Positions 1 through 64,000 of a DNA stretch of 64,000 bases are shown piece by piece (within the stretch, counting starts at the first letter, position 1; every line of letters begins with the position of its first letter). Below the pieces are notes generated by a model. That model searched no databases, had not been told where the DNA came from, and worked only from the letters and a program-made list of their open reading frames with translations. This DNA comes from Pseudomonas sp. MM213. GTDB taxonomy: Bacteria > Pseudomonadota > Gammaproteobacteria > Pseudomonadales > Pseudomonadaceae. The stretch is taken from assembly GCF_020423045.1 (NCBI RefSeq), contig NZ_CP081943.1:558001-622000 (forward strand). Direction: 5' to 3'. The translations under genes and the position numbers were made by a program.

Positions 1-2
1 TG

Positions 3-407
3 GCGCTGTGGCTGACCCAAGCCCATGCTGAAGTAGTCAACACCAGCATCCAACCCATCCCACCGCACATCCGCGAGCAACTGCTGCGCTGGTACGACCC
101 CGGTGTCCTCGATGCCGCGGGCTATAAAGTCAGCGACAACGGTCAGTTCAGTGCCGCCACTGCCATGCTGCAAAACCCCGATGTCGGAGCCGTGACGCTG
201 ATCGACATCATTCTCTTCCGGGACGCTCAAACCGCAGAACAGGATGTCGCGCTCTGGGCTCACGAACTCAAGCATGTGCAGCAGTTTCAGGAGTGGGGAG
301 TCGATGGATTTGCCCAGCGGTATACACAGGATTTCAATGCGGTGGAGGCGCCGGCTTATGCCATACAGGCCGAGGTCAGGCGGTTTGTGCGGGGAGGGGC
401 TGACTGA
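3..407 (+). CDS. C-terminal part of a DUF4157-like protein (5' truncated by window edge)
   Basis: The reading frame is open from the first base of the window and stops at 405-407, so only the last 134 residues are present. The fragment contains the HExxH-like segment HELKHVQQ, which in DUF4157 proteins resembles a zinc-metallopeptidase active site with Lys in place of the usual second-position variable residue. After it comes a short tail with RYTQDFNAVEAPAYAIQAE, typical of the family ('E..A..IQ' third-ligand helix). No signal peptide or start can be judged because the 5' end lies outside. Function is unknown; the metallopeptidase relationship is family inference. Confidence 0.7.
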   Translation, partial: ALWLTQAHAEVVNTSIQPIPPHIREQLLRWYDPGVLDAAGYKVSDNGQFSAATAMLQNPDVGAVTLIDIILFRDAQTAEQDVALWAHELKHVQQFQEWGVDGFAQRYTQDFNAVEAPAYAIQAEVRRFVRGGAD

Positions 408-514
408 AAGGTAGCGTTCACCAAACGTCAGCACGTCATCAATGACTTCCCCGCTATACAAACGTAGTCTTGTCGATTCGCTTCCCATGACAAGAAAAAA
501 AACAGGAGTCATTA

Positions 515-1441
515 ATGCAACCGATCCGTCTCGGTCTGGTGGGCTACGGCAAGATTGCCCAGGATCAACACGTTCCAGCGATCAACGCCAACCCTGCGTT
601 CCATTTGGTCGCTGTCGCAACGCAAGGGCAACCCTGCGCCGGGGTAGAGAACTTTCAGTCCCTGGGCGAGCTGCTCGAAAACGGCCCGCCTGTGGATGCG
701 ATTGCGTTTTGCACACCGCCGCAAGGACGATTCGCACTGGTGCAACAAGCGTTGGCCGCAGGCAAACACGTACTGGTCGAAAAACCTCCGTGCGCCACGT
801 TGGGCGAAGCGATGGCGTTGGTGAATCAGGTTGCAGAGCAAGGCGTCAGCGGTCTGTTCGCCTGGCATTCGCGCTACGCGCCCGGCATTGAAGCCGCTCG
901 TGACTGGCTGGCCACCCGCACCCTGCAAAGCGTACAGATCGACTGGAAGGAAGACGTGCGCAAGTGGCACCCCGGCCAAGCGTGGATCTGGCAGCCGGGC
1001 GGCCTGGGCGTCTTCGATCCCGGCATCAATGCCTTGTCGATTGCGACTCATCTGCTGCCCCTGTCGCTGTTTGTCGAGTCCGCCGAACTGCGCGTCCCCG
1101 ACAACTGCCAGTCGCCTATCGCCGCGTCCATCAAAATGTCCGACGCGCGCCACCTCGATGTTCGTGCGGAGTTCGATTTCGACCACGGCCATGACGAACT
1201 CTGGAGCATCGAGATTCGTTGCGCCGAAGGCATCCTGCGACTGGACAACGGCGGCGCACTCTTGAGTATCGACGGCGTGCGCCAGGCCGTATCGGAGGAG
1301 GGTGAGTACACGGCGGTGTATCGACATTTTCAACAGCTGATTGGCGACAAGGCCAGTGACCTGGATCTCCAGCCGCTGCGACTGGTCGCTGATAGCTTTT
1401 TTGTCGGCCGCCGGGCGCTGGTTGAGCCGTTCTACGATTAG
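515..1441 (+). CDS. Gfo/Idh/MocA-family sugar dehydrogenase, probable D-galactose 1-dehydrogenase
   Basis: A 308-residue cytoplasmic NAD(P)-dependent oxidoreductase. The N-terminus has a Rossmann fingerprint (GLVGYGKIAQDQHVPAI, residues 7-23), and EKPP near residue 90 is the conserved Gfo/Idh/MocA lysine motif. Length and sequence resemble the galactose 1-dehydrogenase of P. fluorescens (about 304 aa), which oxidises D-galactose to the lactone in the De Ley-Doudoroff route; this specific assignment is from memory of the family. The start is fixed by AGGAG six bases upstream of the ATG. It is convergent with the type I secretion operon, ending 39 bp from the outer-membrane channel gene, and has no sugar-pathway neighbours inside the window. 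Confidence 0.82.
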   Translation: MQPIRLGLVGYGKIAQDQHVPAINANPAFHLVAVATQGQPCAGVENFQSLGELLENGPPVDAIAFCTPPQGRFALVQQALAAGKHVLVEKPPCATLGEAMALVNQVAEQGVSGLFAWHSRYAPGIEAARDWLATRTLQSVQIDWKEDVRKWHPGQAWIWQPGGLGVFDPGINALSIATHLLPLSLFVESAELRVPDNCQSPIAASIKMSDARHLDVRAEFDFDHGHDELWSIEIRCAEGILRLDNGGALLSIDGVRQAVSEEGEYTAVYRHFQQLIGDKASDLDLQPLRLVADSFFVGRRALVEPFYD

Positions 1442-1480
1442 CGACGGCTCAGGAATGACGCTGTTCACCTGAACGCCAAT

Positions 1481-2809
1481 TCAATTGGTGACCAACAGCT
1501 CCGGGCCGAGGTAGTCGTTGATGTGGTCGATGTCGTCGTCGCCCAGGCTGCCCACCGAAGAGGCCAGGCGCAGGCGCGACATCAAGTAACGCAGCTTCGC
1601 CTCGAACAGATCGTGGCGTGCAACGAAGAGCAGTTCTTCGGCATTGAGGACGTCCGAGTTGGTGCTGGTGCCTCCTTCCTTGAAACCCTTTCGTGTGGAC
1701 AGCAGTGAGCGTTCGTTGGACTCTACGGCCCGCTCCAGGGCGTGAATACGTTTGGCGCCGCTCTGTACGCCGGCGTACTCGCGGGTCGTTCCCGAGATGA
1801 CTTCCTGTCGCGTGGCGTCGAGTTCGTCCAGGGCCTTGGAGCTATTGGAACTGGCCTGGCGTGCCAGCGCGCTGGTGCCGCCACCGTTGTACAGCGGGAA
1901 ATTGACTTCCAGCCCGATTGAGCCGTAGCGGTTGCGTTGATTCAGCTCGGAGATGGATTGGCTATCGCCCGCGGTGTAGCCGGCAACGAAATCCAGTGTC
2001 GGCCAGTGGCCCGCCTTGACGCGCTTCACTTCTTCTTCAGCAAGGTCGCTGCTATGACGGCGCGCATGGATCAGCGGGCTGTCGGTCTGAGCCTTGACCA
2101 GCCAGTCCTGCAGGTTGCTCGGCAGCAGCGGTGGCGTATCGAAAGTCGGACGCAAGGTGGTCAACGATTCTGGGGTTTCTCCGATGTACTCCTCAAGCTT
2201 GCGGCGCGCATTGATCAGGTTGTCCTGCGCTTCGATCAGCTCGGCATCGGCAAGGTCGCGGCGAGCGATCGACTCGTCGATGTCGGTGACGGTGCCGGCC
2301 CCCAGCTCCATGCGCCGTTTCGCCGAAGCGAGTTGCTCCTCGAAGGCGTTCAGCTTGGACTTGGCGAGGACGATGGTTTCACTGGCCAACAGCACGTCGA
2401 AATAGCTTTCGGCGAGGCGCACCGCGGCGTCCTGACTCTTGGCATCGAACACCGCGACGCTGTAGTCGGCACGCTGTTTACCCTGGCGGTACTCGGCCAT
2501 TTTCTGTTTGTTGAACAGCGGCTGGCGCAAGCGCACGTTGGCGCCCTTGGAGTCGTAGTCCAGATCCCTCTCGATGCCGCTCTGGCGCTGGGTGCCATTG
2601 ACCTTGTTGTCGTAGGCCGAGGCACTGATCTGCGGCAGCAGACCGGCCTGGCCGATGGCGCGGTTTTCCAGGCCGGCCTCCTTTTCATGCACGGCAGCGC
2701 GATAGATGGGGCCTTGGTACTGCAACAGATCCCACGCTTGTTTGAGGTCAATGGCGCTGGCAGGCAGAGACAGCGATAGCAGGCAGGCGAACAGGCAATG
2801 ACGGTCCAT
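1481..2809 (-). CDS. TolC-family outer-membrane channel of a type I secretion system (PrtF/AprF type)
   Basis: A 442-residue protein with an N-terminal signal peptide (CLFACLLSLSLPASA then IDLKQAW) and the two repeated TolC/OEP halves, seen as alternating helical segments and the AESYFDVLLA motif in the first half. It would be the trimeric outer-membrane tunnel of the exporter. The start used here is the ATG at 2809, one base after the stop of the membrane-fusion gene, so the genes are translationally coupled. It is last in the operon ABC transporter, fusion protein, channel. No dedicated terminator was seen before the convergent sugar dehydrogenase gene. Confidence 0.9.
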   Translation of the reverse strand: MDRHCLFACLLSLSLPASAIDLKQAWDLLQYQGPIYRAAVHEKEAGLENRAIGQAGLLPQISASAYDNKVNGTQRQSGIERDLDYDSKGANVRLRQPLFNKQKMAEYRQGKQRADYSVAVFDAKSQDAAVRLAESYFDVLLASETIVLAKSKLNAFEEQLASAKRRMELGAGTVTDIDESIARRDLADAELIEAQDNLINARRKLEEYIGETPESLTTLRPTFDTPPLLPSNLQDWLVKAQTDSPLIHARRHSSDLAEEEVKRVKAGHWPTLDFVAGYTAGDSQSISELNQRNRYGSIGLEVNFPLYNGGGTSALARQASSNSSKALDELDATRQEVISGTTREYAGVQSGAKRIHALERAVESNERSLLSTRKGFKEGGTSTNSDVLNAEELLFVARHDLFEAKLRYLMSRLRLASSVGSLGDDDIDHINDYLGPELLVTN

Positions 2810-2810
2810 T

Positions 2811-4151
2811 TCATTGTTCCTTGAAAGAGCTGTCAACACGGTCGAGCATTGGTTTCAGAAGATAGCTCATCATGTTGCGCTCGCCAGTTTTGATGGTGAC
2901 GCTGGCGGGCATGCCGGGACGAATGTGATTGCTGCCAAGCAGGTTCATGCCATCGGGTGTGACCTCTACCTGAGCCAGATAGAACGGTTGCTTGCTTTCC
3001 TCGTCCATCAGGCGGTCGGCGGAAACGGTCTTCACGCGGCCGGGGATGTTGGGCGTCTGGGCATGGTTGAAGGCCGGGAAGGCAATGTCCACGGCGAGGC
3101 CAGGGACCATCTTGTCGATGGCCTGCACGGGAATCATTGCGTCGACCTGCAGCGGCTCGTTGTCCGGAACGATTTCCATGATCTTGAAGCCGGGCTGGAT
3201 GATCCCGCCGACAGTCGCAATGCTCAGGGACTGGACCATGCCATCGATGGGCGATCGAATCACCGTGTGGGTCACTTCATAGTCCAGCGCACGCAAGCGG
3301 TCGGCCAGGGTGGTGTTTTCCTTGGCGGTGTCGGTGAGCTGCGATTCGACTTCCTTCAGGTAATCGTGCTGGCGCTGCAGGATGCGCAGCTTGATTTCGG
3401 TGGTCTGGCTACGCACGCGAGCGATGTTGTTGAGGTTCTCGGCCTGGCCGGCGGAGAGGTCGGCATTGCTGCGTTCCAGTTCCAGCAGGCGGTTGCGCGG
3501 CACATAGCCTTCGGCTGCCAGCACGCGGGTGCCTTTCAGTTCCTGGTTGAGGAAGTTGATCTGCGAGGCGCGGGCGCCATAGACCTGTTGCAGGCCCTTG
3601 AGCTGCACCGCCGACGCCGCGAGGTTTTCCTGCAGGATGCTGATTTCGCCAGCGAGGCCGGCGCGTCGGGTGTTCAGCAGGCGTTGCTGCAGATCCATGG
3701 CAGCCAGCAGGCGATGGTCATTCCCGAAGCGCTTGAACAGTTCGGGATCGAAGTTCACTACGTCGAGGTTGTCACGTTCCGCTTCCAGGCGGTTTTCCAC
3801 GGTCTTGCTGACGATGTACTGGGCGCTGACCGCACCCTGTTCGGCAAGTGCGCGCAGCGAATCGAGGCGGACCACCTCCTGGCCTTTTTTCACGGAATCG
3901 CCTTCGCGGACAAGAATGGCCTCCACAGTGCCGCCGCTCAGATGCTGCACGGCTTTGCGATTGCTGGTGACTTTTACCGTGCCAGTCGCTACCACGCCGG
4001 CATCCAGCGGCGCCAGCCACGACCACAGGAGGAAGCCGCCGAAGCCGGCGAGCACCAGCCACAGGCCCCTGCGCACAGGTTTGGCGACGTCCAGATCTAC
4101 ATCGTTCCTGGGATCGACGTGAATCATCTCGGTGTGTTGGCTCATTTGCAT
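2811..4151 (-). CDS. HlyD-family type I secretion membrane-fusion protein (PrtE/AprE type)
   Basis: A 446-residue periplasmic adaptor. Residues about 28-48 form one membrane anchor (GLWLVLAGFGGFLLWSW), followed by a biotinyl-lipoyl-like half (GGTVEAILVREGDSVKKGQ), a long coiled-coil hairpin (about 95-290) and the second lipoyl half with IRSPIDGMVQSL. The C-terminal beta-barrel ends in RPGMPASVTIKTGER, the HlyD signature region. It links the inner-membrane ABC transporter to the TolC channel. It begins seven bases after the transporter stop, and its stop is one base from the channel start. An alternative ATG lies two codons downstream. Confidence 0.92.
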   Translation of the reverse strand: MQMSQHTEMIHVDPRNDVDLDVAKPVRRGLWLVLAGFGGFLLWSWLAPLDAGVVATGTVKVTSNRKAVQHLSGGTVEAILVREGDSVKKGQEVVRLDSLRALAEQGAVSAQYIVSKTVENRLEAERDNLDVVNFDPELFKRFGNDHRLLAAMDLQQRLLNTRRAGLAGEISILQENLAASAVQLKGLQQVYGARASQINFLNQELKGTRVLAAEGYVPRNRLLELERSNADLSAGQAENLNNIARVRSQTTEIKLRILQRQHDYLKEVESQLTDTAKENTTLADRLRALDYEVTHTVIRSPIDGMVQSLSIATVGGIIQPGFKIMEIVPDNEPLQVDAMIPVQAIDKMVPGLAVDIAFPAFNHAQTPNIPGRVKTVSADRLMDEESKQPFYLAQVEVTPDGMNLLGSNHIRPGMPASVTIKTGERNMMSYLLKPMLDRVDSSFKEQ

Positions 4152-4157
4152 GATCGG

Positions 4158-5894
4158 TCACTCCCGCGTTTTGACGGAGGCCAGCGGAGTCGACGCGCCT
4201 GCAGGCATCACACTCGCCTTGCGCAGCGCTGCGAATACTTCGTCGCGAGTGCCGAGCATCTGCACGCCGCCGTCACGCAGCATCAGCACTTTGTCGACGG
4301 CGCAGAGCACATTGGGACGGTGGGAAATCAGAATGACGGTGGCGCCACGGTCTTTGAGTTGGGCCAATGCATCGACCAACGCCTTTTCACCGACGTCGTC
4401 GAGGTTGGCGTTCGGCTCATCGAGCACAATCAGATTGGGGTCCCCATACAGCGCGCGGGCCAAGGCGATGCGTTGCTTCTGGCCACCGGAAAGCGGGCTG
4501 CCATCGGTGCCCAGGCGGGTCTCATAACCTTGCGCAAAACGCAGGATCATCTCGTGCACGCCCGTCGTTCTGGCGGCGCGGATGACCGCGTCGCTGTCCA
4601 CTTCGCCAAAGCGCGCAATGTTGTCGGCGATGGTGCCTTCGAACAGCTCCACGTCCTGTGGCAGGTAACCGAGCCAGGGGCCAAGTTCGCCTTTGTTCCA
4701 GGTGAAAATGTCCGCGCCGTCGAGGCGCACCTTGCCGGCCTGTGCCGGCCAGACGCCGACCAACAGGCGGGCGAGGGTGGATTTGCCCGAGGCGGATGGG
4801 CCGATAATGCCAAGGCTTTCGCCGGGGGAAAGGTTGAAGCTCACCCCGCGCAGAATCGTGTTGTTGGTGCCGGGGGAGCCGGCGTACACATTCTCCACCG
4901 CCAGCATGCCCAGCGGCCGTTGCAGCGACATGCTTGGTGGCCGGCGCGGAAAGTCGTTGAGCATTTCATTCAACCGGCCCCAGGCCGAACGGCAGCCAAG
5001 CAGTTGCTTCCACGACGCGATGACTTGTTCCACCGGGCCCAGCGCACGACCGGTAAGGATCGAGCAGGCAATCATCATCCCGGGGGTGATCTTGCCTTCG
5101 ATCGCCAGCAGCGCACCGGCGCCGAGGATCAGCGATTGCAAGGTGATACGCACGAAGCGCCCGGTGCTGCTGATCAGGGCGGCCCGGTCTGAGGCCAGGG
5201 TCTGCATTTCCAGAATGCGCAAATGGCTTTGGTACCAGCGCTTGCCGATCGACGGCAACATGCCCATGGCCTCGATGACCTCGGCGTTGCGCAGGTTGTT
5301 GTTGGCGTAGGTGGCGGAGGAGAGGGCGGCCTGATTGGCTTCGGCCAGCGGCTTTTGCGTCGCCTTCTCGGTGAGGTAAGCCAGGCCCATCAGAATCAGC
5401 GAGCCGATGAGCGTGACCAGTCCGAGCAGCGGGTGGATCAGGTAGGCGACCAGCAGGTAGATCGGCGTCCATGGCGCATCAAAGAACGCGAACAGGCTGT
5501 TGCCGGTGAGGAACTGGCGCACCTGCGCGAGATCCTGCAGGGCCTGGGCCGGATTGCCTCCGGCGCGGTTCAGGTTGCGCTCGAATGCAGCGGTGAAAAT
5601 GCGTCGATTGAGGTCCATGTCGAGGCAGTTGCCGACCCGGATCAGCACACGGGTGCGGAACATTTCAAGCGTGGACATCAGCAAGAACAGGCCTATCACC
5701 AGAACGGTCAGCATCGTCAACGTTGTGACGTTGCGACTGACCAAGGCTCGATCATAGACCTGCAACATGTAAACGGCTGGCGTCAACATCATGACGTTGA
5801 TGACGCCGCTGAAACCCGCCAGGGAGTAAAAACTACGACGAAGTCGGAAGAGTGCGTCGGCCAGTTCGGATCGAGAGTTCGACTGCTTTTGCAT
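4158..5894 (-). CDS. Type I secretion ABC transporter, permease fused to ATPase (PrtD/AprD type)
   Basis: A 578-residue transporter with a membrane domain of about six helices (residues 20-300) and a nucleotide-binding domain. The latter shows Walker A GPSASGKST (about 362-370), the ABC signature LSGGQKQRIALARAL and Walker B LIVLDEPNANLD. The N-terminal C39-like domain of HlyB-type exporters is absent, as in PrtD/AprD exporters of proteases and RTX proteins. It is first gene of a three-gene minus-strand operon and is divergent from the giant RTX peroxidase gene across a 686-bp intergenic region, which makes that protein its most likely substrate. Confidence 0.93.
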   Translation of the reverse strand: MQKQSNSRSELADALFRLRRSFYSLAGFSGVINVMMLTPAVYMLQVYDRALVSRNVTTLTMLTVLVIGLFLLMSTLEMFRTRVLIRVGNCLDMDLNRRIFTAAFERNLNRAGGNPAQALQDLAQVRQFLTGNSLFAFFDAPWTPIYLLVAYLIHPLLGLVTLIGSLILMGLAYLTEKATQKPLAEANQAALSSATYANNNLRNAEVIEAMGMLPSIGKRWYQSHLRILEMQTLASDRAALISSTGRFVRITLQSLILGAGALLAIEGKITPGMMIACSILTGRALGPVEQVIASWKQLLGCRSAWGRLNEMLNDFPRRPPSMSLQRPLGMLAVENVYAGSPGTNNTILRGVSFNLSPGESLGIIGPSASGKSTLARLLVGVWPAQAGKVRLDGADIFTWNKGELGPWLGYLPQDVELFEGTIADNIARFGEVDSDAVIRAARTTGVHEMILRFAQGYETRLGTDGSPLSGGQKQRIALARALYGDPNLIVLDEPNANLDDVGEKALVDALAQLKDRGATVILISHRPNVLCAVDKVLMLRDGGVQMLGTRDEVFAALRKASVMPAGASTPLASVKTRE

Positions 5895-6159
5895 TTGGCT
5901 GACCCCCTCTTCAAAAAGCCGTTTGCCCTTGCGGAGCAGCAGCTAACAGATTTAGTCCCGTGGGTAGCCGTCGATACGCAGGTTCGCTCTCGGGCGAATC
6001 TCATGCAAATTTCTGCGTTGCTCCCGTAGCAAGCAGCGTAGGTCGCGGCGAAACAATCTGAAATAACATTTCGCTCTAATGGTGCGTCAATCTTTCTATA
6101 AGTCCATTAAAAACAGCGAGTTGAGAGGCTTAGCACCGGTCGTCCGGTTTGTCCGTCGT

Positions 6160-6174
6160 AAAATTGACAATTTT
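6160..6174. promoter_or_regulatory. Perfect 15-bp palindrome, candidate operator
   Basis: AAAATTG-A-CAATTTT is a perfect inverted repeat in the AT-rich centre of the exporter/peroxidase intergenic region. It overlaps a TTGACA hexamer, so a bound regulator could block a promoter. No cognate regulator lies nearby. Confidence 0.3.
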
Positions 6175-6277
6175 TTGCTATCCAACTTTAGTCTTACTCA
6201 TTGACGACAACCGTCCGCCTGAAGTCTGTCAACTCTTTGGCAGCGAAAAGCGCGGTGGTTCTCCGAAGGAGCACAGC

Positions 6278-6382
6278 ATGTCGATCACTTCGTTCTACTG
6301 CAGAGGGAAGGGGCTGTTCAGCAAGTTCGCCTTGACCTCAAGTTTCCATGGCCCGCCTAGGGCCCGGGTTCGCTCTGCCTGA
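6278..6382 (+). CDS. Possible 34-aa upstream ORF before the RTX peroxidase gene
   Basis: An ATG at 6278 is preceded by AAGGAG with ideal six-base spacing and opens a 34-codon frame rich in Ser, Phe, Arg and Gly, ending about 200 bp before the peroxidase start. The protein resembles nothing I know. It may be a leader peptide, a decayed gene or chance; the only support is the ribosome-binding site. Confidence 0.3.
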   Translation: MSITSFYCRGKGLFSKFALTSSFHGPPRARVRSA

Positions 6383-6580
6383 TCGCTTAGCGAGCCATTC
6401 TTTCGCGAGTTCCGCGAATTCCAGGCGCGCATACCGGGGGCCGTACTGACGGCTTTGCCTTCCCGTGTCAGCTCTCGCCAAAAAAATGAACCTACACACT
6501 GCGCAAGCCAGCACCTGACTGGGCGCGGGAGGATTCTTTTCGTCCCGTGCCCTTCACCAAAGAAATCGAGGGCAAGCAAA

Positions 6581-9500
6581 ATGGCCAATTTCAACAAGTC
6601 CGACCTGGAGTTCATCCTCAAACAAATTTTCATCGCAGAAGCACATGCCGACGGCGCCAGCCTCAGTGATTTGCTACCCAACAGTCAGGTGCCTTTCGGC
6701 CTGCGCACCGTCGATGGCAGCTACAACAACCTGGTGACCGGGCAAAGTGAGTTTGGCGCTGCGGACAATGCCTTCCCGCGCCTGCTGGACCCCTCGTTTC
6801 TGGCGTCATACTCCGGGACAGGGGATGTGATCGACCCACAACCACGGATTATCAGTAACCTGATCGTTGATCAGACCGCCAACAACCCGGCTGCGGTTGC
6901 GGCGAACGGCGGTGCCGATCCGGTCATCAGCCCAGGCCCCGACGGTGTCTTCGGCACGGATGACGACAAACAAGTGTTCTTCATCCCCAACCAGTCCGCG
7001 GACGCCGGACTGACTGCGGGCTTCAACTCGTGGATGACTTTCTTCGGCCAGTTCTTCGACCACGGCCTCGACCTGGTCAGCAAGAGCGCTACCGATTTTG
7101 TGTTTATTCCGTTGCAGCCGGACGATCCGTTGTTCGTGCCGGGCAGTCCGACCAACTTCATGGTGCTGCCACGGGCCGTGCGTACGGCCGGCGCGGACGG
7201 AATTGTTGGTACGACGGACGATGGGCAGCTCAACACCACCTCGCCGTTCGTAGACCAAAGCCAGACTTACAGCTCACACCCCTCGCATCAGGTATTTCTG
7301 CGCGAGTACGTCATCAACGCGGCAGGTGACCCTGTTGCAACCGGGCGCTTGATTACCAATCGCGATCTGGGCGCCGATGGCGAGTTCGGCACTGCCGATG
7401 ATGGCGGCGCCGAAAATGGCGGCATGGCGACCTGGGCAGTGGTCAAGGCCCAGGCCCGTGACATTCTCGGCATCAACCTGACCGACGCCGATGTGCACAA
7501 CGTGCCGCTGCTGGCGACCGACGCGTATGGCAACTTCATCCGTGGCCCGGGCGGTATGCCGCAGGTGGTGATGCGCATCAGCAACGGCGCAGACGGTATC
7601 GCCGGTACGGCGGATGACATCACGCAACTGGTCGAAGGCAACCGGGATGCTCCGATCAGTCTGGCCAACGCCGTGAGCACCGGGCATGGCTTCCTCGACG
7701 ACATCGCGCACAATGCCGCGCCGGTGCTCGTCGACGGGGTTTTGCAGGCGGATGGTGACACCGAAATCGGCAATGCGCAGCCAGTGGGCGCGGGCGGCAA
7801 CAACCTGACCTACGACAACGAACTGCTCGACGCTCACTACATTGCCGGCGATGGCCGGGCGAACGAAAACATCGGCCTGACCACTGTGCACCATGTGTTC
7901 CACTCCGAACACAACCGCCTGGTCCAGCAGTCCAAGGAAACCATCCTGGCCTCTGGCGATCTGGCGTTTCTCAATGAGTGGCTGGCAGACGACGTCGCGG
8001 CAATTCCGACTACTCCCGCCGAAATCGCAGGATTGGTGTGGGATGGCGAACGGCTGTTCCAGGCCGCCAAGTTCGGCACCGAGATGCAGTATCAGCACCT
8101 GGTGTTCGAGGAATTTGCGCGGACCGTTCAGCCGCAGGTCGACGAATTCCTTGCCCCCAACGGCTATGACACTTCAATCAACCCGGCCATCCTCGCCGAG
8201 TTCGCCCACGTGGTGTATCGCTTCGGTCACTCGATGCTGACCGAGACTGTCGATCGCTTCGACCCCGAATTCAATCCGGTCCTCTCTGACCCGAACAACC
8301 CTGACGCGCAGCTCGGTCTGATCGCAGCCTTCCTCAACCCTCTGGCATTTGCCGGCAGCGGGGCTACCGCTGACGAAGCGGCAGGGGCGATCATTCGCGG
8401 TGTGACCCGTCAGCTCGGCAACGAGATCGACGAGTTCGTCACCGAAGCGTTGCGCAACAATCTGCTGGGTCTACCCCTCGATTTGCCGGCCCTGAACCTG
8501 GCGCGTGGGCGCGACACTGGCATCCCTACGTTGAATGAGGCGCGGCGTGAGTTTTACCAGGCAACCGGCGACAGCCAACTCAAGCCGTACATCAGTTGGG
8601 CTGACTTGGCGGAAAACCTCAAACACCCCGAATCCCTGGTCAACTTCATCGCGGCCTTCGGTACTCACGGGGCATTGACTGCGGCCGATGTGGATACGCT
8701 GGTCGAGATGCGTGCGGTCGCTGCTGCCCTGGTGTTTGGCGGCAGCGCGGTGATCAACGCCGGCACTGCCGATGAGCGTACTTTTACCGCCACTGAAGAG
8801 GATCGCCTGGCATTCCTTAACAGCTCGGGCACCTACGCCATGGTCAATGGCGTCACCACCACCGGTGTCGACGACATCGACTTCTGGGTCGGCGGCCTTG
8901 CCGAAGAGAAGATGCCGTTCGGCGGTATGCTCGGCTCGACGTTCAACTTCGTGTTTGAAACCCAGATGGAGGCGTTGCAGAACGGCGACCGTTTCTACTA
9001 CCTGTCGCGTACGGCGGGCCTGAACTTCGGCACCGAGCTTGAGAACAACTCCTTCGCCAAGCTGATCATGCTCAACACCGATGTCACCCACCTGTCGAAC
9101 ACCGTGTTCCTGACACCGGCGTTCACCCTCGAAGTGACCCAGGCCAATCAGTTCACTGGCCTTGGCGTCGGCGGTCGTGCCGACCCGACGGGCGGCATCA
9201 TGATCAACGGCGTGGAAGTCGTGCCGCTGGTGATCCGCGACAACCCCGACACCGTGGGCACGGACAGTAATTTTCTGCATTACACCGGTGAAGATCATGT
9301 CGTCCTCGGCGGCACCGCCGCCGATGACATCATCATCTCCGGTGAAGGTGATGACACCGTTTACGGCGACGGCGGCAACGATGTCCTCGAGGGCGGCGCC
9401 GGGAACGATGCGGTACTTGGCGGCGCGGGTGATGACATCATCACCGACTCGTTCGGCGACAACCGCCTGGAAGGCAATGCCGGTAACGACGTGATCGTGG

Positions 9501-12500
9501 CCGGTAAAATGGGGGTTGCGGGCAACCTGATCCTTGGCGGCGATGGCCAGGACTTCATCATCACCACCGAAGACATCAGCACCACCTTCGGCGGTCAGGG
9601 TGACGACTTCATCCTCGGTGCCAAGACCAACCTGCCACCGACCGGCAACGAAGGTGATGACTGGATCGAGAAAGGCACCCAGGACGGTGCGCCTGGCGAT
9701 AACTTCTCGCCATTGCTCAATGACGATGTGGTCGGCAACGACATCTTTGTCGGCGGTGGTGGCTTCGATGAAATGATCGGCGAGGGTGGCGATGACATCT
9801 TTGTCGGCAGCGATGCCCAGGACAAGATGGACGGCATGTCCGGGTTCGACTGGGTGACCTTCAAAAATGACCAGGTCGGCGTGACCGCCGACTTGTCCCT
9901 GGCCGCGCTGGCGCAGCCACATGGCAACGCGCCAAACCAGAACGCCGGGGTGTTCAATCCGGTCGGTGCCTCGCCGGCCTCGATTCTCGACCGTTTCGCC
10001 GAGGTCGAAGGCTTGTCCGGTTCGAATTTCGGCGACGTCCTCAAAGGCGATGATGTTGATGCGGTCACTATCCTCAACCACGGTGGTGCCACGGGTGGTG
10101 CACTGACCAATGTGGACTTGATCCGTGGACTGGCGCAGTTCCTGTCCGATGCCGGCTTGCCGACCACCGGCTTTGCCACGGGCAACATCATCCTCGGTGG
10201 CAATGGCAGTGACCTGATCGAGGGCCGCGGCGGCGATGATCTGATCGATGGCGACAAATGGATCAACGTCAGAATCGCAGTTTATGCCCCCGGCGACGTC
10301 AACCATACCGGCCCCGAGATCGCCAGCTTCGACAGCATGGCTGATATGATCCCGTTCATGCTGGACCGTACGTATAACCCTGGGCAGCTCAAGGCCGTGC
10401 GGGAAATCCTGCCCGGCACCTCGACGGGCGGGGCGGCGTTCGACACCGCGATTTTCTCCGGGCTTCAGTCCGAGTACACGGTGACCCAGGACACCCGTGG
10501 CACGGCCAACCTGGCGGACGATGTCTGGACGGTGACGGATACCGTTGCGGGTCGCGACGGCACCGATACCCTGCTGCATATCGAGCGCCTGCAATTCGCC
10601 GACACCCAGCGGGTGCTGGTACCGGGGCTGAACGCACAACCGGTCGGCAGGCCGACTGTCACGGATGGCAACGGCGGCGACATTACAGTGGGCGACACAC
10701 TGACCGTGAGCATGCTCGGGGTGAGCGATGCCAACAACGTCACTGCGGGTAACCCGCAGGGTCTCGTCAACAATACTTCGGTGTCTTACTACTGGCAGTT
10801 CGAAGCCGACCCAGGCAGTGGTGTGTTCGAAGACATCATCCTGTTGCCTGCGGGTGACCTGGCGTTCCAGAGTGCCGATGGCACCTCCTTCAAGGTCTCG
10901 CCGGATCTTGCCGGGCTGTCACTGCGGGTCAAGGCTATCTACCAGGATGGCCATGGCACGACTGAAGTGGTGTTCTCGCAACCGACAGGCGTCGTGGTTC
11001 CCGGCGCACCGGTCGTGCCGACAGCACCGACACCGGTAGTCAATGCCACCGAGGGTGGCCCGGGCCTTAACATGGTCCGCTCCGACCTCAACTTCATCCT
11101 TGATCAGATCAAGATTGCCGAGGCTGAAGCGGACGGTCAGAACATCCTCTCGCTGATCCCGAACATCCGCGCGCCGCTGGGCCTGCGTGCGGTCGATGGC
11201 TCGAACAACAACCTGATGAACCTCAATGGCATCAACAACACCGAGTTTGGTGCTGCGGATAACACCTTCCCGCGTTTGACCGATCCGGTCTTCAATCCGG
11301 CGGAAGGTGCACCTGCCGGGTTCTTTGGCCCTGGCTCGCCGGCCATTCCGGGATCGTCGTATCAGCAGACCAGCGGCAATGTGTTTGACTCGCAGCCGCG
11401 CACGATCAGCAATCTGATCGTCGACCAGACGTCGAACAACCCGGCGGCGTATGCAACGGCGTACGACGTGGGCGCGGACGGTGTGCTCAACTTCGGCGCG
11501 GAGGGTAGCGACGATGTGCTCAAGGATGGCGTACGGATAGTCGCCAGCCCCGGCCTGGATGGTCAGTTCGGTACTGGCGACGACCACGATGTGTACATGT
11601 TCGAGAACACCGCTCCGGATGCCGGGTTGTCCGCGCCGTTCAACGCCTGGATGACCTTCTTCGGGCAGTTCTTCGATCACGGTCTGGACCTGGTGACCAA
11701 AGGCGGTTCGGGCACCATCTTCATTCCGCTGCAACCGGATGATCCGCTGTATGTGCCAGGCGGCAACGCTAACTTCATGGTGCTGACCCGCGCGACCAAC
11801 CAGCCAGGCGCGGATGGTGTTCTCGGCACGGCCGACGACATCCATGAGCACTCCAACACCACCACGCCGTTCGTGGACCAAAACCAGACCTACAGCTCGC
11901 ACCCATCGCATCAGGTGTTCCTGCGCGGGTATCTGCTGACCGATGACGGACCCATCGCGACGGGCAGGCTGATCACCAACCGTGACCTGGGGGCGGATGG
12001 CAAGTTTGGTACTTCAGACGACAGCGAAATCGGTGGCATGGCCACCTGGAAAGTGGTCAAGGCGCAAGCCAACGACATTCTGGGTATCCACCTGACCGAT
12101 GCCGACGTCGATAACGCCCCGCTGTTGGCGACCGATGCCTATGGCAATTTCATCAAGGGGCCGAACGGCTTCCCGATGGTCGTGATGAAAGGCGTTGACG
12201 GTCTTGGCGGTACGACGGATGACGAGCTTGTCGAAGGTAATCCGCTTGCCCCTATTGACCTGACCAATGCTGTGCGTACCGGTCACCAGTTCCTCGTCGA
12301 CATTGCCCACAATGCCGCGCCGGTGTTCATCGGTGGCGTGCTCGCGCCTGACGTGGGTACCGAGATTGGCAACGACGTGCCGGTCAATCCGCAAACCGGG
12401 GCCAACCTGGCTTACGACAACGAGTTGCTGGATGCGCACTACATCGCTGGCGACGGCCGGGTCAACGAGAACATCGGCCTGACGGCGGTGCATGCGATCT

Positions 12501-15500
12501 TCCACTCCGAGCACAATCGGCTGGTCGCGCAAACCAAAGACACCGTGCTCGACTCGGGTGACGTGGCTTTCCTGAACGAGTGGCTGCTCAATCCAGTGAG
12601 CGCGTTGCCGGTCAATCAGGCGGAGATCGATGCGTTGGTATGGAATGGCGAACGCCTGTTCCAGGCGGCCAAGTTCGGCACCGAGATGCAGTATCAGCAT
12701 CTGGTGTTCGAGGAATTTGCCCGGACCATCCAGCCTAACGTCGATCTGTTTTTCGCACCGACCCAGGTCTATGACGTTGACCTCGATGCCTCGATCGTCG
12801 CCGAGTTCGCCCACACCGTGTACCGGTTTGGCCACTCGATGCTGACCGAGACCGTCGATCGCTTCGACGTTGATTTCAACGTGATCGGCGATCCGAACAG
12901 TGCTGATCCCGATCAGCAACTGGGCCTGATCGCGGCGTTCCTCAACCCGTTGGCGTACGCCGCCAGTGGCGTGACGCCTGAGGACGCGACCAGTGCGATC
13001 GTGCGGGGGATCACTCGGCAAGCCGGTAACGAAATCGACGAGTTCGTCACCGAGGCGCTGCGCAACAACCTGCTCGGGCTGCCGCTCGACCTGCCGGCGA
13101 TCAACATCGCCCGTGGCCGCGACGTTGGGATTCCTTCACTCAACGCGATTCGCCGCGACATCTACAGCCAAACCGGTGACACCCAACTCAAGCCGTACAC
13201 CAGCTGGGTCGACCTGGTGCAGCACCTCAAACATCCGGAGTCGTTGATCAACTTCATTGCAGCCTATGGCACCCATGAGACGATCACGACGGCGACCACG
13301 CTGGAAGGCAAACGCGCTGCCGCCATGGCACTGGTGTTCGGTGGTACGGGGGCGCCGGATGACCGCATGGACTTCCTCAACGGCACCGGTGAATGGACCA
13401 ACGTAACGCGGGCCGGCAAGGATGGAGTGCTGGGAACAGCCGACGATCTGAAGGGCGTGACGATCACGGGGGTCGATGCCATCGACCTGTGGATCGGCGG
13501 TCTGGCCGAAGCGAAAACGCCGTTTGGCGGCATGCTCGGCTCGACGTTCAACTTCGTGTTCGAGAACCAGCTGGAAAAACTGCAGGATGGCGACCGCTTC
13601 TACTACCTGGAACGTACCGCTGGCCTGTCGATGAATGCCGAGCTTGAAAGCAACTCGTTCGCCAAGCTGATCATGGCCAACACCTCGGCCACGCACTTGC
13701 CGGGCCTGGTGTTCTCGGACGTTGCGTTCTATCTGGAAAGGGACCAGAGCAAGCAATTCAACGATGGCCTGGGCAATGCCGATCCGCTTGGCGAAAACGG
13801 CGAGCAGGTGGTGTTCCGCGACAACCCGCTGACCGCAGGGCCGGATGCCAACTACATCAAATACACCGGTGCAGAGCATATCGTGATGGGCGGCACCAAC
13901 AGCGCCGATATTCTCATCGCGAGTGAGGGGGATGACACGATCTGGGGCGACGGCGGCAACGATCGCATCGAAGGCGGTGACGGCAACGACCAACTGCGCG
14001 GCGGTTCCGGTGACGACATCATCACCGACAAGGGCGGCGACGATAACATCCAGGGTGGCGACGGCAACGACGTGCTGCACGGAGGTAACGGCGTCAACCT
14101 GATCATCGGCGGGTTCGGCAATGACTTCATCGTGACCGGTGAGGACGCCTCCGAAGCCATTGGTGGTCATGGCAACGACTTCATCCTGGGCAGCAAAGCC
14201 AACGAACAGGACATGGGTAACGAAGGCGACGACTGGATCGAGAAGGGCACTTCGGACGGTGCACCTGGCGACAACTTCGACCCGCTCGGCAACGACCCTA
14301 TCGTCGGCCACGATGTGTTCATCGGTGGTAACGAGAACGATAAGTTCAACGGCGAAGGCGGCGATGACATCATGGTCGGCAGTCTCGGCTTCGGTGATCG
14401 CTATATCGGCGGCTCCGGCTTCGACTGGGCAACCTTCAAGGGGCTCGCACAGGGCGTGACCATCGATTTCACGGACCGTTTCTTCGATGTTCCGCCAGTA
14501 CCGGGTTCAGGTGCTTCGGCGCTGGTGCGTTTCGACATCATGGAAGGTCTGTCGGGTTCGTCGCACGGTGACTTCCTGCGCGGTGATAACGAAGACGCCA
14601 CATCGCTGCCTACTGCGGGTGCAACCGGCAGTGTGCTGACCCACATCGACCTGATCAACGGCCTGGCGGATCTGCTGCCAGCCGGAGCGACGTTCTTCGA
14701 TGGCGGCAACATCATCCTCGGCGGTAGCGGCAGCGACCTGATCGAAGGTCGCGGCGGTGACGACATCATCGATGGTGACAAGTGGCTGAACGTACGCATC
14801 AGCGTACGGGCGAACGCTGACGGCACTGGCGATGAAATCGCCACGTTCGACAGCATGGAGCCACTGGTGCCGTTTATGCTGAACGGCACGTACAACCCTG
14901 GCCAACTGGTCATCGTGCGGGAGATTCTGACCGGCACTGACAGCTTCGATACGGCGTTGTTCTCCGGTACTTTGGGGGAATACGGCATCGAAATCGATGG
15001 CGACACTGTCATCGTGACCGACTCGGTGCTTGGGCGTGATGGCGTCGATCGCCTGACGGGCATCGAGCGTCTGCAGTTCGCTGACGTTGCGATACCGTCC
15101 GGAGTCGGCACCGTGCAAAACAGCGACCCATCGGGTCACCTGGCAATCCTCGATGCGACTACCGGTGTGCGTGAAGATACGCCAGTCGCCGGCCAGTTGT
15201 TGCGCGTCAGTGGTGCGGGGGTACACGACGCGGACAACCAGAGTGCGGCCAATCCGACCGGCGCGATAACCGGTGGGGTGGCTTACTACTGGCAGGTCGA
15301 AACCATTCCCGGTACAGGCGTCTATGAAGACATCACCTTTGTCGCCGCTGGCGAGGCAACGCGGGCGACTGGCTCCACCTTCCTGGTGGGCCCCGATGAG
15401 GCGGGTCTGAACATCCGCGTCCGGGCGGTGTACCAGGATGCCCAAGGCACGCTGGAGATCGTCGAATCGTCCGGCAACAGTGAACCGACCGAAGGGGCGA

Positions 15501-17410
15501 CCGTTACCGGGCTTGCCGTGCAGAACCAGCTGTTGACCGCCGACACGTCGACCATCGTCGACGCCGATGGCCTGACCAATCCGCAGTTCACCTACCAGTG
15601 GCAGGCGAACGACGGGCTTGGCTTCGTCAACATCGCCGGCGCTACCGGTAGCACGTTCTCGCTTGGCCAGGCTCAGGTCGGCCAGGAAGTGCGCGTGATG
15701 ATCGGTTACGTCGATAATTTCGGTGTGGCCGAAAGCGTTGCGTCCAACATCCTGGGACCGGTGGACAACGTCAACGATGCACCGACAGGCGCGTTGCTGA
15801 TCAGCGATACGACACCGGATCAAGGGCAAGTGCTGACGGCGCTGACTGCCGGGATTGCCGATGTGGACGGGCTGGGCACCTTCAGCTACCAATGGCAGCA
15901 AGGTATCGGTGCTTCCTTCTCCAACATCAACGGCGCGACGGCCTCGACCTTCACCCCGGGTGTGGCGCAGGGCAACCTGCAAATACGGGTGATCGTGCGC
16001 TACACCGACGGCTTCGGCACGCTGGAGACGTTGACTTCCGCGGCAACCGCGGCGGTTGCGGTGCTCAGTGGCGTAGTGCTGCAAGGTAACGCACAGGCGA
16101 ACACCCTCACCGGCGGCGCCGGTAACGATGTGCTGCTTGGCCTGGGCGGGAGCGATACGCTGAATGGCCTGGCCGGTCTCGACCAGCTGTTTGGCGGCAC
16201 TGGCAACGACACCCTCAACGGTGGAGACGACAACGACATCCTCAATGGCGAGGACGGTAACGACACCCTCAACGGCGGGCTTGGCGCGGATGCCATGAAC
16301 GGCGGTGCCGGCAACGACACCTATGTGGTCGACAACGTCGGTGACCTTATCACCGAGGCGGTGGGTGGCGGTACCGATCTGGTGCAAACCGCCTTCGCGA
16401 GCTATCTGCTCGATGCCAACGTCGAGAACCTGACCTATACCGGTGCCGGTAACTTCACAGGTACCGGTAACGCACTGGCCAACACCATCACCGGCGGGGT
16501 GGGTAACGACCTCCTCGATGGCGGTGCGGGTGCAGACCGGATGGTCGGGGGCGCGGGCAACGATACCTACATCGTCGATGCAGCCACAGACGTGGTGGTC
16601 GAGGTGGCGGGTGGCGGTACGGACACCGTGCAGACTTCGTTGGCCAGCTACACGCTGAGCGGTAATGTCGAGAACCTGACCTACACCGGAGTCGGCAACT
16701 TCGCCGGCAGCGGCAACGGGTTGAACAACGTCATCACCGCCGGGGCGGGTAACGACACCCTCAATGGTGGCGGCGGCAACGACATCCTCACCGGCAACAG
16801 TGGCAACGACACACTCAACGGCGACGCGGGTAACGACCAACTGGTGGGTGGCATTGGCACCGATACCCTGAACGGCGGCAATGGCGATGACAGCCTCGAC
16901 GGAGGTGACGGGGCGGATACATTGAATGGCGGGGCAGGCAGCGACACGCTGCTCGGCGGGCTGGGTGATGACAGCCTGGATGGCGGTACCGGCACCGATC
17001 TGCTCCAGGGCGGCGATGGCAATGACACGCTGCTCGGTGGAGACGCTAACGACACCTTGCTGGGTGGTATCGGCAATGACTTTATCGATGGCGGTACAGG
17101 CAACGATACAGTCACGGGTGGTGCCGGCAACGACATGATGGTTGCCAGCAATGGCAACGATATCTTCATGTTCTCAGCGGGCTTCGGGGTCGATCAGATC
17201 ATTGGCTTCGATGCCAACGCGGCAGGAGGGCAGGACCGCCTCGATATCTCCGCGATGAACATCACGGCTGCGACCTTTGCCGGCAGCGTCACCATCGCCG
17301 ATGTCGGTGCGGATACCCTGGTCAGCTTCGCTGGTGCTGACTCCATCCGCCTGGTCGGTGTGGCCGATGCGACAACCGTCACTGCCACGGACTTCATTCT
17401 CACCACTTGA
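6581..17410 (+). CDS. Giant RTX protein with two animal haem peroxidase modules, type I secreted (PehA/MopA-like)
   Basis: A 3609-residue secreted protein. The chosen ATG follows GAGGGCAAG and starts [17 protein letters not shown]. The second module opens with the similar [10 protein letters not shown], which supports this start over the upstream extension. Each module carries the animal peroxidase signatures: distal His in [12 protein letters not shown] (H161, H1700), catalytic Arg in GDGR(A/V)NENIGL (R426, R1960) and proximal His in [10 protein letters not shown] (H550, H2085). Insertions of the form GxDGxxGTxDD recur in both modules, matching the calcium motif I recall as PERCAL from P. 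putida PehA (PP_2561). RTX nonapeptides follow each module (about nt 9300-9850 and 13900-14400) and fill the C-terminus (16080-17170). Ig-like segments lie between. The tail ending TDFILTT fits an uncleaved type I secretion signal. Related MopA-type proteins oxidise Mn(II); the substrate here is unknown. Confidence 0.93.
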
Positions 17411-17452
17411 GGTACTGATCAGCACGCTTGAAAAAAAGCGTGGAAAGCGGAA

Positions 17453-17482
17453 GGGAGGGCAGCGATGCCCTCCCTTTTTTTA
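17453..17482 (+). terminator. Rho-independent terminator of the RTX peroxidase gene
   Basis: Perfect 8-bp stem GGGAGGGC / GCCCTCCC with a six-base loop, followed by seven T residues, about 40 bp after the peroxidase stop codon. Confidence 0.9.
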
Positions 17483-17737
17483 TGAGAGGCGCCTGGCCGT
17501 TTGTTCAACTGGCAATGCGTGAACCAACCTGGCAGGGCGGTCTGTCAGACAGTGGGAAACACTCGATCAACAAATGACCTGGGAATGGGGAATTGGGGAA
17601 TGAGGAATGAGGAACCAGACTTGAACATTTCAGCGAACTGCGCGATTTGCAGCCTGTTGGTTTCGCTTGCCGCTTCTGCTATCGGGGGTATCCCGACTTC
17701 AATCGGGACTTCACCCGATCCGCAACACAAACAACGC

Positions 17738-17833
17738 TTAACTGCTGAACCAGGTGAACAGACTCCAGAATGCCCCTATGGCAAAGATGAGAAGCATGAG
17801 TGCCAACGTGCGGACTAGCGGCTCACTTCGCAT
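17738..17833 (-). CDS. Small single-span membrane protein (31 aa)
   Basis: A 31-codon ORF starting with ATG at 17833 and preceded by a strong GAGGAG ribosome-binding site. The peptide has a short charged N-terminus (MRSEPLVR), one hydrophobic helix (about residues 9-28, ending FWSLFTWF) and two terminal Ser. This is the classic layout of a bacterial small membrane protein. The family is not recognised. It sits alone between the peroxidase terminator and a DUF6463 gene. Confidence 0.6.
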   Translation of the reverse strand: MRSEPLVRTLALMLLIFAIGAFWSLFTWFSS

Positions 17834-18089
17834 GAAGGTAACTCCTCAGAAGGGTTGTGCAGCACAGGTGGAAATCTGTTATCCCGTGATAACAACTTCA
17901 AACTTTCAATTAATACGCTAGTGAACGCACAGCATTCTCTATGCCAGAAAACTGAACAGCCAATCATTCCCGGCTGGCGGCGCAACTTGATCCCCTGGCC
18001 AATGAAAGTTGACACAGGAATCGGGTAATACAGCCCGTTTATGGGGGATTTTTCTCATCGTGGGGGGGATATTGCGGGGGGAGCTTTAG

Positions 18090-18452
18090 TCAGGCGTACA
18101 AGCCATACCCTGCCGCGATGAGCAGCGGAGAAACCAGCAGCGTTGCCCAAAACCCCGATTTTGGAACAGCAATGACGCAAATGATCGAGATCATCAGCAC
18201 ATAGATGCCGACCATTTTAAGTAACGCGAGATCCCCAACGGCTACGGCGTGAATCGCTGTATGCCCCGCGAGCATAAAAAGCGGACCCAGCAGGGTAAAC
18301 CAAAGGGCGGTACGCCGATCTTCGTGCGCTCTGAACTGGTCAATGAAGCCCGCGTCTACAGCGGCGGCGAATGCTGTTTTGAACTTGAAAATACCTAACG
18401 GAATATGGAGGACGCCCAAGGCGAACAGGGTCCATGCGACGATGTTGGACAT
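18090..18452 (-). CDS. DUF6463-family membrane protein
   Basis: A 120-residue protein with four predicted membrane helices. It starts MSNIVAWTLFALGVLHIPLG and carries a central hydrophilic HEDRRTALWF segment between helices one and two, followed by LLGPLFMLAGHTAIHA. These features match DUF6463 proteins as I remember them; their function is unknown. GGAG lies ten bases before the ATG. Spacing to neighbours suggests a single-gene unit. The palindrome at 18491-18530 lies just upstream of its start and between it and the hydrolase gene, which is transcribed in the same direction. Confidence 0.7.
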   Translation of the reverse strand: MSNIVAWTLFALGVLHIPLGIFKFKTAFAAAVDAGFIDQFRAHEDRRTALWFTLLGPLFMLAGHTAIHAVAVGDLALLKMVGIYVLMISIICVIAVPKSGFWATLLVSPLLIAAGYGLYA

Positions 18453-18490
18453 ATCGTTAATGCTCCGTAACGGTAAGGTTGGATAAGAGA

Positions 18491-18530
18491 AAGGGGCGGA
18501 TTATTTCTGAAAATAAATCCGTCCCCTTTT
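18491..18530. repeat. Dispersed palindrome, terminator-like (copy 1)
   Basis: An inverted repeat with arms GGGGCGGATTATTT and AAATAAATCCGTCCCC, ending in TTTT. It lies downstream of the hydrolase gene stop and could terminate it. A near-identical palindrome is at 44170-44208, so it is a dispersed element rather than a chance hairpin. Confidence 0.65.
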
Positions 18531-18555
18531 GACCTGGCAGTTAATAACCTCGTCT

Positions 18556-19605
18556 TCATTCGTTGCGAGGTGACGGCGGCAGAAACTCGATGATCAGCGA
18601 AGTAACCTGCTGTTGGATCAAATCCCTTGAGCGAGCGCCATTGCCATCACCATCCCGGCAAATGATGCCATCGCCTGGCACTTCCTCTTCGAGCATCGCT
18701 TCTGCGCCAGGTTTGCACACTGACAAGAAGCTGAAATGGCTTGCGTCGCTGATTTCTACGTAACGGCTTGACGCCGGAGGCAGGCGTTTGGCCAGGTTGG
18801 CAGACTCCAGCTCAGCGGGAAGATCGTGCGACGGTACGCCGGCAGCGATCACCAGCGTTGGTACCGGCAGCGCGGCCAGGCTTTCATCGGTCATGCCCCG
18901 TGAAAGGCCCAGGTCCAATGTGACCACAGACGTGACGCGTTCATCGCGCAAATCGGCGGCCAACGCGGTCTTTGATTCTGAGGTGCTGGCGGGATTCATC
19001 TTTCCGTAGACGGTGCAACTTGCTAACTGCGGGTGGGCTTTGCAGTCGTGGGCGAAGCGGTCTGGATCGAAACGGGCACCGGCGATTTCCAGGGCGGTCC
19101 AGCCGCCGAGTGAATGGCCCACTACTGCAATTCGGTCATTGGCGACCAGGCCGAATTTTTCCGGTTGAGCCGTGACCCCATCAATGGCTCGGCTCACATC
19201 AATGGGCCGCTGCCATAACTGCGCTGCTGCTTTTGGGCTACGGTCATGAGTGGTGGAGCCAGGGTGATTGATTGCAGCGACGATGTAACCCCTGTGAGCC
19301 AGAGCGCTGGCAAGCCAGATCTGGTTGCTCCAGTTTCCTCTGTACCCGTGGGAGAGCACCAATAATGGATGCTTGCCAGCAGCGGGCGGTGCGTCACGAA
19401 CGGCAGAAGCCCCGACGAACACCACATCATCGCCAATCAATTGCGTGGCGGCGGAAGTTGCACTCGGGTACCAGACGACCATTTCCAGTGTGCGGTCATT
19501 GTGCGCATCCGCCAGTGTGGAAGAGCGGAAGCCGACAGGGTTCTCGGCGGCGAGCGCGACAGTCGTCAGGCAGGTCAATAACAGGGCGCTAAAAGCTATT
19601 TTCAA
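18556..19605 (-). CDS. Secreted alpha/beta hydrolase
   Basis: A 349-residue protein beginning at a TTG codon with AAGGAAG upstream. This start gives a clean signal peptide (KIAFSALLLTCLTTVALA). The mature part has an oxyanion segment LSHGYRGN, the nucleophile elbow GHSLGG and a late DASHF histidine, so a Ser-Asp-His triad is likely. A conserved N-terminal VWYPS motif is shared with the PAF-acetylhydrolase/dienelactone-hydrolase-like group. Four mature Cys residues (DCKAHPQLASC, VCKPG, ICRDG) suggest disulfides in the periplasm. Esterase activity is inferred from family; the substrate is unknown. Upstream ATG codons exist but would bury the signal peptide. Confidence 0.78.
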   Translation of the reverse strand: MKIAFSALLLTCLTTVALAAENPVGFRSSTLADAHNDRTLEMVVWYPSATSAATQLIGDDVVFVGASAVRDAPPAAGKHPLLVLSHGYRGNWSNQIWLASALAHRGYIVAAINHPGSTTHDRSPKAAAQLWQRPIDVSRAIDGVTAQPEKFGLVANDRIAVVGHSLGGWTALEIAGARFDPDRFAHDCKAHPQLASCTVYGKMNPASTSESKTALAADLRDERVTSVVTLDLGLSRGMTDESLAALPVPTLVIAAGVPSHDLPAELESANLAKRLPPASSRYVEISDASHFSFLSVCKPGAEAMLEEEVPGDGIICRDGDGNGARSRDLIQQQVTSLIIEFLPPSPRNE

Positions 19606-19969
19606 TGTCGTTTCTTCCTTGAATGGACAAGTACATGGCAACCGGAGCCCGCCGTCAGGCGCATCCATCGTACGGAGTCGAAGCTCATGGGGTTGCCTGT
19701 AAGCACGGACATTAAAGCCCACATTCGAACCGCCGCGCACAACTTTCATCATTAACGCTGTTCGCGGTCTTTAGTGAGAAGGCTGAACGCTAACTTTTGG
19801 CCGATTGCCGTCAGTCGATCAGGGTAGAAATCGACCCATAGTTGTCCGGCTGAATCCTCTCACATGCATTCGCGACTAGAATTCCACTGCCGACACTTCT
19901 AAAACCAGGCCAGTTTTAAAACCTGTAGCGCCAGGTCTCGAACGTTGTTTCGGTCTATGGGAAACCGCT
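19606..19969. other. Intergenic region between divergent hydrolase and channel genes
   Basis: A 364-bp non-coding gap with promoters for both divergent genes presumably inside. No clear operator, hairpin or small ORF was recognised. Confidence 0.5.
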
Positions 19970-20677
19970 ATGACAGATCCGAAAAACAAAACCGAATCCG
20001 ATGAGGATCTAGGTCAGATGGTCATAGGGCGAGGGCCCTGCACCTATCTGTTGCTGCTCTTACTTGGATTGATCCTCCTGTTTCCCTTTCTTGAGGAGGG
20101 CATATTTGCCCGCACGTTGCTCGGCATTCTGTTTTCAACCGTGCTGCTCGTGGGCGCTTTCGCCACCCGGCAGACACGGTGGGGGTTCATCTTAAAACTG
20201 GGCCTGGCGTTGCTTGGGGTTGGCCTGCAATGGGCGGCGTTGTGGGTTGGCAGTATCGCGATTCTTAATCTTGCCGGGATAGCTTATGCGACATCTCTTG
20301 CAGTCTCGTTCATCGGAGTGCTTCGCTATATTCTCCAGCGCGGGCCGATTACGGCCGACAAGCTGCATGGCGCGCTTGCGGGTTACATCCTGCTGGCGTT
20401 CGTCTGGTCCTTCGTCTATGCCTTGCTCGAGATATCCAGCGCTGGCTCATTCGGCCCAAGCCACCTCGACTTTGGACAGCCCGGCACGTTCTTCAAACTG
20501 ATCTATTTCAGCCTCACGACGCTCACGACGCTCACGACCACCGGTTACGGTGATGTTCTGCCGTTGACCAACCATGCCCGCTCACTTGTGATGGTCGAAG
20601 AATTTTCAGGCGTCTTTTATGTGGGTGTTGTGATAGCGCGGCTTGCCGGTCTGTATCCGTCGAATCAGACGAAGTGA
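19970..20677 (+). CDS. Potassium-channel-like ion channel protein
   Basis: A 235-residue membrane protein with about six hydrophobic segments. The C-terminal pair flanks a pore helix and the K+ selectivity filter TTGYGD (around residue 195), which marks the two-helix ion-channel (Ion_trans_2) fold. The N-terminal 30 residues are charged and cytoplasmic. No RCK or cyclic-nucleotide-binding domain follows. The pore helix reads SLTTLTTLTTTGYGD: a 9-bp tandem repeat in the DNA (CTCACGACG units at about 20514-20540) makes it three residues longer than in KcsA. It stands alone, with no partner gene. Passive K+ conductance is inferred. Confidence 0.8.
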   Translation: MTDPKNKTESDEDLGQMVIGRGPCTYLLLLLLGLILLFPFLEEGIFARTLLGILFSTVLLVGAFATRQTRWGFILKLGLALLGVGLQWAALWVGSIAILNLAGIAYATSLAVSFIGVLRYILQRGPITADKLHGALAGYILLAFVWSFVYALLEISSAGSFGPSHLDFGQPGTFFKLIYFSLTTLTTLTTTGYGDVLPLTNHARSLVMVEEFSGVFYVGVVIARLAGLYPSNQTK

Positions 20678-20746
20678 CTCTCGATTTGCCGTGGCCGAAC
20701 CGATGCCGTCAGTCGGGAGGTAATGTTCGCTGTTGATCGCTTTCCA

Positions 20747-20881
20747 CTACGACTTCTTCGACGGGTAGTTGCCACGCAAGCCCCCGGATTTGTTGCCGGT
20801 TTTGCCGGGCAGGTTGGGCACCACCGGGCGGGATCTGGGCTGAGGGTTGGAGCGGCTGCGGGGTTGAGGTTGTTTGCTCAT
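20747..20881 (-). CDS. Small basic proline-rich protein (44 aa)
   Basis: An ATG at 20881 preceded by AGGAGGTGAACA, a near-perfect Shine-Dalgarno, opens a 44-codon frame. The peptide is rich in Pro, Arg, Ser and Gly (starts MSKQPQPRSRSNPQ, ends PSKKS), strongly basic, with no hydrophobic helix. I do not recognise a family. The excellent ribosome-binding site and biased composition argue that it is real. It could bind nucleic acid or be a small stress protein; nothing in the sequence decides. Confidence 0.55.
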   Translation of the reverse strand: MSKQPQPRSRSNPQPRSRPVVPNLPGKTGNKSGGLRGNYPSKKS

Positions 20882-21103
20882 TGTTCACCTCCTGAAAACG
20901 CCTGGCTACTTGGTGCTCTGCATTGACACTTGGCTAGTGTGCTACGAGTTACCAAAATCCGCAGCACACAAGCGCAGACAAAACGGGCTGCTGACAAGGC
21001 GCAGATGCATCGGGTGGGGCCATAAATAAGCGGAACTGGAACTCACATCGTCAATAGCGTCTAAATTTCAGAGAGACAACCCGCCACTCTGAGGGAACGA
21101 CTC

Positions 21104-21553
21104 ATGCACAGATCACGCTCATTGGTTGCCGCGATTACATGCCTTGCGCTGGTTTGCGGCTCAGCGACCGCATTGGCTGATCCTGGTAATGGAAAGGGCC
21201 AGGGAAAAGCGCAAAACAATCAAGTCCATGGCAATCAAGGCGGCAAAGGCAAAAACGCCGGAGGCGGCGATTGGAGTCATGGCCCCAGTATCAATCAGGG
21301 AAGCATTCTCGGGATCGTTGGCGAATACAGGGACTACTGGAGTCCCGGCCCTGCGTTGCCACCCGGAATTCAGAAAAACCTCGCACGAGGAAAGCCGCTT
21401 CCACCCGGCATTGCGAAAAAGCTGGATGGACGCCTGATTGGCAGGTTGCCGCATTATGATGGATACGAATGGCAGCAAGCAGGCACCGATTTGATACTGG
21501 TCGCACTGGCAACCGGGATCATCTATGAAGTCCTCAACGGGGCCTTTGACTGA
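21104..21553 (+). CDS. CigR-like / RcnB-type secreted protein
   Basis: A 149-residue protein with a signal peptide ending SATALA-D, then a Gly/Lys/Asn-rich low-complexity segment, and a C-terminal domain with two LPPGI(Q/A)KxL repeats (PALPPGIQKNLARGKPLPPG) and a final hydrophobic stretch LILVALATGIIYEVL. The LPPG..KKL pattern is typical of the RcnB family and of 'anti-virulence regulator CigR family' annotations. Location is the periplasm or inner membrane. GAGGGAACGACTC precedes the ATG. Its role is unknown; the name CigR implies no proven virulence function here. Confidence 0.7.
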   Translation: MHRSRSLVAAITCLALVCGSATALADPGNGKGQGKAQNNQVHGNQGGKGKNAGGGDWSHGPSINQGSILGIVGEYRDYWSPGPALPPGIQKNLARGKPLPPGIAKKLDGRLIGRLPHYDGYEWQQAGTDLILVALATGIIYEVLNGAFD

Positions 21554-21686
21554 TATTTGAACCCTGCGGTTGCGGTGCTTTTACCAGGTGGTGAGCGCAC
21601 CGCACTCCGTCCGTCGCAGGAGTTGAACTGTCGCCGGGCAATTGCGTCCTAATGCATGCGATATCAACCACCTTATGGAAGCAATC

Positions 21687-22190
21687 ATGCTTTTAAAAAA
21701 CAAGAGTTTCGTTGCTGTCATGTCATGCGCCCTCATGCTTGCAGCCGCCCCATTACTCCCTGCTGACCTCTCTGTCATGAACTCCGCCTATGCGAAGGAC
21801 GGCAACGGAGGCGGTAATGGCGGTGGTGGTGGTAACGGCGGCGGAAACGGTGGTGGTAATGGCGGCGGTAATGGCGGTGGCCACGGCGGCGGCACAGGTG
21901 GCGGTCACGGCGGTTCCGATCACGGCAACGCCAACAGCAACGGCCATGGTAATGGACTGAGCAGCGATCATGCCGGAAGGGCTGTTCGCGACCGTGGCGA
22001 AAGCGGAAACCACTACGGCAGTGACCGCAATGGTGAGCGCGGTCATGGCACAACGACGTCTGGCATCGCCCATTCCAAAGACACTCGCGGCGTGGCCAAA
22101 GCCTCCGCAATCTCGGCCTCGACACCTGGGGATCACAACGCGAAAGGGTTGAGCAAAGCCGGGACGTCGATTTCAAAGAAATCGCACTGA
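21687..22190 (+). CDS. Glycine-rich secreted protein
   Basis: A 167-residue protein started at the ATG preceded by GGAAG. It has a signal peptide (KSFVAVMSCALMLAAAPLLPA...AYA) followed by a long run of GGGN/GGGH repeats and a Ser/Asn/His-rich tail. No catalytic domain is visible. Gene and neighbour at 21104 share direction and low-complexity secreted character, which suggests envelope or matrix roles, but this is inference. The repeat DNA (ggtggtaatggcggc) is prone to length change. Confidence 0.6.
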   Translation: MLLKNKSFVAVMSCALMLAAAPLLPADLSVMNSAYAKDGNGGGNGGGGGNGGGNGGGNGGGNGGGHGGGTGGGHGGSDHGNANSNGHGNGLSSDHAGRAVRDRGESGNHYGSDRNGERGHGTTTSGIAHSKDTRGVAKASAISASTPGDHNAKGLSKAGTSISKKSH

Positions 22191-22221
22191 TCAGCGTCAC
22201 TCGCAGCACGCAACCCTGAAC

Positions 22222-22257
22222 AAAACGGGCGCCCGACAAGGCGCCCGTTTTTTTTAC
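22222..22257 (+). terminator. Rho-independent terminator
   Basis: Stem AACGGGCGCC with GGCGCCCGTT, loop CGACAA, then eight T residues. It closes the glycine-rich gene just before the convergent GFA gene and can also serve that gene. Confidence 0.9.
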
Positions 22258-22270
22258 TCCGGTGTCAGTG

Positions 22271-22705
22271 CTATTCGTCCACGCTGATACCCGATCCTCC
22301 CAGTTCGTTGGGAACATCTTTCAGCTTGGGCAACCCATCCTTGATGCGCAGCACGCTCTCCTGATAGTGCACGTGAACGCCTGGCGAGTACGCGAGATCC
22401 GGAATGATCGCGGCATACACGTCGACGAGCCCCATGCCCGGGTGTTCAGTGAAGAGATGCCCGCCACACGTCTTGCACCACTTGCGGTAACTCTGCGGTG
22501 TCTTGTTGTAGGTGCCGATGTTGTCAGCCCCGCGAGTCACCTGCACCGCCTCGGGTTTCCACAGCGTGAAGGCGTTGACCGGTCCTGCTGACCAATGCCG
22601 ACACGACTCGCAATGGCAATAACCCATCCCGACCGGCTCGCCACTGACCGTGAGCTCGACTGCGCCGCAAAAACAACTGCCCTTGTAAGACCGTTCACTG
22701 TTCAT
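22271..22705 (-). CDS. GFA-family (CENP-V/Gfa) zinc protein
   Basis: A 144-residue protein with the zinc ligands of the glutathione-dependent formaldehyde-activating family: GSCFCGAVEL near the N-terminus, YCHCESCR around residues 29-36 and CKTCGGHLF near residue 83. The family adopts a beta-tent fold. The original Gfa activity is disputed and most members have no known substrate. GGGAG lies eight bases before the ATG. It starts 28 bp after the nitrilase stop in the same direction, so the two are probably co-transcribed. Confidence 0.85.
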   Translation of the reverse strand: MNSERSYKGSCFCGAVELTVSGEPVGMGYCHCESCRHWSAGPVNAFTLWKPEAVQVTRGADNIGTYNKTPQSYRKWCKTCGGHLFTEHPGMGLVDVYAAIIPDLAYSPGVHVHYQESVLRIKDGLPKLKDVPNELGGSGISVDE

Positions 22706-22732
22706 TGCATAACTCCCATCAATGGTTTGCCT

Positions 22733-23674
22733 TCACCCGTCGATATAGCGCACCGCAGTCGCCGGTGTGCGCCGCACCTGCAATTCGAAAATGTCAGGGC
22801 GCGCGTAATGCCCGGTGACGTCCAGCGCTCGCCGCGCTGGCGCCACCTGTGCGACGTCGATGTCCGCATACAAAATGCCGGCCTCCCGGTGCAATGGACC
22901 GGCGACGATCCGGCCTTGCGGATTGACCACCACCGAGTCGCCGTCGTTGATCCATTCCTGCGGATCGGGAAACAGTTGCGCACGCGCCGGAAAGTCTTCG
23001 GGGATGTCGCTGCCGCGCAGTGCGGTGCCACTGCCGAGCACCCAACAGCGTCCTTCGAGTGCAATGTGACGCATCGTGCTGATCCAGCCATCGCCCGTGT
23101 CGTACGTGGGGGCGACGTAGATTTCCACTCCTTGAGCATAGAGTGAATAACGTGCCAGCGGCATGTAGTTTTCCCAGCAGATGAGCGCCCCCACGCGACC
23201 GACCGGTGTCTCGACCGTACGCAGGCCGCAGGCATCACCAAAGCCATGCACCATTCGCTCGGGATTCGTTGGCATCAGCTTGCGGTGTCGGTTGAGCACT
23301 GCGCCGTTCGCGCCGATAACGACTACGCTGTTATAGAGCGTGCCGCCGCCATTGCACCGGTCGCATTCATTGATGCCGCACACGATCGTCACGGCGTGAG
23401 CCCTCGCGGCCTCGCACAAAGGGCTAAGGTCACCGTTCGTAATATCAACGGCGTTGGCCAGCAACTGCGTGTGCAACTGGCCCATGACAGCCCCGTCCTT
23501 TCCCGCCGCCAACCGCCAGATCCACGACGGGTAACCTGGAATGAACGACTCGGGCAAAACGATCAGCGAAGCTCCCGCCGCCGCAGCTTCGGCGACCGAT
23601 TGCACGGCCCGGGCGATCGTCGCGCCGCGATCGAGCAGCACGGGAGGGCGCTGAATAATGGCAACCTTGGTCAT
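22733..23674 (-). CDS. Nitrilase (carbon-nitrogen hydrolase family)
   Basis: A 313-residue cytoplasmic enzyme with the Glu-Lys-Cys catalytic triad in the expected order: LPESFIPGYPSW (E42), HRKLMPTNPERMVHG (K132) and GALICWENYMPLARY (C166). The CWENYMPLAR block is that of true nitrilases (EC 3.5.5.1 type), which convert nitriles to acids and ammonia, rather than amidases. Whether the preferred substrate is aliphatic, arylacetonitrile or cyanide cannot be read from sequence. The ATG at 23674 follows AAGGTG. An upstream GTG overlaps that ribosome-binding site and is rejected. It is divergent from an HxlR regulator, its likely controller. Confidence 0.9.
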   Translation of the reverse strand: MTKVAIIQRPPVLLDRGATIARAVQSVAEAAAAGASLIVLPESFIPGYPSWIWRLAAGKDGAVMGQLHTQLLANAVDITNGDLSPLCEAARAHAVTIVCGINECDRCNGGGTLYNSVVVIGANGAVLNRHRKLMPTNPERMVHGFGDACGLRTVETPVGRVGALICWENYMPLARYSLYAQGVEIYVAPTYDTGDGWISTMRHIALEGRCWVLGSGTALRGSDIPEDFPARAQLFPDPQEWINDGDSVVVNPQGRIVAGPLHREAGILYADIDVAQVAPARRALDVTGHYARPDIFELQVRRTPATAVRYIDG

Positions 23675-23777
23675 GGCGTTCACCTTTGGTTCTTGGCTTC
23701 GAAGGCTTGAGCGTGCGCGTAGCGAAGTGACGGGGCTAGTTCAGAATCTGAAGCGTTGTAATTGCGGAGCCCAGGCA

Positions 23778-24467
23778 ATGGACGAAAGCTACGGTCAGTT
23801 CTGCACGGTCGCACGTGGTGCCGAAGCACTGTGCGAGCGCTGGACACCTTTGGTTGTGCGCGAGTTGTTGTGCGGCAGCAAGCGCTTCAACGAACTGCAC
23901 CGCGGCGTACCCCGGATGTCCACCAACCTGCTGACACAGCGGCTGCGCCATCTGGAAGAAATCGGCGTCGTGCACCGCACGGCCACGGGCAAAGTCTGGG
24001 AGTACAGCCTGACCGAGGCGGGCGAGGAGTTGCGCCCCATCATCATGGCGCTGGGTCATTGGGGCGCACGCTGGATCGGCAGCCGCCTGCGCGATGACGA
24101 ACTCGACGCGGGCTTGCTGATGTGGGACGTGCGCCGGTTCGTGCGCATCGAAACATTCCCGCCGCGACCGGTGGTCATCCACTTCACGTTCCGCGACGCA
24201 CGGCCCGGCGAACAAGCGTGGTGGCTCGTGGTTGAAGAGGGGGTAGCCGACCTGTGCCGCGACGACCCTGGCCGCGAACTGACCCTCGTCGTGGACTCCA
24301 GCGTGCGCGCATTGACCGAGGTGTGGACGGGCGACCGCACGCCGGGGGACGTTCTTCAGTCGCGAGAGCTGCGTGTGGATGGCGCCGTACAAGACGCGAA
24401 AAGCCTGTGGCGCTGGCTTGGCACGAGTGCGTTCGCGGGCACCCGGAGTGCGGCAGTGACCCGGTAA
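23778..24467 (+). CDS. HxlR-family winged-helix regulator
   Basis: A 229-residue protein with the N-terminal HxlR domain: CERWTPLVVRELL and RFNELHRGVPRMSTNLLTQRLRHLEE, then the wing and YSLTEAGEEL. The C-terminal half (about 115-229) is an additional SCP2-like or ligand-binding region seen in longer HxlR members. The ATG at 23778 gives the usual distance to the first helix; the frame extends further upstream without a ribosome-binding site. It is divergent from the nitrilase-GFA pair with a 103-bp gap, which suggests it controls them. Confidence 0.85.
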   Translation: MDESYGQFCTVARGAEALCERWTPLVVRELLCGSKRFNELHRGVPRMSTNLLTQRLRHLEEIGVVHRTATGKVWEYSLTEAGEELRPIIMALGHWGARWIGSRLRDDELDAGLLMWDVRRFVRIETFPPRPVVIHFTFRDARPGEQAWWLVVEEGVADLCRDDPGRELTLVVDSSVRALTEVWTGDRTPGDVLQSRELRVDGAVQDAKSLWRWLGTSAFAGTRSAAVTR

Positions 24468-24509
24468 TTCGCCTGAGTCTCAGGCGCGTTAACTGTCGGG
24501 AGTCATACG

Positions 24510-24836
24510 ATGTTGAACGTACTTTTCATCTGCAGCCAAAACCGCCTGCGCAGCCCCACGGCCGAACGACATTTTGCTGACTGGCCCGGCGTGAAAACCG
24601 CGTCGGCGGGCATCAGCAACGATGCGTATGTTCCGGTCAGCCTGGAACTGCTGCAGTGGGCTGATCTGATCGTTGTCATGGAGCCCATTCATCGCAACAA
24701 ACTGATGGCTCGATTTGGTTCGGAACTGGCGGACAAACGCGTCGTTTGTTTGGACATACCGGATATTTTTCAGTACATGGAGCCGGCGCTGATCAAGCTA
24801 TTGGATGAGAGGGTTGCGCGGTATTTGCCTTCCTGA
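24510..24836 (+). CDS. Low-molecular-weight protein-tyrosine-phosphatase-like protein
   Basis: A 108-residue protein starting with the phosphatase loop FICSQNRLRSPTAE, which carries the CX5R pattern (Cys8 and Arg14). The usual LMW-PTP loop is CxGNxCRSP, so this is the shorter group in which the second Cys is replaced by Leu. The normal C-terminal DPY/DPF acid region is changed to LDIPDIFQYMEP, where Asp residues may act as the general acid. It could be a phosphatase or a related fold with another substrate. It is a single gene. Confidence 0.8.
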   Translation: MLNVLFICSQNRLRSPTAERHFADWPGVKTASAGISNDAYVPVSLELLQWADLIVVMEPIHRNKLMARFGSELADKRVVCLDIPDIFQYMEPALIKLLDERVARYLPS

Positions 24837-24925
24837 AGTGAGCGGCAAAAGACGCGTCGTCAGCCCTGCGATGCATTTTCTGCAATGGACTAGCCTTGAG
24901 TAACATCACGCGGGAGTAAAACGCC

Positions 24926-25399
24926 ATGTCCCTCGCTCTCAGAAATCTGTGTGTCCTGGTCTTGGGCGGCTTTTTTTGCATGGCTGCATTCGGTGAAGGA
25001 GAAGCGGATACCGATCACCCACCGGCAATACTCCCGCTGGAATCCGAGGCGCTGCCAAAACTCATTGCCTATCCGCCGCTTGCCGAGCCGTTGGCCCGCG
25101 GCGTTGTCATCATCCAGTATCGAACAGAGCACGCCAGGATCATGCCGGTGTTTGGCAAGTCAGCGGGTGAAGTTTCACCTCGTCTCAGCCACCTCCACGT
25201 GACGGTCGATGACTGGAAAGGTACGTGGGCGCATACCAGTGACGGCCCGATTATCCTGGTTGGACTGACGCCCGGTGCACACAAGGTTCTTCTGGAAGTG
25301 GCCGACCCGACGCACAAGATCCTCACCGGTACGACAGTGAGTTTTACCGTTCCCGAGAAGAAATCATCGAACGTCTCCCACATGGACGCTGGTGGCTGA
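24926..25399 (+). CDS. DUF6130-family secreted protein
   Basis: A 157-residue protein with a signal peptide (LCVLVLGGFFCMAAFG). The mature part has an immunoglobulin-like pattern: LSHLHVTVDDWKGTWAH and GLTPGAHKVLLEVADPTHKIL, as in DUF6130 proteins. A repeated His content (SHLHV, WAHTSDG) could bind metal. Function is unknown and there are no operon partners. The upstream gap of about 90 bp presumably holds its promoter. Confidence 0.65.
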   Translation: MSLALRNLCVLVLGGFFCMAAFGEGEADTDHPPAILPLESEALPKLIAYPPLAEPLARGVVIIQYRTEHARIMPVFGKSAGEVSPRLSHLHVTVDDWKGTWAHTSDGPIILVGLTPGAHKVLLEVADPTHKILTGTTVSFTVPEKKSSNVSHMDAGG

Positions 25400-25470
25400 A
25401 GCGTTCAGCGGGTGTTTCATCGTCGGGTGTTTTTCGGGGCGGCTTTTCAGCTGCCATCTTCGTAAATCGC

Positions 25471-26424
25471 TCACTTGAACTGAGCAACCAGCCAATCCTT
25501 CAAACGCCCGCACGCAGGATCATCCGCCTTCTTCTCATTAATCATCAAATACTGAACCGCCTCTCTGAGTGTCAGCTCTTCCGTCACCGGCCGAACCAGG
25601 CGCCCCTGCTGTACCAGATGCCTCACCAGATGATCCCAGCCCAGGGCGACACCTTGATTGTCCAGCGCCATTTGCACCAGAAGGCTGTAGTCATTGCTGC
25701 TGAAATAGTGCGGATTTTCCGAGGCCGGGATCTTCAGGTCATGGGACTGGAAAGCGAACCACACATTCCAGTCGACCTGTTCCGTCAACTGGGAACGGCC
25801 ATAAGGGTTCAGGTCCAGCAGGACGCTGTTGCGCATGCCCTCCAAAGTCCTCAGTTCTGGATGCGCTTCCAGATAACCAGGCGTGCACACGGGATAGACG
25901 ACTTCGTGAAACAAGGGGACTCGCAGATAGCCGGGGCGCAGATCACTGGTCTGGGTGATGAAAATGTCCGGAATGATTCCGGGCTCCATCACCAGAAAAT
26001 GCTGGGTGGTGATGACATTCAGGTCGACATCGGGATTGGCGCTGAAGAAGTCTTTGAGCCTGTGGGATAACCAAAGCGCCGATAGGGCGGGCGAGCAGCA
26101 AAGTGTCAGGGTGCGTTTGTCGCTTTTTTCGCGACGGATTCTTTCGGTTGCTTGAAAGATGTTGAGCAGGGACAGCTGCGCAGCATCGAAGAGCGCTGTG
26201 CCCGAGGCTGTCAGCCTGACTTCCCTCCCGGTGCGCGTGAACAACTCGGTGCCCAAATAGAGTTCCAGCTCGCGAATCTGACGGCTGATCGCCGCCTGGG
26301 TGACACACAATGCCTCGGCGGCCCGGGTGAAGTTCCGATACTTGGCAGCGGCCACGAAGGATCTCATGGCCTTGAAGGACGGCATTGAGAGCAGGGCCTG
26401 ATCAGGCTGTGAGCTTTTAGCCAT
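25471..26424 (-). CDS. LysR-family regulator, divergent from azlCD
   Basis: A 317-residue regulator started at the ATG at 26424 (MAKSSQPDQALLSMPSFKAMR). The N-terminal helix-turn-helix is FVAAAKYRNFTRAAEALCVTQAAISRQIRELE, followed by a substrate-binding domain resembling the GcvA-type subgroup. The frame runs further upstream, but that extension lacks LysR similarity. The 215-bp gap to the divergent azlC start is the likely binding region. It is inferred to control branched-chain amino-acid export. Confidence 0.88.
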   Translation of the reverse strand: MAKSSQPDQALLSMPSFKAMRSFVAAAKYRNFTRAAEALCVTQAAISRQIRELELYLGTELFTRTGREVRLTASGTALFDAAQLSLLNIFQATERIRREKSDKRTLTLCCSPALSALWLSHRLKDFFSANPDVDLNVITTQHFLVMEPGIIPDIFITQTSDLRPGYLRVPLFHEVVYPVCTPGYLEAHPELRTLEGMRNSVLLDLNPYGRSQLTEQVDWNVWFAFQSHDLKIPASENPHYFSSNDYSLLVQMALDNQGVALGWDHLVRHLVQQGRLVRPVTEELTLREAVQYLMINEKKADDPACGRLKDWLVAQFK

Positions 26425-26639
26425 AACAAAAACTACCTGTTTTCTCGAAAAAAAAGTCGGTTCTGCCCATCGGGCTCCGGGTCCACACTCTACCGCACGA
26501 TGGGCTGCGGACCATGGGCCAGGCAAAGATCTGCCCAAGTGGCGTGCAATAGCCCCAGCTTACCCTGTATCGCGCAGCGGAATGGCCGGCGTCACGGTCC
26601 ATCGAACCGCCAGCGCGAACACCAGACCAAGGAGTCGAA

Positions 26640-27380
26640 ATGCCGTACCGAACAGCAACGGAAGCGTTCATGCAAGGTGTCCGGGCGCTCATTCCATTGA
26701 GTCCCGGTGTCGTTCCTTTCGGCCTGCTGACGGGGGTCATGGCGATCAACATGGGCATGTCGCCCGGCACGACCATGGGCATGACGCTGCTGTTCTACTC
26801 GGGTTCCGCGCAGATGGTTGCACTGCAACTGCTGCATACGGGGGTTGTGCCGCTGGCAATTGTCGTCACTGCGCTGGTCATCAACTTGCGCTTCATCATG
26901 TACAGCGCGTCACTGGCGCCTTACATGCACCATTTGCCCAAGCGCTGGACGTGGCCTTTGTCCTACATGCTTTCTGACCAGTCCTACGCGCTGTGCAGTC
27001 TCAAGCTGTCTTCAGGCGAGCTGGGGGCATTCGCACATCACTACTATGCAGGCACCGCCGTGGCCATGTGGCTGTCCTGGCAATTGTCGGTATTGGCGGG
27101 CGTCTACCTGGGCGCGAGCATCCCCGAAACCTGGTCGTTGAGCTTTGCCATACCGCTTTCCTTTCTGGCGCTTCTGGTGCCCGGCATACGTAACGCGGCG
27201 AGCCTGGGTGCCGCGGTGGTCGGAGGGATACTCGCGGTGTTGGCGATCAACATGCCCTACAACCTCGGGCTGGTCACCGCTTCCATCGGCGGGGTCATGG
27301 CGGGACTGTTGATCGAGACGGTTCGCAAGCGCCCATTGAGCGAGGCGCGGATCCATGACGTCGAGAGGGAGACACCATGA
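26640..27380 (+). CDS. azlC: AzlC-family branched-chain amino-acid exporter subunit
   Basis: A 246-residue inner-membrane protein with about seven helices. It has the AzlC motifs ALIPLSPGVVPFGLLTG near the N-terminus, FYSGSAQMVALQL and NLRFIMYSASLAPY. With AzlD it forms an exporter for branched-chain amino acids or analogues (known for BrnFE and AzlCD; the substrate here is inferred). AAGGAGTCGAA precedes the ATG. Its stop overlaps the azlD start by four bases (ATGA), so the subunits are translationally coupled. Confidence 0.93.
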   Translation: MPYRTATEAFMQGVRALIPLSPGVVPFGLLTGVMAINMGMSPGTTMGMTLLFYSGSAQMVALQLLHTGVVPLAIVVTALVINLRFIMYSASLAPYMHHLPKRWTWPLSYMLSDQSYALCSLKLSSGELGAFAHHYYAGTAVAMWLSWQLSVLAGVYLGASIPETWSLSFAIPLSFLALLVPGIRNAASLGAAVVGGILAVLAINMPYNLGLVTASIGGVMAGLLIETVRKRPLSEARIHDVERETP

Positions 27381-27703
27381 ATGATTTAGCTTTGTGGGGG
27401 ATGTTCCTGGCGGTCGGCCTGGGAACCTTCGCCATGCGCCTTTCCTTTGTCGAACTGTATGGCCGGCTGCGCATCCCGGCATTGCTGAGTCGGGCCTTGC
27501 TTTACGTACCGGCGAGTGTGCTGGCGGCCCTTGTGCTGCCCGCGGTGGTGTACCCCAACGGGCAGAGTGAGTTCGTGTTGAACAACCCTCAGATACCCGC
27601 CGCCATTATCGCGGCCTGGGTCGCCTGGCAGACTCGCAATACAGTCCTGACACTGGCGGTCGGGATGGGAGCGGTGTGGTTATTCAAGTTTATCGGGCTG
27701 TAG
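27377..27703 (+). CDS. azlD: AzlD-family exporter subunit
   Basis: A 108-residue membrane protein with four helices and the AzlD pattern: GTFAMRLSFVELYGRL, LLYVPASVLAALVLPAV and AAIIAAWVAWQTRNTVLTLAVGM. It partners AzlC, with which it overlaps by ATGA. It lies immediately upstream of the convergent PDZ lipoprotein gene, with no obvious terminator in the 31-bp gap. Confidence 0.93.
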   Translation: MNDLALWGMFLAVGLGTFAMRLSFVELYGRLRIPALLSRALLYVPASVLAALVLPAVVYPNGQSEFVLNNPQIPAAIIAAWVAWQTRNTVLTLAVGMGAVWLFKFIGL

Positions 27704-27734
27704 CGCTCCTGGACGAAACGCAACGCCCAAAGGT

Positions 27735-28760
27735 TCAGTCAGTTTTCAGGACCATTTTCACGTCGCGTTTTGCCTGGTTGCGCCAGACGCTCACGGTCGC
27801 TTTGTAGCCGACGCGCATGCGCGATGAGATATCAGCGACGTCTTGGGCACTGGCGACTTCCTGGCCGCCGATTTCGACAATGACATCCAATGGCTTGATG
27901 CCGGCTTTGTCCGCCGCGCTGCCTTTGACCGTGTCGATCACCCAGGCACCCTGTGTCGACGGCAAGCCCACAGCCTTGGCATAAGTAGAATTCACCTCGC
28001 CGAGGTTCATGCCTTGCAGGTGGGAGGAGGGCGCAGTGTTTTGCGCCGCCGATGTGCTCACCGGTAACATCGATACGGGTGTACCTCCGGGCCCGACCAC
28101 CACGGGCAGAGTCTGAAACGCCTGGTAGCGCCAGACCTTGAGGTTGACCGTGGAGCCTATGGGCGCCTTGGCCAACTGCAAACGGAACTCTACGGAGTCA
28201 GCGACAGGCTGCTCATTGACCGCCACGATTAAATCATTAGTCAGTATTCCGCCCTGCTGCGCCGGGCTGCCGGCGCCAACGTTGTAGACCACTACGCCGT
28301 TGGTCGGCATGGAATACAGCGACGCTTTCTGTGCGTCGACGGTTTCCATGGCGATACCGATTTTGCCCCCCGGGAAATTGGCCGTTTTGCAGCCTTTCTC
28401 CTGCCAGGCCGGGCTGGCCGCAACTTTACGGGCCTCCGCAAGCTGTTTGACCAGCGCATTGGTGCTGGTCATATAGCCCGCCGCTTCGATGAGGGACATT
28501 TCAATGTACTCGCAGCTACGCGAGCGATAGCGGTCGGGCGTCTCGCGGTCGATGAGGCGCTGCATGTTAGCGTTTTGATCTGCCGCTAATGGAGCCTGCG
28601 TCGTACCGGCAGGCACGTCGTCGTATCCTCCCGAAGCTTGCACGGCAGCGCCGTACATATAGTAAAACGGGTCCAGTTGATCAACGATGCAACCGCTCAG
28701 TGATGACATCATCGCCGTCACGCCCAAGATTCGTCCCACGTTCTTAAGGCGTGTGTCCAT
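27735..28760 (-). CDS. Lipoprotein with two PDZ domains
   Basis: A 341-residue protein with a lipobox LSGC (Cys24) after a short hydrophobic segment, so it is probably membrane-anchored in the envelope. A conserved Cys pair (RSCEYIEMSLIEAAG, KGCKT) lies before the PDZ domains. Two PDZ-like regions follow: GVVVYNVGAGSPAQQGGI..LIVAVNEQPV and AWVIDTVKGSAADKAGIKPLDVIVEIGGQEV. No protease domain is present, so it probably acts as an adaptor that binds C-terminal tails. It is convergent with azlD and divergent from a small DUF1059 gene. Confidence 0.85.
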   Translation of the reverse strand: MDTRLKNVGRILGVTAMMSSLSGCIVDQLDPFYYMYGAAVQASGGYDDVPAGTTQAPLAADQNANMQRLIDRETPDRYRSRSCEYIEMSLIEAAGYMTSTNALVKQLAEARKVAASPAWQEKGCKTANFPGGKIGIAMETVDAQKASLYSMPTNGVVVYNVGAGSPAQQGGILTNDLIVAVNEQPVADSVEFRLQLAKAPIGSTVNLKVWRYQAFQTLPVVVGPGGTPVSMLPVSTSAAQNTAPSSHLQGMNLGEVNSTYAKAVGLPSTQGAWVIDTVKGSAADKAGIKPLDVIVEIGGQEVASAQDVADISSRMRVGYKATVSVWRNQAKRDVKMVLKTD

Positions 28761-28975
28761 TGTCTGTTCCCCAGAGATTCTTACGGCAAGTGCCAGAAAT
28801 TCAGCGTTGTCGCGGCAAAGTAAACCAAGCTGATAGCACAGCGCTACCGTGTTTTTTTGACGCCAGGGCTGCGGACGTTCGACATCGGGGCGCGCCTTTT
28901 GGCGGGCCTATACTTCAAACGTCAGCACACTCGATGCGACCTACGTCGAGTGATCGTTCACGAGAGGAGAAGATC

Positions 28976-29188
28976 ATGGCGCGTAAATACATCGACTGCC
29001 GCGAGTTTCCAAGCGATACCAAATGCTCGGTCGCGCTCTGCGCAGACTCTGAAAACGAACTGCTCGAGGCTGCCGCACAGCATGCGGTCAGTGTTCACAA
29101 ACACACCGACTCACCGGAACTGCGTGCTCAACTGAAAACGATGTTTCACGACGGCACCCCTCCCGTTGAAGCACCGCGCTCGGTTTAG
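28976..29188 (+). CDS. DUF1059-family small protein
   Basis: A 70-residue protein starting MARKYIDCREFPSD, with GAGGAG eight bases before the ATG. DUF1059 proteins share C.....G or C......SE.EL patterns and the segment AAQHAVSVHKH, seen here with two Cys (residues 8 and 17) and several His. Function is unknown. It is followed by a terminator and is a single-gene unit. Confidence 0.85.
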   Translation: MARKYIDCREFPSDTKCSVALCADSENELLEAAAQHAVSVHKHTDSPELRAQLKTMFHDGTPPVEAPRSV

Positions 29189-29195
29189 CAAAAAA

Positions 29196-29240
29196 GGGAC
29201 AGGCTACGATTAGATGAGAATTGTCGTCTGTCCCGTTTTT
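29196..29240 (+). terminator. Terminator after the DUF1059 gene
   Basis: Stem GGGACAG / CTGTCCC with further pairing inside (ACGA with TCGT) and a trailing GTTTTT. An A6 run precedes it, so it may act in both directions. Confidence 0.75.
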
Positions 29241-29312
29241 CTATGGGCGCCCTTAAAGGTCCCGGGGATTAAAAGGTACTACCCGGTAACGGGCCGGCGG
29301 GGCGGATAAATA

Positions 29313-30212
29313 CTACTGCTTCTGATCTTCCACCTCCTTCCAACTGTCGTCTGGATCAAACCGTTTCATCGACTGCGCCAGTTTGTAACCGTCAGGTCCC
29401 AAGTCTTTCTCGAACACTTGGCCTTCATGACTGATCATGAAACTCATCACCCCGGTGTCTTTATATTTCGTCGGCCAGGCGATCAGTGCAAAACCGCGAC
29501 TCATCTTGTCACCGATAAGGTAGCTGTAGGCGCCACCCGGTGCCGAAGGGCCCTGGCCTTCAAGGATGCGAAAGTGATAACCGTGCCAGTCTTCGTCGGC
29601 AATGCGTTGGCCGAACAAGGGGCCCAACGGGCTGATCTGACCGCTGTCGTCGTCCTGCCAATAGAGCCCGTCGTGCTTGCCGGCGGTGCTGAAAAACTTC
29701 TGCGCATACTCAAGGGCGCCGTCACCGTCACGGTCCTCTGACGCATAGTCCATCTGGGCGTCGTGGTACGTCAGCGCCGATTGCAACGCGGCCAGTTCGT
29801 TGCGGCCAATTCTACGGACACGGATTTCTGCGCTGCCGGCCTTGATGTCAAAGCGCCAACCTTTCTCCACTTTTGTCATGGGGATCGGCAATGTCCAGTG
29901 GTCACTGCCCACCGACAGGATCGCCTTGCGGTCGCTGGCTTTTTCAATGGCATGTTGCTCGTGGTATTGCTTGATGAACGCATCCACATCACTGCGTTCC
30001 ACGCCTTCGCGCGGGATGAAACTGCGCCATTCAGTGCCCAGCAACTCCGTCAGGCGTGCCTGATCGGCGTGTTCCGTACCTAATGCGTCGACGAACGCTT
30101 GAGCGGCTTTTTCTGGCGTGGGAAATACCTGCTGTGCCGTGACAACGCACGACCATGCCAAGCCGGCAGCGATCACCAAGGCATGAGCGGGCAGGCCCAT
30201 GAGCGTATTCAT
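29313..30212 (-). CDS. DUF2950-family secreted protein
   Basis: A 299-residue protein with a signal peptide (HALVIAAGLAWSCVVTAQQ) and the DUF2950 body: FPTPEKAAQAFVDAL, TLPIPMTKVEKGWRFDIKAG, YAQKFFSTAGKHDGLYW and GYHFRILEGQGP. The family has no established biochemical function. Its partner upstream is the DUF3300 gene; the pair is common in proteobacteria and is thought to act together in the envelope. The ATG at 30212 is used. A TTG at 30230 overlapping the upstream stop (TTGA) is an equally possible coupled start. Confidence 0.8.
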   Translation of the reverse strand: MNTLMGLPAHALVIAAGLAWSCVVTAQQVFPTPEKAAQAFVDALGTEHADQARLTELLGTEWRSFIPREGVERSDVDAFIKQYHEQHAIEKASDRKAILSVGSDHWTLPIPMTKVEKGWRFDIKAGSAEIRVRRIGRNELAALQSALTYHDAQMDYASEDRDGDGALEYAQKFFSTAGKHDGLYWQDDDSGQISPLGPLFGQRIADEDWHGYHFRILEGQGPSAPGGAYSYLIGDKMSRGFALIAWPTKYKDTGVMSFMISHEGQVFEKDLGPDGYKLAQSMKRFDPDDSWKEVEDQKQ

Positions 30213-30226
30213 TCGAGGATAGTGTT

Positions 30227-31732
30227 TCAACGACGGCCCCCCCCCCTTTGACGCGCAGGCGGACTGGATGGCCGACTGACCTGATGGCCAGCTGATCGCG
30301 CCGCACTGGGACGTTGCGCGGATGCCTGACTGGCCCGCCCACGATTGACCTGCGCGCTGGTTTGGGACGGTGCGCGCGCTCCGGCGAATGCGTTGTTGCG
30401 GGCGCCGCCCTGACTGGCGGCGGGTCGTTGTGGCGCCCGTTGTGGCGCCGTTTGGCGCGTCTGGGCACGCTGATTGGCGTCGGCGCTCTGTCTTCTGGGC
30501 TGCTGACTCTCGCGAGTGTTTCGGGCTGTGCCTTGGCCCCTGTCAGCTACCTTCGGTCTGTCTGCGCCTTGGCCCCTGTCAGCCGCCTTCGGTCTGTCTG
30601 TACCGGCTTGCTTGCGATTGAGGCCCGCAGTCTGGGCGGCACTCGCTCGATCACGGGCTTCGCGGTTACTGGTCGCAGGTCGCTCGATACCGTGCCTGTC
30701 CATGGAGCTTCGGGCTTTTTCACGGGCCTGGGCGCGCTGGGCATTGTCCCCGCGATAGGCATCACGCTGGTTGGCACCATCCAGTTGGCGGCCGTACTGT
30801 TGGCGGCTCCTGTTGTCGCGATAGGGCACGCCATCGCGATGAATGGAGTTGTGCTGCCAATTGTTATTGGTGATCTGGTTATTACGGTTGATGTTGTTGT
30901 AGCGGTCGATGTCGATGTCGACATCGTTATTGCCCCAGTCACATTCACCCCACAAGGACGCGACGATCGCGACGCCGGTCCCAAATGCCAGCCCGGCCAT
31001 CAATGCCGAACCGGGGTAATAGGCGGGCGGCGGAGGGTAGTAAACAGGCGGTGAAGCCGGGTAGGCCCAAGTGCCGTAGGTTGTTGTCGGGTTGTAGGTA
31101 GGGACGTACACCACCTGCGGATCGGAGGGCTCAATGATAATGGTGGTGTTGTTGGCAGGGAGCTGAGCCGGCGCTGGCGCTGAGGGGGCTGGTGCGGGCG
31201 CGGGTGGCGCCGCTGCCTGAACCGTCACGTTCTGATACTGGTTGCTCTGCAGGTTGCCGGCTGCTTGCGCCTGATGACGCAAGCGTTGCACACCCTCCAT
31301 GACATCGTCGGGCTGCGCCAGGAATGCATCACCCAGGCGTTGTACCCAAACGGGATCCTGTCCCAGCGTTGCAAGGACCTGCGGAAAGGCCACCAACGCC
31401 TGCACGCTCGGATCCCACGGCTGGCTAGCCACTTGTTTGACCGCATCATCACCCTTGGCATCGGGGTGCGCCTTGGACCAGGTCACCGCCTCGGTGACTT
31501 CCCCAGGGTAAGTGGTGGCCATCAGCACCTGAGCCAGCAACGGGTCCGGGTAAAGCGCAATGGGCGCCAACATTTGGTCCAGCTGCTCTTCGGTAAACAC
31601 CGCGTCTTTGACCGCCGCCGCGACGGGCGCCGGCTCGGCAGCGCTTGCGGCCGCCTCCACTGGCTGCGCGTGAAGGGCAGGGCTGCTCAGAAACAGTACG
31701 GCTGACATCGCGAAAAACAACGGGATGCTCAT
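30227..31732 (-). CDS. DUF3300-family secreted protein with long basic tail
   Basis: A 501-residue protein with a signal peptide (FFAMSAVLFLSSPALHA). The DUF3300 core (about 45-165) contains QLDQMLAPIALYPDPLLAQVLMATTYPGEV and the repeated W-P pattern. A Pro/Ala linker and a YYPPPPAYYPG membrane-like segment follow, then roughly 220 residues of low-complexity Arg/Gln/Ala (AQAREKARSSMD, TAPQRAPQRPAA). The C-terminus (PPARQRGGGRR) is encoded partly by a run of ten G/C bases at 30237-30246. GGAGG precedes the ATG. It is coupled to DUF2950. Confidence 0.85.
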   Translation of the reverse strand: MSIPLFFAMSAVLFLSSPALHAQPVEAAASAAEPAPVAAAVKDAVFTEEQLDQMLAPIALYPDPLLAQVLMATTYPGEVTEAVTWSKAHPDAKGDDAVKQVASQPWDPSVQALVAFPQVLATLGQDPVWVQRLGDAFLAQPDDVMEGVQRLRHQAQAAGNLQSNQYQNVTVQAAAPPAPAPAPSAPAPAQLPANNTTIIIEPSDPQVVYVPTYNPTTTYGTWAYPASPPVYYPPPPAYYPGSALMAGLAFGTGVAIVASLWGECDWGNNDVDIDIDRYNNINRNNQITNNNWQHNSIHRDGVPYRDNRSRQQYGRQLDGANQRDAYRGDNAQRAQAREKARSSMDRHGIERPATSNREARDRASAAQTAGLNRKQAGTDRPKAADRGQGADRPKVADRGQGTARNTRESQQPRRQSADANQRAQTRQTAPQRAPQRPAASQGGARNNAFAGARAPSQTSAQVNRGRASQASAQRPSAARSAGHQVSRPSSPPARQRGGGRR

Positions 31733-32100
31733 CGCGCGGCCTCCATGTGGCCAGGCAGGTTTGAAACGACTGGATCAATGTCGGAAAGGTGAAAGCGGGT
31801 AGCCTCAATGCCTCAGGCTAAGGGTAGTAGCTAAGATATTTTTCGCCATGAGTTTTGTGTGGTGGTTTTTGGGTTGTAGGGCTGTGTGACAGATGGCAGC
31901 GTCCGATGGATGTTGGCGCACCTCACATTCGCAGACACAAACACGGGCGCCATCGTGGCGCCCGTTTTCGTTTACGCCTGCATCAGTTGAAATTTCTACA
32001 AGCGATGATGATTTAACGTCGCAGCCTCTCGGTAGAACTTGACTTGATCGTTTCATCATCCATCTGGCAAAGTTCTGTTTTTAAATGGAATTTTACCTTA
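31733..32100. other. Intergenic region with one terminator-like hairpin
   Basis: A 368-bp gap between the divergent DUF3300 and ADP-ribosyltransferase-like genes. It holds the hairpin at 31943-31968. No ORF with a credible ribosome-binding site was found, so what that hairpin terminates is unclear. Confidence 0.5.
31943..31968 (+). terminator. Orphan terminator-like hairpin
   Basis: Perfect 10-bp stem ACGGGCGCCA / TGGCGCCCGT with a TCG loop and TTT after it. There is no gene immediately upstream on either strand; it may mark a small RNA or a lost gene. Confidence 0.5.
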
Positions 32101-32787
32101 ATGCGCAGACTTGACTTGCTTGAATGCTACCCATTGAACAATGGCGAGGTCAGTGACCGTGATCGCCAGTTTCATGATGCAGCAGTGAAGAATGGATGGC
32201 CTACAAGACCCTTGCACGAAACGAAGTACGCGAATAATGCCCATGACTTTGCGCATATCGCTGCTGACCATGGCGGGGCAAATAACGCATTTAACATGCT
32301 ACTCGAGCAAAAACTCAAAGACTCTCCCGTTTACAGAAATTGGATTGGTTCTATGCCAAACCTGTATGAAGTTCCGGGCATCAAAAATTACAGAGATGAA
32401 CGCATCACGCCAAGCCTTCTTCAAGAGCTAGGGGGGCTGTCTGCAACGCTGTCTCCGGGGCAGTTTCTATTCCATGGCGGGGCGTGGCCAGGTGAGCTGA
32501 AAGTGGGTTCTCGGGTGAGGATTGATAGACCATTTTCAACTTCGTTGAATGCCAACCCAGCTATCGCCCACGCTTACAAGGATGACCGTGAAGTCAAACG
32601 AGGAATTCATCTTTGGGTGATTGAAGTCGGGAACGCCTTTTATCAGCCCGTCTACGTGTATAACATCATCAGTCAGCGTAAGTTTAAGCAAGAGTTTGAG
32701 GTGCTTATACATCCTGGTTCTGAAGCAGTTTGTCAGGGTGTTGATTATTCTGGCGAATGTACTGTGATTTCAGTTTTGCTGAACTGA
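32101..32787 (+). CDS. Putative ADP-ribosyltransferase-fold toxin-like protein
   Basis: A 228-residue protein with the motif order of mono-ADP-ribosyltransferases in its C-terminal half: FLFHGGAW (H125), then RPFSTSLN (STS 146-148) and KQEFEVLIHPGSE (E198-F-E200, the ExE pattern followed by the usual VL..PG strand). The classical R-S-E class has Arg in the first motif (LYRG); here it is His. The N-terminal 110 residues are unassigned and may be an addressing domain. The ATG at 32101 follows a weak GGAA. The gene is AT-rich compared with neighbours. It is a single gene with its own terminator, next to a type VI effector module on the opposite strand, and no immunity gene is apparent on its own strand. 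Family assignment is by motif only. Confidence 0.6.
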   Translation: MRRLDLLECYPLNNGEVSDRDRQFHDAAVKNGWPTRPLHETKYANNAHDFAHIAADHGGANNAFNMLLEQKLKDSPVYRNWIGSMPNLYEVPGIKNYRDERITPSLLQELGGLSATLSPGQFLFHGGAWPGELKVGSRVRIDRPFSTSLNANPAIAHAYKDDREVKRGIHLWVIEVGNAFYQPVYVYNIISQRKFKQEFEVLIHPGSEAVCQGVDYSGECTVISVLLN

Positions 32788-32798
32788 ATTTTGTTTCT

Positions 32799-32826
32799 CG
32801 CCAAAAACGCGTTGGCGGATTTTTTT
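32799..32826 (+). terminator. Terminator of the ADP-ribosyltransferase-like gene
   Basis: Stem CGCCAA / TTGGCG with a seven-base loop, then GA and a run of seven T, 11 bp after the stop codon. Confidence 0.85.
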
Positions 32827-32852
32827 GGGCGTGGCGTGGCTAAATCAATGGG

Positions 32853-32873
32853 GGGCGCTTGCAGCGCCCGTTT
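32853..32873. terminator. Second hairpin, near-copy of one at 41680-41704
   Basis: GGGCGCT-TGC-AGCGCCC followed by GTTTTCATTC. A 25-base stretch matches the hairpin after the gene at 41280-41582 with one difference. Confidence 0.65.
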
Positions 32874-32882
32874 TCATTCCAA

Positions 32883-32957
32883 TCACTGAAACCGCCGATG
32901 CTAATTCGGAACAATGTCCTGTCGGAACAATCCATTTAAGTAATTACGAGCGGAAAG
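32883..32957 (-). pseudogene. Relic of the 3' end of a Fic gene
   Basis: Read on the minus strand, the bases from 32921 to 32886 match the last 12 codons of the intact Fic gene (39290-39255) at 32 of 36 positions, and a stop codon sits in the same place (TGA here, TAG there). The relic reads QDIVPN-stop-HRRFQ against QDIFPDLHRRFQ, so an in-frame stop shows decay. Weaker similarity extends about 30 bp further. Confidence 0.5.
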
Positions 32958-32965
32958 GTGCAGGT

Positions 32966-33328
32966 TTATTTGCGATAGTTTTTGGATATCTCTTTCCATA
33001 TGTAGTTGTATCGAAACTCAAGCCAGCGAATTAATAACTTGTCTTTCTGTCGTCGAAAATAGCTATTTTTTCTGGTTTGCAAAGTATTTTCTATGTCTGT
33101 TTTTAAGTTTTCCAAGTTGAAGGCCGACCATATCATCGGGATTACTGTCTCAAGGTTTGTATGGCAGACAGGTGCAACTTCATGATAAAGAATTCTTTTG
33201 ACTTCTTCCGGGTCGTAGTCTTCGGTTTGGCGTGCGATGGCTTCATAGTCAACTTCAGTGTCGACAAACGCATCGGACAAAGCCCAGTACACATAGGAAC
33301 GCTCCTCGTCAGTCATTGAACGTCCCAT
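32966..33328 (-). CDS. DUF7079-family protein, probable immunity protein
   Basis: A 120-residue acidic soluble protein. The segment TDEERSYVYWALSDAFVDTEVDYEAIA matches the DUF7079 family as I remember it, whose members often sit next to secreted toxins. The start used is the ATG at 33328 with GGAGGAG eight bases upstream, giving a 16-bp overlap with the effector gene. A second ATG at 33316 would overlap the effector stop as ATGA. Position directly after a PAAR-linked effector and tight coupling support an immunity role; this is inference. Confidence 0.65.
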   Translation of the reverse strand: MGRSMTDEERSYVYWALSDAFVDTEVDYEAIARQTEDYDPEEVKRILYHEVAPVCHTNLETVIPMIWSAFNLENLKTDIENTLQTRKNSYFRRQKDKLLIRWLEFRYNYIWKEISKNYRK

Positions 33329-34095
33329 GTCAAAAACTCCTCCAGTTCTTCGTCAAGACTGTCCGCGACATAGTCGCCAAGAATGCCGCCCGCAATACCA
33401 CCTGCGACTACAACGGCGATGGCGCAAATTGGAGCAGCAGGGCCGCACAGCATTGAAACGCTCAGACCTGCCAACGCCCCACCGGCTGCGCCGCCACCCA
33501 GGATGATTCCTTGGCGCCCGGCTTCCTTGGTTTTATTGTCGGCCTTGTAAATTTCCGAGGCGGCAAAGGCTGCGGTAACGATCCACGCGACCTTTCCCGT
33601 TACATTCATTCTCTTGGTGCCGCGAGTAACCTTGGCGTTGTCCACGCCAGATTTTTTCAAAATAAGGTAATGAACTTTGGATTTTTCCACATCGGTTAAA
33701 AGATCAAAGTTTTTCTTGTAGAGCGAGTGGGCGTACTTGTCTAGCGTGGTTTGTAGGGTCGGCCCGTTGAGCTTGATATATTGCGCAACGGCAACACCTT
33801 GAGCAGATGTAAACTTCCGATGCTCATTCATAATGTTGTTACGCATTTCTTGGCAATACGCCACGCCGTCCTTAGCGGTAACCTTGCCCGCCAACACTTC
33901 GGCCTCAACCAGGCGAGACATCTCTTTAATTTTGCTTTGGTACTTCAAGCGAGTGTTGGCGTCCTTGATCGCGTCAGTGGCGAAACGTGCCGCCGCACCT
34001 TCCATGCCCGCAATCGCCATTTCCAAAGGTGAGCTGTGTAGGTCATGCTCTTTTTTCAAGAGGTAGCTGCCCGTAATAAGCATGGGTTCCGTCAC
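33313..34095 (-). CDS. Putative type VI effector with C-terminal glycine-zipper membrane hairpin
   Basis: A 260-residue protein starting at GTG 34095, with AAGGAG six bases upstream. The first two-thirds is soluble and mostly helical (YLLKKEHDLHSSPLEMAIAGM, then YIKLNGPTLQTTLDKYAHSLY). The C-terminus has two hydrophobic stretches full of small residues, GIILGGGAAGGALAGLSVSM and ICAIAVVVAGGIAGGILGDY, and an acidic tail. Glycine-zipper hairpins of this kind occur in pore-forming type VI effectors such as Tse4. It begins 10 bp after the PAAR gene stop and overlaps the probable immunity gene. Pore formation is inferred, not shown. Confidence 0.65.
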   Translation of the reverse strand: MTEPMLITGSYLLKKEHDLHSSPLEMAIAGMEGAAARFATDAIKDANTRLKYQSKIKEMSRLVEAEVLAGKVTAKDGVAYCQEMRNNIMNEHRKFTSAQGVAVAQYIKLNGPTLQTTLDKYAHSLYKKNFDLLTDVEKSKVHYLILKKSGVDNAKVTRGTKRMNVTGKVAWIVTAAFAASEIYKADNKTKEAGRQGIILGGGAAGGALAGLSVSMLCGPAAPICAIAVVVAGGIAGGILGDYVADSLDEELEEFLTWDVQ

Positions 34096-34105
34096 GCGAT
34101 GCTCC

Positions 34106-34651
34106 TTATCTCTGGATTGTACTGAGGATGGATTCGAGGATCGAAGCGCTGTCGGAGACGTTTTCGATGCCGTAATCGATTGCGGTGCAGGTCTTGCCTG
34201 TGGGGTTTGAGAATTTGACTGTGTTCTTTGCATCAAACACGCCTTGCATCACCGATCCGTCTTCGAAGTGGGCAACGCAGGGAAGCCCTTCATAGCTCTC
34301 GGCGGTCGGAATCTTAAAACCGATCCAGTTGCCATGAATGGTCATGGGAGCAGGAGCCGTAAACGGTGTCGGCGTATGGGAGTCACCAATGATCACCGTA
34401 CCCGATCCACCGATAACGACATCGCCGTGAGTACCAACCGTGTCCACCAGTGCAGCATTTTTGCCGTTGATAAATACAGTGCCTGACACCGCCGAGGTTA
34501 AAGCGCTGCCGCAAGTACAAGTGTCATCTTTCCGAGCAGCGGCAAGCCCATCGAAGAACACATCGGGGGATCCGGAGGCGATAGCTTTGGGACCGTGCCC
34601 AGGCATGGGACAGCTGGTGGGGTCGGTGATGCGTGCGGCTGGCTTTGCCAT
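34106..34651 (-). CDS. PAAR-domain protein with C-terminal extension
   Basis: A 181-residue protein. The PAAR domain (residues 1-95) shows MAKPAARITDPTSCPMPGHGP, a SGSPDVFFDGLAAARKDD segment, TCTCGSAL and GDVVIGGSGTVIIGD, typical of the spike-tip protein that carries effectors on the type VI VgrG spike. Residues 100-181 form a separate extension of unknown function (TIHGNWIGFKI to STIQR). AGGAAG precedes the ATG. It is first gene of a three-gene unit with effector and immunity; no other type VI structural gene is in the window. Confidence 0.88.
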   Translation of the reverse strand: MAKPAARITDPTSCPMPGHGPKAIASGSPDVFFDGLAAARKDDTCTCGSALTSAVSGTVFINGKNAALVDTVGTHGDVVIGGSGTVIIGDSHTPTPFTAPAPMTIHGNWIGFKIPTAESYEGLPCVAHFEDGSVMQGVFDAKNTVKFSNPTGKTCTAIDYGIENVSDSASILESILSTIQR

Positions 34652-34802
34652 GCTTTGACTTCCTGTCAGCGAATTAACCGGAGCTGACTGTATCAGAGTT
34701 GCTGTGATGGATGGCCCATGCACACGAACCACGCTTACGCACAGACCGAATCGACTAAAGAACGGGTGTGCATTGGCAGTCATGTCAATCAGGTGCACAA
34801 AC

Positions 34803-34903
34803 TGTAGGAGCGAGCCTGCTCGCGATGGACCTGAGGATGACGCGTTTATCCAGCAAACACGCGTTTTCGTTAACGTCCATCGCGAGCAGGCTCACTCCTA
34901 CAG
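34803..34903. repeat. REP inverted pair
   Basis: CTGTAGGAGCGAGCCTGCTCGCGATGG at the left and its inverse CCATCGCGAGCAGGCTCACTCCTACAG at the right, separated by about 50 bp. This is the Pseudomonas REP doublet. It lies in the 446-bp gap upstream of the PAAR gene, which otherwise holds only the terminator at 35042-35076. Confidence 0.9.
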
Positions 34904-35041
34904 GGGGACGGTCCGGGTTTGACCCTTTTTCACCTCCCGGATGATCACACCTTTAAGGGTGTTTATTTCTAGTCAGGCCCCAGTCTTTACAGAGAAGAGC
35001 GCGATGAGGGTAAGCTCGCTGACTGTGTTTTGCGCCCGCAC

Positions 35042-35076
35042 GAAAAAGCCCGGCTGATCAGGCCGGGCTTTTTCGG
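35042..35076. terminator. Bidirectional terminator
   Basis: GAAAAAGCCCGGC-TGATCAG-GCCGGGCTTTTTC, a 13-bp perfect stem with A and T runs on both sides. It lies 22 bp past the stop of the repeat protein on the minus strand. Confidence 0.9.
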
Positions 35077-35097
35077 TATTGCGGTGACGCGATTTGT

Positions 35098-35538
35098 TTA
35101 TGCAGCGCGGCTTTCGATCAGACGATCCGAGCCACCTTCGGCAACACGGTTTTCGATCAGGCGGTCCGAGCCACCTTCGGCCACACGGTTTTCGATCAGA
35201 CGGTCGGAGCCACCTTCAGCAACGCGGTTTTCGATCAGGCGATCCGAACCACCTTCGGCCACACGATTCTCGATCAAACGATCCGAACCACCTTCGGCCA
35301 CACGATTCTCGATCAAACGATCCGAACCACCTTCAGCAACGCGGTTTTCGATCAGACGATCCGAACCACCTTCAGCCACACGACTTTCGATCAAACGATC
35401 CGAACCACCTTCAGCCACACGACTTTCAATCAGACGATCCGAGCCGCCTTCAGCGACAACCGGGTGAGTCGAGGTAGCGGCGAAAGCGTTAACTGCAAAA
35501 ACCGAGAAAGCGATGCTGAGAATGGTTTGGCGTTTCAT
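35098..35538 (-). CDS. Secreted protein of nine 13-residue repeats
   Basis: A 146-residue protein: signal peptide (TILSIAFSVFAVNAFA), short ATSTHPV linker, nine head-to-tail copies of VAEGGSDRLIE(S/N)R and a final AA. Six copies carry Asn and three Ser at the variable place (copies 1, 2 and 9). Mature protein is therefore only the repeat. Similar Pseudomonas proteins carry the label 'phage infection protein', but I know of no evidence for that function. Each repeat has balanced charge (Glu, Asp, Arg, Arg). Confidence 0.75.
   Translation of the reverse strand: MKRQTILSIAFSVFAVNAFAATSTHPVVAEGGSDRLIESRVAEGGSDRLIESRVAEGGSDRLIENRVAEGGSDRLIENRVAEGGSDRLIENRVAEGGSDRLIENRVAEGGSDRLIENRVAEGGSDRLIENRVAEGGSDRLIESRAA
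35107..35457. repeat. 39-bp coding minisatellite, nine copies
   Basis: Nine tandem 39-bp units inside the repeat protein gene. Adjacent units differ by a few synonymous changes (for example TCCGAG/TCCGAA and GGCAAC/GGCCAC), so the array has grown by duplication and is expected to vary in length between strains. Confidence 0.9.
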
Positions 35539-35879
35539 GATCGTGTGCTCCGGGGTGTTGTTGGTTGGTATGGAGCAGATGTTACGCCGCGGATTTTTTA
35601 AGAGAACTTCATTGACGTGATGGTGACCATTGACGGCATTGATAGGGCGAACGGCCTACCTCTGGTGAGTGTGATGATCGGGTGCAGCCCCGGCAGCTGA
35701 AACGTGACAGCGCATTGATTACATTGCGTATCAACTGTAATGCGTGACAACGCCTTTCTCATCACCGCCAGTGACAAATACAGTAAGCCGCACGCGACTC
35801 GCCTCGAATTGCCCACCGAATTTACTAGCGGCACAGGTGACGACATCAATTTTTTTACTGCGTAATCAAGGTGCCTTTC
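35539..35879. other. Intergenic region, nothing recognised
   Basis: A 341-bp gap between divergent genes. No hairpin, operator or small ORF was found, only a possible promoter area near the cupin gene. Confidence 0.5.
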
Positions 35880-36374
35880 ATGATTAAAAACATTATGAAA
35901 ACTGCTTGTCTGGCTGCACTTATTGTCACCAGCGCCACAATGCCGCTCGTCCAGGCACAACCATTGCCACTTGATAAGGTCGGTGCTTTACATAGTGAAG
36001 ACGTTGAATGGCGTAGCTTTCCGGCTTTCCCGAAAGAAGTGAAACTGGCTGTGTTGGCCGGCGACCCGAGCAAGCCAGCACCCTACGTTGTAAGGGTAAA
36101 AGTGCCGAATGGCACAAAATTAATGCCCCATACACACCCTGAGGATCGTATCTATACCGTTATGTCCGGTGTTTTCTATATTGGCTTCGGTACTGTTTTC
36201 GATCCAGCCAAGCTGGTTGCTTATGGCCCAGGCAGCGTAGTGATACTTCCGGCCAATACGCCACATTTTCACTGGGCTAAATCAGGAGAGTACATTTCAC
36301 AAGTTTACGGAACGGGTCCGCTAGGCCTTGAGTATGTTGATAGCCAGGATGATCCTCGTAAGGCGTCGAAGTAA
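35880..36374 (+). CDS. Secreted cupin-domain protein
   Basis: A 164-residue protein with a signal peptide (MKTACLAALIVTSATMPLVQA). One cupin domain has the metal-binding first motif HTHPEDRIYTVMSGVFYIG (His-x-His, then Glu) and the second motif GSVVILPANTPHFHW with His. It probably binds a metal in the periplasm; catalytic activity is unknown. AAGGTG precedes the ATG at a suitable distance. It is a single gene. Confidence 0.8.
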   Translation: MIKNIMKTACLAALIVTSATMPLVQAQPLPLDKVGALHSEDVEWRSFPAFPKEVKLAVLAGDPSKPAPYVVRVKVPNGTKLMPHTHPEDRIYTVMSGVFYIGFGTVFDPAKLVAYGPGSVVILPANTPHFHWAKSGEYISQVYGTGPLGLEYVDSQDDPRKASK

Positions 36375-36491
36375 CTTCACTTGCCGAAAAGCCTGGATGC
36401 TTTGGGGGCACCAGGCTTTGGCGTTACGCTCGAGCGGATAGCGTTCAGATCGAGCCATACCGTCGCCCCGGATTGGGTTTCTGTTTGCAGG

Positions 36492-36566
36492 CTAAACCAG
36501 GCCGACAAACGACAGGATAACCAGGACGATCACCACGGCCCCAACGATGTAAATGATATTGTTCAT
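36492..36566 (-). CDS. Very small membrane protein (24 aa)
   Basis: A 24-codon ORF starting MNNIIYIVGAVVIVLV and ending GLV, preceded by AGAGGT nine bases upstream of the ATG. It consists of a single hydrophobic helix. I recall near-identical 24-25 aa peptides with a conserved NIIYIVG start in other Gammaproteobacteria, so it is likely a real gene of a small conserved family. Its function is unknown to me. Confidence 0.65.
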   Translation of the reverse strand: MNNIIYIVGAVVIVLVILSFVGLV

Positions 36567-36568
36567 GA

Positions 36569-36787
36569 AAACTACCTCTTTATCTGAACGGGATTTCGAC
36601 ACAAAGGCGTCTAATACTAACGACACCTGCGCGGGCAATTCCGTTCCGCAAACCAGTGCATCGTCTGTCCAACCTCGGCAACATCCCGCTCGAAGTCATC
36701 GATTTACAGTCCGGCAGCTACTTAGGCGAGGACGATATCGAGCGTTTGGAAGAAACAGGCCCCAGAGCGGACCTTGACCGTCGGTAA
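36569..36787 (+). pseudogene. Possible relic of a protein C-terminus
   Basis: This frame is open for 72 codons but has no ATG and no ribosome-binding site. Its second half reads as ordinary protein (PLEVIDLQSGSYLGEDDIER), with codon use like the host. It may be the remaining tail of a lost gene. The family is not identified. Confidence 0.25.
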
Positions 36788-36864
36788 GTAGCTCTTACAA
36801 TCTCCGACCTGAGTAAAATGGCACTTGACCGGTACCGGTAGAGCATTAAATGAGGTGGTGTCGT

Positions 36865-37239
36865 ATGCGTGATCTACCATGCCCTTGCTGCGGTTTCGTA
36901 ACCTTGGAATGCGAGTACGGCTTGTACGATATCTGCCCCCTTTGTGGCTGGGAAGACGACGCCGTCCAGTTAGCCAATCCAACGTCAGAGGGAGGCGCAA
37001 ATTCGATTTCCCTCGCTGACGCGCAGACGAGTCTCTTAAACAAATACCCAATAGCTGTTCGGCTTGCGGGGGGATTTCGACGAGGGCTCGGATGGCGACC
37101 GTTAGACGCCAACGATATTGAGGCTGCGAACGTACTTAAATCCGTCAAGCACTGGCACACCATCGCCGTTCGCTGGGAGTCAGAAGCCTATTGGTCAGTG
37201 ACGGGAACGACCGACGTCACAGACCGCAATTACAGATGA
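36865..37239 (+). CDS. CPCC-family cysteine-rich protein
   Basis: A 124-residue protein with the zinc-ribbon-like N-terminus LPCPCCGFVTLE followed by YDICPLCGWEDD, giving two CxxC pairs. This is the CPCC domain signature. Members are often scattered among toxin and immunity genes, and some may be immunity proteins; no direct evidence here. GAGGTGG precedes the ATG at 36865. An ATG 15 bases upstream is possible. Confidence 0.8.
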   Translation: MRDLPCPCCGFVTLECEYGLYDICPLCGWEDDAVQLANPTSEGGANSISLADAQTSLLNKYPIAVRLAGGFRRGLGWRPLDANDIEAANVLKSVKHWHTIAVRWESEAYWSVTGTTDVTDRNYR

Positions 37240-37244
37240 ACAAA

Positions 37245-37273
37245 CTGTAGGAGCGAGCTTGCTCGCTCCTACA
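37245..37273. repeat. Single REP palindrome
   Basis: CTGTAGGAGCGAGCTTGCTCGCTCCTACA, self-complementary. It follows the CPCC gene directly and may act as its terminator. Confidence 0.85.
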
Positions 37274-37340
37274 TCAACACTGCGCACATCAAGAATCCGT
37301 ATTTATTTACTCCTTCGCTGCATCCAGAAAAGCAGCGCGA

Positions 37341-38261
37341 TCAAAGCAAGTGCTGCTCGATCCACTCTGCAACGGTGGTGGTTTTGATTTGCCGTTCGGC
37401 GTTGTAACTCTGCGCCTTGTCCCAAGCGACACCTTTGCCCTCGGCAAACACCGCCCGGTACTTGCGCGTCGGATCATCGGGTGCGGCGACCAGATCGGCC
37501 ATGAGCGCGGGCACTGTCCATTCGACACGCTTGATCGTGCGGTTCAGCAAGCGGTCGACAGTGTCGGCCAATTGCCCGTAGGTGAGGGTGTCACCGGTCA
37601 CGTAGACAACCTGATTCACCAGCACCGGATCGAACAGGATAACGGCGGTCAGCAGGCCGATGTCCTCCGGCGTGGTGACCGTCACGGCGGTGTTCCAACT
37701 GCCCAGGGCGCGTACGGTGTTCTGCGCCAGATCGACAACGCCGAACGCCGGCTCGAACAGGAAACTGGTGAACATGCCGGTCGAAATGATCAGCCATTGC
37801 AGTCGCGATTGAGCGCGCAGCAATTGGCGCACATCCAGTTGCTCGTCAAACAGATCTTGCGGGCTGCCTCGACCAATCACGTCGTAATCCACGCCGAACT
37901 GCCACGGCACATACCGTTTCACTTCCGACTGCAACGCGGCGCGGGCGAGTTTGACTTGCGTCCCGCTACCGGCGACGAAACCGAGACAACTGACCAGCGT
38001 ATCGAAACCGCTAAACCGCGCGGCAAGCTGCTCCATGGAATCGTTCACCACATCGCCCGGCAGCACCTCGATACCCAACGTGTCCAGTTCTTCGAGCGTT
38101 TGGCGTTTGTGCACGGACGTGGTATCGATGGCCGACGGTCGCAGCATCACCGTAACGCGAGCCTCCGGTCGAGCGGCCAGCTCGCGCAGTACGACCATGC
38201 CAAGCTCACCGGCACCTAGCACCAGAATATTTTCGGTTTTTGCAGGATTGAGCGGGTGCAT
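37341..38261 (-). CDS. NmrA-like NAD(P)-binding oxidoreductase
   Basis: A 306-residue protein with a Rossmann start ILVLGAGELGMVVLREL and the NmrA/isoflavone-reductase pattern (FDTLVSCLGFVAGSGTQ, VKRYVPWQFGVDYD, LQWLIISTGMFTSFLFEP). It lacks the YxxxK motif of classical short-chain dehydrogenases, as expected for this group, whose members are aromatic alcohol reductases or redox sensors. The ATG at 38261 follows GGGAG. It is divergent from an HxlR regulator. Confidence 0.85.
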   Translation of the reverse strand: MHPLNPAKTENILVLGAGELGMVVLRELAARPEARVTVMLRPSAIDTTSVHKRQTLEELDTLGIEVLPGDVVNDSMEQLAARFSGFDTLVSCLGFVAGSGTQVKLARAALQSEVKRYVPWQFGVDYDVIGRGSPQDLFDEQLDVRQLLRAQSRLQWLIISTGMFTSFLFEPAFGVVDLAQNTVRALGSWNTAVTVTTPEDIGLLTAVILFDPVLVNQVVYVTGDTLTYGQLADTVDRLLNRTIKRVEWTVPALMADLVAAPDDPTRKYRAVFAEGKGVAWDKAQSYNAERQIKTTTVAEWIEQHLL

Positions 38262-38342
38262 CGACAACTCCCAATGAATGATCAGCAACGATTGTTTTTC
38301 TATCCTGTCACCCTTGGCGAACGTTCAGAAGAAGGCACACGC

Positions 38343-38774
38343 GTGATACCGCATGATGAAATGAGTGAAGAAGAAGTGATCCGCGAGTCCCAAGCCGCGT
38401 GCGATGCGCTTAGCGCCGAGGACGATGGACTCAAGCGCGAAGTCCTGACCCATGCGGGCAATCGTTGGTCGCTGGGTATCGTTCATACCCTGGGGTGCGC
38501 GGGGAAGTTGCGTCACGCCGAAATCGGCCGGCGTTTGCAGGGCGTCACGCAACGCATGCTCACTCGCAGTCTGCGGCAGCTGGAACGTGATGGAATGATT
38601 GTGCGTTTTGATTACGGCGAAGTGCCGCCGAGGGTGGATTATGAGCTGACTCCGCTGGGGCGTAGCTTTTTGGCTCGGATGGTACCGTTGTGGACTTGGT
38701 TGTTGGAAAATGCGGAGGGTTTTCGGGCTGCGCGGGTGCGGTTTGACGGTGAGAACCGATCTGGCGAGACGTAA
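38343..38774 (+). CDS. HxlR-family winged-helix regulator
   Basis: A 143-residue regulator with the HxlR core: HAGNRWSLGIVHTLG, LRHAEIGRRLQGVTQRMLTRSLRQLE and VDYELTPLGRSFL. The GTG start at 38343 has AGAAGG seven bases upstream and leaves about 80 bp for a shared promoter with the divergent NmrA gene. An ATG at 38274 would leave only 12 bp, and a further ATG at 38361 is possible. It is the probable regulator of the NmrA-like gene. Confidence 0.83.
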   Translation: MIPHDEMSEEEVIRESQAACDALSAEDDGLKREVLTHAGNRWSLGIVHTLGCAGKLRHAEIGRRLQGVTQRMLTRSLRQLERDGMIVRFDYGEVPPRVDYELTPLGRSFLARMVPLWTWLLENAEGFRAARVRFDGENRSGET

Positions 38775-38890
38775 AAAGGAAAGGAGATGGGCGGAAGCGT
38801 TCGCCATACGTTCGCATTTGTGGCCCGGCCTCACCGACTCGTTTTGGCCGATTGCTACCTGACGGCAAGGACAGAATTGTTGTCGATTAA

Positions 38891-39208
38891 TCAGCCCTGT
38901 GAACGCTTTATTGTCCCCGCGAGCGCTGCGGCCTCATCGCGTAAGGCATCAAACTTATTGTTCAACTCAACATGCCCGGGCTTCCAGGCAAAAGCGCCGT
39001 TGATGCTGCTCTGACCAAGTATCAGGTCACTGAATGAACCCGCTCCACCGTAACCTGACAGTAAGTATTCAATGCCGTAGTAATCAGAGTTCATCACGTG
39101 TGCTCTGGCCTTGCGAATCCACTGGCTCCAGTGGGTATCACCATCGCTTTCAAGCACGGTGGCGAGTTGATCCAAAACGTCGATCAATTGTTCGGTCATT
39201 GGACCCAT
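38891..39208 (-). CDS. DUF6966-like small protein downstream of Fic
   Basis: A 105-residue acidic protein (start at 39208 or 39199). The segment MTEQLIDVLDQLATVLESDGDTHWSQWI and YYGIEYLLSGYGGAGSFSDLIL resemble DUF6966 as I recall it; such proteins often have immunity-like contexts. The gene starts 43 bp after the Fic stop on the same strand, so the two may be co-transcribed. It could be a partner of the Fic enzyme, but Fic of this class is already self-inhibited. Its role is unknown. Confidence 0.55.
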   Translation of the reverse strand: MGPMTEQLIDVLDQLATVLESDGDTHWSQWIRKARAHVMNSDYYGIEYLLSGYGGAGSFSDLILGQSSINGAFAWKPGHVELNNKFDALRDEAAALAGTIKRSQG

Positions 39209-39251
39209 GCTCCAAGTCTCCAAAACTGGAAAGCGTTTTTCCCTTGTACAA

Positions 39252-40445
39252 CTACTGAAACCGCCGATGCAAATCCGGAAAAATATCCTGGGCAAACCAG
39301 GCAGGCAGACCGGGTGTGACGATTCGGGATTTGGGCGTTTGGCTTTCCACCAAACCAACTTTGATCAGCCGCGACAGCTCATCGATTGCCGGGCGTGGGG
39401 TAAGGCCGGTGAAGGTCTTGAATTCGTTGCGCGGCAAGCTTCCTTGAGTGATGAGCGCAATCATTGCCGGCGCGCTTTCCGGGCGAATACCTTGTTGTAG
39501 AAGTTTCTCGTTGTTGTGAAACGCGCGTATGACACGCTCGCGAATTTGGGACGGGTCTACCGCTGCGGTCATGTAATCGACCTGATCGTGACAAACCTGC
39601 AGCATGAACTCGATGAACTCGAAATAGCGTCGCTGAGACAACTGACCTCGTCCGTCCAGATCACCCTCTCTTGGGCGGTCGGCCATGGTCAGGGCTGCGT
39701 AGTAATTCTGGTGTTGCCTTGCCAGCCCACGAGACAGCGACCACAACGTTGGTCGCAGTCCCAGACTCACCAATTGAAGATGAGTGACCAACCGGGCAAC
39801 GCGACCATTCCCGTCCGCGAAGGGATGAATCCAGGCAAGGCGATGGTGGTAGGCAAGCGCAGCAATCAGCTGGCGACGGGAATCTGTCTGCCGCCCGAAT
39901 CCTGCCTGAAGGTGCTGCAACATTCCGTCTACAGCGCGAGCGTCCGGAGCATCATGATTGCCAACGACAACGTTCTGACCTGTGATCGATCGCAGGATGC
40001 CGGGGTGCATGACCGAGCCATCTGACAACGTGCGCTCCGTGTCACTGGCGCCGCGAAAAAGCCGTTTGTGTGTCGTGCTCACAAGCTCGGGCGCAAACAT
40101 GTCACCCCAGTCGAACGGTGCACGCTGGCGCAACGCCCGTTCGAGCAACGCTTGCACCGCCATCTGTTCAACCGCGAGGTTTTTGAGCTGCTTGCGGTCT
40201 TTGACCGGCGCCGCTTGCGCTCTCTGCATCTCGGCGGGCTCGGTGTATTGCCCTTCGATCAGGTTCGAATAGTACGTATTGGTGATTTGCAGGAGACGGC
40301 CGAGGCGTGCAGCGGTTTCGGACGGCAAGCGGCCCGCTAGAAATTGCGTCTTTCTGGGCAGCGCGTCCGCGAGCGCAATGATCGATGGAGGCAACGTGTC
40401 AGGGAGAATGGGGTCGAGCCAGGTTTTTGATGTGATCAGGGACAT
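39252..40445 (-). CDS. Fic-family protein with N-terminal inhibitory helix (class II)
   Basis: A 397-residue protein. The Fic catalytic motif HPFADGNGRVAR (residues 207-218) is canonical and intact, so AMP transfer from ATP to a target hydroxyl is likely. An inhibitory motif SNLIEG (60-65, pattern S/TxxxEG) lies upstream, which places it in the self-inhibited class II. A winged-helix-like C-terminus (IALITQGSLPRNEFKTFTGLTPRPAIDELSRL) may bind DNA. The first ATG is at 40445; a longer TTG-started version to 40505 would put one regulatory repeat inside the gene. A decayed copy of its 3' end is at 32.9 kb. Confidence 0.87.
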   Translation of the reverse strand: MSLITSKTWLDPILPDTLPPSIIALADALPRKTQFLAGRLPSETAARLGRLLQITNTYYSNLIEGQYTEPAEMQRAQAAPVKDRKQLKNLAVEQMAVQALLERALRQRAPFDWGDMFAPELVSTTHKRLFRGASDTERTLSDGSVMHPGILRSITGQNVVVGNHDAPDARAVDGMLQHLQAGFGRQTDSRRQLIAALAYHHRLAWIHPFADGNGRVARLVTHLQLVSLGLRPTLWSLSRGLARQHQNYYAALTMADRPREGDLDGRGQLSQRRYFEFIEFMLQVCHDQVDYMTAAVDPSQIRERVIRAFHNNEKLLQQGIRPESAPAMIALITQGSLPRNEFKTFTGLTPRPAIDELSRLIKVGLVESQTPKSRIVTPGLPAWFAQDIFPDLHRRFQ

Positions 40446-40467
40446 AGCGGTTTTTACCGTATCAAAG

Positions 40468-40578
40468 TCTTCACATTTTATTTCACATACTGACTTGATG
40501 AACAAGCGCTAATTTATTGGGCTGTAGAGGTTTTATTGGAGCTTTAGCGAAAATTATCTTCACATTTTATTTCACATA
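40468..40578. promoter_or_regulatory. Two identical 22-bp sites upstream of the Fic gene
   Basis: The same 22 bases occur at 40468-40489 and 40557-40578, 89 bp apart. Each contains two TGTGAA half-sites (read on the minus strand, TGTGAAATAAAATGTGAA) spaced 11 bp, one helical turn. They lie 23 and 112 bp before the Fic ATG, as expected for operators, perhaps for the Fic protein's own winged-helix domain. Confidence 0.5.
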
Positions 40579-41028
40579 TTTTTTGTGGAAATCGCTTCGG
40601 CCGACTGGCTCACAAATGGATCCTTCGCCGTGTTGACGTGTCGTTCGCAACTGCCGAAAAACGGGTGCGCATTCGCAGCCATATCAGGCAGCTGCACAAA
40701 CTGTAGGAGCGAGCTTGCTCGCGATGGACCAAAGAACCCCGCGTTACTCCAGGAACCCCGCGGCTACGTTCAAGACCATCGCGAGCAAGCCCCGGCAGCT
40801 GAGTCGACCTGTGCGGCGGGATGGGTAGTGCCAGTCATGGGGACTATGCTGTTGCTGGACCAGTTCACGGTTGAATAGACTGCCTTCTTTGGCGTCTCGC
40901 GAGCAGCGTCACGTCTACTTCTTGATTGTTTTTTGCCCCGAGGAATATCTGGCCTGTCGTATGGCCGCCCTCAGGTACCACTATGAACCGCCGCCACGTT
41001 ATCAGCTGATTAGAAAGATGGAGCTTCT
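40579..41028. other. Intergenic region with one degenerate REP
   Basis: No gene was recognised. A REP pair at 40701-40795 has an intact left arm, but the right arm lacks the CTCCTACAG end. An ORF crossing it has no ribosome-binding site. Confidence 0.5.
40701..40795. repeat. REP inverted pair, right arm truncated
   Basis: Left arm CTGTAGGAGCGAGCTTGCTC and right CCATCGCGAGCAAGCC; the right end is replaced by CCGGCAGCTG. Confidence 0.8.
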
Positions 41029-41325
41029 GTGATCCCAGGATATCGCACCCGCATTTACCGTTTCATCGGTGCACTGTTACTCCTACTCGTTGCTTTGGTG
41101 TTGGCTCTGGAACTATATGACGCTCTGACCACTTGGCAATTAGACGCATTGACAGGGCCTCGTCGAAACACGATTAACGAACACCTTGTATTCGACGAAC
41201 AACCAGAGCGCTTCGTTTTGTATCTGCTGCAAAAAGTCATGTTTTTCATTTTAACCGTCGTAGTAGGGCTCGTTATGCGATGGGAGGCTCTGTCGGGGCG
41301 ACGGGCGTACGAGCATCGGCAATAA
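41029..41325 (+). CDS. Small membrane protein, two helices
   Basis: A 98-residue protein started at GTG with GGAG five bases upstream. Two hydrophobic segments: FIGALLLLLVALVLALELY (about 12-30) and VLYLLQKVMFFILTVVVGLVM (about 63-83), with a charged loop between (GPRRNTINEHLVFDEQ). The family is not recognised. It overlaps the next ORF by 46 bp, which suggests they are co-translated, but one of them may be spurious. Confidence 0.55.
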   Translation: MIPGYRTRIYRFIGALLLLLVALVLALELYDALTTWQLDALTGPRRNTINEHLVFDEQPERFVLYLLQKVMFFILTVVVGLVMRWEALSGRRAYEHRQ

Positions 41326-41582
41326 CGGCAGTTTGCTCACCGTTTGCGGTCCGAGCCTTTTTGATTGCAGCGGTGCTTTTAGTGCTTGCCGTTCTCTACA
41401 TCGGGTACTACGAAGCGCTTGAAGATGGTGACATCGAGACCATCCTGTTTATCAAGAAACACCCAACTGTTCGGATGAAGTTCTACAACATCCACGCCAA
41501 TGATGGGGAGATCAGAAGAGTAGAGCGCCTTACGGAGGAGGAGCGGAAGTGGATTGTCGACTACTGCAGATACAGATTATGA
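41280..41582 (+). CDS. Small membrane protein with one helix and hydrophilic tail
   Basis: A 100-residue ORF: one membrane segment (AFLIAAVLLVLAVLYIGYY, about 26-44), then a charged domain DGDIETILFIKKHPTVRMKFYN..., ending RLTEEERKWIVDYCRYRL. The tail looks like real protein, with Glu/Arg-rich helix. The start is uncertain because the first codons overlap the previous gene. No family was recognised. Confidence 0.5.
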   Translation: MGGSVGATGVRASAITAVCSPFAVRAFLIAAVLLVLAVLYIGYYEALEDGDIETILFIKKHPTVRMKFYNIHANDGEIRRVERLTEEERKWIVDYCRYRL

Positions 41583-41674
41583 ATCGACACGGCGTTAAAG
41601 ACTCATGACGACGTTGAAGTTTGCAGGAAGAAATAACCAGCGGTTGGGCAACACGGGTGGTCAGATCCAGAGAC

Positions 41675-41704
41675 AAAAAACGGGCGCTTGTAGCGCCCGT
41701 TTTC
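41675..41704. terminator. Bidirectional terminator
   Basis: AAAAAA-ACGGGCGCT-TGT-AGCGCCCGT-TTT, a 9-bp perfect stem. It lies between convergent genes and is nearly identical to the hairpin at 32853-32873. Confidence 0.85.
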
Positions 41705-41706
41705 AT

Positions 41707-41979
41707 TCACTCCTTCGCTTGCGCTCGCAATCGCCGACCAATCACATCCATCAAGTCACACCCATCGCGCAACGGAATGGCCAGCAGTTTGGAGAAGTCT
41801 GACAACACCACCGTGTCGCAACCAATCTCGGCGCGAAACGCGATATTTTCCAGCACCTGAGTAACTGCGCGAATTCGGTAGTCAGCTGCGGCTTGCAATA
41901 CGTCGAGTGGGGCTTCGGTGTCGATGAGCAGGGAGGCCGGGACCAGGTCGATTCCGGTGAGGGGCATGTATCTTTCCAT
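41707..41979 (-). CDS. DUF3077-like small protein
   Basis: A 90-residue protein started at 41979 with GGAG eight bases upstream. The segment PASLLIDTEAPLDVLQAAADYRIRAVTQVLE and the ending LRDGCDLMDVIGRRL resemble Pseudomonas DUF3077 proteins, a lineage-specific family of unknown function. It is preceded by a long structured leader (41980-42230). It may be regulated through that RNA. Confidence 0.65.
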   Translation of the reverse strand: MERYMPLTGIDLVPASLLIDTEAPLDVLQAAADYRIRAVTQVLENIAFRAEIGCDTVVLSDFSKLLAIPLRDGCDLMDVIGRRLRAQAKE

Positions 41980-42230
41980 TAGTGAAACTCCGATCAAGGC
42001 AAAGTTTGACTGTCCCTCAATCGTCGCCAAACGAATGGGTGACAGCTGTACGCAGGTTGGCGAACCGGGATCGGAAAACCGGCAGACCCGAAGGTCTCCC
42101 GCGCACAGCTGCCATAAAGACAGCTTTGCGGGCATGCAAAAGCGACTGCATTAAAGCACAGCGCTTTTGCATCCGACCGATCAGGTCGCCAAACCCGAAT
42201 CGCCATATTGGGCGACGGGTCGGACTATAG
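41980..42230 (-). ncRNA. Structured 5' leader of the DUF3077-like gene
   Basis: Read on the minus strand, the region before the gene folds into several perfect hairpins in a row: TGCAAAAGCG with CGCTTTTGCA (42171-42135), CCCGC...GCGGG enclosing AGCTG/CAGCT (about 42130-42098), and AGACC-TTCG-GGTCT (42097-42084), a C(UUCG)G tetraloop. A TATAGT at 42229-42224 may be the -10 of its promoter. I recall similar sequences before DUF3077 genes in other Pseudomonas. It could be a cis-regulatory RNA or a mobile repeat. Confidence 0.5.
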
Positions 42231-42437
42231 GCTTCATCAGAACAGCGGGGAAGGTGACGCATTCCGAGGTTTGTGTAGGAAATTTTATGGTGGTCCTAGG
42301 ACCGATACGCCCCTTCCGTTAGCGACTGCTATCGACTAGAAGCAGACCTTTGTCAAAAGGAGTAACTCCTGTCAACACCGGTCCACTGAGGTGTCTACGA
42401 AGCGTGGGCGATTCACCCGCCACCGCATGATGGCATG

Positions 42438-42467
42438 TTGACTCTTATCTCCAACCAATGCCAGAAT
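42438..42467 (+). promoter_or_regulatory. Candidate sigma-70 promoter of the small RNA / RT unit
   Basis: TTGACT (42438-42443), 18-base spacer, CAGAAT (42462-42467). This predicts a transcription start near 42474, just before the hairpin-rich stretch upstream of the reverse transcriptase gene. A perfect palindrome GGTCCTAGGACC at 42292-42303 lies farther upstream. Confidence 0.4.
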
Positions 42468-42473
42468 CCCGCC

Positions 42474-42638
42474 ATGCCTCTAGGGGGTGAGCGGGTGCCC
42501 TAAAGCTCTGGATTTAGCTATCAGAGAGATGTGCGGCAGAAGTAGAGAAAGCCTCGAAACTGCTGGATTTAGCGATTTATTTTTGCGTGGTTGCATCCGT
42601 GGGAAAAGGCTCAGCATTCGTGTTGGGCTTTTTTTTGA
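42474..42638 (+). ncRNA. Candidate small RNA upstream of the reverse transcriptase gene
   Basis: About 165 bases lie between the predicted start and a clear intrinsic terminator that sits only 13 bp before the RT start codon: AAAAGGCTCAGC-ATTCGT-GTTGGGC followed by eight T (42604-42638). Inside are hairpins CTCTG/CAGAG (42506-42526) and GCAG/CTGC enclosing GAG/CTC (about 42535-42564), and an 11-bp direct repeat CTGGATTTAGC (42508-42518, 42563-42573). An RNA immediately 5' of an RT with its own terminator is the layout of retrons and several DRT systems. Boundaries are estimates. Confidence 0.5.
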
Positions 42639-42651
42639 TCCAGAGGAACCT

Positions 42652-44148
42652 ATGATATTAGAAAAGCAACTGCTTAAATTTATCCAGGCTGAGGCGGAAA
42701 AGCTAAGTGATCGCCACCACGCTTACCACAACTCAGTTAACTTAGAGTATGAGCGTAAATCTAGAAGGTTGTTGGACCCAGGAGAAAAAGTTGTCACGCT
42801 GCCGCCACAATGGGGCGTGGATAAAAAATTTAACCCTTTTTACGTAAATAAAAATCGCAAGAAAATCGCGCATTCAATAGCAGGCAAAATACTTTCGGGC
42901 ACTTATATTCCAAATGCACCTGCATCTATGGAGGTTCGCAAGCCATCGGGTGGGTATCGCACCGTATCAATTTATCAAATCCCAGATGCTGCGGTGTCAT
43001 CTCTGTTTTATCATCAATTGCTCAAAAAAAATAAACATAGATTAAGCTCCTTTGCTTACGCTTATAGAGATGACCGTAACGCTCATTTTGCGATTCAAGA
43101 TATTTCACTTGAGCTAGGTCAAGCTCCTAGGATATTTGTTGCAGAGTTCGACTTTTCAAAGTTTTTTGATAATATTCAGCACGACTATCTTTTTCAGCAA
43201 TTTGACCAAAACGGTTTTTCGATCAGCGAAAGTGAACGCAAGGTAATCCAAGCTTTTCTAGGGGCATCCGGCAAAGGTATACCGCAGGGCACGTCAATAT
43301 CTCTGTTTTTAGCAAATCTAGTTTGCTGGCAACTCGACAAGAAGCTTGAACTTGCGGGGTTGAGATTTGCTCGTTATGCAGACGACACAATTATCTGGGC
43401 AAATGATTATCAAAAAATCAACGTAGCCTATGAAATTGTATATAAGTTTTCGGTGGAAACTGGCGTTGCGATCAATCTAGAAAAATCTGAGGGTATAAGT
43501 TTGCTATGCCCTAAGGATCATAAAAGTGAGTTTGCGCAATGCAAGGATTCTGTAGACTTTCTAGGATACAAACTCTCGAAAGAAAAAATATCGATAAAAG
43601 ACAAGTCTGTAGTAAAAATAAAAAAAGAAATCAGCTATATATTGTATAAGCACCTAATCCAACCGCTTAAATCATCAGTCCTTAGATCGTTGACCATCCC
43701 AGCGAACAATAAAGATTCTGATCTGCTACGAGCAATCTCCGAAATAAGAAGATTTCTTTACGGAGACTTGACTGATGAAATGATATCCAACTATATAAAT
43801 GGTGCTAGCAGTCGGATTTTCTTCAAAGGCACGATGAGTTTCTATCCGCTTCTCAATGACGAACTCCAGCTCCGCAACCTCGATACATGGTTGGTACTAG
43901 CAGTATTCAAATCTATTAAGCTCCGAATGAAACTTTTGGCTAAACACGGTTATAATAGGAGTCATTCAGCTCCGTTTAATATACGTAAAAAAGATATTGC
44001 GTCTACGTTGCGAAAACAGAAAGTAGATGGAAAGAAAAAGCTACAGCTTCCCAGCTTTTTCTTTATATATCAGGCCTTAAGAAAAGGGTTGTCTGACATG
44101 GGCGTTGAAGGGGTCATGAATCCGAAGTCAAATATGTACAATTATTAG
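42652..44148 (+). CDS. Reverse transcriptase of unassigned (UG/DRT-like) defence type
   Basis: A 498-residue protein. The ATG at 42652 has GAGGA upstream; the frame extends to 42487, but that part overlaps the candidate RNA and lacks similarity. RT motifs in order: RKPSGGYRTVSIYQIPD (96-112), AEFDFSKFFDNI with catalytic D167, GIPQGTSISLFLANL (209-223), FARYADDTIIW with Y242-A-D-D245, and DFLGYKL (302-308). Residues 310-498 form a helical extension without recognised domain. The first 90 residues (WGVDKKFNPFYVN) are also specific to this type. It has no maturase or endonuclease domain, no retron VTG motif and no intron domain V nearby. The gene is AT-rich against a GC-rich background, indicating transfer. 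Class within UG/DRT families is not determined. Confidence 0.88.
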   Translation: MILEKQLLKFIQAEAEKLSDRHHAYHNSVNLEYERKSRRLLDPGEKVVTLPPQWGVDKKFNPFYVNKNRKKIAHSIAGKILSGTYIPNAPASMEVRKPSGGYRTVSIYQIPDAAVSSLFYHQLLKKNKHRLSSFAYAYRDDRNAHFAIQDISLELGQAPRIFVAEFDFSKFFDNIQHDYLFQQFDQNGFSISESERKVIQAFLGASGKGIPQGTSISLFLANLVCWQLDKKLELAGLRFARYADDTIIWANDYQKINVAYEIVYKFSVETGVAINLEKSEGISLLCPKDHKSEFAQCKDSVDFLGYKLSKEKISIKDKSVVKIKKEISYILYKHLIQPLKSSVLRSLTIPANNKDSDLLRAISEIRRFLYGDLTDEMISNYINGASSRIFFKGTMSFYPLLNDELQLRNLDTWLVLAVFKSIKLRMKLLAKHGYNRSHSAPFNIRKKDIASTLRKQKVDGKKKLQLPSFFFIYQALRKGLSDMGVEGVMNPKSNMYNY

Positions 44149-44169
44149 AAATTTCATCTGGTGTGAACA

Positions 44170-44208
44170 GGGAGCGGATTTATTTAATCAAAAAATAAAT
44201 CCGTCCCC
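44170..44208. repeat. Dispersed palindrome, terminator-like (copy 2)
   Basis: GGGAGCGGATTTATTT and AAATAAATCCGTCCCC around an A-rich loop. It matches the palindrome at 18491-18530. It sits between the convergent RT and OLD genes and can terminate both. Confidence 0.7.
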
Positions 44209-44225
44209 ATTGTTGTTAAACCTAG

Positions 44226-46196
44226 CTATTCATCATTCTGAGCCCTAAAGCGAATGTTATCTTTGAGGCCGTTTTCCTCCGCCCATTTCCGCACAATCGT
44301 CCTTAAAGTCAGCAAAAAGTCATTTCCTTCAAGACTTTCTTTAGAGAACGGCTCATGCTGTTCTGAGGACATTAGGTCTGTCAGGATGTCTTGGACAGCT
44401 TTAGCTAAATCATCTTGCTCGGATATTTGAAGATAAGCATTCAGTGGTTTGTCTTTCGACGCTTCGTCTCCGCCTAAAAAGCGCTCGAAGTCTGGAATGC
44501 TGATTCGATGGCGAACCGATACCCCTGCTTGCCTAGCCGACAAAACTGCGTCTCGAATTTTCTTATTTTCTGTCCACATTCCATTTTTATGACCATTCGT
44601 TTTATAAGGAGGATCCGCATCGTGCACCAGTCCAAAGTCTATTTTGAAGTGGGTCATAACTTTTATTAACGGTACTAAAATTGCCTTGCCTCGGGCACGA
44701 ATTATAGTGACTTGGTCAATCAACTCATGTTGGCGCTCAATGATCGATGCCATGAATGCGGCATGCTCCGTGTCTCCTTCAACGAGTATCGGATACGATC
44801 CAAAAAACACTTCTGAAAAACTGGGGTCGATGTGTTGTAAAGCTTGAAGACGTTTTTTGTCGTCCCCTTCAAACTGTATCAAGTCAGATCGATACGTCTT
44901 CGGCGCTATAGGTGAGTCATCAGCATCTTGAGGCCGTTCGAGCCGTACTATTGTAGTGTGATCTTCAAAAGGGTTTATAAAGTATGGCGAGTGCGTGGTC
45001 ATAATGACCTGCCAGTCAGGGTTCTCTGCCAATTTATACAGATGACGTTGGGCGGCACGAGCAGCCATTGGGTGTAAGGCATTTTCCGGCTCGTCAATCA
45101 AAAGTAGGTATCCAGGAAATGCCGGATCGTCTGGGCTTTCTGGAATGGGGGCTCCACTTTCATGAGCATCAAGCCGCGCTTGAGCATGAGCTAATAACTC
45201 AGCCAACTGATCGGCGTTCTCTCCTTTAGGTGGTTTTGAAACTTTCTTGGTAAGTTCAGAAATCTCCTTTTCTACTCTTTTTTTGTATTCGTCTCGTACT
45301 TCTTTGTCTCGGTTAAGTTCGTTGTGCACTTGTAGCATCGCCCAAAATAGAGCTCTTCTTGCTCCGGTACCTTGCTGTATCAGCGCGGTATCGGCAGCAC
45401 CATCTTTGACCCTCAGGCTAGATCCGCTTTTGACAAGATCAGTTACCTTAGGTGCTAAAGGAGCAGCGCCGACTTTCAGGCTGACATCAAGCATAGGGAA
45501 CACACTTTTGAATCCAGTCGAAACTCTGCCAGCGATTTCGTTGAAGTGTTCTTGGTGCTGTTCACTAAGCAAATTCATGCTTTGTGAAACGCTAGCTATG
45601 GCTATTGCTAGATCCGACGCAGGGTCGTTCCGGGCTTTTTCCAATCCGGCTAGAAGTGGTGAAAGGGCGAGAGTAAGGAGCATTTCCTCTGTCTTGGCCG
45701 CATCGTCTAGAGATCCAATTCGAAGAGAGCGCGGCAGTCGAGAGTTGAAAACGGGATCAGCGCCTCCGGCCTTACCGTCTTCTGCCCAATCGCCGTTCCC
45801 TTCAGGTCCGGCAGTCGGATCCCAGGTCGATCTGACTTTCTGAAAGCTCGGAGCGCACCACTGCCATCGACTTTTTACGATCTGAAGACCATCTTTTTCG
45901 TACTTCCATTTTGCATCTATGTTCCCAATGCCTTCAGGAATATGCACCTCAAGGAGAACCTCAGAAGGTTGGTCATCTAATGCGTGCTGGTAGCGATCTC
46001 GTGATACGTCAAATGCAGGCGATCCACCACCTCTGGCGAGCTCATATGCCCTGAGAATCGTCGATTTGCCGGCGTTATTTTTCCCTACTAGGCAAACAAT
46101 ATTATCGAGCTCAATTTGTACGCCTTCGTCCCCGATACACCCTATGTTGCGGGCCGTCAGTCGCAGCAATTTTGAACGATTTTCTACTGGCATCAT
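44226..46196 (-). CDS. OLD-family ATP-dependent nuclease (AAA ATPase + TOPRIM)
   Basis: A 656-residue protein. The N-terminal ABC-type ATPase has Walker A GKNNAGKST (38-46) and Walker B YLLLIDEPENALHP, with the D-loop/H-region TTHSPYFINP. The C-terminal TOPRIM domain carries ILVEGDTEHAAF (about 470) and FGLVHDAD (about 525), the Mg-binding acids. This is the stand-alone class 1 OLD layout; the gajAB-type helicase partner is absent. OLD proteins include phage P2 Old and other anti-phage nucleases, so defence is a reasonable inference. It is convergent with the RT gene and may be an independent defence gene of the same island. The first codon is followed by a second Met. Confidence 0.9.
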   Translation of the reverse strand: MMPVENRSKLLRLTARNIGCIGDEGVQIELDNIVCLVGKNNAGKSTILRAYELARGGGSPAFDVSRDRYQHALDDQPSEVLLEVHIPEGIGNIDAKWKYEKDGLQIVKSRWQWCAPSFQKVRSTWDPTAGPEGNGDWAEDGKAGGADPVFNSRLPRSLRIGSLDDAAKTEEMLLTLALSPLLAGLEKARNDPASDLAIAIASVSQSMNLLSEQHQEHFNEIAGRVSTGFKSVFPMLDVSLKVGAAPLAPKVTDLVKSGSSLRVKDGAADTALIQQGTGARRALFWAMLQVHNELNRDKEVRDEYKKRVEKEISELTKKVSKPPKGENADQLAELLAHAQARLDAHESGAPIPESPDDPAFPGYLLLIDEPENALHPMAARAAQRHLYKLAENPDWQVIMTTHSPYFINPFEDHTTIVRLERPQDADDSPIAPKTYRSDLIQFEGDDKKRLQALQHIDPSFSEVFFGSYPILVEGDTEHAAFMASIIERQHELIDQVTIIRARGKAILVPLIKVMTHFKIDFGLVHDADPPYKTNGHKNGMWTENKKIRDAVLSARQAGVSVRHRISIPDFERFLGGDEASKDKPLNAYLQISEQDDLAKAVQDILTDLMSSEQHEPFSKESLEGNDFLLTLRTIVRKWAEENGLKDNIRFRAQNDE

Positions 46197-46426
46197 TCCT
46201 CCGATGAATGTAATTGCACTAACAGCAGGTATTCATTTGTGAATTGCCGCGTTTTGGGACATACAGTCAGGCATGCTCCTCTGAGTGCGGAGACTCAGAG
46301 CCTAGCTCGAAGCCAGCAAAATGCCATGACGTAACACATTGCTTGATTTCTAATGGGTGCTATTAGCAATTTGAAGTCACTACTAGCCTAAGCGCCCCCG
46401 CGTATTCGAGATGGAACTTCCCCTCA

Positions 46427-47785
46427 ATGCAAACCCCCACCACCCAACACCCCCTCTGGAAAACCTACCTCCTTTTCCTCACCCCCATGGTCCTCTCCAA
46501 CTTCCTCCAATCCATGTCGGGCACCGTCAACAGCATCTACATCGGCCAAATGCTCGGCACCCAAGCCCTGGCTGCCGTCTCCGGCATGTTCCCCATCGTC
46601 TTCTTCTTCATCGCCCTGGTCATCGGCCTCGGCGCAGGTGCGAGCGTTCTCATCGGCCAAGCCTGGGGCGCGCGGGAACCGCATCTGGTGAAAACCATCG
46701 CCGCTACCACGTTGCTGCTGGGCGCAATCATCGGCCTGACCGCCGCGGTGCTGGGCAGCGTATTCGCAAGGCCAGCCTTGCAAGGCTTGGGCACTCCGGC
46801 TGACGTGCTGGACGACGCTGTGTCCTACGCTCACGTGATGATGTGGATCATGCCGTCGCTGTTGGTCTACGTCCTGTTCACCCAACTGCTGCGCGGGGTG
46901 AGCGATACGGTGTCGCCGCTGATCGCATTGGTGGTGTCGACGTGTATCGGCCTGGCGCTGACGCCGGCGTTGATTCGCGGTTGGTTCGGGTTGCCGATGT
47001 TGGGGATTCAGAGTGCGGCGTATGCGGGGTTGGTGGGGAATTTGTCGGCGATGGGGTGGCTGGCGTGGCGGTTGATTCGGCGGGGGCATCCGTTGGCGCC
47101 GGATCGGGAGATGTTTGCGGCGATGCGCCTGGATCGGGTGATTCTCGGCAAGGTGTTGCGCATCGGTTTGCCGACCGGGTTGCAGATGGTGGTGTTGTCG
47201 GTGTCGGAGTTGGTGATTCTGGCGTTGGTGAATCAGCACGGTTCGCAGGCGACGGCGGCGTATGGGGCGGTGACGCAGATCGTCAATTATGTGCTGTTTC
47301 CAGCGTTGTCGATTGCGATCACGGCGTCGATTCTTGGGGCGCAGGCGATTGGGGCAGGGCGCATTGAGCGGATGGGGCCGATTCTGCGCACCGGGTTGTT
47401 GATCAACGTGTGCCTGACCGGTGGGTTGGTGGTGTTGGGTTACCTGTTGTCGCACTGGTTGCTGGGGTTGTTTCTGACGGACGATTTGACTCGGGCGAAG
47501 GCCGAGCACTTGTTGCACATCATGCTCTGGAGCCTGTTGGTGTTTGGCTTTCAGGCGATTGTCGGCGGGATCATGCGGGCCAGCGGCACGGTGTTGGTGC
47601 CGATGGCGATTTCGATTGTGTGCGTGCTTGGCGTGCAGTTGCCGATGGCGTATGTGCTGGACGGGCAGTTCGGGTTGCAGGGTGTGTGGATGGCGTTTCC
47701 GGTGGCGTATTTGGGGATGCTGATGTTGCAGACGCTGTATTACAAACTAGTGTGGCAACATCAGAAGATTGAACGCCTAGTGTAG
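46427..47785 (+). CDS. MATE-family multidrug/sodium exporter
   Basis: A 452-residue inner-membrane protein with twelve predicted helices and the duplicated MATE halves (MVLSNFLQSMSGTVNSIYIG in the first half and IGLPTGLQMVVLSVSELVIL in the second). It would export cationic compounds in exchange for Na+ or H+. Codon use changes sharply inside the gene: the first ~450 bp are rich in C-ending codons, and after about 46990 codons end mostly in G or T (TTG, GTG, GCG). The frame is continuous, so this is not a frameshift. Start ATG follows GGAA at nine bases. Confidence 0.92.
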   Translation: MQTPTTQHPLWKTYLLFLTPMVLSNFLQSMSGTVNSIYIGQMLGTQALAAVSGMFPIVFFFIALVIGLGAGASVLIGQAWGAREPHLVKTIAATTLLLGAIIGLTAAVLGSVFARPALQGLGTPADVLDDAVSYAHVMMWIMPSLLVYVLFTQLLRGVSDTVSPLIALVVSTCIGLALTPALIRGWFGLPMLGIQSAAYAGLVGNLSAMGWLAWRLIRRGHPLAPDREMFAAMRLDRVILGKVLRIGLPTGLQMVVLSVSELVILALVNQHGSQATAAYGAVTQIVNYVLFPALSIAITASILGAQAIGAGRIERMGPILRTGLLINVCLTGGLVVLGYLLSHWLLGLFLTDDLTRAKAEHLLHIMLWSLLVFGFQAIVGGIMRASGTVLVPMAISIVCVLGVQLPMAYVLDGQFGLQGVWMAFPVAYLGMLMLQTLYYKLVWQHQKIERLV

Positions 47786-48340
47786 ATTGGATCCCTTATT
47801 TCAATCCTGGCCCTAATAAGTATGACTGTTTTAGTTGGTGGGGCCCTGAATGCGAGTTGGTCTCTATTGCAGATATCGTTAGTGAGGTAGCAACTAATGG
47901 ATCCAATGGAAGGATCTAAGGCCCCATGTAATTTACCAGGCCAGTTGTCACGTGGCTTTCAGGGAAGTTGAGTATTATCCAACGAGGCGAGTTGCTTTTG
48001 CTGAACTAACCGTTTGTCGGTGGTTTGCACGAAAAATGAACATTTTTGCTTTAATGCCCTCTGATACTTCAGCGCGTCGCCATGACCCGCCCCTGCAGCT
48101 GCAGAAAGAGAAGTGGATCCCGAACCTCATATGCATTGAATGCAAATGAGGATTTTTTTACCTGAAATTCAGGAGCCAACAAATAGCCGAACTTGATTTG
48201 CCGGGCAAATTAATCGGTTCAGCCGCGCCAAATCACTGATTTGGCTTGTCTTTTATCAGTCGGATCTCGTAGGGCCTGTAACTCGATTAGAGCCCCGCTG
48301 AACTAATGATTCGCACTGTATAATCAGTTGGAGAAGTACC
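47786..48340. other. Intergenic region with a terminator-like hairpin, no clear gene
   Basis: A 555-bp, AT-richer gap. A hairpin GCCAAATC-ACT-GATTTGGC with TTGTCTTTT lies at 48227-48255. A short ORF at 47952-48149 has no ribosome-binding site and no protein-like character. A lost gene or small RNA is possible. Confidence 0.45.
48227..48255 (+). terminator. Orphan terminator-like hairpin
   Basis: An 8-bp perfect stem followed by a T-rich stretch, about 85 bp before the next gene start. The transcript it ends is not identified. Confidence 0.5.
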
Positions 48341-48988
48341 GTGTCTATAAATACAATTATGAGTCTGGTCGAAAACAAAGAGTGTATGGAATTTGTGCGG
48401 TTGGGTGTTGTTTATGCTCACTTGGTCGCCTGTTGTGTTGCCATTGGTTTGGTGTTGACCAGTGATATAGCCATGGTTAAGAACTTGTTGAAGGGCAAGG
48501 TGTTGTCGGAGCACGATAATGCGCATCTGGAAAGTCTCCAGACGTCTGTCGTCGTTGCATTGATTGCGTTGTGGGTCACCGGTATTGCAATTGTGGGTAT
48601 TGATTACCTGGAGAAGGGAGTCGAGTACTTCATGAACCCGAAACTTCAAGCCAAAGTGATCATTGTCATGTTGCTGACGTACAACGGCATCTTGTTGCAT
48701 CGCCTGGTGTTGCCGGCTATGCAGAAGGCCGGATCGCTGCTCAAGCTCGAGTTTAGCGCTCGGATGCTGGCGCTGTTCTGCGGCTCGCTGTCGGCGGTGT
48801 CCTGGATGTATGCGGCCCTGCTGGGTGTCGGACGCCCGTTGGCCTGGAAGTATTCACTCTCTGAACTGTTGATGGCGTATCCGCTGTTGATTGCACTGGG
48901 TTTCCTGGCAATGCTGGCATTGACTCAACGAGTGATAAAACAGAACGACGATGTGGTGCCGCAGCGGGCTGTTGCGAGTGCTTGCTAA
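48341..48988 (+). CDS. Multi-pass membrane protein of unknown function
   Basis: A 215-residue protein started at GTG, with GGAG seven bases upstream. There are five to six membrane helices, for example FVRLGVVYAHLVACCVAIGLVL, VVVALIALWVTGIAIVGI, AKVIIVMLLTYNGILLHRLV and LLMAYPLLIALGFLAMLAL. Conserved-looking His residues lie in helices (YAHLV, LHRLV), which could bind haem or metal, but I do not recognise the family. It is a single gene with its own terminator. Confidence 0.7.
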   Translation: MSINTIMSLVENKECMEFVRLGVVYAHLVACCVAIGLVLTSDIAMVKNLLKGKVLSEHDNAHLESLQTSVVVALIALWVTGIAIVGIDYLEKGVEYFMNPKLQAKVIIVMLLTYNGILLHRLVLPAMQKAGSLLKLEFSARMLALFCGSLSAVSWMYAALLGVGRPLAWKYSLSELLMAYPLLIALGFLAMLALTQRVIKQNDDVVPQRAVASAC

Positions 48989-49029
48989 GTTGTAACGTTC
49001 GCTGAACTTTCCGGACACCTCCGGTTTAA

Positions 49030-49068
49030 AAAGAGGGCCACCCGTAACAGGGTGGCTCTTTTTTTTTG
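49030..49068 (+). terminator. Rho-independent terminator
   Basis: AGAG-GGCCACCC paired with GGGTGGCTCT around GTAACA, followed by eight T. Confidence 0.9.
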
Positions 49069-49201
49069 CGTCAAAAGTTGCTCCAGAAAGTCGAGTCGTC
49101 GGTGTAGGCCGGCGGGCTTGCTGTCGTCCACCTTCGGACTGACAATCCAGAGTGACGGTGATGTAAACCGACAGGCTTGATCGCCTGGGGAGGTTTTCCA
49201 C

Positions 49202-49879
49202 ATGAGTCCTTCATCGACAACCATTCTGCAAGACCGCGCCGATGCCGGTCGGCGGCTGGTGGCGCCGTTGCTCAAGTACGCGCATCGCCCCGATGTCATC
49301 GTCCTCGCCTTGCCCCGTGGCGGTGTGCCGGTGGCGTATGAAGTGGCGACCGCGCTGGACGTTCGCCTCGACCTGATGCTGGTGCGCAAACTGGGCGTTC
49401 CGACCCATCAGGAGCTGGCGATGGGCGCGATTGCCAGCGGCGGTATTCAAATCCTCAATGAGCATACGCTGCGGGCACACCCGATTGATCAGGCCGCGTT
49501 CGATGCCGTGGTCGCACGGGAAACCCGCGAACTGCTGCGGCGTGAGCAGGTGTATCGCGGAACGCGCGCGCCGGTGCAGCTCAAGGATCAGGTGGTGATT
49601 CTGATTGACGATGGCCTGGCGACGGGCGCTTCGATGAGGGCGGCGATTCACGCGGTGCGCGCACAGGCGCCGGCGCGCATTGTCGTCGCGGTGCCGGTGG
49701 CGCCGGTTGAAACGGCGGAGGCGCTGCGCGGTGAGGTGGACGAGTTGGTGTGCCCGATCACTGCTGATTGGTTTATGTCGATCGGGCATTGGTACATGGA
49801 TTTTTCCCAGACTGCGGATGCCGAGGTCATCGGTTTGTTGACGCGGGCGTGGCAGCGGCAGGGGAGTGGGGCGGCGTAA
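49202..49879 (+). CDS. Phosphoribosyltransferase-domain protein
   Basis: A 225-residue protein with type I phosphoribosyltransferase fold. The PRPP-binding motif is VILIDDGLATGASM (around residue 135), and the pyrophosphate loop is ALPRGGVPVAYEVA. The insertion AMGAIASGGIQILN after VRKLGVPTHQE is typical of the Pseudomonas/actinobacterial group of unknown substrate. It may salvage a base or act as a regulator. It is a single gene with terminators on both sides. Confidence 0.88.
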   Translation: MSPSSTTILQDRADAGRRLVAPLLKYAHRPDVIVLALPRGGVPVAYEVATALDVRLDLMLVRKLGVPTHQELAMGAIASGGIQILNEHTLRAHPIDQAAFDAVVARETRELLRREQVYRGTRAPVQLKDQVVILIDDGLATGASMRAAIHAVRAQAPARIVVAVPVAPVETAEALRGEVDELVCPITADWFMSIGHWYMDFSQTADAEVIGLLTRAWQRQGSGAA

Positions 49880-49897
49880 ACATTTAGGGTTTGAGAA

Positions 49898-49931
49898 ATG
49901 GGTCATCCGTTGCAGGGTGGCCCATTTTTTT
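49898..49931 (+). terminator. Rho-independent terminator
   Basis: ATGGG(T)CATCC paired with GGGTGGCCCAT around GTTGCA, then seven T. Confidence 0.85.
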
Positions 49932-49963
49932 GGGCTGGAAGTTGCGTTGATCTTGAGATCGCT

Positions 49964-50036
49964 ATCGCCAGCAAGCCGGCTCCTACAAGGATCGGGTTTG
50001 CACGCGGACATTGTAGGAGCCGGCTTGCCGGCGATG
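49964..50036. repeat. REP inverted pair
   Basis: ATCGCCAGCAAGCCGGCTCC at the left and GGAGCCGGCTTGCCGGCGAT at the right, 26 bp apart. Confidence 0.9.
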
Positions 50037-50184
50037 GCGGCCTGATGGTTTATACCGCTCGTCGCAGAACTCGCTAACCACCTATTGACACCCACCGGCA
50101 TCTGCGTGAATATTCATACATCGCATACGACACAATCGAATACGATACTAAATCAAACCTATCGCAACATCGAGGATTCACCCC

Positions 50185-50637
50185 ATGAGCAAGATCGAAA
50201 AAGTCCTGGCCACCGGCAAAACCCACACCACCGCCAGCGCTGCCGGCAACACCTCCGGCGGCCACAACGGCAGCCTCGACATCACTCTGTCGACACCCGG
50301 CAGCGCCAAACCCGCTCATGTGTTTGCCGGCACCCAGCCGCACCCGGCTGCCGAGCAACTGTTCGCCGGTGCATGGTCGGCGTGCTACACCGCAGCCGTC
50401 GGTCTGGTGGCCAATGATTTGAACGTGGTGCTGCCAGCGGACTTCTCCGTCGACATCGAAGTCGATCTGGGGCAAACCGGCCCGGCCTACTTCCTTCAGG
50501 CTCGTTTGACTCTTCGCGTACCTGGCCTGCCACACGACATCGCCACCACGCTGGCGCACACCGCTGATCAGATCTGCCCATACTCGAAAGCAACACGCGG
50601 CAATATTGATGTGGCACTGAACGTCCTCACCGTTTAA
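50185..50637 (+). CDS. ohr: Organic hydroperoxide resistance protein (Ohr), copy 1
   Basis: A 150-residue OsmC/Ohr-family thiol peroxidase. The two active-site cysteines are in AGAWSACYTAAV (Cys69) and ADQICPYSKATRGN (Cys133), the conserved pattern of Ohr rather than OsmC. It reduces organic and fatty-acid hydroperoxides with lipoylated proteins as donor. A second copy follows 69 bp downstream. Upstream, CGCATACGA and CGAATACGA repeats at about 50127-50152 could be regulator sites. No ohrR gene is in the window. Confidence 0.9.
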   Translation: MSKIEKVLATGKTHTTASAAGNTSGGHNGSLDITLSTPGSAKPAHVFAGTQPHPAAEQLFAGAWSACYTAAVGLVANDLNVVLPADFSVDIEVDLGQTGPAYFLQARLTLRVPGLPHDIATTLAHTADQICPYSKATRGNIDVALNVLTV

Positions 50638-50651
50638 TTATTGTCAAAGCA

Positions 50652-50676
50652 TCGCGTGCGATAAAAGCGCACGCGA
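50652..50676. promoter_or_regulatory. Perfect hairpin between the two ohr copies
   Basis: TCGCGTGCG-ATAAAAG-CGCACGCGA, a 9-bp perfect inverted repeat about 31 bp before the second ATG. It lacks a strong T tract, so it may be a regulator site, an attenuator or an mRNA processing hairpin. Confidence 0.5.
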
Positions 50677-50706
50677 AAAACAAATCCCTAATTGAGAGCA
50701 TTGATC

Positions 50707-51159
50707 ATGAGCAAGATCGAAAAAGTCCTGGCAACCGGCAAAACCCACACCACCTCTAGCGCAGCCGGCAACACGTCGCGCGGCCACAACGGCAACCTCG
50801 ACATCGTGCTGTCCTCGCCCGGCAGCGCAAAACCGGCGCACCAGTTTTCGAACATTCTGCCGCACCCGACCGCCGAGCAATTGTTCTCCGGCGCCTGGTC
50901 GGCCTGCTATAGCGCCGCCGTCGGCCTGGTGGCCAAGGAGCTGAACGTGACACTGCCGGCCGACACGGCGGTAGACATCGAAGTTGATTTGGGCCAGACC
51001 GGCCAGGCGTACTTCATTCAGGGGCGATTGACCCTGCGCGTACCGGGCCTGTCGAACGAGGTCGCAACGAAACTGGCGCATGGCGCCCACGAGATCTGCC
51101 CGTACTCCAAAGCCACCCGCGGCAACATCGACGTGACGTTGAACGTCATTACCGAGTGA
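50707..51159 (+). CDS. ohr: Organic hydroperoxide resistance protein (Ohr), copy 2
   Basis: A 150-residue paralogue of the preceding gene. Both start MSKIEKVLATGKTHTT and end with ICPYSKATRGNID; both active-site Cys are kept (AGAWSACY becomes SGAWSACY). The strongest differences are in the middle (FSNILPHPTAEQ against FAGTQPHPAAEQ), so they may prefer different peroxides. The ribosome-binding site is weak (TTGAGAG), and the gene may be read from the first promoter or through the hairpin in between. Confidence 0.9.
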   Translation: MSKIEKVLATGKTHTTSSAAGNTSRGHNGNLDIVLSSPGSAKPAHQFSNILPHPTAEQLFSGAWSACYSAAVGLVAKELNVTLPADTAVDIEVDLGQTGQAYFIQGRLTLRVPGLSNEVATKLAHGAHEICPYSKATRGNIDVTLNVITE

Positions 51160-51231
51160 TGCACCGCACGACCGGTTCGACTTCGCCAGGCGAGTCGAAC
51201 CGGCCGCCGGCCCGGGCAACATCGATAAGCG

Positions 51232-51990
51232 TCAATTGGGCGCCAATGTGCTCTTCAGCCAATGTTCAAAACGTGTCGCACCCACGATCGGATTCGCCCC
51301 AGGCGTCAGTGACTGATCGTTGATGGGCGCACCGAAGTAAGGAACCGTGTCATCCGCGACGACCTCGCGCGGGTCTTTGATGTGCTGCAGATACTGGCTC
51401 ACGAATTCAACGATTGGCCTGCGATCCGGCCCGGCGACTTCCAGGGTCTGGTTGTCTGGCGCTTTCAAGGCGATATCGGTCAGCGCCGTGGCGACATCGA
51501 GCGAGGCAATCGGTTGCAGTGCGGCAGGGGTCAGGTGGATGGTGTTGCCGTCTTCGCGACCCGAGTAGGCAATGGCACCGATGAACTCGAAGAACTGCGT
51601 GGCGCGCAGGATCGTGTAAGGAATGCCCGAGTGTTTGATGAGTTTTTCCTGAGCCATTTTCGCCCGGAAGTAACCACTTTCGAGCATGCGCTCGGTGCCG
51701 ACCACCGACAGTGCAACATGGTGTTTGACGCCGTCGATTTTCTCCGCCGCGAACAGGTTTTTCCCGGCCGTTTCGAAAAAGTGCAACGCCGCGTGATCCT
51801 CGAATGAGGGCGAGTTCGCCACGTCCACTACCACGTCTGCGCCTTTCAAGGCTTCCTTCAGTCCTTCGCCACTGATGACGTTGACGCCGGTACTCGGTGA
51901 CGCTGCCAGCGCTTCATGCCCCAGTGCCCGCAGGTTTTTGCACAGTTGACTGCCGATCAGTCCAGTCCCTCCGATGACGACGATTTTCAT
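51232..51990 (-). CDS. NmrA/SDR-like NAD(P)-binding protein
   Basis: A 252-residue protein starting MKIVVIGGTGLIGSQLCKNL, a glycine-rich Rossmann motif (GGTGLIG). Further features are VDVANSPSFEDHAALHFFE, LSVVGTERMLESGYFRAK and the ILRATQFFEF segment, as in atypical short-chain dehydrogenases of the NmrA/NAD(P)H-binding group, often found near stress genes. The frame extends 16 codons upstream, but the ATG at 51990 begins the fold. Enzyme activity is unknown. Confidence 0.85.
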   Translation of the reverse strand: MKIVVIGGTGLIGSQLCKNLRALGHEALAASPSTGVNVISGEGLKEALKGADVVVDVANSPSFEDHAALHFFETAGKNLFAAEKIDGVKHHVALSVVGTERMLESGYFRAKMAQEKLIKHSGIPYTILRATQFFEFIGAIAYSGREDGNTIHLTPAALQPIASLDVATALTDIALKAPDNQTLEVAGPDRRPIVEFVSQYLQHIKDPREVVADDTVPYFGAPINDQSLTPGANPIVGATRFEHWLKSTLAPN

Positions 51991-52193
51991 GACCCGTCTC
52001 CCGTTGCGGTGAATGGAACACTCATTAAACACCTGCATGACTCAGGCATCCGGCGCGTAACGGGGTTGCGCGACAGGTGGTCGGGCCGCAGGTGCACCCA
52101 TGGCGCAAACGGCGATTTTTTGCTTTAGTCCACCTGTGGCTGGCCTCTGTGTGCAGCACTTCACTGCACCAGGGCGTCCTGCCGGAGAATCCC

Positions 52194-52763
52194 ATGAACC
52201 TTCGTTTCCCGCGTTCCGCCGCCGTGCTTGTCGCGCTCACGCTCGGCGTGTTGCCGTGCGCCGATGCCATCGAATACAAACAGGTGAATGAGACCGCCAG
52301 CACGATCTCTTTCACGTACAAACAGTTCAGCTCACGGGTCTACGGCACGTTCGGCAAGTTCGAAGGCACGCTGGATTTCGACACGGCGAACCCCTCGGCA
52401 GCCCACGCCGTGTTCACGATCGAACTCGACAGCATCGATGCCGGAAGCAGTGACGCCAACGAAGAGCTGAAAAAGCCTGCGTGGTTCGATACGGCCACTT
52501 ATCCGAAGGCGACATTTGAATCGACCGCTGTAAAAGCGTTGAGCAACAACCGTTACTTGATCACCGGCAATCTCACCCTCAAGAAAATAACGCGCACGGT
52601 GCAAGTGCCGGTCCTGCTGAAGTCCCAGAAAGCCATCGGCATATTCGATGGCCAGCTGACGCTCAAGCGCAGCGACTTCAAAATCGGTGAAGGCGAGTGG
52701 GGGGATACGGTGGTTTCCGACGATATCAACATCAGGTTCCGGATGGTTGCGCCGGAGCAATAG
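52194..52763 (+). CDS. YceI-family periplasmic protein
   Basis: A 189-residue protein with a signal peptide (FPRSAAVLVALTLGVLPCADA) and the YceI lipocalin-like barrel: ASTISFTYKQFSSRVYGTFGKFEGTLDFD, FDTATYPKATFEST and ITGNLTLKKITRTVQVPV. Family members bind isoprenoid-like or quinone molecules; some respond to base stress. CCGGAG lies before the ATG at 52194. Single gene, upstream of the iron-signalling cassette but separated from it by 120 bp. Confidence 0.9.
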   Translation: MNLRFPRSAAVLVALTLGVLPCADAIEYKQVNETASTISFTYKQFSSRVYGTFGKFEGTLDFDTANPSAAHAVFTIELDSIDAGSSDANEELKKPAWFDTATYPKATFESTAVKALSNNRYLITGNLTLKKITRTVQVPVLLKSQKAIGIFDGQLTLKRSDFKIGEGEWGDTVVSDDINIRFRMVAPEQ

Positions 52764-52883
52764 CTGTTCAGCGTGCTGCGCAGTGTTCTGATTCACCGCG
52801 GCTTTACGTCGCTTGCTCTGCCATGGTTTTACTGTCATCGTTCGCGCTACTGGTAATCTTTCTTATTTGAGAAATTTTTGCGT

Positions 52884-53429
52884 ATGCGCGATTTTTCCGT
52901 GGCTGATGACGACGTTGCCCGTCGTCAGCGGACGTTCACCGACCTCTATAGCGATCACCATTCCTGGTTGCATGGCTGGCTACGGAAAAAACTCGGCTGT
53001 TCGCAACGTGCGGCCGATCTGGCCCATGACGCGTTCATTCGCGTGCTCACCCTCGCCGAGCCTCACACCATCAAAGAGCCGCGGGCGTTTCTGGCGACCA
53101 TGGCGGGGCGCTTGTTGATTGATGGCGCCCGACGCCGGCGGATCGAGCAGGCGTACCTCGAGGCGCTGGCGATCCAGGCGCATGACGCCGGCATGCCCGA
53201 CCCCGAAGCGATCCATGTGGCGCTTGAGGCGCTGGAAAAAATCGCTGTGATGCTCGCCGGATTGCCAGACAAGAACCGCGAGGCGTTCCTGCTCAGCCGG
53301 CTCGACGGCCTTACCTACAGCGAGATCGCGATTGAACTGAAGGTGTCCGCCAGCACGGTCAAGAACTACGTCGCCGGTGCGCTCGTCCATTGCTACAACA
53401 CCTTGTACGGGGCGGAACAGCCGTCGTGA
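52884..53429 (+). CDS. FecI-type extracytoplasmic-function sigma factor
   Basis: A 181-residue sigma factor. Region 2 (FTDLYSDHHSWLHGWLRKKLGCSQRAADLAHDAFIRVL) and region 4 (LDGLTYSEIAIELKVSASTVKNYV) are both intact, so it should bind core polymerase and a -35 element. FecR-type anti-sigma is encoded immediately downstream with an overlap of four bases (GTGA). This and the TonB receptor with a signalling domain form a cell-surface signalling cassette for siderophore uptake. The ATG at 52884 follows a weak site; a TTG two codons upstream is possible. Confidence 0.92.
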   Translation: MRDFSVADDDVARRQRTFTDLYSDHHSWLHGWLRKKLGCSQRAADLAHDAFIRVLTLAEPHTIKEPRAFLATMAGRLLIDGARRRRIEQAYLEALAIQAHDAGMPDPEAIHVALEALEKIAVMLAGLPDKNREAFLLSRLDGLTYSEIAIELKVSASTVKNYVAGALVHCYNTLYGAEQPS

Positions 53430-54385
53430 CGAACATCCAACCACCCTCCGAGCAGATGATCCTTGAGGCGGCTTACTGGCTGACGTTGTTGCACGACGAT
53501 TTGGCTACCGACGCCGAACGCGTGGCTTTCGATGTCTGGTGCGAAGCCGACCCGCGACACGCGCTCGCCCTGGAGCGGATGCGGGCTTTGTGGGGCGGTT
53601 TTGACGAGCTGCCTGCCGCCCCCGCACGCGTTGCCCTCAAGCATGCCTTTGCCCGGCCGGGCCCGAGAGTGTCGGGCCGTGGCGCCCAGGCGATTGCGCT
53701 GCTGGGTGTGTTGGTCTGTGGCTGGATCGGCCTGGACAACATGCCGGTCTGGCTCGCCGATCAACGTACCGGCGTGGGCGAGCGGCGCGAGGTGGTGCTT
53801 TCGGACGGCAGCCATATTCAGCTCAACAGTCATTCGGCGCTGGACGTGAAGTTCGACGGCCAGCAGCGCGTCATCGAGTTGTTGGAAGGGGAGATGTGGG
53901 TCGAGGTGGCCAAGGACGCCCGGCGTCCGTTTGTGGTGCGCACTGATCAGGGGACGGCGACGGCACTGGGCACGCGCTATCTGGTGAAACGCGCAGCCGA
54001 TGGTTCGACCGTGGTCAGTGTGCTGGAGTCTGTGGTTGCCGCCAAAGCCAACGGCGCCGAGGCGGTGAACGTCGCGGCGGGCGAACAAACCACCCTCAGA
54101 GAGGGCCGGGCGCAAGCACCGCAACCCATCGGCAACGCCCACCCGGATGCCTGGACCCGGGGCTTGCTCAAAGTCGATGACCGTCCCTTGAGCGAAGTGC
54201 TTCAGGCCCTCGCCGGTTACCGACGGGGCCTGGTGCGCTACGACGAACAGGCGCTGCAGGGGCTGCGCGTCTCCGGCGTGTTCCGCCTCGACGACACCGA
54301 TGCTGCACTCGCGACACTGGCGGACAACCTGCCGATTCAGGTCGAGCACTTCACCGATCTGCTGGTGGTGATCAAACCCCTCTAA
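53426..54385 (+). CDS. FecR-type anti-sigma / sigma regulator
   Basis: A 319-residue inner-membrane protein. N-terminal cytoplasmic anti-sigma region (AAYWLTLLHDDLATDAERVAFDVWCEADPRHALALERM) contains the FecR N-terminal pattern; a single membrane helix follows (AIALLGVLVCGWIGL, around 95), then the FecR periplasmic domain (REVVLSDGSHIQLNSHSALDV, TDQGTATALGTRYLV) and a C-terminal STN-like end (GLRVSGVFRLDDTDAALATLADNL) that would meet the receptor's signalling domain. GTG start coupled to the sigma gene. Confidence 0.92.
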   Translation: MTNIQPPSEQMILEAAYWLTLLHDDLATDAERVAFDVWCEADPRHALALERMRALWGGFDELPAAPARVALKHAFARPGPRVSGRGAQAIALLGVLVCGWIGLDNMPVWLADQRTGVGERREVVLSDGSHIQLNSHSALDVKFDGQQRVIELLEGEMWVEVAKDARRPFVVRTDQGTATALGTRYLVKRAADGSTVVSVLESVVAAKANGAEAVNVAAGEQTTLREGRAQAPQPIGNAHPDAWTRGLLKVDDRPLSEVLQALAGYRRGLVRYDEQALQGLRVSGVFRLDDTDAALATLADNLPIQVEHFTDLLVVIKPL

Positions 54386-54395
54386 CCCCCCAACC

Positions 54396-54712
54396 CTGTA
54401 GGAGCCGGCTTGCCGGCGATCCAGGCGACACGGTTTGTCTGACCCACCGCCATCGCTGGCAAGCCAGCTCCTACAAGGTTGAGGAAGGCATCAATCCCAT
54501 TTCACCCCAACCTGTAGGAGCCGGCTTGCTGGCGATCCAGGCGACACGGTTTGTCTGACCCACCGCCATCGCGAGCAGGCTCGCTCCTACAGGGTTGAGG
54601 AAGGCATCAATCCCATTTCACCCCAACCTGTAGGAGCCGGCTTGCTGGCGATCCAGGCGACACGGTCTGCCTGACCCACCGCCATCGCGAGCAGGCTCGC
54701 TCCTACAGGGTT
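54396..54712. repeat. Tandem array of a 116-bp unit, each with a REP pair
   Basis: Copies begin at 54396, 54512 and 54628 (the last incomplete), each with CTGTAGGAGCCGGCTTG at the start, the inverse REP near the end and a GAGGAAGGCATCAATCCCA linker. This is a tandemly amplified REP doublet between FecR and the receptor gene. It probably separates their transcripts. Confidence 0.9.
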
Positions 54713-54730
54713 TCGGGGTTTCTAAAAAAT

Positions 54731-54755
54731 ATTAATGCAAATCGCTCGCATTCAT
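54731..54755 (+). promoter_or_regulatory. Possible Fur box before the TonB receptor gene
   Basis: An A/T-rich inverted pattern ATTAATGCAAAT-CGCTC-GCATT resembles Fur sites of Pseudomonas iron genes and sits 62 bp before the receptor ATG. The match is partial. Confidence 0.4.
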
Positions 54756-54816
54756 TGTCTGTTTTTCCGACATGGCCGTCATGGTTAGTAACGCCTTCCA
54801 TTTCGCAGGATTTCTC

Positions 54817-57312
54817 ATGTCTCGCTTTGCTCGTCCGTTGCACCCACTGGCGCTTTCAGTGGCGATGGCTTTTGTCGCGGCGCCGCTGCTGGCTGCCGAA
54901 TCACCGGTCGCGGGTTCAAACACCAGTGCTGTCCGCAGTTTTTCGATCCCGGCCGGGGATTTGAGTCAGGCGTTGAACAGCCTGGCCGAGCAGGCGGATC
55001 TGGTGTTGGCCTTCGACCCGGCCTTGACGCGCGGTAAACGCAGCAATGGCCTGAGCGGACCATTCAGCACCGGCGACGCACTTGCCCAATTGCTCCAAGG
55101 CAGCGGCCTCAACGCCATCGCGCTATCGGCCACGCGCTATCGCATCGAACCTGCGCCCGAGGCGGTCGAAGGTTCTCTGGAGTTGCAGGCCACCAACATC
55201 AACGGCGCGTATGCGAGCGAAAGTCCGACCGGCCCGGTGGCGGGTTATGTCGCGACGCGCGCGCTGTCGGCGACCAAGACCGATACGGCGCTGAACGAAA
55301 CACCGCAGTCGATTTCCGTGGTCACCAAGGACCAGATGCGGGCCCAGGGCGCGGAGAACCTCAACCAGATCTTGCGTTACACCGCCGGTGTGATTCCCGA
55401 AACCCGTGGCTCTACCGCTTCGCGACTGGATCAGATGACCATCCGTGGTTTTTCCCCGGCCGTGTATCTGGACGGCTTGCGCATGCCGGGCAGTCGCGAT
55501 GCCTCGCCGCAAAAAGACTCGTTTGATCTGGAGCGCGTGGACGTTTTGCGCGGGCCGTCGTCGGTGCTGTACGGGCAGGCCAGCCCCAGCGGTGTGGTGA
55601 ACATGGTCAGCAAGCGGCCGCTGGATACGCCGTTCCATGAAATCGGCGTCGAGTACGGCACCTTCGACAAGAAACGCACGACCTTCGATCTGAGCGGCCC
55701 GCTCGACGACCAAGGCGTTTACTCCTATCGCCTGGCCGGTCTGTACGACGAGGCCGATGGTCAACTGGAACACACCGAAACCCAGCGTCAGTCCATTTCG
55801 TCGGCGTTCACCTGGCGCCCGAGCGATGACACGTCGCTGACGCTGCTGGGGCATTTCCAGAAAGACCCGAAGGCGGCTTCGTACGGTTCGACACCGGCGT
55901 GGGGCTCGGTGTTGCACAGCCCGACCGGGCGTGACATCGATGTCGATTTCTATGACGGCGACAAGGATTTCGAGAAGAGTGACCGCGAGTATTTCTCCAT
56001 CGGTTACTTGTTCGAACATCACCTCAACGACGTCTGGACCTTGCGTCAGAACGCGCGTTACCTGCGCAGCGAAGGCGTTTATCGCAGCCTCTACAACAGC
56101 AACCTGCGCGCCGATTACCGCACTTCCAACCGGTCGACCATTGCCACAGACGTCGACCTGGATGCCTACACCCTGGATAACCAGGTGCAGGCCAGATTCG
56201 ACACCGGACCGGTGCAGCACACGGTGCTGTTGGGTGGCGATTATCAGAACACCAGCACGGATACCAAGTCCGGTTTCGGCACGGGGCCGACGCTGGATAT
56301 CTTTGACCCGGTCTACGGTGTTCCGGTCGTCACACCGGCGTTCACCACCGACGCGACACAGCGTAACCAGCAGAAGGGCTTGTACCTGCAAGACCAGATC
56401 AAATGGGACAAGTGGGTGTTGCTGATGGGGGGGCGCTACGACTGGGCGACCAACAACAACAGCTCGATGAACTTGCGCAACAACGTCAAGACCAAAACCT
56501 CTCTGGACAGCGAGGCGTTCACCGGTCGCGTGGGGCTGGTCTATCTGTTCGATAACGGCCTGTCGCCGTACATCAGCTACGCCGAATCCTTCGAACCGCA
56601 GTCGGGCACCGGCTATGGTGGTTCGGTGTTCAAGCCGACCGAGGGCCAGCAATACGAAGTGGGGATCAAGTACCAGCCACCGGGCAGCAACAGCTTTATC
56701 ACTGCGTCGGTCTTCGACCTGCGCCAAAGCAACGTGCCGACGCTTGATCCGGATCCGACACACCTGTGCGGCACCGGGCGTTGCCAGGAACAGAGCGGTG
56801 AAGTGCGCTCCCGTGGTTTTGAACTCGAAGGCAAGGCCAGCCTGAATGACAACCTGGACATCACCGCCGCGTACGCTTATCTGGACAACCGCATCACCAA
56901 GTCCAACAGCACCGTGAGCTACGCGCCGCTGACCGACATCGCCGTCGGCCCGGCAGTGCCGGCGAAAGGCACCACCAACTATGGTGTGCCGCGTCATACG
57001 GCCTCGGTCTGGGCGGATTACACCTTCCACGACGGCGTTGCCAAAGGCTTCGGTGTCGGCGGCGGGGCGCGTTACGTCGGTTCCTCCTGGGGCGACACTG
57101 CCAACACACTGAAGGTGCCGGGTTACACGCTGCTGGATGCGGCAGTGCACTACGACATCCCGCACATCAACAGCCTCAAGGACAACCTGCGCCTGGCGGT
57201 GAACGCCAGCAACCTGGCCAACAAAGAGTACGTGGCGTCGTGCTATTCCTATTCGTGGTGCTGGTATGGCGCACAGCGCACCGTTCAGGCGAGCGCGACG
57301 TATCAGTGGTAA
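54817..57312 (+). CDS. TonB-dependent siderophore receptor with N-terminal signalling (STN) domain
   Basis: An 831-residue outer-membrane receptor. The ATG at 54817 has AGGA six bases upstream. Signal peptide (PLALSVAMAFVAAPLLA), STN/secretin signalling domain (FSIPAGDLSQALNSLAEQ to ATRYRIEP, about 35-115), a plug with NETPQSISVVTKDQM and VDVLRGPSSVLYGQ, then the 22-strand barrel ending in SATYQW with a terminal aromatic. The class is FpvA/FoxA-like. Two Cys pairs occur (HLCGTGRC and CYSYSWC), likely in surface loops. It works with the upstream sigma and FecR: ligand binding signals through the STN domain. The siderophore is not predictable. Confidence 0.93.
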   Translation: MSRFARPLHPLALSVAMAFVAAPLLAAESPVAGSNTSAVRSFSIPAGDLSQALNSLAEQADLVLAFDPALTRGKRSNGLSGPFSTGDALAQLLQGSGLNAIALSATRYRIEPAPEAVEGSLELQATNINGAYASESPTGPVAGYVATRALSATKTDTALNETPQSISVVTKDQMRAQGAENLNQILRYTAGVIPETRGSTASRLDQMTIRGFSPAVYLDGLRMPGSRDASPQKDSFDLERVDVLRGPSSVLYGQASPSGVVNMVSKRPLDTPFHEIGVEYGTFDKKRTTFDLSGPLDDQGVYSYRLAGLYDEADGQLEHTETQRQSISSAFTWRPSDDTSLTLLGHFQKDPKAASYGSTPAWGSVLHSPTGRDIDVDFYDGDKDFEKSDREYFSIGYLFEHHLNDVWTLRQNARYLRSEGVYRSLYNSNLRADYRTSNRSTIATDVDLDAYTLDNQVQARFDTGPVQHTVLLGGDYQNTSTDTKSGFGTGPTLDIFDPVYGVPVVTPAFTTDATQRNQQKGLYLQDQIKWDKWVLLMGGRYDWATNNNSSMNLRNNVKTKTSLDSEAFTGRVGLVYLFDNGLSPYISYAESFEPQSGTGYGGSVFKPTEGQQYEVGIKYQPPGSNSFITASVFDLRQSNVPTLDPDPTHLCGTGRCQEQSGEVRSRGFELEGKASLNDNLDITAAYAYLDNRITKSNSTVSYAPLTDIAVGPAVPAKGTTNYGVPRHTASVWADYTFHDGVAKGFGVGGGARYVGSSWGDTANTLKVPGYTLLDAAVHYDIPHINSLKDNLRLAVNASNLANKEYVASCYSYSWCWYGAQRTVQASATYQW

Positions 57313-57345
57313 CACCCCGCTGAGCTGACACACCACGTCGTCTGA

Positions 57346-57517
57346 ATCGCCAGCAAGCTGGCTCCTACACACCACCGAACCTGTAGGAGCTGGCTTGCCA
57401 GCGATGGCGGCGTATCTGATACACCGCGCAAGCCCCATCGCCAGCAAGCCGGCTCCTACAAGGATCTGTATTCACCTGACACACCATCGAACCTGTAGGA
57501 GCCGGCTTGCTGGCGAT
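57346..57517. repeat. Cluster of four alternating REP elements
   Basis: Inverted copies at 57346-57369, 57381-57407, 57434-57462 and 57492-57517 (GCCAGCAAGC(C/T)GGCTCCTAC and complements). The group fills the space between the convergent receptor and multicopper oxidase genes. Confidence 0.9.
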
Positions 57518-57562
57518 ACAGGCGACGCGGTATGGCTGACCGGACGTCAAAGCGTGGCCGTT

Positions 57563-60500
57563 TTAATGCACGGCAATTGGCGCTGTAACGGTCTTCCCGA
57601 GCGCTGAGCGAACGGTGATGGTCGGGCTCGGTGTCGGGCCGTTGCCGGTGGTGGTAACGGACAGTCTCCAGCGTGCACCCGTACCGTTCGGCGTGAGCGT
57701 CGCGGTTCCCAGATTGAGCTGGCCGCCCGTGGTCGACGCACTGACGGTGATGCTGTTGCCCGCCGCCCGCGAGGTCGTCCCGGTCACGTCCCAGGTATAG
57801 CGATTGTTGCTGCGCACGTTGACGGAAGCGCGGGTGACCAACAACGTTTCATTCACCGCCGCCGCAGCGCTGACCGCCACGGACACCGTCGCCGGTTTGT
57901 CCGAGACGGCGCCAAGGTTGTCGCTGGCTTCGTAGGTAAACACCGCAGTGAACGGCGCCGCAACAATGGTCGGTGGCATATAGAACACTCGAATGCCGTC
58001 GGTGCTCACGGAGCCCTGGCCCGAATCCGGCTGGGTCAGGCCGACAACCTTGAGCGGCAGGTTACCGTCCGGGTCAGTGTCGTTGGCCAGCACGCTGATG
58101 GTCACTGGCAGGCCGTTACTGCTCGTGGCGCTGTCATTGTTGGCCACGGGTTTTTTGTTCGGGCCTTCATTATCATCGCCGTCAACGCCAGTGCGGAAAG
58201 TCGGCAGTGCCACGGAGTTAACGAAGGTGACGCCGTCCCAACCCGGTATCGGCGTTGGCATCAACTGGAACTGTCCCGGATGCTCGGAATCCCAGCGCAG
58301 CAACATCGACGTGTCCTCGTGCTGAGTGTTGTGGCAGTGCTCCATGTAGGTGCCGGCGAACTCGCGGAATTGAAGCGCCACGTCGACATCCACTGAACTG
58401 TCGACGCCTTCGCCGATACGAAAGACGTCCTTGCGTGCCCATTTTTCCCATTCCGGCGGTGCCTTGCCGTCGCGACTGAGAATGACGCCTTCTTCGAAAT
58501 GCACATGCACCGGATGGTTCCAGCCATTGCCGCCGTTCTTGATTTTCCACACTTCGAGGGTGCCGTCGCCGGAGAACCCGGCGTCCGTGGGGCCGCTGGC
58601 CAGTTGCGGTGCGGCACTGATGCGGCGCGGGTCCATGGGAAAGCCGGGGCCGCCATCGGTCTTGATCGTCCATGGTGCTTCATCGGTGCCATCGGAGCGA
58701 CCGAAAATGAACTCCCGATGCCGCGCCACGTTGAGCCTGGCCTGGTCGTTCGGGTTGTCGCGATCGATGGGCAACGGGATCATCGTCTTGCCGCCAGGCA
58801 CAAAGGCTGCCGGGTCCATGGCCACGTCCTGACCACTGTAGGGCTGAACCAACAGTTGCAGGAATTTGCCAACCAGCGGGTCGCCCCTGTCCCATTTCGG
58901 GCCATTGCTGGTTTGCTTGATGACGGCCTTGTACTTCTCGGACAGCACGTCAGCCAGGGGGGCGGGTTCTTCCGGGCCCTTGCCGTCTTCGTGCACCAGC
59001 AGGTTGACGAAGTACAGTTTGTCGCCGACCTTGATCCCGTTTTTCGAGAAATTGACGATGATGTCGAAACGTTCGGCGATGCCCATGGTTGGCAGGATCG
59101 CATTGTTATTGGTCTTATCGCCGTCACCATCCAGGTCCATGCTGCCGTCGAACGGCACGGCGTGTTCCATGATATTGCCGTCGTTGGCAATCAGGTGGAG
59201 CGGCACCCGATTATAGGAAACCCCAGAACCGGCAGGCCCCGGAAATTCACCGCCATTGCCGCTGATTTCTCGTACCAGCGCCAGCTTGAAATAGCGCGAC
59301 ACCGAGCCGTTGAGAATGCGGAAACGATAGCTGCGCGCGCGGACTTTCAGGCTCGGCTGGTACTGCCAGTTGACCAGCATCTGATCCCCGAGAAAGCCGT
59401 CGGTGTTGAACGGGTTGAACCACAACTGGCCGTTCTCGTCCCAGGCCTTATCGGAGATCAGCAGGTTCACGTCGTAGTCGCGGTTGCCCCAAGGCATTGC
59501 TGAACCGCTGGGAAAACGCAGGTTGACGCCGTCCTCGATCGCTTCGTTGCCGCGATCCACAGCGCTGTAGTAATTCATCATTGCCGCATTGCCCTTGTAG
59601 ACATTCTGCGCGGTGAAATCGAGCATGTGGTCGTGAAACCAGTGGCTGCTCATGGTCTCGCGCCAGTCGCCTCGGATTTTTATGCTGCCGTTTTCGCAGG
59701 TCTTGAGACCCGGACTGACATCGTTGACGAAAAGTTTTTCGCCCGGTGAGCAGGGGAAGGCTGCACGCGGATCCTGCGCCTTGGTGTTGATCGTGTCGTA
59801 GCCGGCCAGTTGCAGCGGCCAGCGATAATCGTAGAACTGCCCCGGAAAGAAAAATGCATTGGTAAAGCCATCGCTTTCAGCCGGCGAGTGCCCATTGTGT
59901 TCGTGGGTGCTGAGGGTGTGCAGGCCAAAACCGGCGTTGGCTGCGGGGTCGATTGGCAGGGCGTTGTAATGGCGCATCAGCAACGCTTGACCGTAACGGA
60001 CCATCAGCAATTTGGCCGGCACGGTGCCGTCGAATGTCCACAGCGAGTTGTGATTCTGCACCGGCATTCTTGAATGAAAACGCACGTCGATACCGCGAGT
60101 GGTGCCCGCTGTCGCCGGGATGTCCGAGGTTTGGTAGTAGAGCCCGCCGGGGGCGAATTCACCCTTGTTGTAGTGGTGCAATTGTTGGGCGTCACGCAGA
60201 CCCTGGTTGGTTCTGGCACCGGCTTGAACAGTCTTGAACTGAACCTGCGGGAAGAACTCGTTCCAGCGTTGATGCGACCAGCCTTTTCCCGGTGGCCGAC
60301 CCTCCGCCGGCGAGCCTACCGGATGCCGGTTGAGGAAGGCTTCGATCTGCGCTTTCCACGGGTTGCGGTCCAGTACATTGGAAAACTGCGACGGAAACGG
60401 GGACAACCCCGGCTGGCGCAGGAAGGCTTCGAGCGCTGCACTCGACGGGCCGCTGCGGGCGACGTTGTTCGGATCCTGCTGGGGCGCCGGGCCGAGGGTT

Positions 60501-60946
60501 GGCACGGGGAATGTCAGCGTCTGCGGCGGGGTAGTCGGGTCGAGTGTTTCCGAGCCGAACTCTTCGAACAGCAGCAGTTGCTGAGTAAACGGTTCGGCCC
60601 CGAACAAGGGGCTGGGTTTGCCGTTGGTGGGGTAGTTGAACGACGTCTGCGCGGCGGGCGGCAGTACGTTGTCGGCACGCGGCGTGTTTCGGTCGCCGAA
60701 CACGCCGTTGGGCAAGGCCAGGGCACCTTGATTGGCCGGGGGCAAGTTTTTCAGAGCTTCCAGGGCTGCCGCAGGGTCGGCAGGCGGGTTATGGAAGGCT
60801 GACGGATCGGTCGGAGGCGGTGGCCCGAAATCATCGAGCGGAGCGGCATTCACCACAGACAAGCTGAAAGCAGTCAACATCACCAAATTAATGCCCAGCG
60901 TCCGGAAAAAGCCGGGCGACTTGTTCACAGGAGCTGAGCTTTTCAT
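57563..60946 (-). CDS. Large secreted multicopper oxidase with C-terminal Ig/cadherin-like domains
   Basis: A 1127-residue protein with a signal peptide (INLVMLTAFSLSVVNAA) and about 200 residues of Pro-rich leader. The four copper motifs are present: HTLSTHEHNGH (about 343), HWFHDHML (about 435), HPVHVHF (about 812) and HCHNTQHEDTSM (about 869), with a Met as likely type-1 axial ligand. Residues 925-1127 form cadherin/Ig-like repeats (ANDTDPDGNLPLKVVGL, ASDNLGAVSDKPATV). Related large oxidases such as McoA and MnxG oxidise Mn(II); the substrate is unknown here. It is convergent with the siderophore receptor. Confidence 0.88.
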   Translation of the reverse strand: MKSSAPVNKSPGFFRTLGINLVMLTAFSLSVVNAAPLDDFGPPPPTDPSAFHNPPADPAAALEALKNLPPANQGALALPNGVFGDRNTPRADNVLPPAAQTSFNYPTNGKPSPLFGAEPFTQQLLLFEEFGSETLDPTTPPQTLTFPVPTLGPAPQQDPNNVARSGPSSAALEAFLRQPGLSPFPSQFSNVLDRNPWKAQIEAFLNRHPVGSPAEGRPPGKGWSHQRWNEFFPQVQFKTVQAGARTNQGLRDAQQLHHYNKGEFAPGGLYYQTSDIPATAGTTRGIDVRFHSRMPVQNHNSLWTFDGTVPAKLLMVRYGQALLMRHYNALPIDPAANAGFGLHTLSTHEHNGHSPAESDGFTNAFFFPGQFYDYRWPLQLAGYDTINTKAQDPRAAFPCSPGEKLFVNDVSPGLKTCENGSIKIRGDWRETMSSHWFHDHMLDFTAQNVYKGNAAMMNYYSAVDRGNEAIEDGVNLRFPSGSAMPWGNRDYDVNLLISDKAWDENGQLWFNPFNTDGFLGDQMLVNWQYQPSLKVRARSYRFRILNGSVSRYFKLALVREISGNGGEFPGPAGSGVSYNRVPLHLIANDGNIMEHAVPFDGSMDLDGDGDKTNNNAILPTMGIAERFDIIVNFSKNGIKVGDKLYFVNLLVHEDGKGPEEPAPLADVLSEKYKAVIKQTSNGPKWDRGDPLVGKFLQLLVQPYSGQDVAMDPAAFVPGGKTMIPLPIDRDNPNDQARLNVARHREFIFGRSDGTDEAPWTIKTDGGPGFPMDPRRISAAPQLASGPTDAGFSGDGTLEVWKIKNGGNGWNHPVHVHFEEGVILSRDGKAPPEWEKWARKDVFRIGEGVDSSVDVDVALQFREFAGTYMEHCHNTQHEDTSMLLRWDSEHPGQFQLMPTPIPGWDGVTFVNSVALPTFRTGVDGDDNEGPNKKPVANNDSATSSNGLPVTISVLANDTDPDGNLPLKVVGLTQPDSGQGSVSTDGIRVFYMPPTIVAAPFTAVFTYEASDNLGAVSDKPATVSVAVSAAAAVNETLLVTRASVNVRSNNRYTWDVTGTTSRAAGNSITVSASTTGGQLNLGTATLTPNGTGARWRLSVTTTGNGPTPSPTITVRSALGKTVTAPIAVH

Positions 60947-61296
60947 GGTGGTTCTCTGGGGGCGTGTCGTGGTGTCGGCACTTGCGCAAAAAAAGACGCA
61001 AAAGCTGAGCCACTAACGAGATTGTTAGATAAATCATCGCGTTAGGTTCAGTTAGATGCGTGAGAAGTGTTAACGAGCGCTAACAGTTGGGGGATATTCC
61101 TCAGTCTTGGGGAGGGTGTTATTCCCCATTGCCCCGCCCGGTGAGGAGGTGTTGTCGCTGGCCTCATCGCCGGCAAGCCGGCTCCTGCAGTTGATTTCCA
61201 TAGTCACTCGGCATGACTGCCAACTGACACGCCACGCCGGTCTCGTCGGCGCGTTATGATAGGCGCGTCCGCCGCCAGAGTCAGAGCAGAGCCTCA
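60947..61296. other. Intergenic region with half a REP
   Basis: A 350-bp gap between divergent genes. It holds a single REP arm ATCGCCGGCAAGCCGGCTCC at about 61166-61190 and an AT-rich TTAACGAGCGCTAACAG inverted motif near 61069. No gene was recognised. Confidence 0.5.
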
Positions 61297-61989
61297 ATGC
61301 CCCAGATCACCCATTTCAAAACCCCGTGCCCCGAGCACCTCACCAGCCAGATTCTGCAGATGGTGGTCGATAACCTGACCGACATCAGCATGGTCGCCAT
61401 CCCGCCGAGCAACCTGTTGTACAACGTTTACCAGTACGCGATCGGCTATGAGGTTCACCTCTATCTGGAGGCGCTGAACGGGGCGAAAGGGGTGGCGGTG
61501 GAGTTGCTGGTCGCGACCGATGTGGACGATCCGGAACAGGTCATCGGCTTCTTGCTGTACCTGCCGATCAAGGACGATCCAGAGGCGTGCGGCGTCGCAT
61601 ACATGGCGGTGCAGGCCGGCCATCGGCGTCAAGGCGTGGCGCGGCGGATGCTGCGGGAAATGGTCGGCCGCTACCCGCATGCCGAGCTGACCTGCGCGGT
61701 GGCCAAGGTGCCGTGGTTTGAATCGATGGGCTTTCAGGTGCTGGGCACGCGCGGTACGCAGGTGTTGATGAACACCCGCGATCATCGCTCTGACGGGTTG
61801 ATGGGGTTGCTCGACGTGGCGTCGATCTACAGCTCGCTGGAGGTGCGGCAGATTCATACGTACCTGCTGCAAAAGCACGGCAAGCGGGCGATGCTCGATG
61901 CGGAAAAGCAGCGTGACCGGCATCTGGATCAATTGACGCACAAGGCCAATGAATTTGTCCGCGAGCGGTTGGGCGAGTCGCCGCGCTGA
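61297..61989 (+). CDS. GNAT-family N-acetyltransferase
   Basis: A 230-residue cytoplasmic enzyme. The acetyl-CoA motif A is VAYMAVQAGHRRQGVARRMLREM (with the R-x-x-G-x-A loop), followed by motif B (WFESMGFQVLGTRGTQVLM). A C-terminal helical extension (about 165-230, SLEVRQIHTYLLQKHG...) is longer than in minimal GNATs. The acceptor is unknown. It is a single gene, followed by a short REP-like palindrome at 62017-62041. Confidence 0.88.
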   Translation: MPQITHFKTPCPEHLTSQILQMVVDNLTDISMVAIPPSNLLYNVYQYAIGYEVHLYLEALNGAKGVAVELLVATDVDDPEQVIGFLLYLPIKDDPEACGVAYMAVQAGHRRQGVARRMLREMVGRYPHAELTCAVAKVPWFESMGFQVLGTRGTQVLMNTRDHRSDGLMGLLDVASIYSSLEVRQIHTYLLQKHGKRAMLDAEKQRDRHLDQLTHKANEFVRERLGESPR

Positions 61990-62016
61990 CCGCGCCCCAC
62001 CAGTCAAATCGATCAA

Positions 62017-62041
62017 CTGTGGGAGCAGGCCCGCTCCCACA
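62017..62041. repeat. REP-like palindrome
   Basis: CTGTGGGAGCAGGCCCGCTCCCACA, a variant of the REP unit between convergent genes, probably a terminator for both. Confidence 0.8.
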
Positions 62042-62058
62042 TTGGGCCATGGCAAAAC

Positions 62059-62499
62059 TCAGGAAAGCTTCACGTTCATGGTGATCCGCGCCGTGAACAC
62101 CTTCTTTCCCTCGACGTCGTGAATATCCACCGGCACGAGCTTGTCGCCTTCCGTGGTCCAGTCCACGGAACCCCCTTCGGCCACCGCCGTCACGTCGGTT
62201 TTTGCCTTCGCCAGGTATTCCACCGTCATGCCTTTTGGAATCCAGCGTGCGCCTTCGGGAATCGACACGTCGGTCATCATTCCCGCCGCCAGTTCTGCCG
62301 CATTGCACATCGCGATCGCGTGCACGGTGCCCAAGTGGTTGGTGATTTCCTTGGCGAACGGCACCTGCACCGTCGCGCAGCCTTTGCGCAACTCCGTGAC
62401 CAGCGGGTTGATGGTGCTGAAGTAGGGCGCAACCTGACAGGCCATTTTGCTGAATGCTTGCGGGCCCACGCTGTTGAACATGCTGAGAAACTGACTCAT
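62059..62499 (-). CDS. Hotdog-fold protein of the DUF4442/thioesterase type
   Basis: A 146-residue protein starting MSQFLSMFNSVGPQAFS. Motifs NPLVTELRKGCATVQVPFAKEITNHLGTVHAIAMCNAAELAAG fit the hotdog fold, with the N-x-x-G-T/S-x-H-A/G central helix where acyl-thioesters are bound. It may hydrolyse or bind acyl-CoA. The frame extends upstream through the palindromic operator without a ribosome-binding site, so the ATG at 62499 is used. It is divergent from a TetR gene. Confidence 0.8.
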   Translation of the reverse strand: MSQFLSMFNSVGPQAFSKMACQVAPYFSTINPLVTELRKGCATVQVPFAKEITNHLGTVHAIAMCNAAELAAGMMTDVSIPEGARWIPKGMTVEYLAKAKTDVTAVAEGGSVDWTTEGDKLVPVDIHDVEGKKVFTARITMNVKLS

Positions 62500-62524
62500 T
62501 TGAAACCTCGCTGAGGGGGCTAAA

Positions 62525-62577
62525 ACAGAATGGTGTTCCGTTACAGAATAATGTTCTGTAACGGAACAGTATTCTGT
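62525..62577. promoter_or_regulatory. 53-bp near-perfect palindrome, TetR operator candidate
   Basis: Centre TTCCGTTACAGAA-TAATG-TTCTGTAACGGAA is a perfect 13-bp inverted repeat; outside it ACAGAAT and ATTCTGT continue the symmetry, with only two mismatches over 24-base arms (axis at 62551). It lies between the divergent hotdog and TetR genes, 26 bp from the first, the expected place for a shared operator. Confidence 0.85.
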
Positions 62578-62661
62578 CGGCGGGAAATCTGTCAACCTGT
62601 CGCCACGTGCCCGATGGCAGTCATCTGCCTTCACCATCGATTTTTTGGGACTGTGTTGAGC

Positions 62662-63279
62662 ATGGAAACGTCAGATTTACTCGAGCGCTGCTACCCCGGA
62701 AGACGCGCCGAACTCAAGCGCGATATTTTTCGAAAGGCCCTCGCCCTGTTCAACGAGCAGGGGATCGAGGCCACGACCATTGAAATGATCCGCGCCGAAT
62801 GCGACACCAGCGTGGGCGCGATTTATCACCACTTCGGGAACAAGGAAGGGTTGGTGGCCGCGCTGTTTTTCACCGCCCTGGATGATCAGGCCAGGCTGCG
62901 CGACAGCTATTTGAGCGAGGCGAAAACCACGCAAGAGGGTGTGTATGCGCTGGTGCACAGTTACGTGGATTGGGTCGACAGCCAACCCGAATGGGCGCGT
63001 TTCCAGTACCACGCGCGATTTGCTGTCACCAAGGGGCCTTTGAAGGACGAACTGGCTACCCGTAACAAGATGCGCAACAAGCAATTGCTGGAATGGCTGT
63101 CGGATTCGGCCAGAGGCGATGAATTGAAAGGTTTTCCGGCTGAATTGATGCTGTCGCTGATTATTGGTCAGGCAGACAACTATTGCAGGACGTGGTTGTC
63201 GGGTCGGGTGAAGGGCAGTCCGAAGGTGTACAGGGACGAGCTTGCACAGGCGGCGTGGCGGTCGATTTCCGGCGGTTGA
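62662..63279 (+). CDS. TetR-family regulator
   Basis: A 205-residue regulator. The N-terminal helix-turn-helix is FRKALALFNEQGIEATTIEMIRAECDTSVGAIYHHFGNKEGL; the rest is a helical ligand and dimer domain (YVDWVDSQPEWARFQYHARF, LLEWLSDSARGDELKGFP). The ATG at 62662 is used; the longer frame runs into the palindrome. It probably represses the divergent hotdog gene and itself through the 53-bp operator. The inducer may be an acyl compound, which is inferred only from the neighbour. Confidence 0.9.
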   Translation: METSDLLERCYPGRRAELKRDIFRKALALFNEQGIEATTIEMIRAECDTSVGAIYHHFGNKEGLVAALFFTALDDQARLRDSYLSEAKTTQEGVYALVHSYVDWVDSQPEWARFQYHARFAVTKGPLKDELATRNKMRNKQLLEWLSDSARGDELKGFPAELMLSLIIGQADNYCRTWLSGRVKGSPKVYRDELAQAAWRSISGG

Positions 63280-63411
63280 CCTGCAAAAAAGCCTGGCGGG
63301 AGGTTTTGAATGGGGGCATATCCGTTGCTGCGGTGATGGCGGCTATTGGTTTCGCCCTTACGGCGAGTCACTTGGAAGAGCCCCAAGTAACCAAGGGCTT
63401 TTGCCCCTTTC

Positions 63412-63564
63412 GTTCGGTGCCTCGCTGTGGCTCGGCATTCCCTCGCTCCGGTCCTGCTCCGTGGGCCCGCCGCCATCGGCCATCCATGGCCGGGGGCGGC
63501 TAACCCGGCATCCATGCCGGGTTGCCCACTGCGCAGAACCTCCACTCGGCCTCTCGAGGGGGCG
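63412..63564. repeat. Left arm of 153-bp inverted repeat
   Basis: Complementary to 63848-64000 over 153 bp with only about six differences. It contains inner palindromes CCGCCGCCATCGGCCATCC and CCCGGCATCCATGCCGGG. It resembles long intergenic repeats known in P. fluorescens genomes. Confidence 0.9.
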
Positions 63565-63637
63565 CTCAGATCAAAAGCGGAAGGCGAGCTAACGCTCGGC
63601 CTGATGAGTGGTGAGAAGCGAAAGCGTACGCGATTCC

Positions 63638-63739
63638 CTGTAGGAGCCGGCTTGCCGGCGAAAAGCGTCTGGACGACGCGTTCTTTCAGACAGCCCGCGT
63701 TATCGTTGACGTCCATCGCCAGCAAGCCGGCTCCTACAG
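63638..63739. repeat. REP inverted pair inside the long inverted repeat
   Basis: CTGTAGGAGCCGGCTTGCCG and its inverse GCCAGCAAGCCGGCTCCTAC, located midway between the 153-bp arms. Confidence 0.9.
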
Positions 63740-63847
63740 GAGATCGGTGTACATGTCCGGAATGAGTGAACGCATCAGAGAAGGACAACGCGGACAACTG
63801 AAGAGCCAGGTCGGCTTTCAGGCCGCCTCGGCGGCTGTGGCGGTAGT

Positions 63848-64000
63848 CGCCCCCTCGAGAGGCTGAGTGGAGGTTCTGCGCAGTGGGCAACCCGGCATGG
63901 ATGCCGGGTTAGCCGCCCCCGGCCATGGATGGCCGATGGCGGCGGGCCCACGGAGCAGGACCGGAGCGAGGGCATGCCGAGCATTAGCGAGGCACCGAAC
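63848..64000. repeat. Right arm of 153-bp inverted repeat
   Basis: Inverse of 63412-63564, running to the window edge, so the true arm may be longer. The spacer is 283 bp. Confidence 0.9.

Follow-up and report, generated by a model that had tools for sequence, protein, structure and literature searches.

What does a reverse transcriptase (RT) gene that follows its own structured RNA represent in this Pseudomonas genome? The original prediction saw here a possible new DRT/UG-type defence system. Within the window (the whole 64,000-nucleotide stretch analysed), we confirmed an intact RT behind a gene for a structured RNA whose end resembles a terminator. By sequence comparison, the locus looks like a Pseudomonas copy of the known DRT9 system, not a new one, with a slightly changed template stretch as its sole unusual point. 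The interpretation given in the original prediction is thus partly supported. The features discussed below are the following (window coordinates).

39252–40505, minus strand: Fic protein, upstream (PADLOC SoFic model, 98 bits)
42438–42467, plus strand: promoter-like TTGACT-18-CAGAAT ahead of the ncRNA (9/12 consensus match, TG before the second hexamer)
42475–42636, plus strand: DRT9 ncRNA with putative ends (leave-clade-out covariance model R1, match 42475–42634)
42476–42488, plus strand: SL1, 5′ hairpin (helix 1, both-side changes in 3/5 pairs, 12 sequences)
42491–42600, plus strand: SL2, long-range stem around the middle domain, arms ∼42491–42498 and 42593–42600 (helix 2, both-side changes in 5/8 pairs)
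42580–42584, plus strand: candidate poly-U template, U5, within UUUAUUUUUG at 42576–42585 (aligned with U4, 123–126, of the studied RNA, as L015)
42606–42636, plus strand: SL6, terminator-like hairpin with T8 tail (fold; inside the R1 match)
42652–44148, plus strand: DRT9 reverse transcriptase, 498 amino acids (PADLOC Drt9, 679 bits; PDB 9ioa, 582 bits over 2–498; YADD 242–245, Y25, Y496, Y498)
44226–46196, minus strand: OLD-family nuclease (PADLOC Old, 202 bits)

The reverse transcriptase belongs to the DRT9 family

The RT reading frame is intact from its ATG at 42652 to the last base of the stop codon at 44148 and encodes 498 residues with an intact YADD, as had been predicted. The gene was also correctly described as AT-rich: the bin at 43001–44000 has a G+C content of 0.38, the minimum of the 64 one-kilobase bins of the window.

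The profile search proposed with the original prediction gave Drt9 as the best PADLOC model (679 bits, residues 4–496), followed by a family with 105 bits. Among proteins of solved structure, PDB 9ioa, whose sequence is the same in six PDB entries, ranked first (582 bits over residues 2–498; runner-up 80 bits), and the two proteins are 54% identical from end to end. Pfam returned RVT_1 as the sole match, and eight RT-type matches in NCBIfam (group II, Drt2, Drt3a, retron, and others) each fell far under their own cut-offs. Because the family-model match is full length and the match to the solved DRT9 protein runs end to end, the RT is, judged by its sequence, a full-length member of the DRT9 (UG28) family, and the suggestion of a new type does not hold.

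Several other assignments were rejected by score. These were retron St85 (NCBIfam, 68.7 bits versus a cut-off of 235), a group II intron RT/maturase (NCBIfam, 130.6 bits versus a cut-off of 300), DRT2 (Drt2, 83 bits in two partial stretches, versus 679 for Drt9), and DRT10 (UG17; RT_UG17, 103 bits versus 679 for Drt9). The SLATT family (Pfam) was unmatched in six window proteins scanned, including two small upstream ORFs.

We aligned the window RT with 24 proteins that we chose from 120 listed (alignment A1). The YADD at residues 242–245 is identical in 25/25 proteins. The N-terminal 90 and C-terminal 190 residues, previously considered to match no nameable type, correspond to the DRT9 N-terminal extension, with Y25, and to the priming tail, which ends in Y496-N-Y498. 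A tyrosine is found at position 25 in 22 of the 25 proteins, and at positions 496 and 498 in 22 and 23, respectively. According to excerpts of the work on E. coli DRT9, Y25 makes a stacking contact with the RNA and activity is almost lost without it, and loss of Y496 together with Y498 abolishes cDNA synthesis and defence (PMC12489045).

A structured RNA precedes the RT gene

The predicted fold of 42472–42640 consists of hairpins, the last of which is long and carries T8 at 42629–42636. The original prediction had described hairpin-rich sequence ending in a strong intrinsic terminator 13 bp before the RT; the terminator-like hairpin with its T8 stands, the gap from the last T to the RT ATG measures 15 bases, and the hairpin (SL6) is absent from the output of a simple terminator scan. 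In excerpts of published work, SL6 is suggested to serve termination (PMC12483538). Hexamers comparable to the promoter-like sequence ahead of the ncRNA lie at the equal place in the related loci L007 and L008 (by eye). The number of promoter-like sites in the region is close to that expected by chance (6 found versus 4.6 expected).

As a single sequence, the ncRNA does not fold exceptionally well (z = −1.34; 24/200 shuffles fold equally well or better), and Rfam, at gathering scores, left it unmatched. The reality of the ncRNA rests on its homologues, namely on a leave-clade-out model match and on covarying helices, not on the single-sequence fold.

For the comparison we aligned 12 distinct usable upstream RNAs. 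Left out of the RNA counts were L011 (contig edge, 110 nt upstream only, template motif absent), L002, L012, and L014 (upstream regions duplicating L008, L020, and L015), as well as L003–L006, L017–L019, and L024–L032 (partial low-identity RT matches, not treated as DRT9). Since the RT encoded at the E. coli locus L014 shows no difference from the solved protein across 499 residues and the protein annotated in L015 is the same, L014 and L015 represent the studied RNA.

RNAalifold on the 12 RNAs yielded SL1 and SL2 with 13 pairs, 8 of which show both-side changes. Paired cells in these helices amount to 95.5% (versus 74.6 when shuffled), and cells with both-side changes number 33 (versus 12.3), with 0/500 shuffles as high. 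The covariation score is 0.72, versus 0.30 upon shuffling and 0.11–0.26 upon sliding. Two weaker measures gave 8 versus 6.0 for pairs with double changes (13/500 shuffles as high) and 26 versus 20.9 for further pair types (2/500 shuffles as high). Part of the margin is expected because the structure was derived from the same alignment. Both helices, SL1 and SL2, covary.

Covariance model R1 was built from six well-aligning RNAs (alignment A4; L009, L020, L010, L016, L021, and L023). Both the window clade and the E. coli type of the studied RNA are left out of it, and the latter was thus free to serve as a positive control. Searched against the 64-kb window up to E = 10, R1 gave one match, at 42475–42634 on the plus strand (29 bits, E = 7e-5). 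When the model was run on 32 loci, the region ahead of the RT was recovered in 15/16 DRT9 loci; the exception was L011 at its contig edge. Left-out controls were recovered at 9e-11 (L013), 1e-9 (L014 and L015), and 5e-10 (L022, where the match begins 36 nt downstream of the expected 5′ start); in the window clade, E values were 5e-7 (L002/L008), 2e-4 (L001), and 3e-3 (L007; 24 bits, larger search). Three extra matches at E 0.16–0.48 are chance-like. The covariance search over the upstream regions of homologues that was proposed with the original prediction has thus returned a conserved structured RNA, and the proposal that a DRT/UG-type RT, comparable to DRT9, is preceded by a structured RNA of its own is borne out by the Drt9 and R1 matches.

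Like DRT9 (UG28) of E. coli and Salmonella enterica (9ioa), described in excerpts as having a single protein, an RT of ∼499 residues (PMC12483538, PMC12489045), the window locus has an upstream ncRNA with the order SL1, SL2, template loop, and SL6. Unlike those systems, it lies in a Pseudomonas host, differs in its template loop (see below), and lacks a clear SL3; a clear counterpart of this E. coli hairpin was not found in the window RNA by eye. DRT2 (UG2) also combines an RT with an upstream ncRNA, and the U tract of DRT9 lies at the place where reverse transcription starts in DRT2, whereas DRT2 copies a template of ∼120 nt (excerpts of PMC12483538).

Two further features of the RNA were noted. 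A 14-nt direct repeat, CTGGATTTAGC[T/G]AT, occurs at 42508–42521 and 42563–42576, with one copy in a hairpin loop and the other immediately 5′ of the template, likewise in L007 and L008. The self-complementary UAGCUA was seen by eye in the loop 42506–42526.

The template tract is altered in the window clade

In the Salmonella system, U123–U126 in an internal loop template poly-dA, and changes in the U-rich 3′ end are without effect (excerpts of PMC12483538); the four template uracils are numbered 124–127 in the corresponding part of PMC12489045. The window sequence at this place (42576–42585) is TTTATTTTTG and lies ∼50 nt upstream of T8. The original prediction had considered T8 as a possible poly-U template. 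T8 belongs to the 3′ hairpin and is ruled out as template by the alignment to the studied RNA, which points to 42580–42584, and by the published null effect of the 3′ U-rich end.

A new DRT/UG type with T8 as its RNA template would account for a template loop unlike the commonest DRT9 form and for protein ends that could not at first be placed. However, the full-length Drt9 match, the identity to the solved DRT9 protein, and the recovery of the RNA with a model built from DRT9 RNAs of other loci argue against a new type, and the dispensable 3′ end of the studied system argues against T8, so that this reading has next to no chance of being correct.

A tract of at least four U is present in 12/12 usable RNAs. 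The template core is UUACUUUUA at 6/12 loci (L020, L009, L013, L010, L015, and L022), UUAAUUUUA at 2/12 (L023 and L016), UUAUUUUUA at 1/12 (L021, with a broken RT gene), and UUAUUUUUG at 3/12 (window, L007, and L008). The template of the window clade, UUA-UUUUU-G, differs from the commonest one, UUA-C-UUUU-A, which is also that of the E. coli and Salmonella systems, at two positions; this variant is represented by three copies with RTs that are 91–94% identical. On this alignment, we regard the template change in the clade as real but small. The codons of read-through N termini (...SDLLLRG...) lead us to guess at a C-U4-G template in proteins P0016 (65% identical) and P0037 (60%). The U5 template is unmentioned in the portions of the DRT9 literature covered; a published sequence logo of 201 homologues, outside those portions, may already include such variants.

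The altered loop raises the question of the product. A DRT9 enzyme might not make pure poly-dA if copying ran past the U tract of the U3-A-U5-G loop and then realigned, which would yield A-rich repeats containing T at regular intervals, as in DRT10. The loop UUUAUUUUUG fits the A-B-A′ pattern of DRT10 templates (excerpts of PMC12632851), and its form is kept in all three clade members. Against this stand the scores of RT_UG17 (DRT10) and Drt9 (103 versus 679 bits), the priming residues, which are tyrosines as in DRT9 and serine in DRT10 (PMC12632851), the retained U tract, and the presence of U before the tract at other loci as well (UUAC/UUAA); we consider such a product highly improbable. 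DRT10 (UG17) shares with this locus an RT, a templating ncRNA, and, by analogy, probably protein priming; unlike the window locus, it has an essential SLATT protein together with its priming serine (as given in the same excerpts).

The neighborhood is largely not shared with the DRT9 loci compared

At the DNA level, the two Pseudomonas loci closest to this one are similar to it over 42333–44154 (86.7%) and 42425–44148 (83.3%), roughly the promoter, ncRNA, and RT. The rest of 38000–50000 is unmatched in those two loci, save short C4-RNA-like matches to L034/L002.

The adjacent OLD-family nuclease, a defence-type protein, could be the effector of the RT system, as it lies 77 bp past the end of the RT gene, in convergent orientation. 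Yet it is encoded on the opposite strand, the DRT9 system as published has no component besides the RT and the ncRNA (excerpts of PMC12489045), and no relative at E ≤ 1e-5 was found at 14 DRT9 loci compared, of which L002/L034 and L014/L015 are redundant and some have flanks of only 0.1–4 kb. An effector role for the nuclease is therefore extremely improbable. Of the seven window proteins tested besides the RT, none recurred at the 14 loci, except for one distant Fic relative (35%) at L038, which we take as defence-island company. We suggest that the Fic protein and the OLD nuclease near the RT form a small defence island.

A C4 antisense RNA (Rfam) maps to 42035–42119 on the minus strand, 0.35 kb upstream of the ncRNA. 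It overlaps the start of a 142-residue ORF (41707–42135) that is unmatched in Pfam, PADLOC, and NCBIfam. Three C4 copies are found in L034 (a 19-kb stretch, another Pseudomonas DRT9) and none in five other stretches searched. Two TwoAYGGAY RNA matches, at 63463–63527 (minus strand) and 63885–63949 (plus strand), have equal scores of 51.9 bits on opposite strands and resemble an inverted repeat.

Occurrence of relatives

In the protein database, at least 2391 relatives of the RT at E ≤ 1e-3 were found among 8000 scored candidates; the closest RT among the matches listed is 94% identical and carries the source label Pseudomonas asplenii. Relatives P0002–P0004, with RTs 88–91% identical, come from metagenome loci. 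Genomes with relatives (counts including the centre genome itself) number 5/398 in a genus sample, 3/398 in a phylum sample, and 2/369 in a class sample, 1/152 and 1/237 around G720, 2/240 around G565, and 2/199 in a second genus sample, both already known. Five loci, including a single full-length relative, came from named genome contigs. Among 5426 E. coli genomes, the window as query retrieved 2, and a search with the E. coli locus retrieved 3 (one partial). Plasmids gave one protein match (1 record) and no DNA match, no protein in the phage records matched at E ≤ 1e-60, and viral contigs gave 3 low-identity loci with a single query and 11 loci with an alignment, 2 of which are full-length relatives. 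No paper on DRT9 in Pseudomonas was found in our literature search.

Two damaged loci were observed. E. coli VE-T9 (NZ_AP027963.1:1049869-1050450) carries a 582-base DRT9 locus remnant with 99.8% identity to the E. coli locus; it spans one third of the query, and its annotation is hypothetical protein. In L040 (genome of L021), an insert of ∼812 bp at ∼8152–8963 with transposase-like open frames breaks the DRT9 RT gene; we presume it to be IS5-like.

Proposed mechanism and implications

Taking the protein and RNA comparisons together, the locus is very probably a complete two-part DRT9 antiphage system with a mild template variant. RT family membership, ncRNA homology, the catalytic, priming, and template positions, and a genomic exonuclease I gene (PF08411, 343 bits) are all present. 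Points against the DRT9 reading are the score of only 29 bits for the window RNA (24 bits for its close relative L007), a fold that alone is no better than chance, the two altered positions in the template loop, and the want of a clear SL3 counterpart.

By homology to the Salmonella/E. coli and Photobacterium systems, we infer the product, oligomer, regulation, and defence as follows. The ncRNA of ∼160 nt would bind the RT and set the U tract at 42580–42584 at the YADD active site, and a C-terminal tyrosine (Y496 or Y498) would prime DNA synthesis. The RT may then recopy the same few U residues into a long poly-dA attached to the protein. The RT–RNA complex is probably oligomeric, a hexamer being the form typical of DRT9, with the RNA as scaffold of the RT oligomer. 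Exonuclease I, which degrades the product in the studied DRT9 system (excerpts of PMC12483538), would remove poly-dA in healthy cells; in infected cells, phage factors would let poly-dA build up, and growth would stop before the phage multiply.

It is quite unlikely that the change from C-U4-A to U5-G beside the upstream U3-A gives the clade a product of poly-dA with regular dT, or another step length; if true, this would be a natural bridge from the homopolymer synthesis of DRT9 to the tandem-repeat synthesis of DRT10. The precise number of uridines needed is named as future work in the excerpted DRT9 paper (PMC12483538); the U5 template seen here, which occurs naturally and has altered neighbours, offers a ready-made way to test this number. 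Apart from its template loop, the locus would be an ordinary, already explained defence system; it adds to the family a DRT9 copy that shares 54% identity with the solved protein and carries a naturally altered loop.
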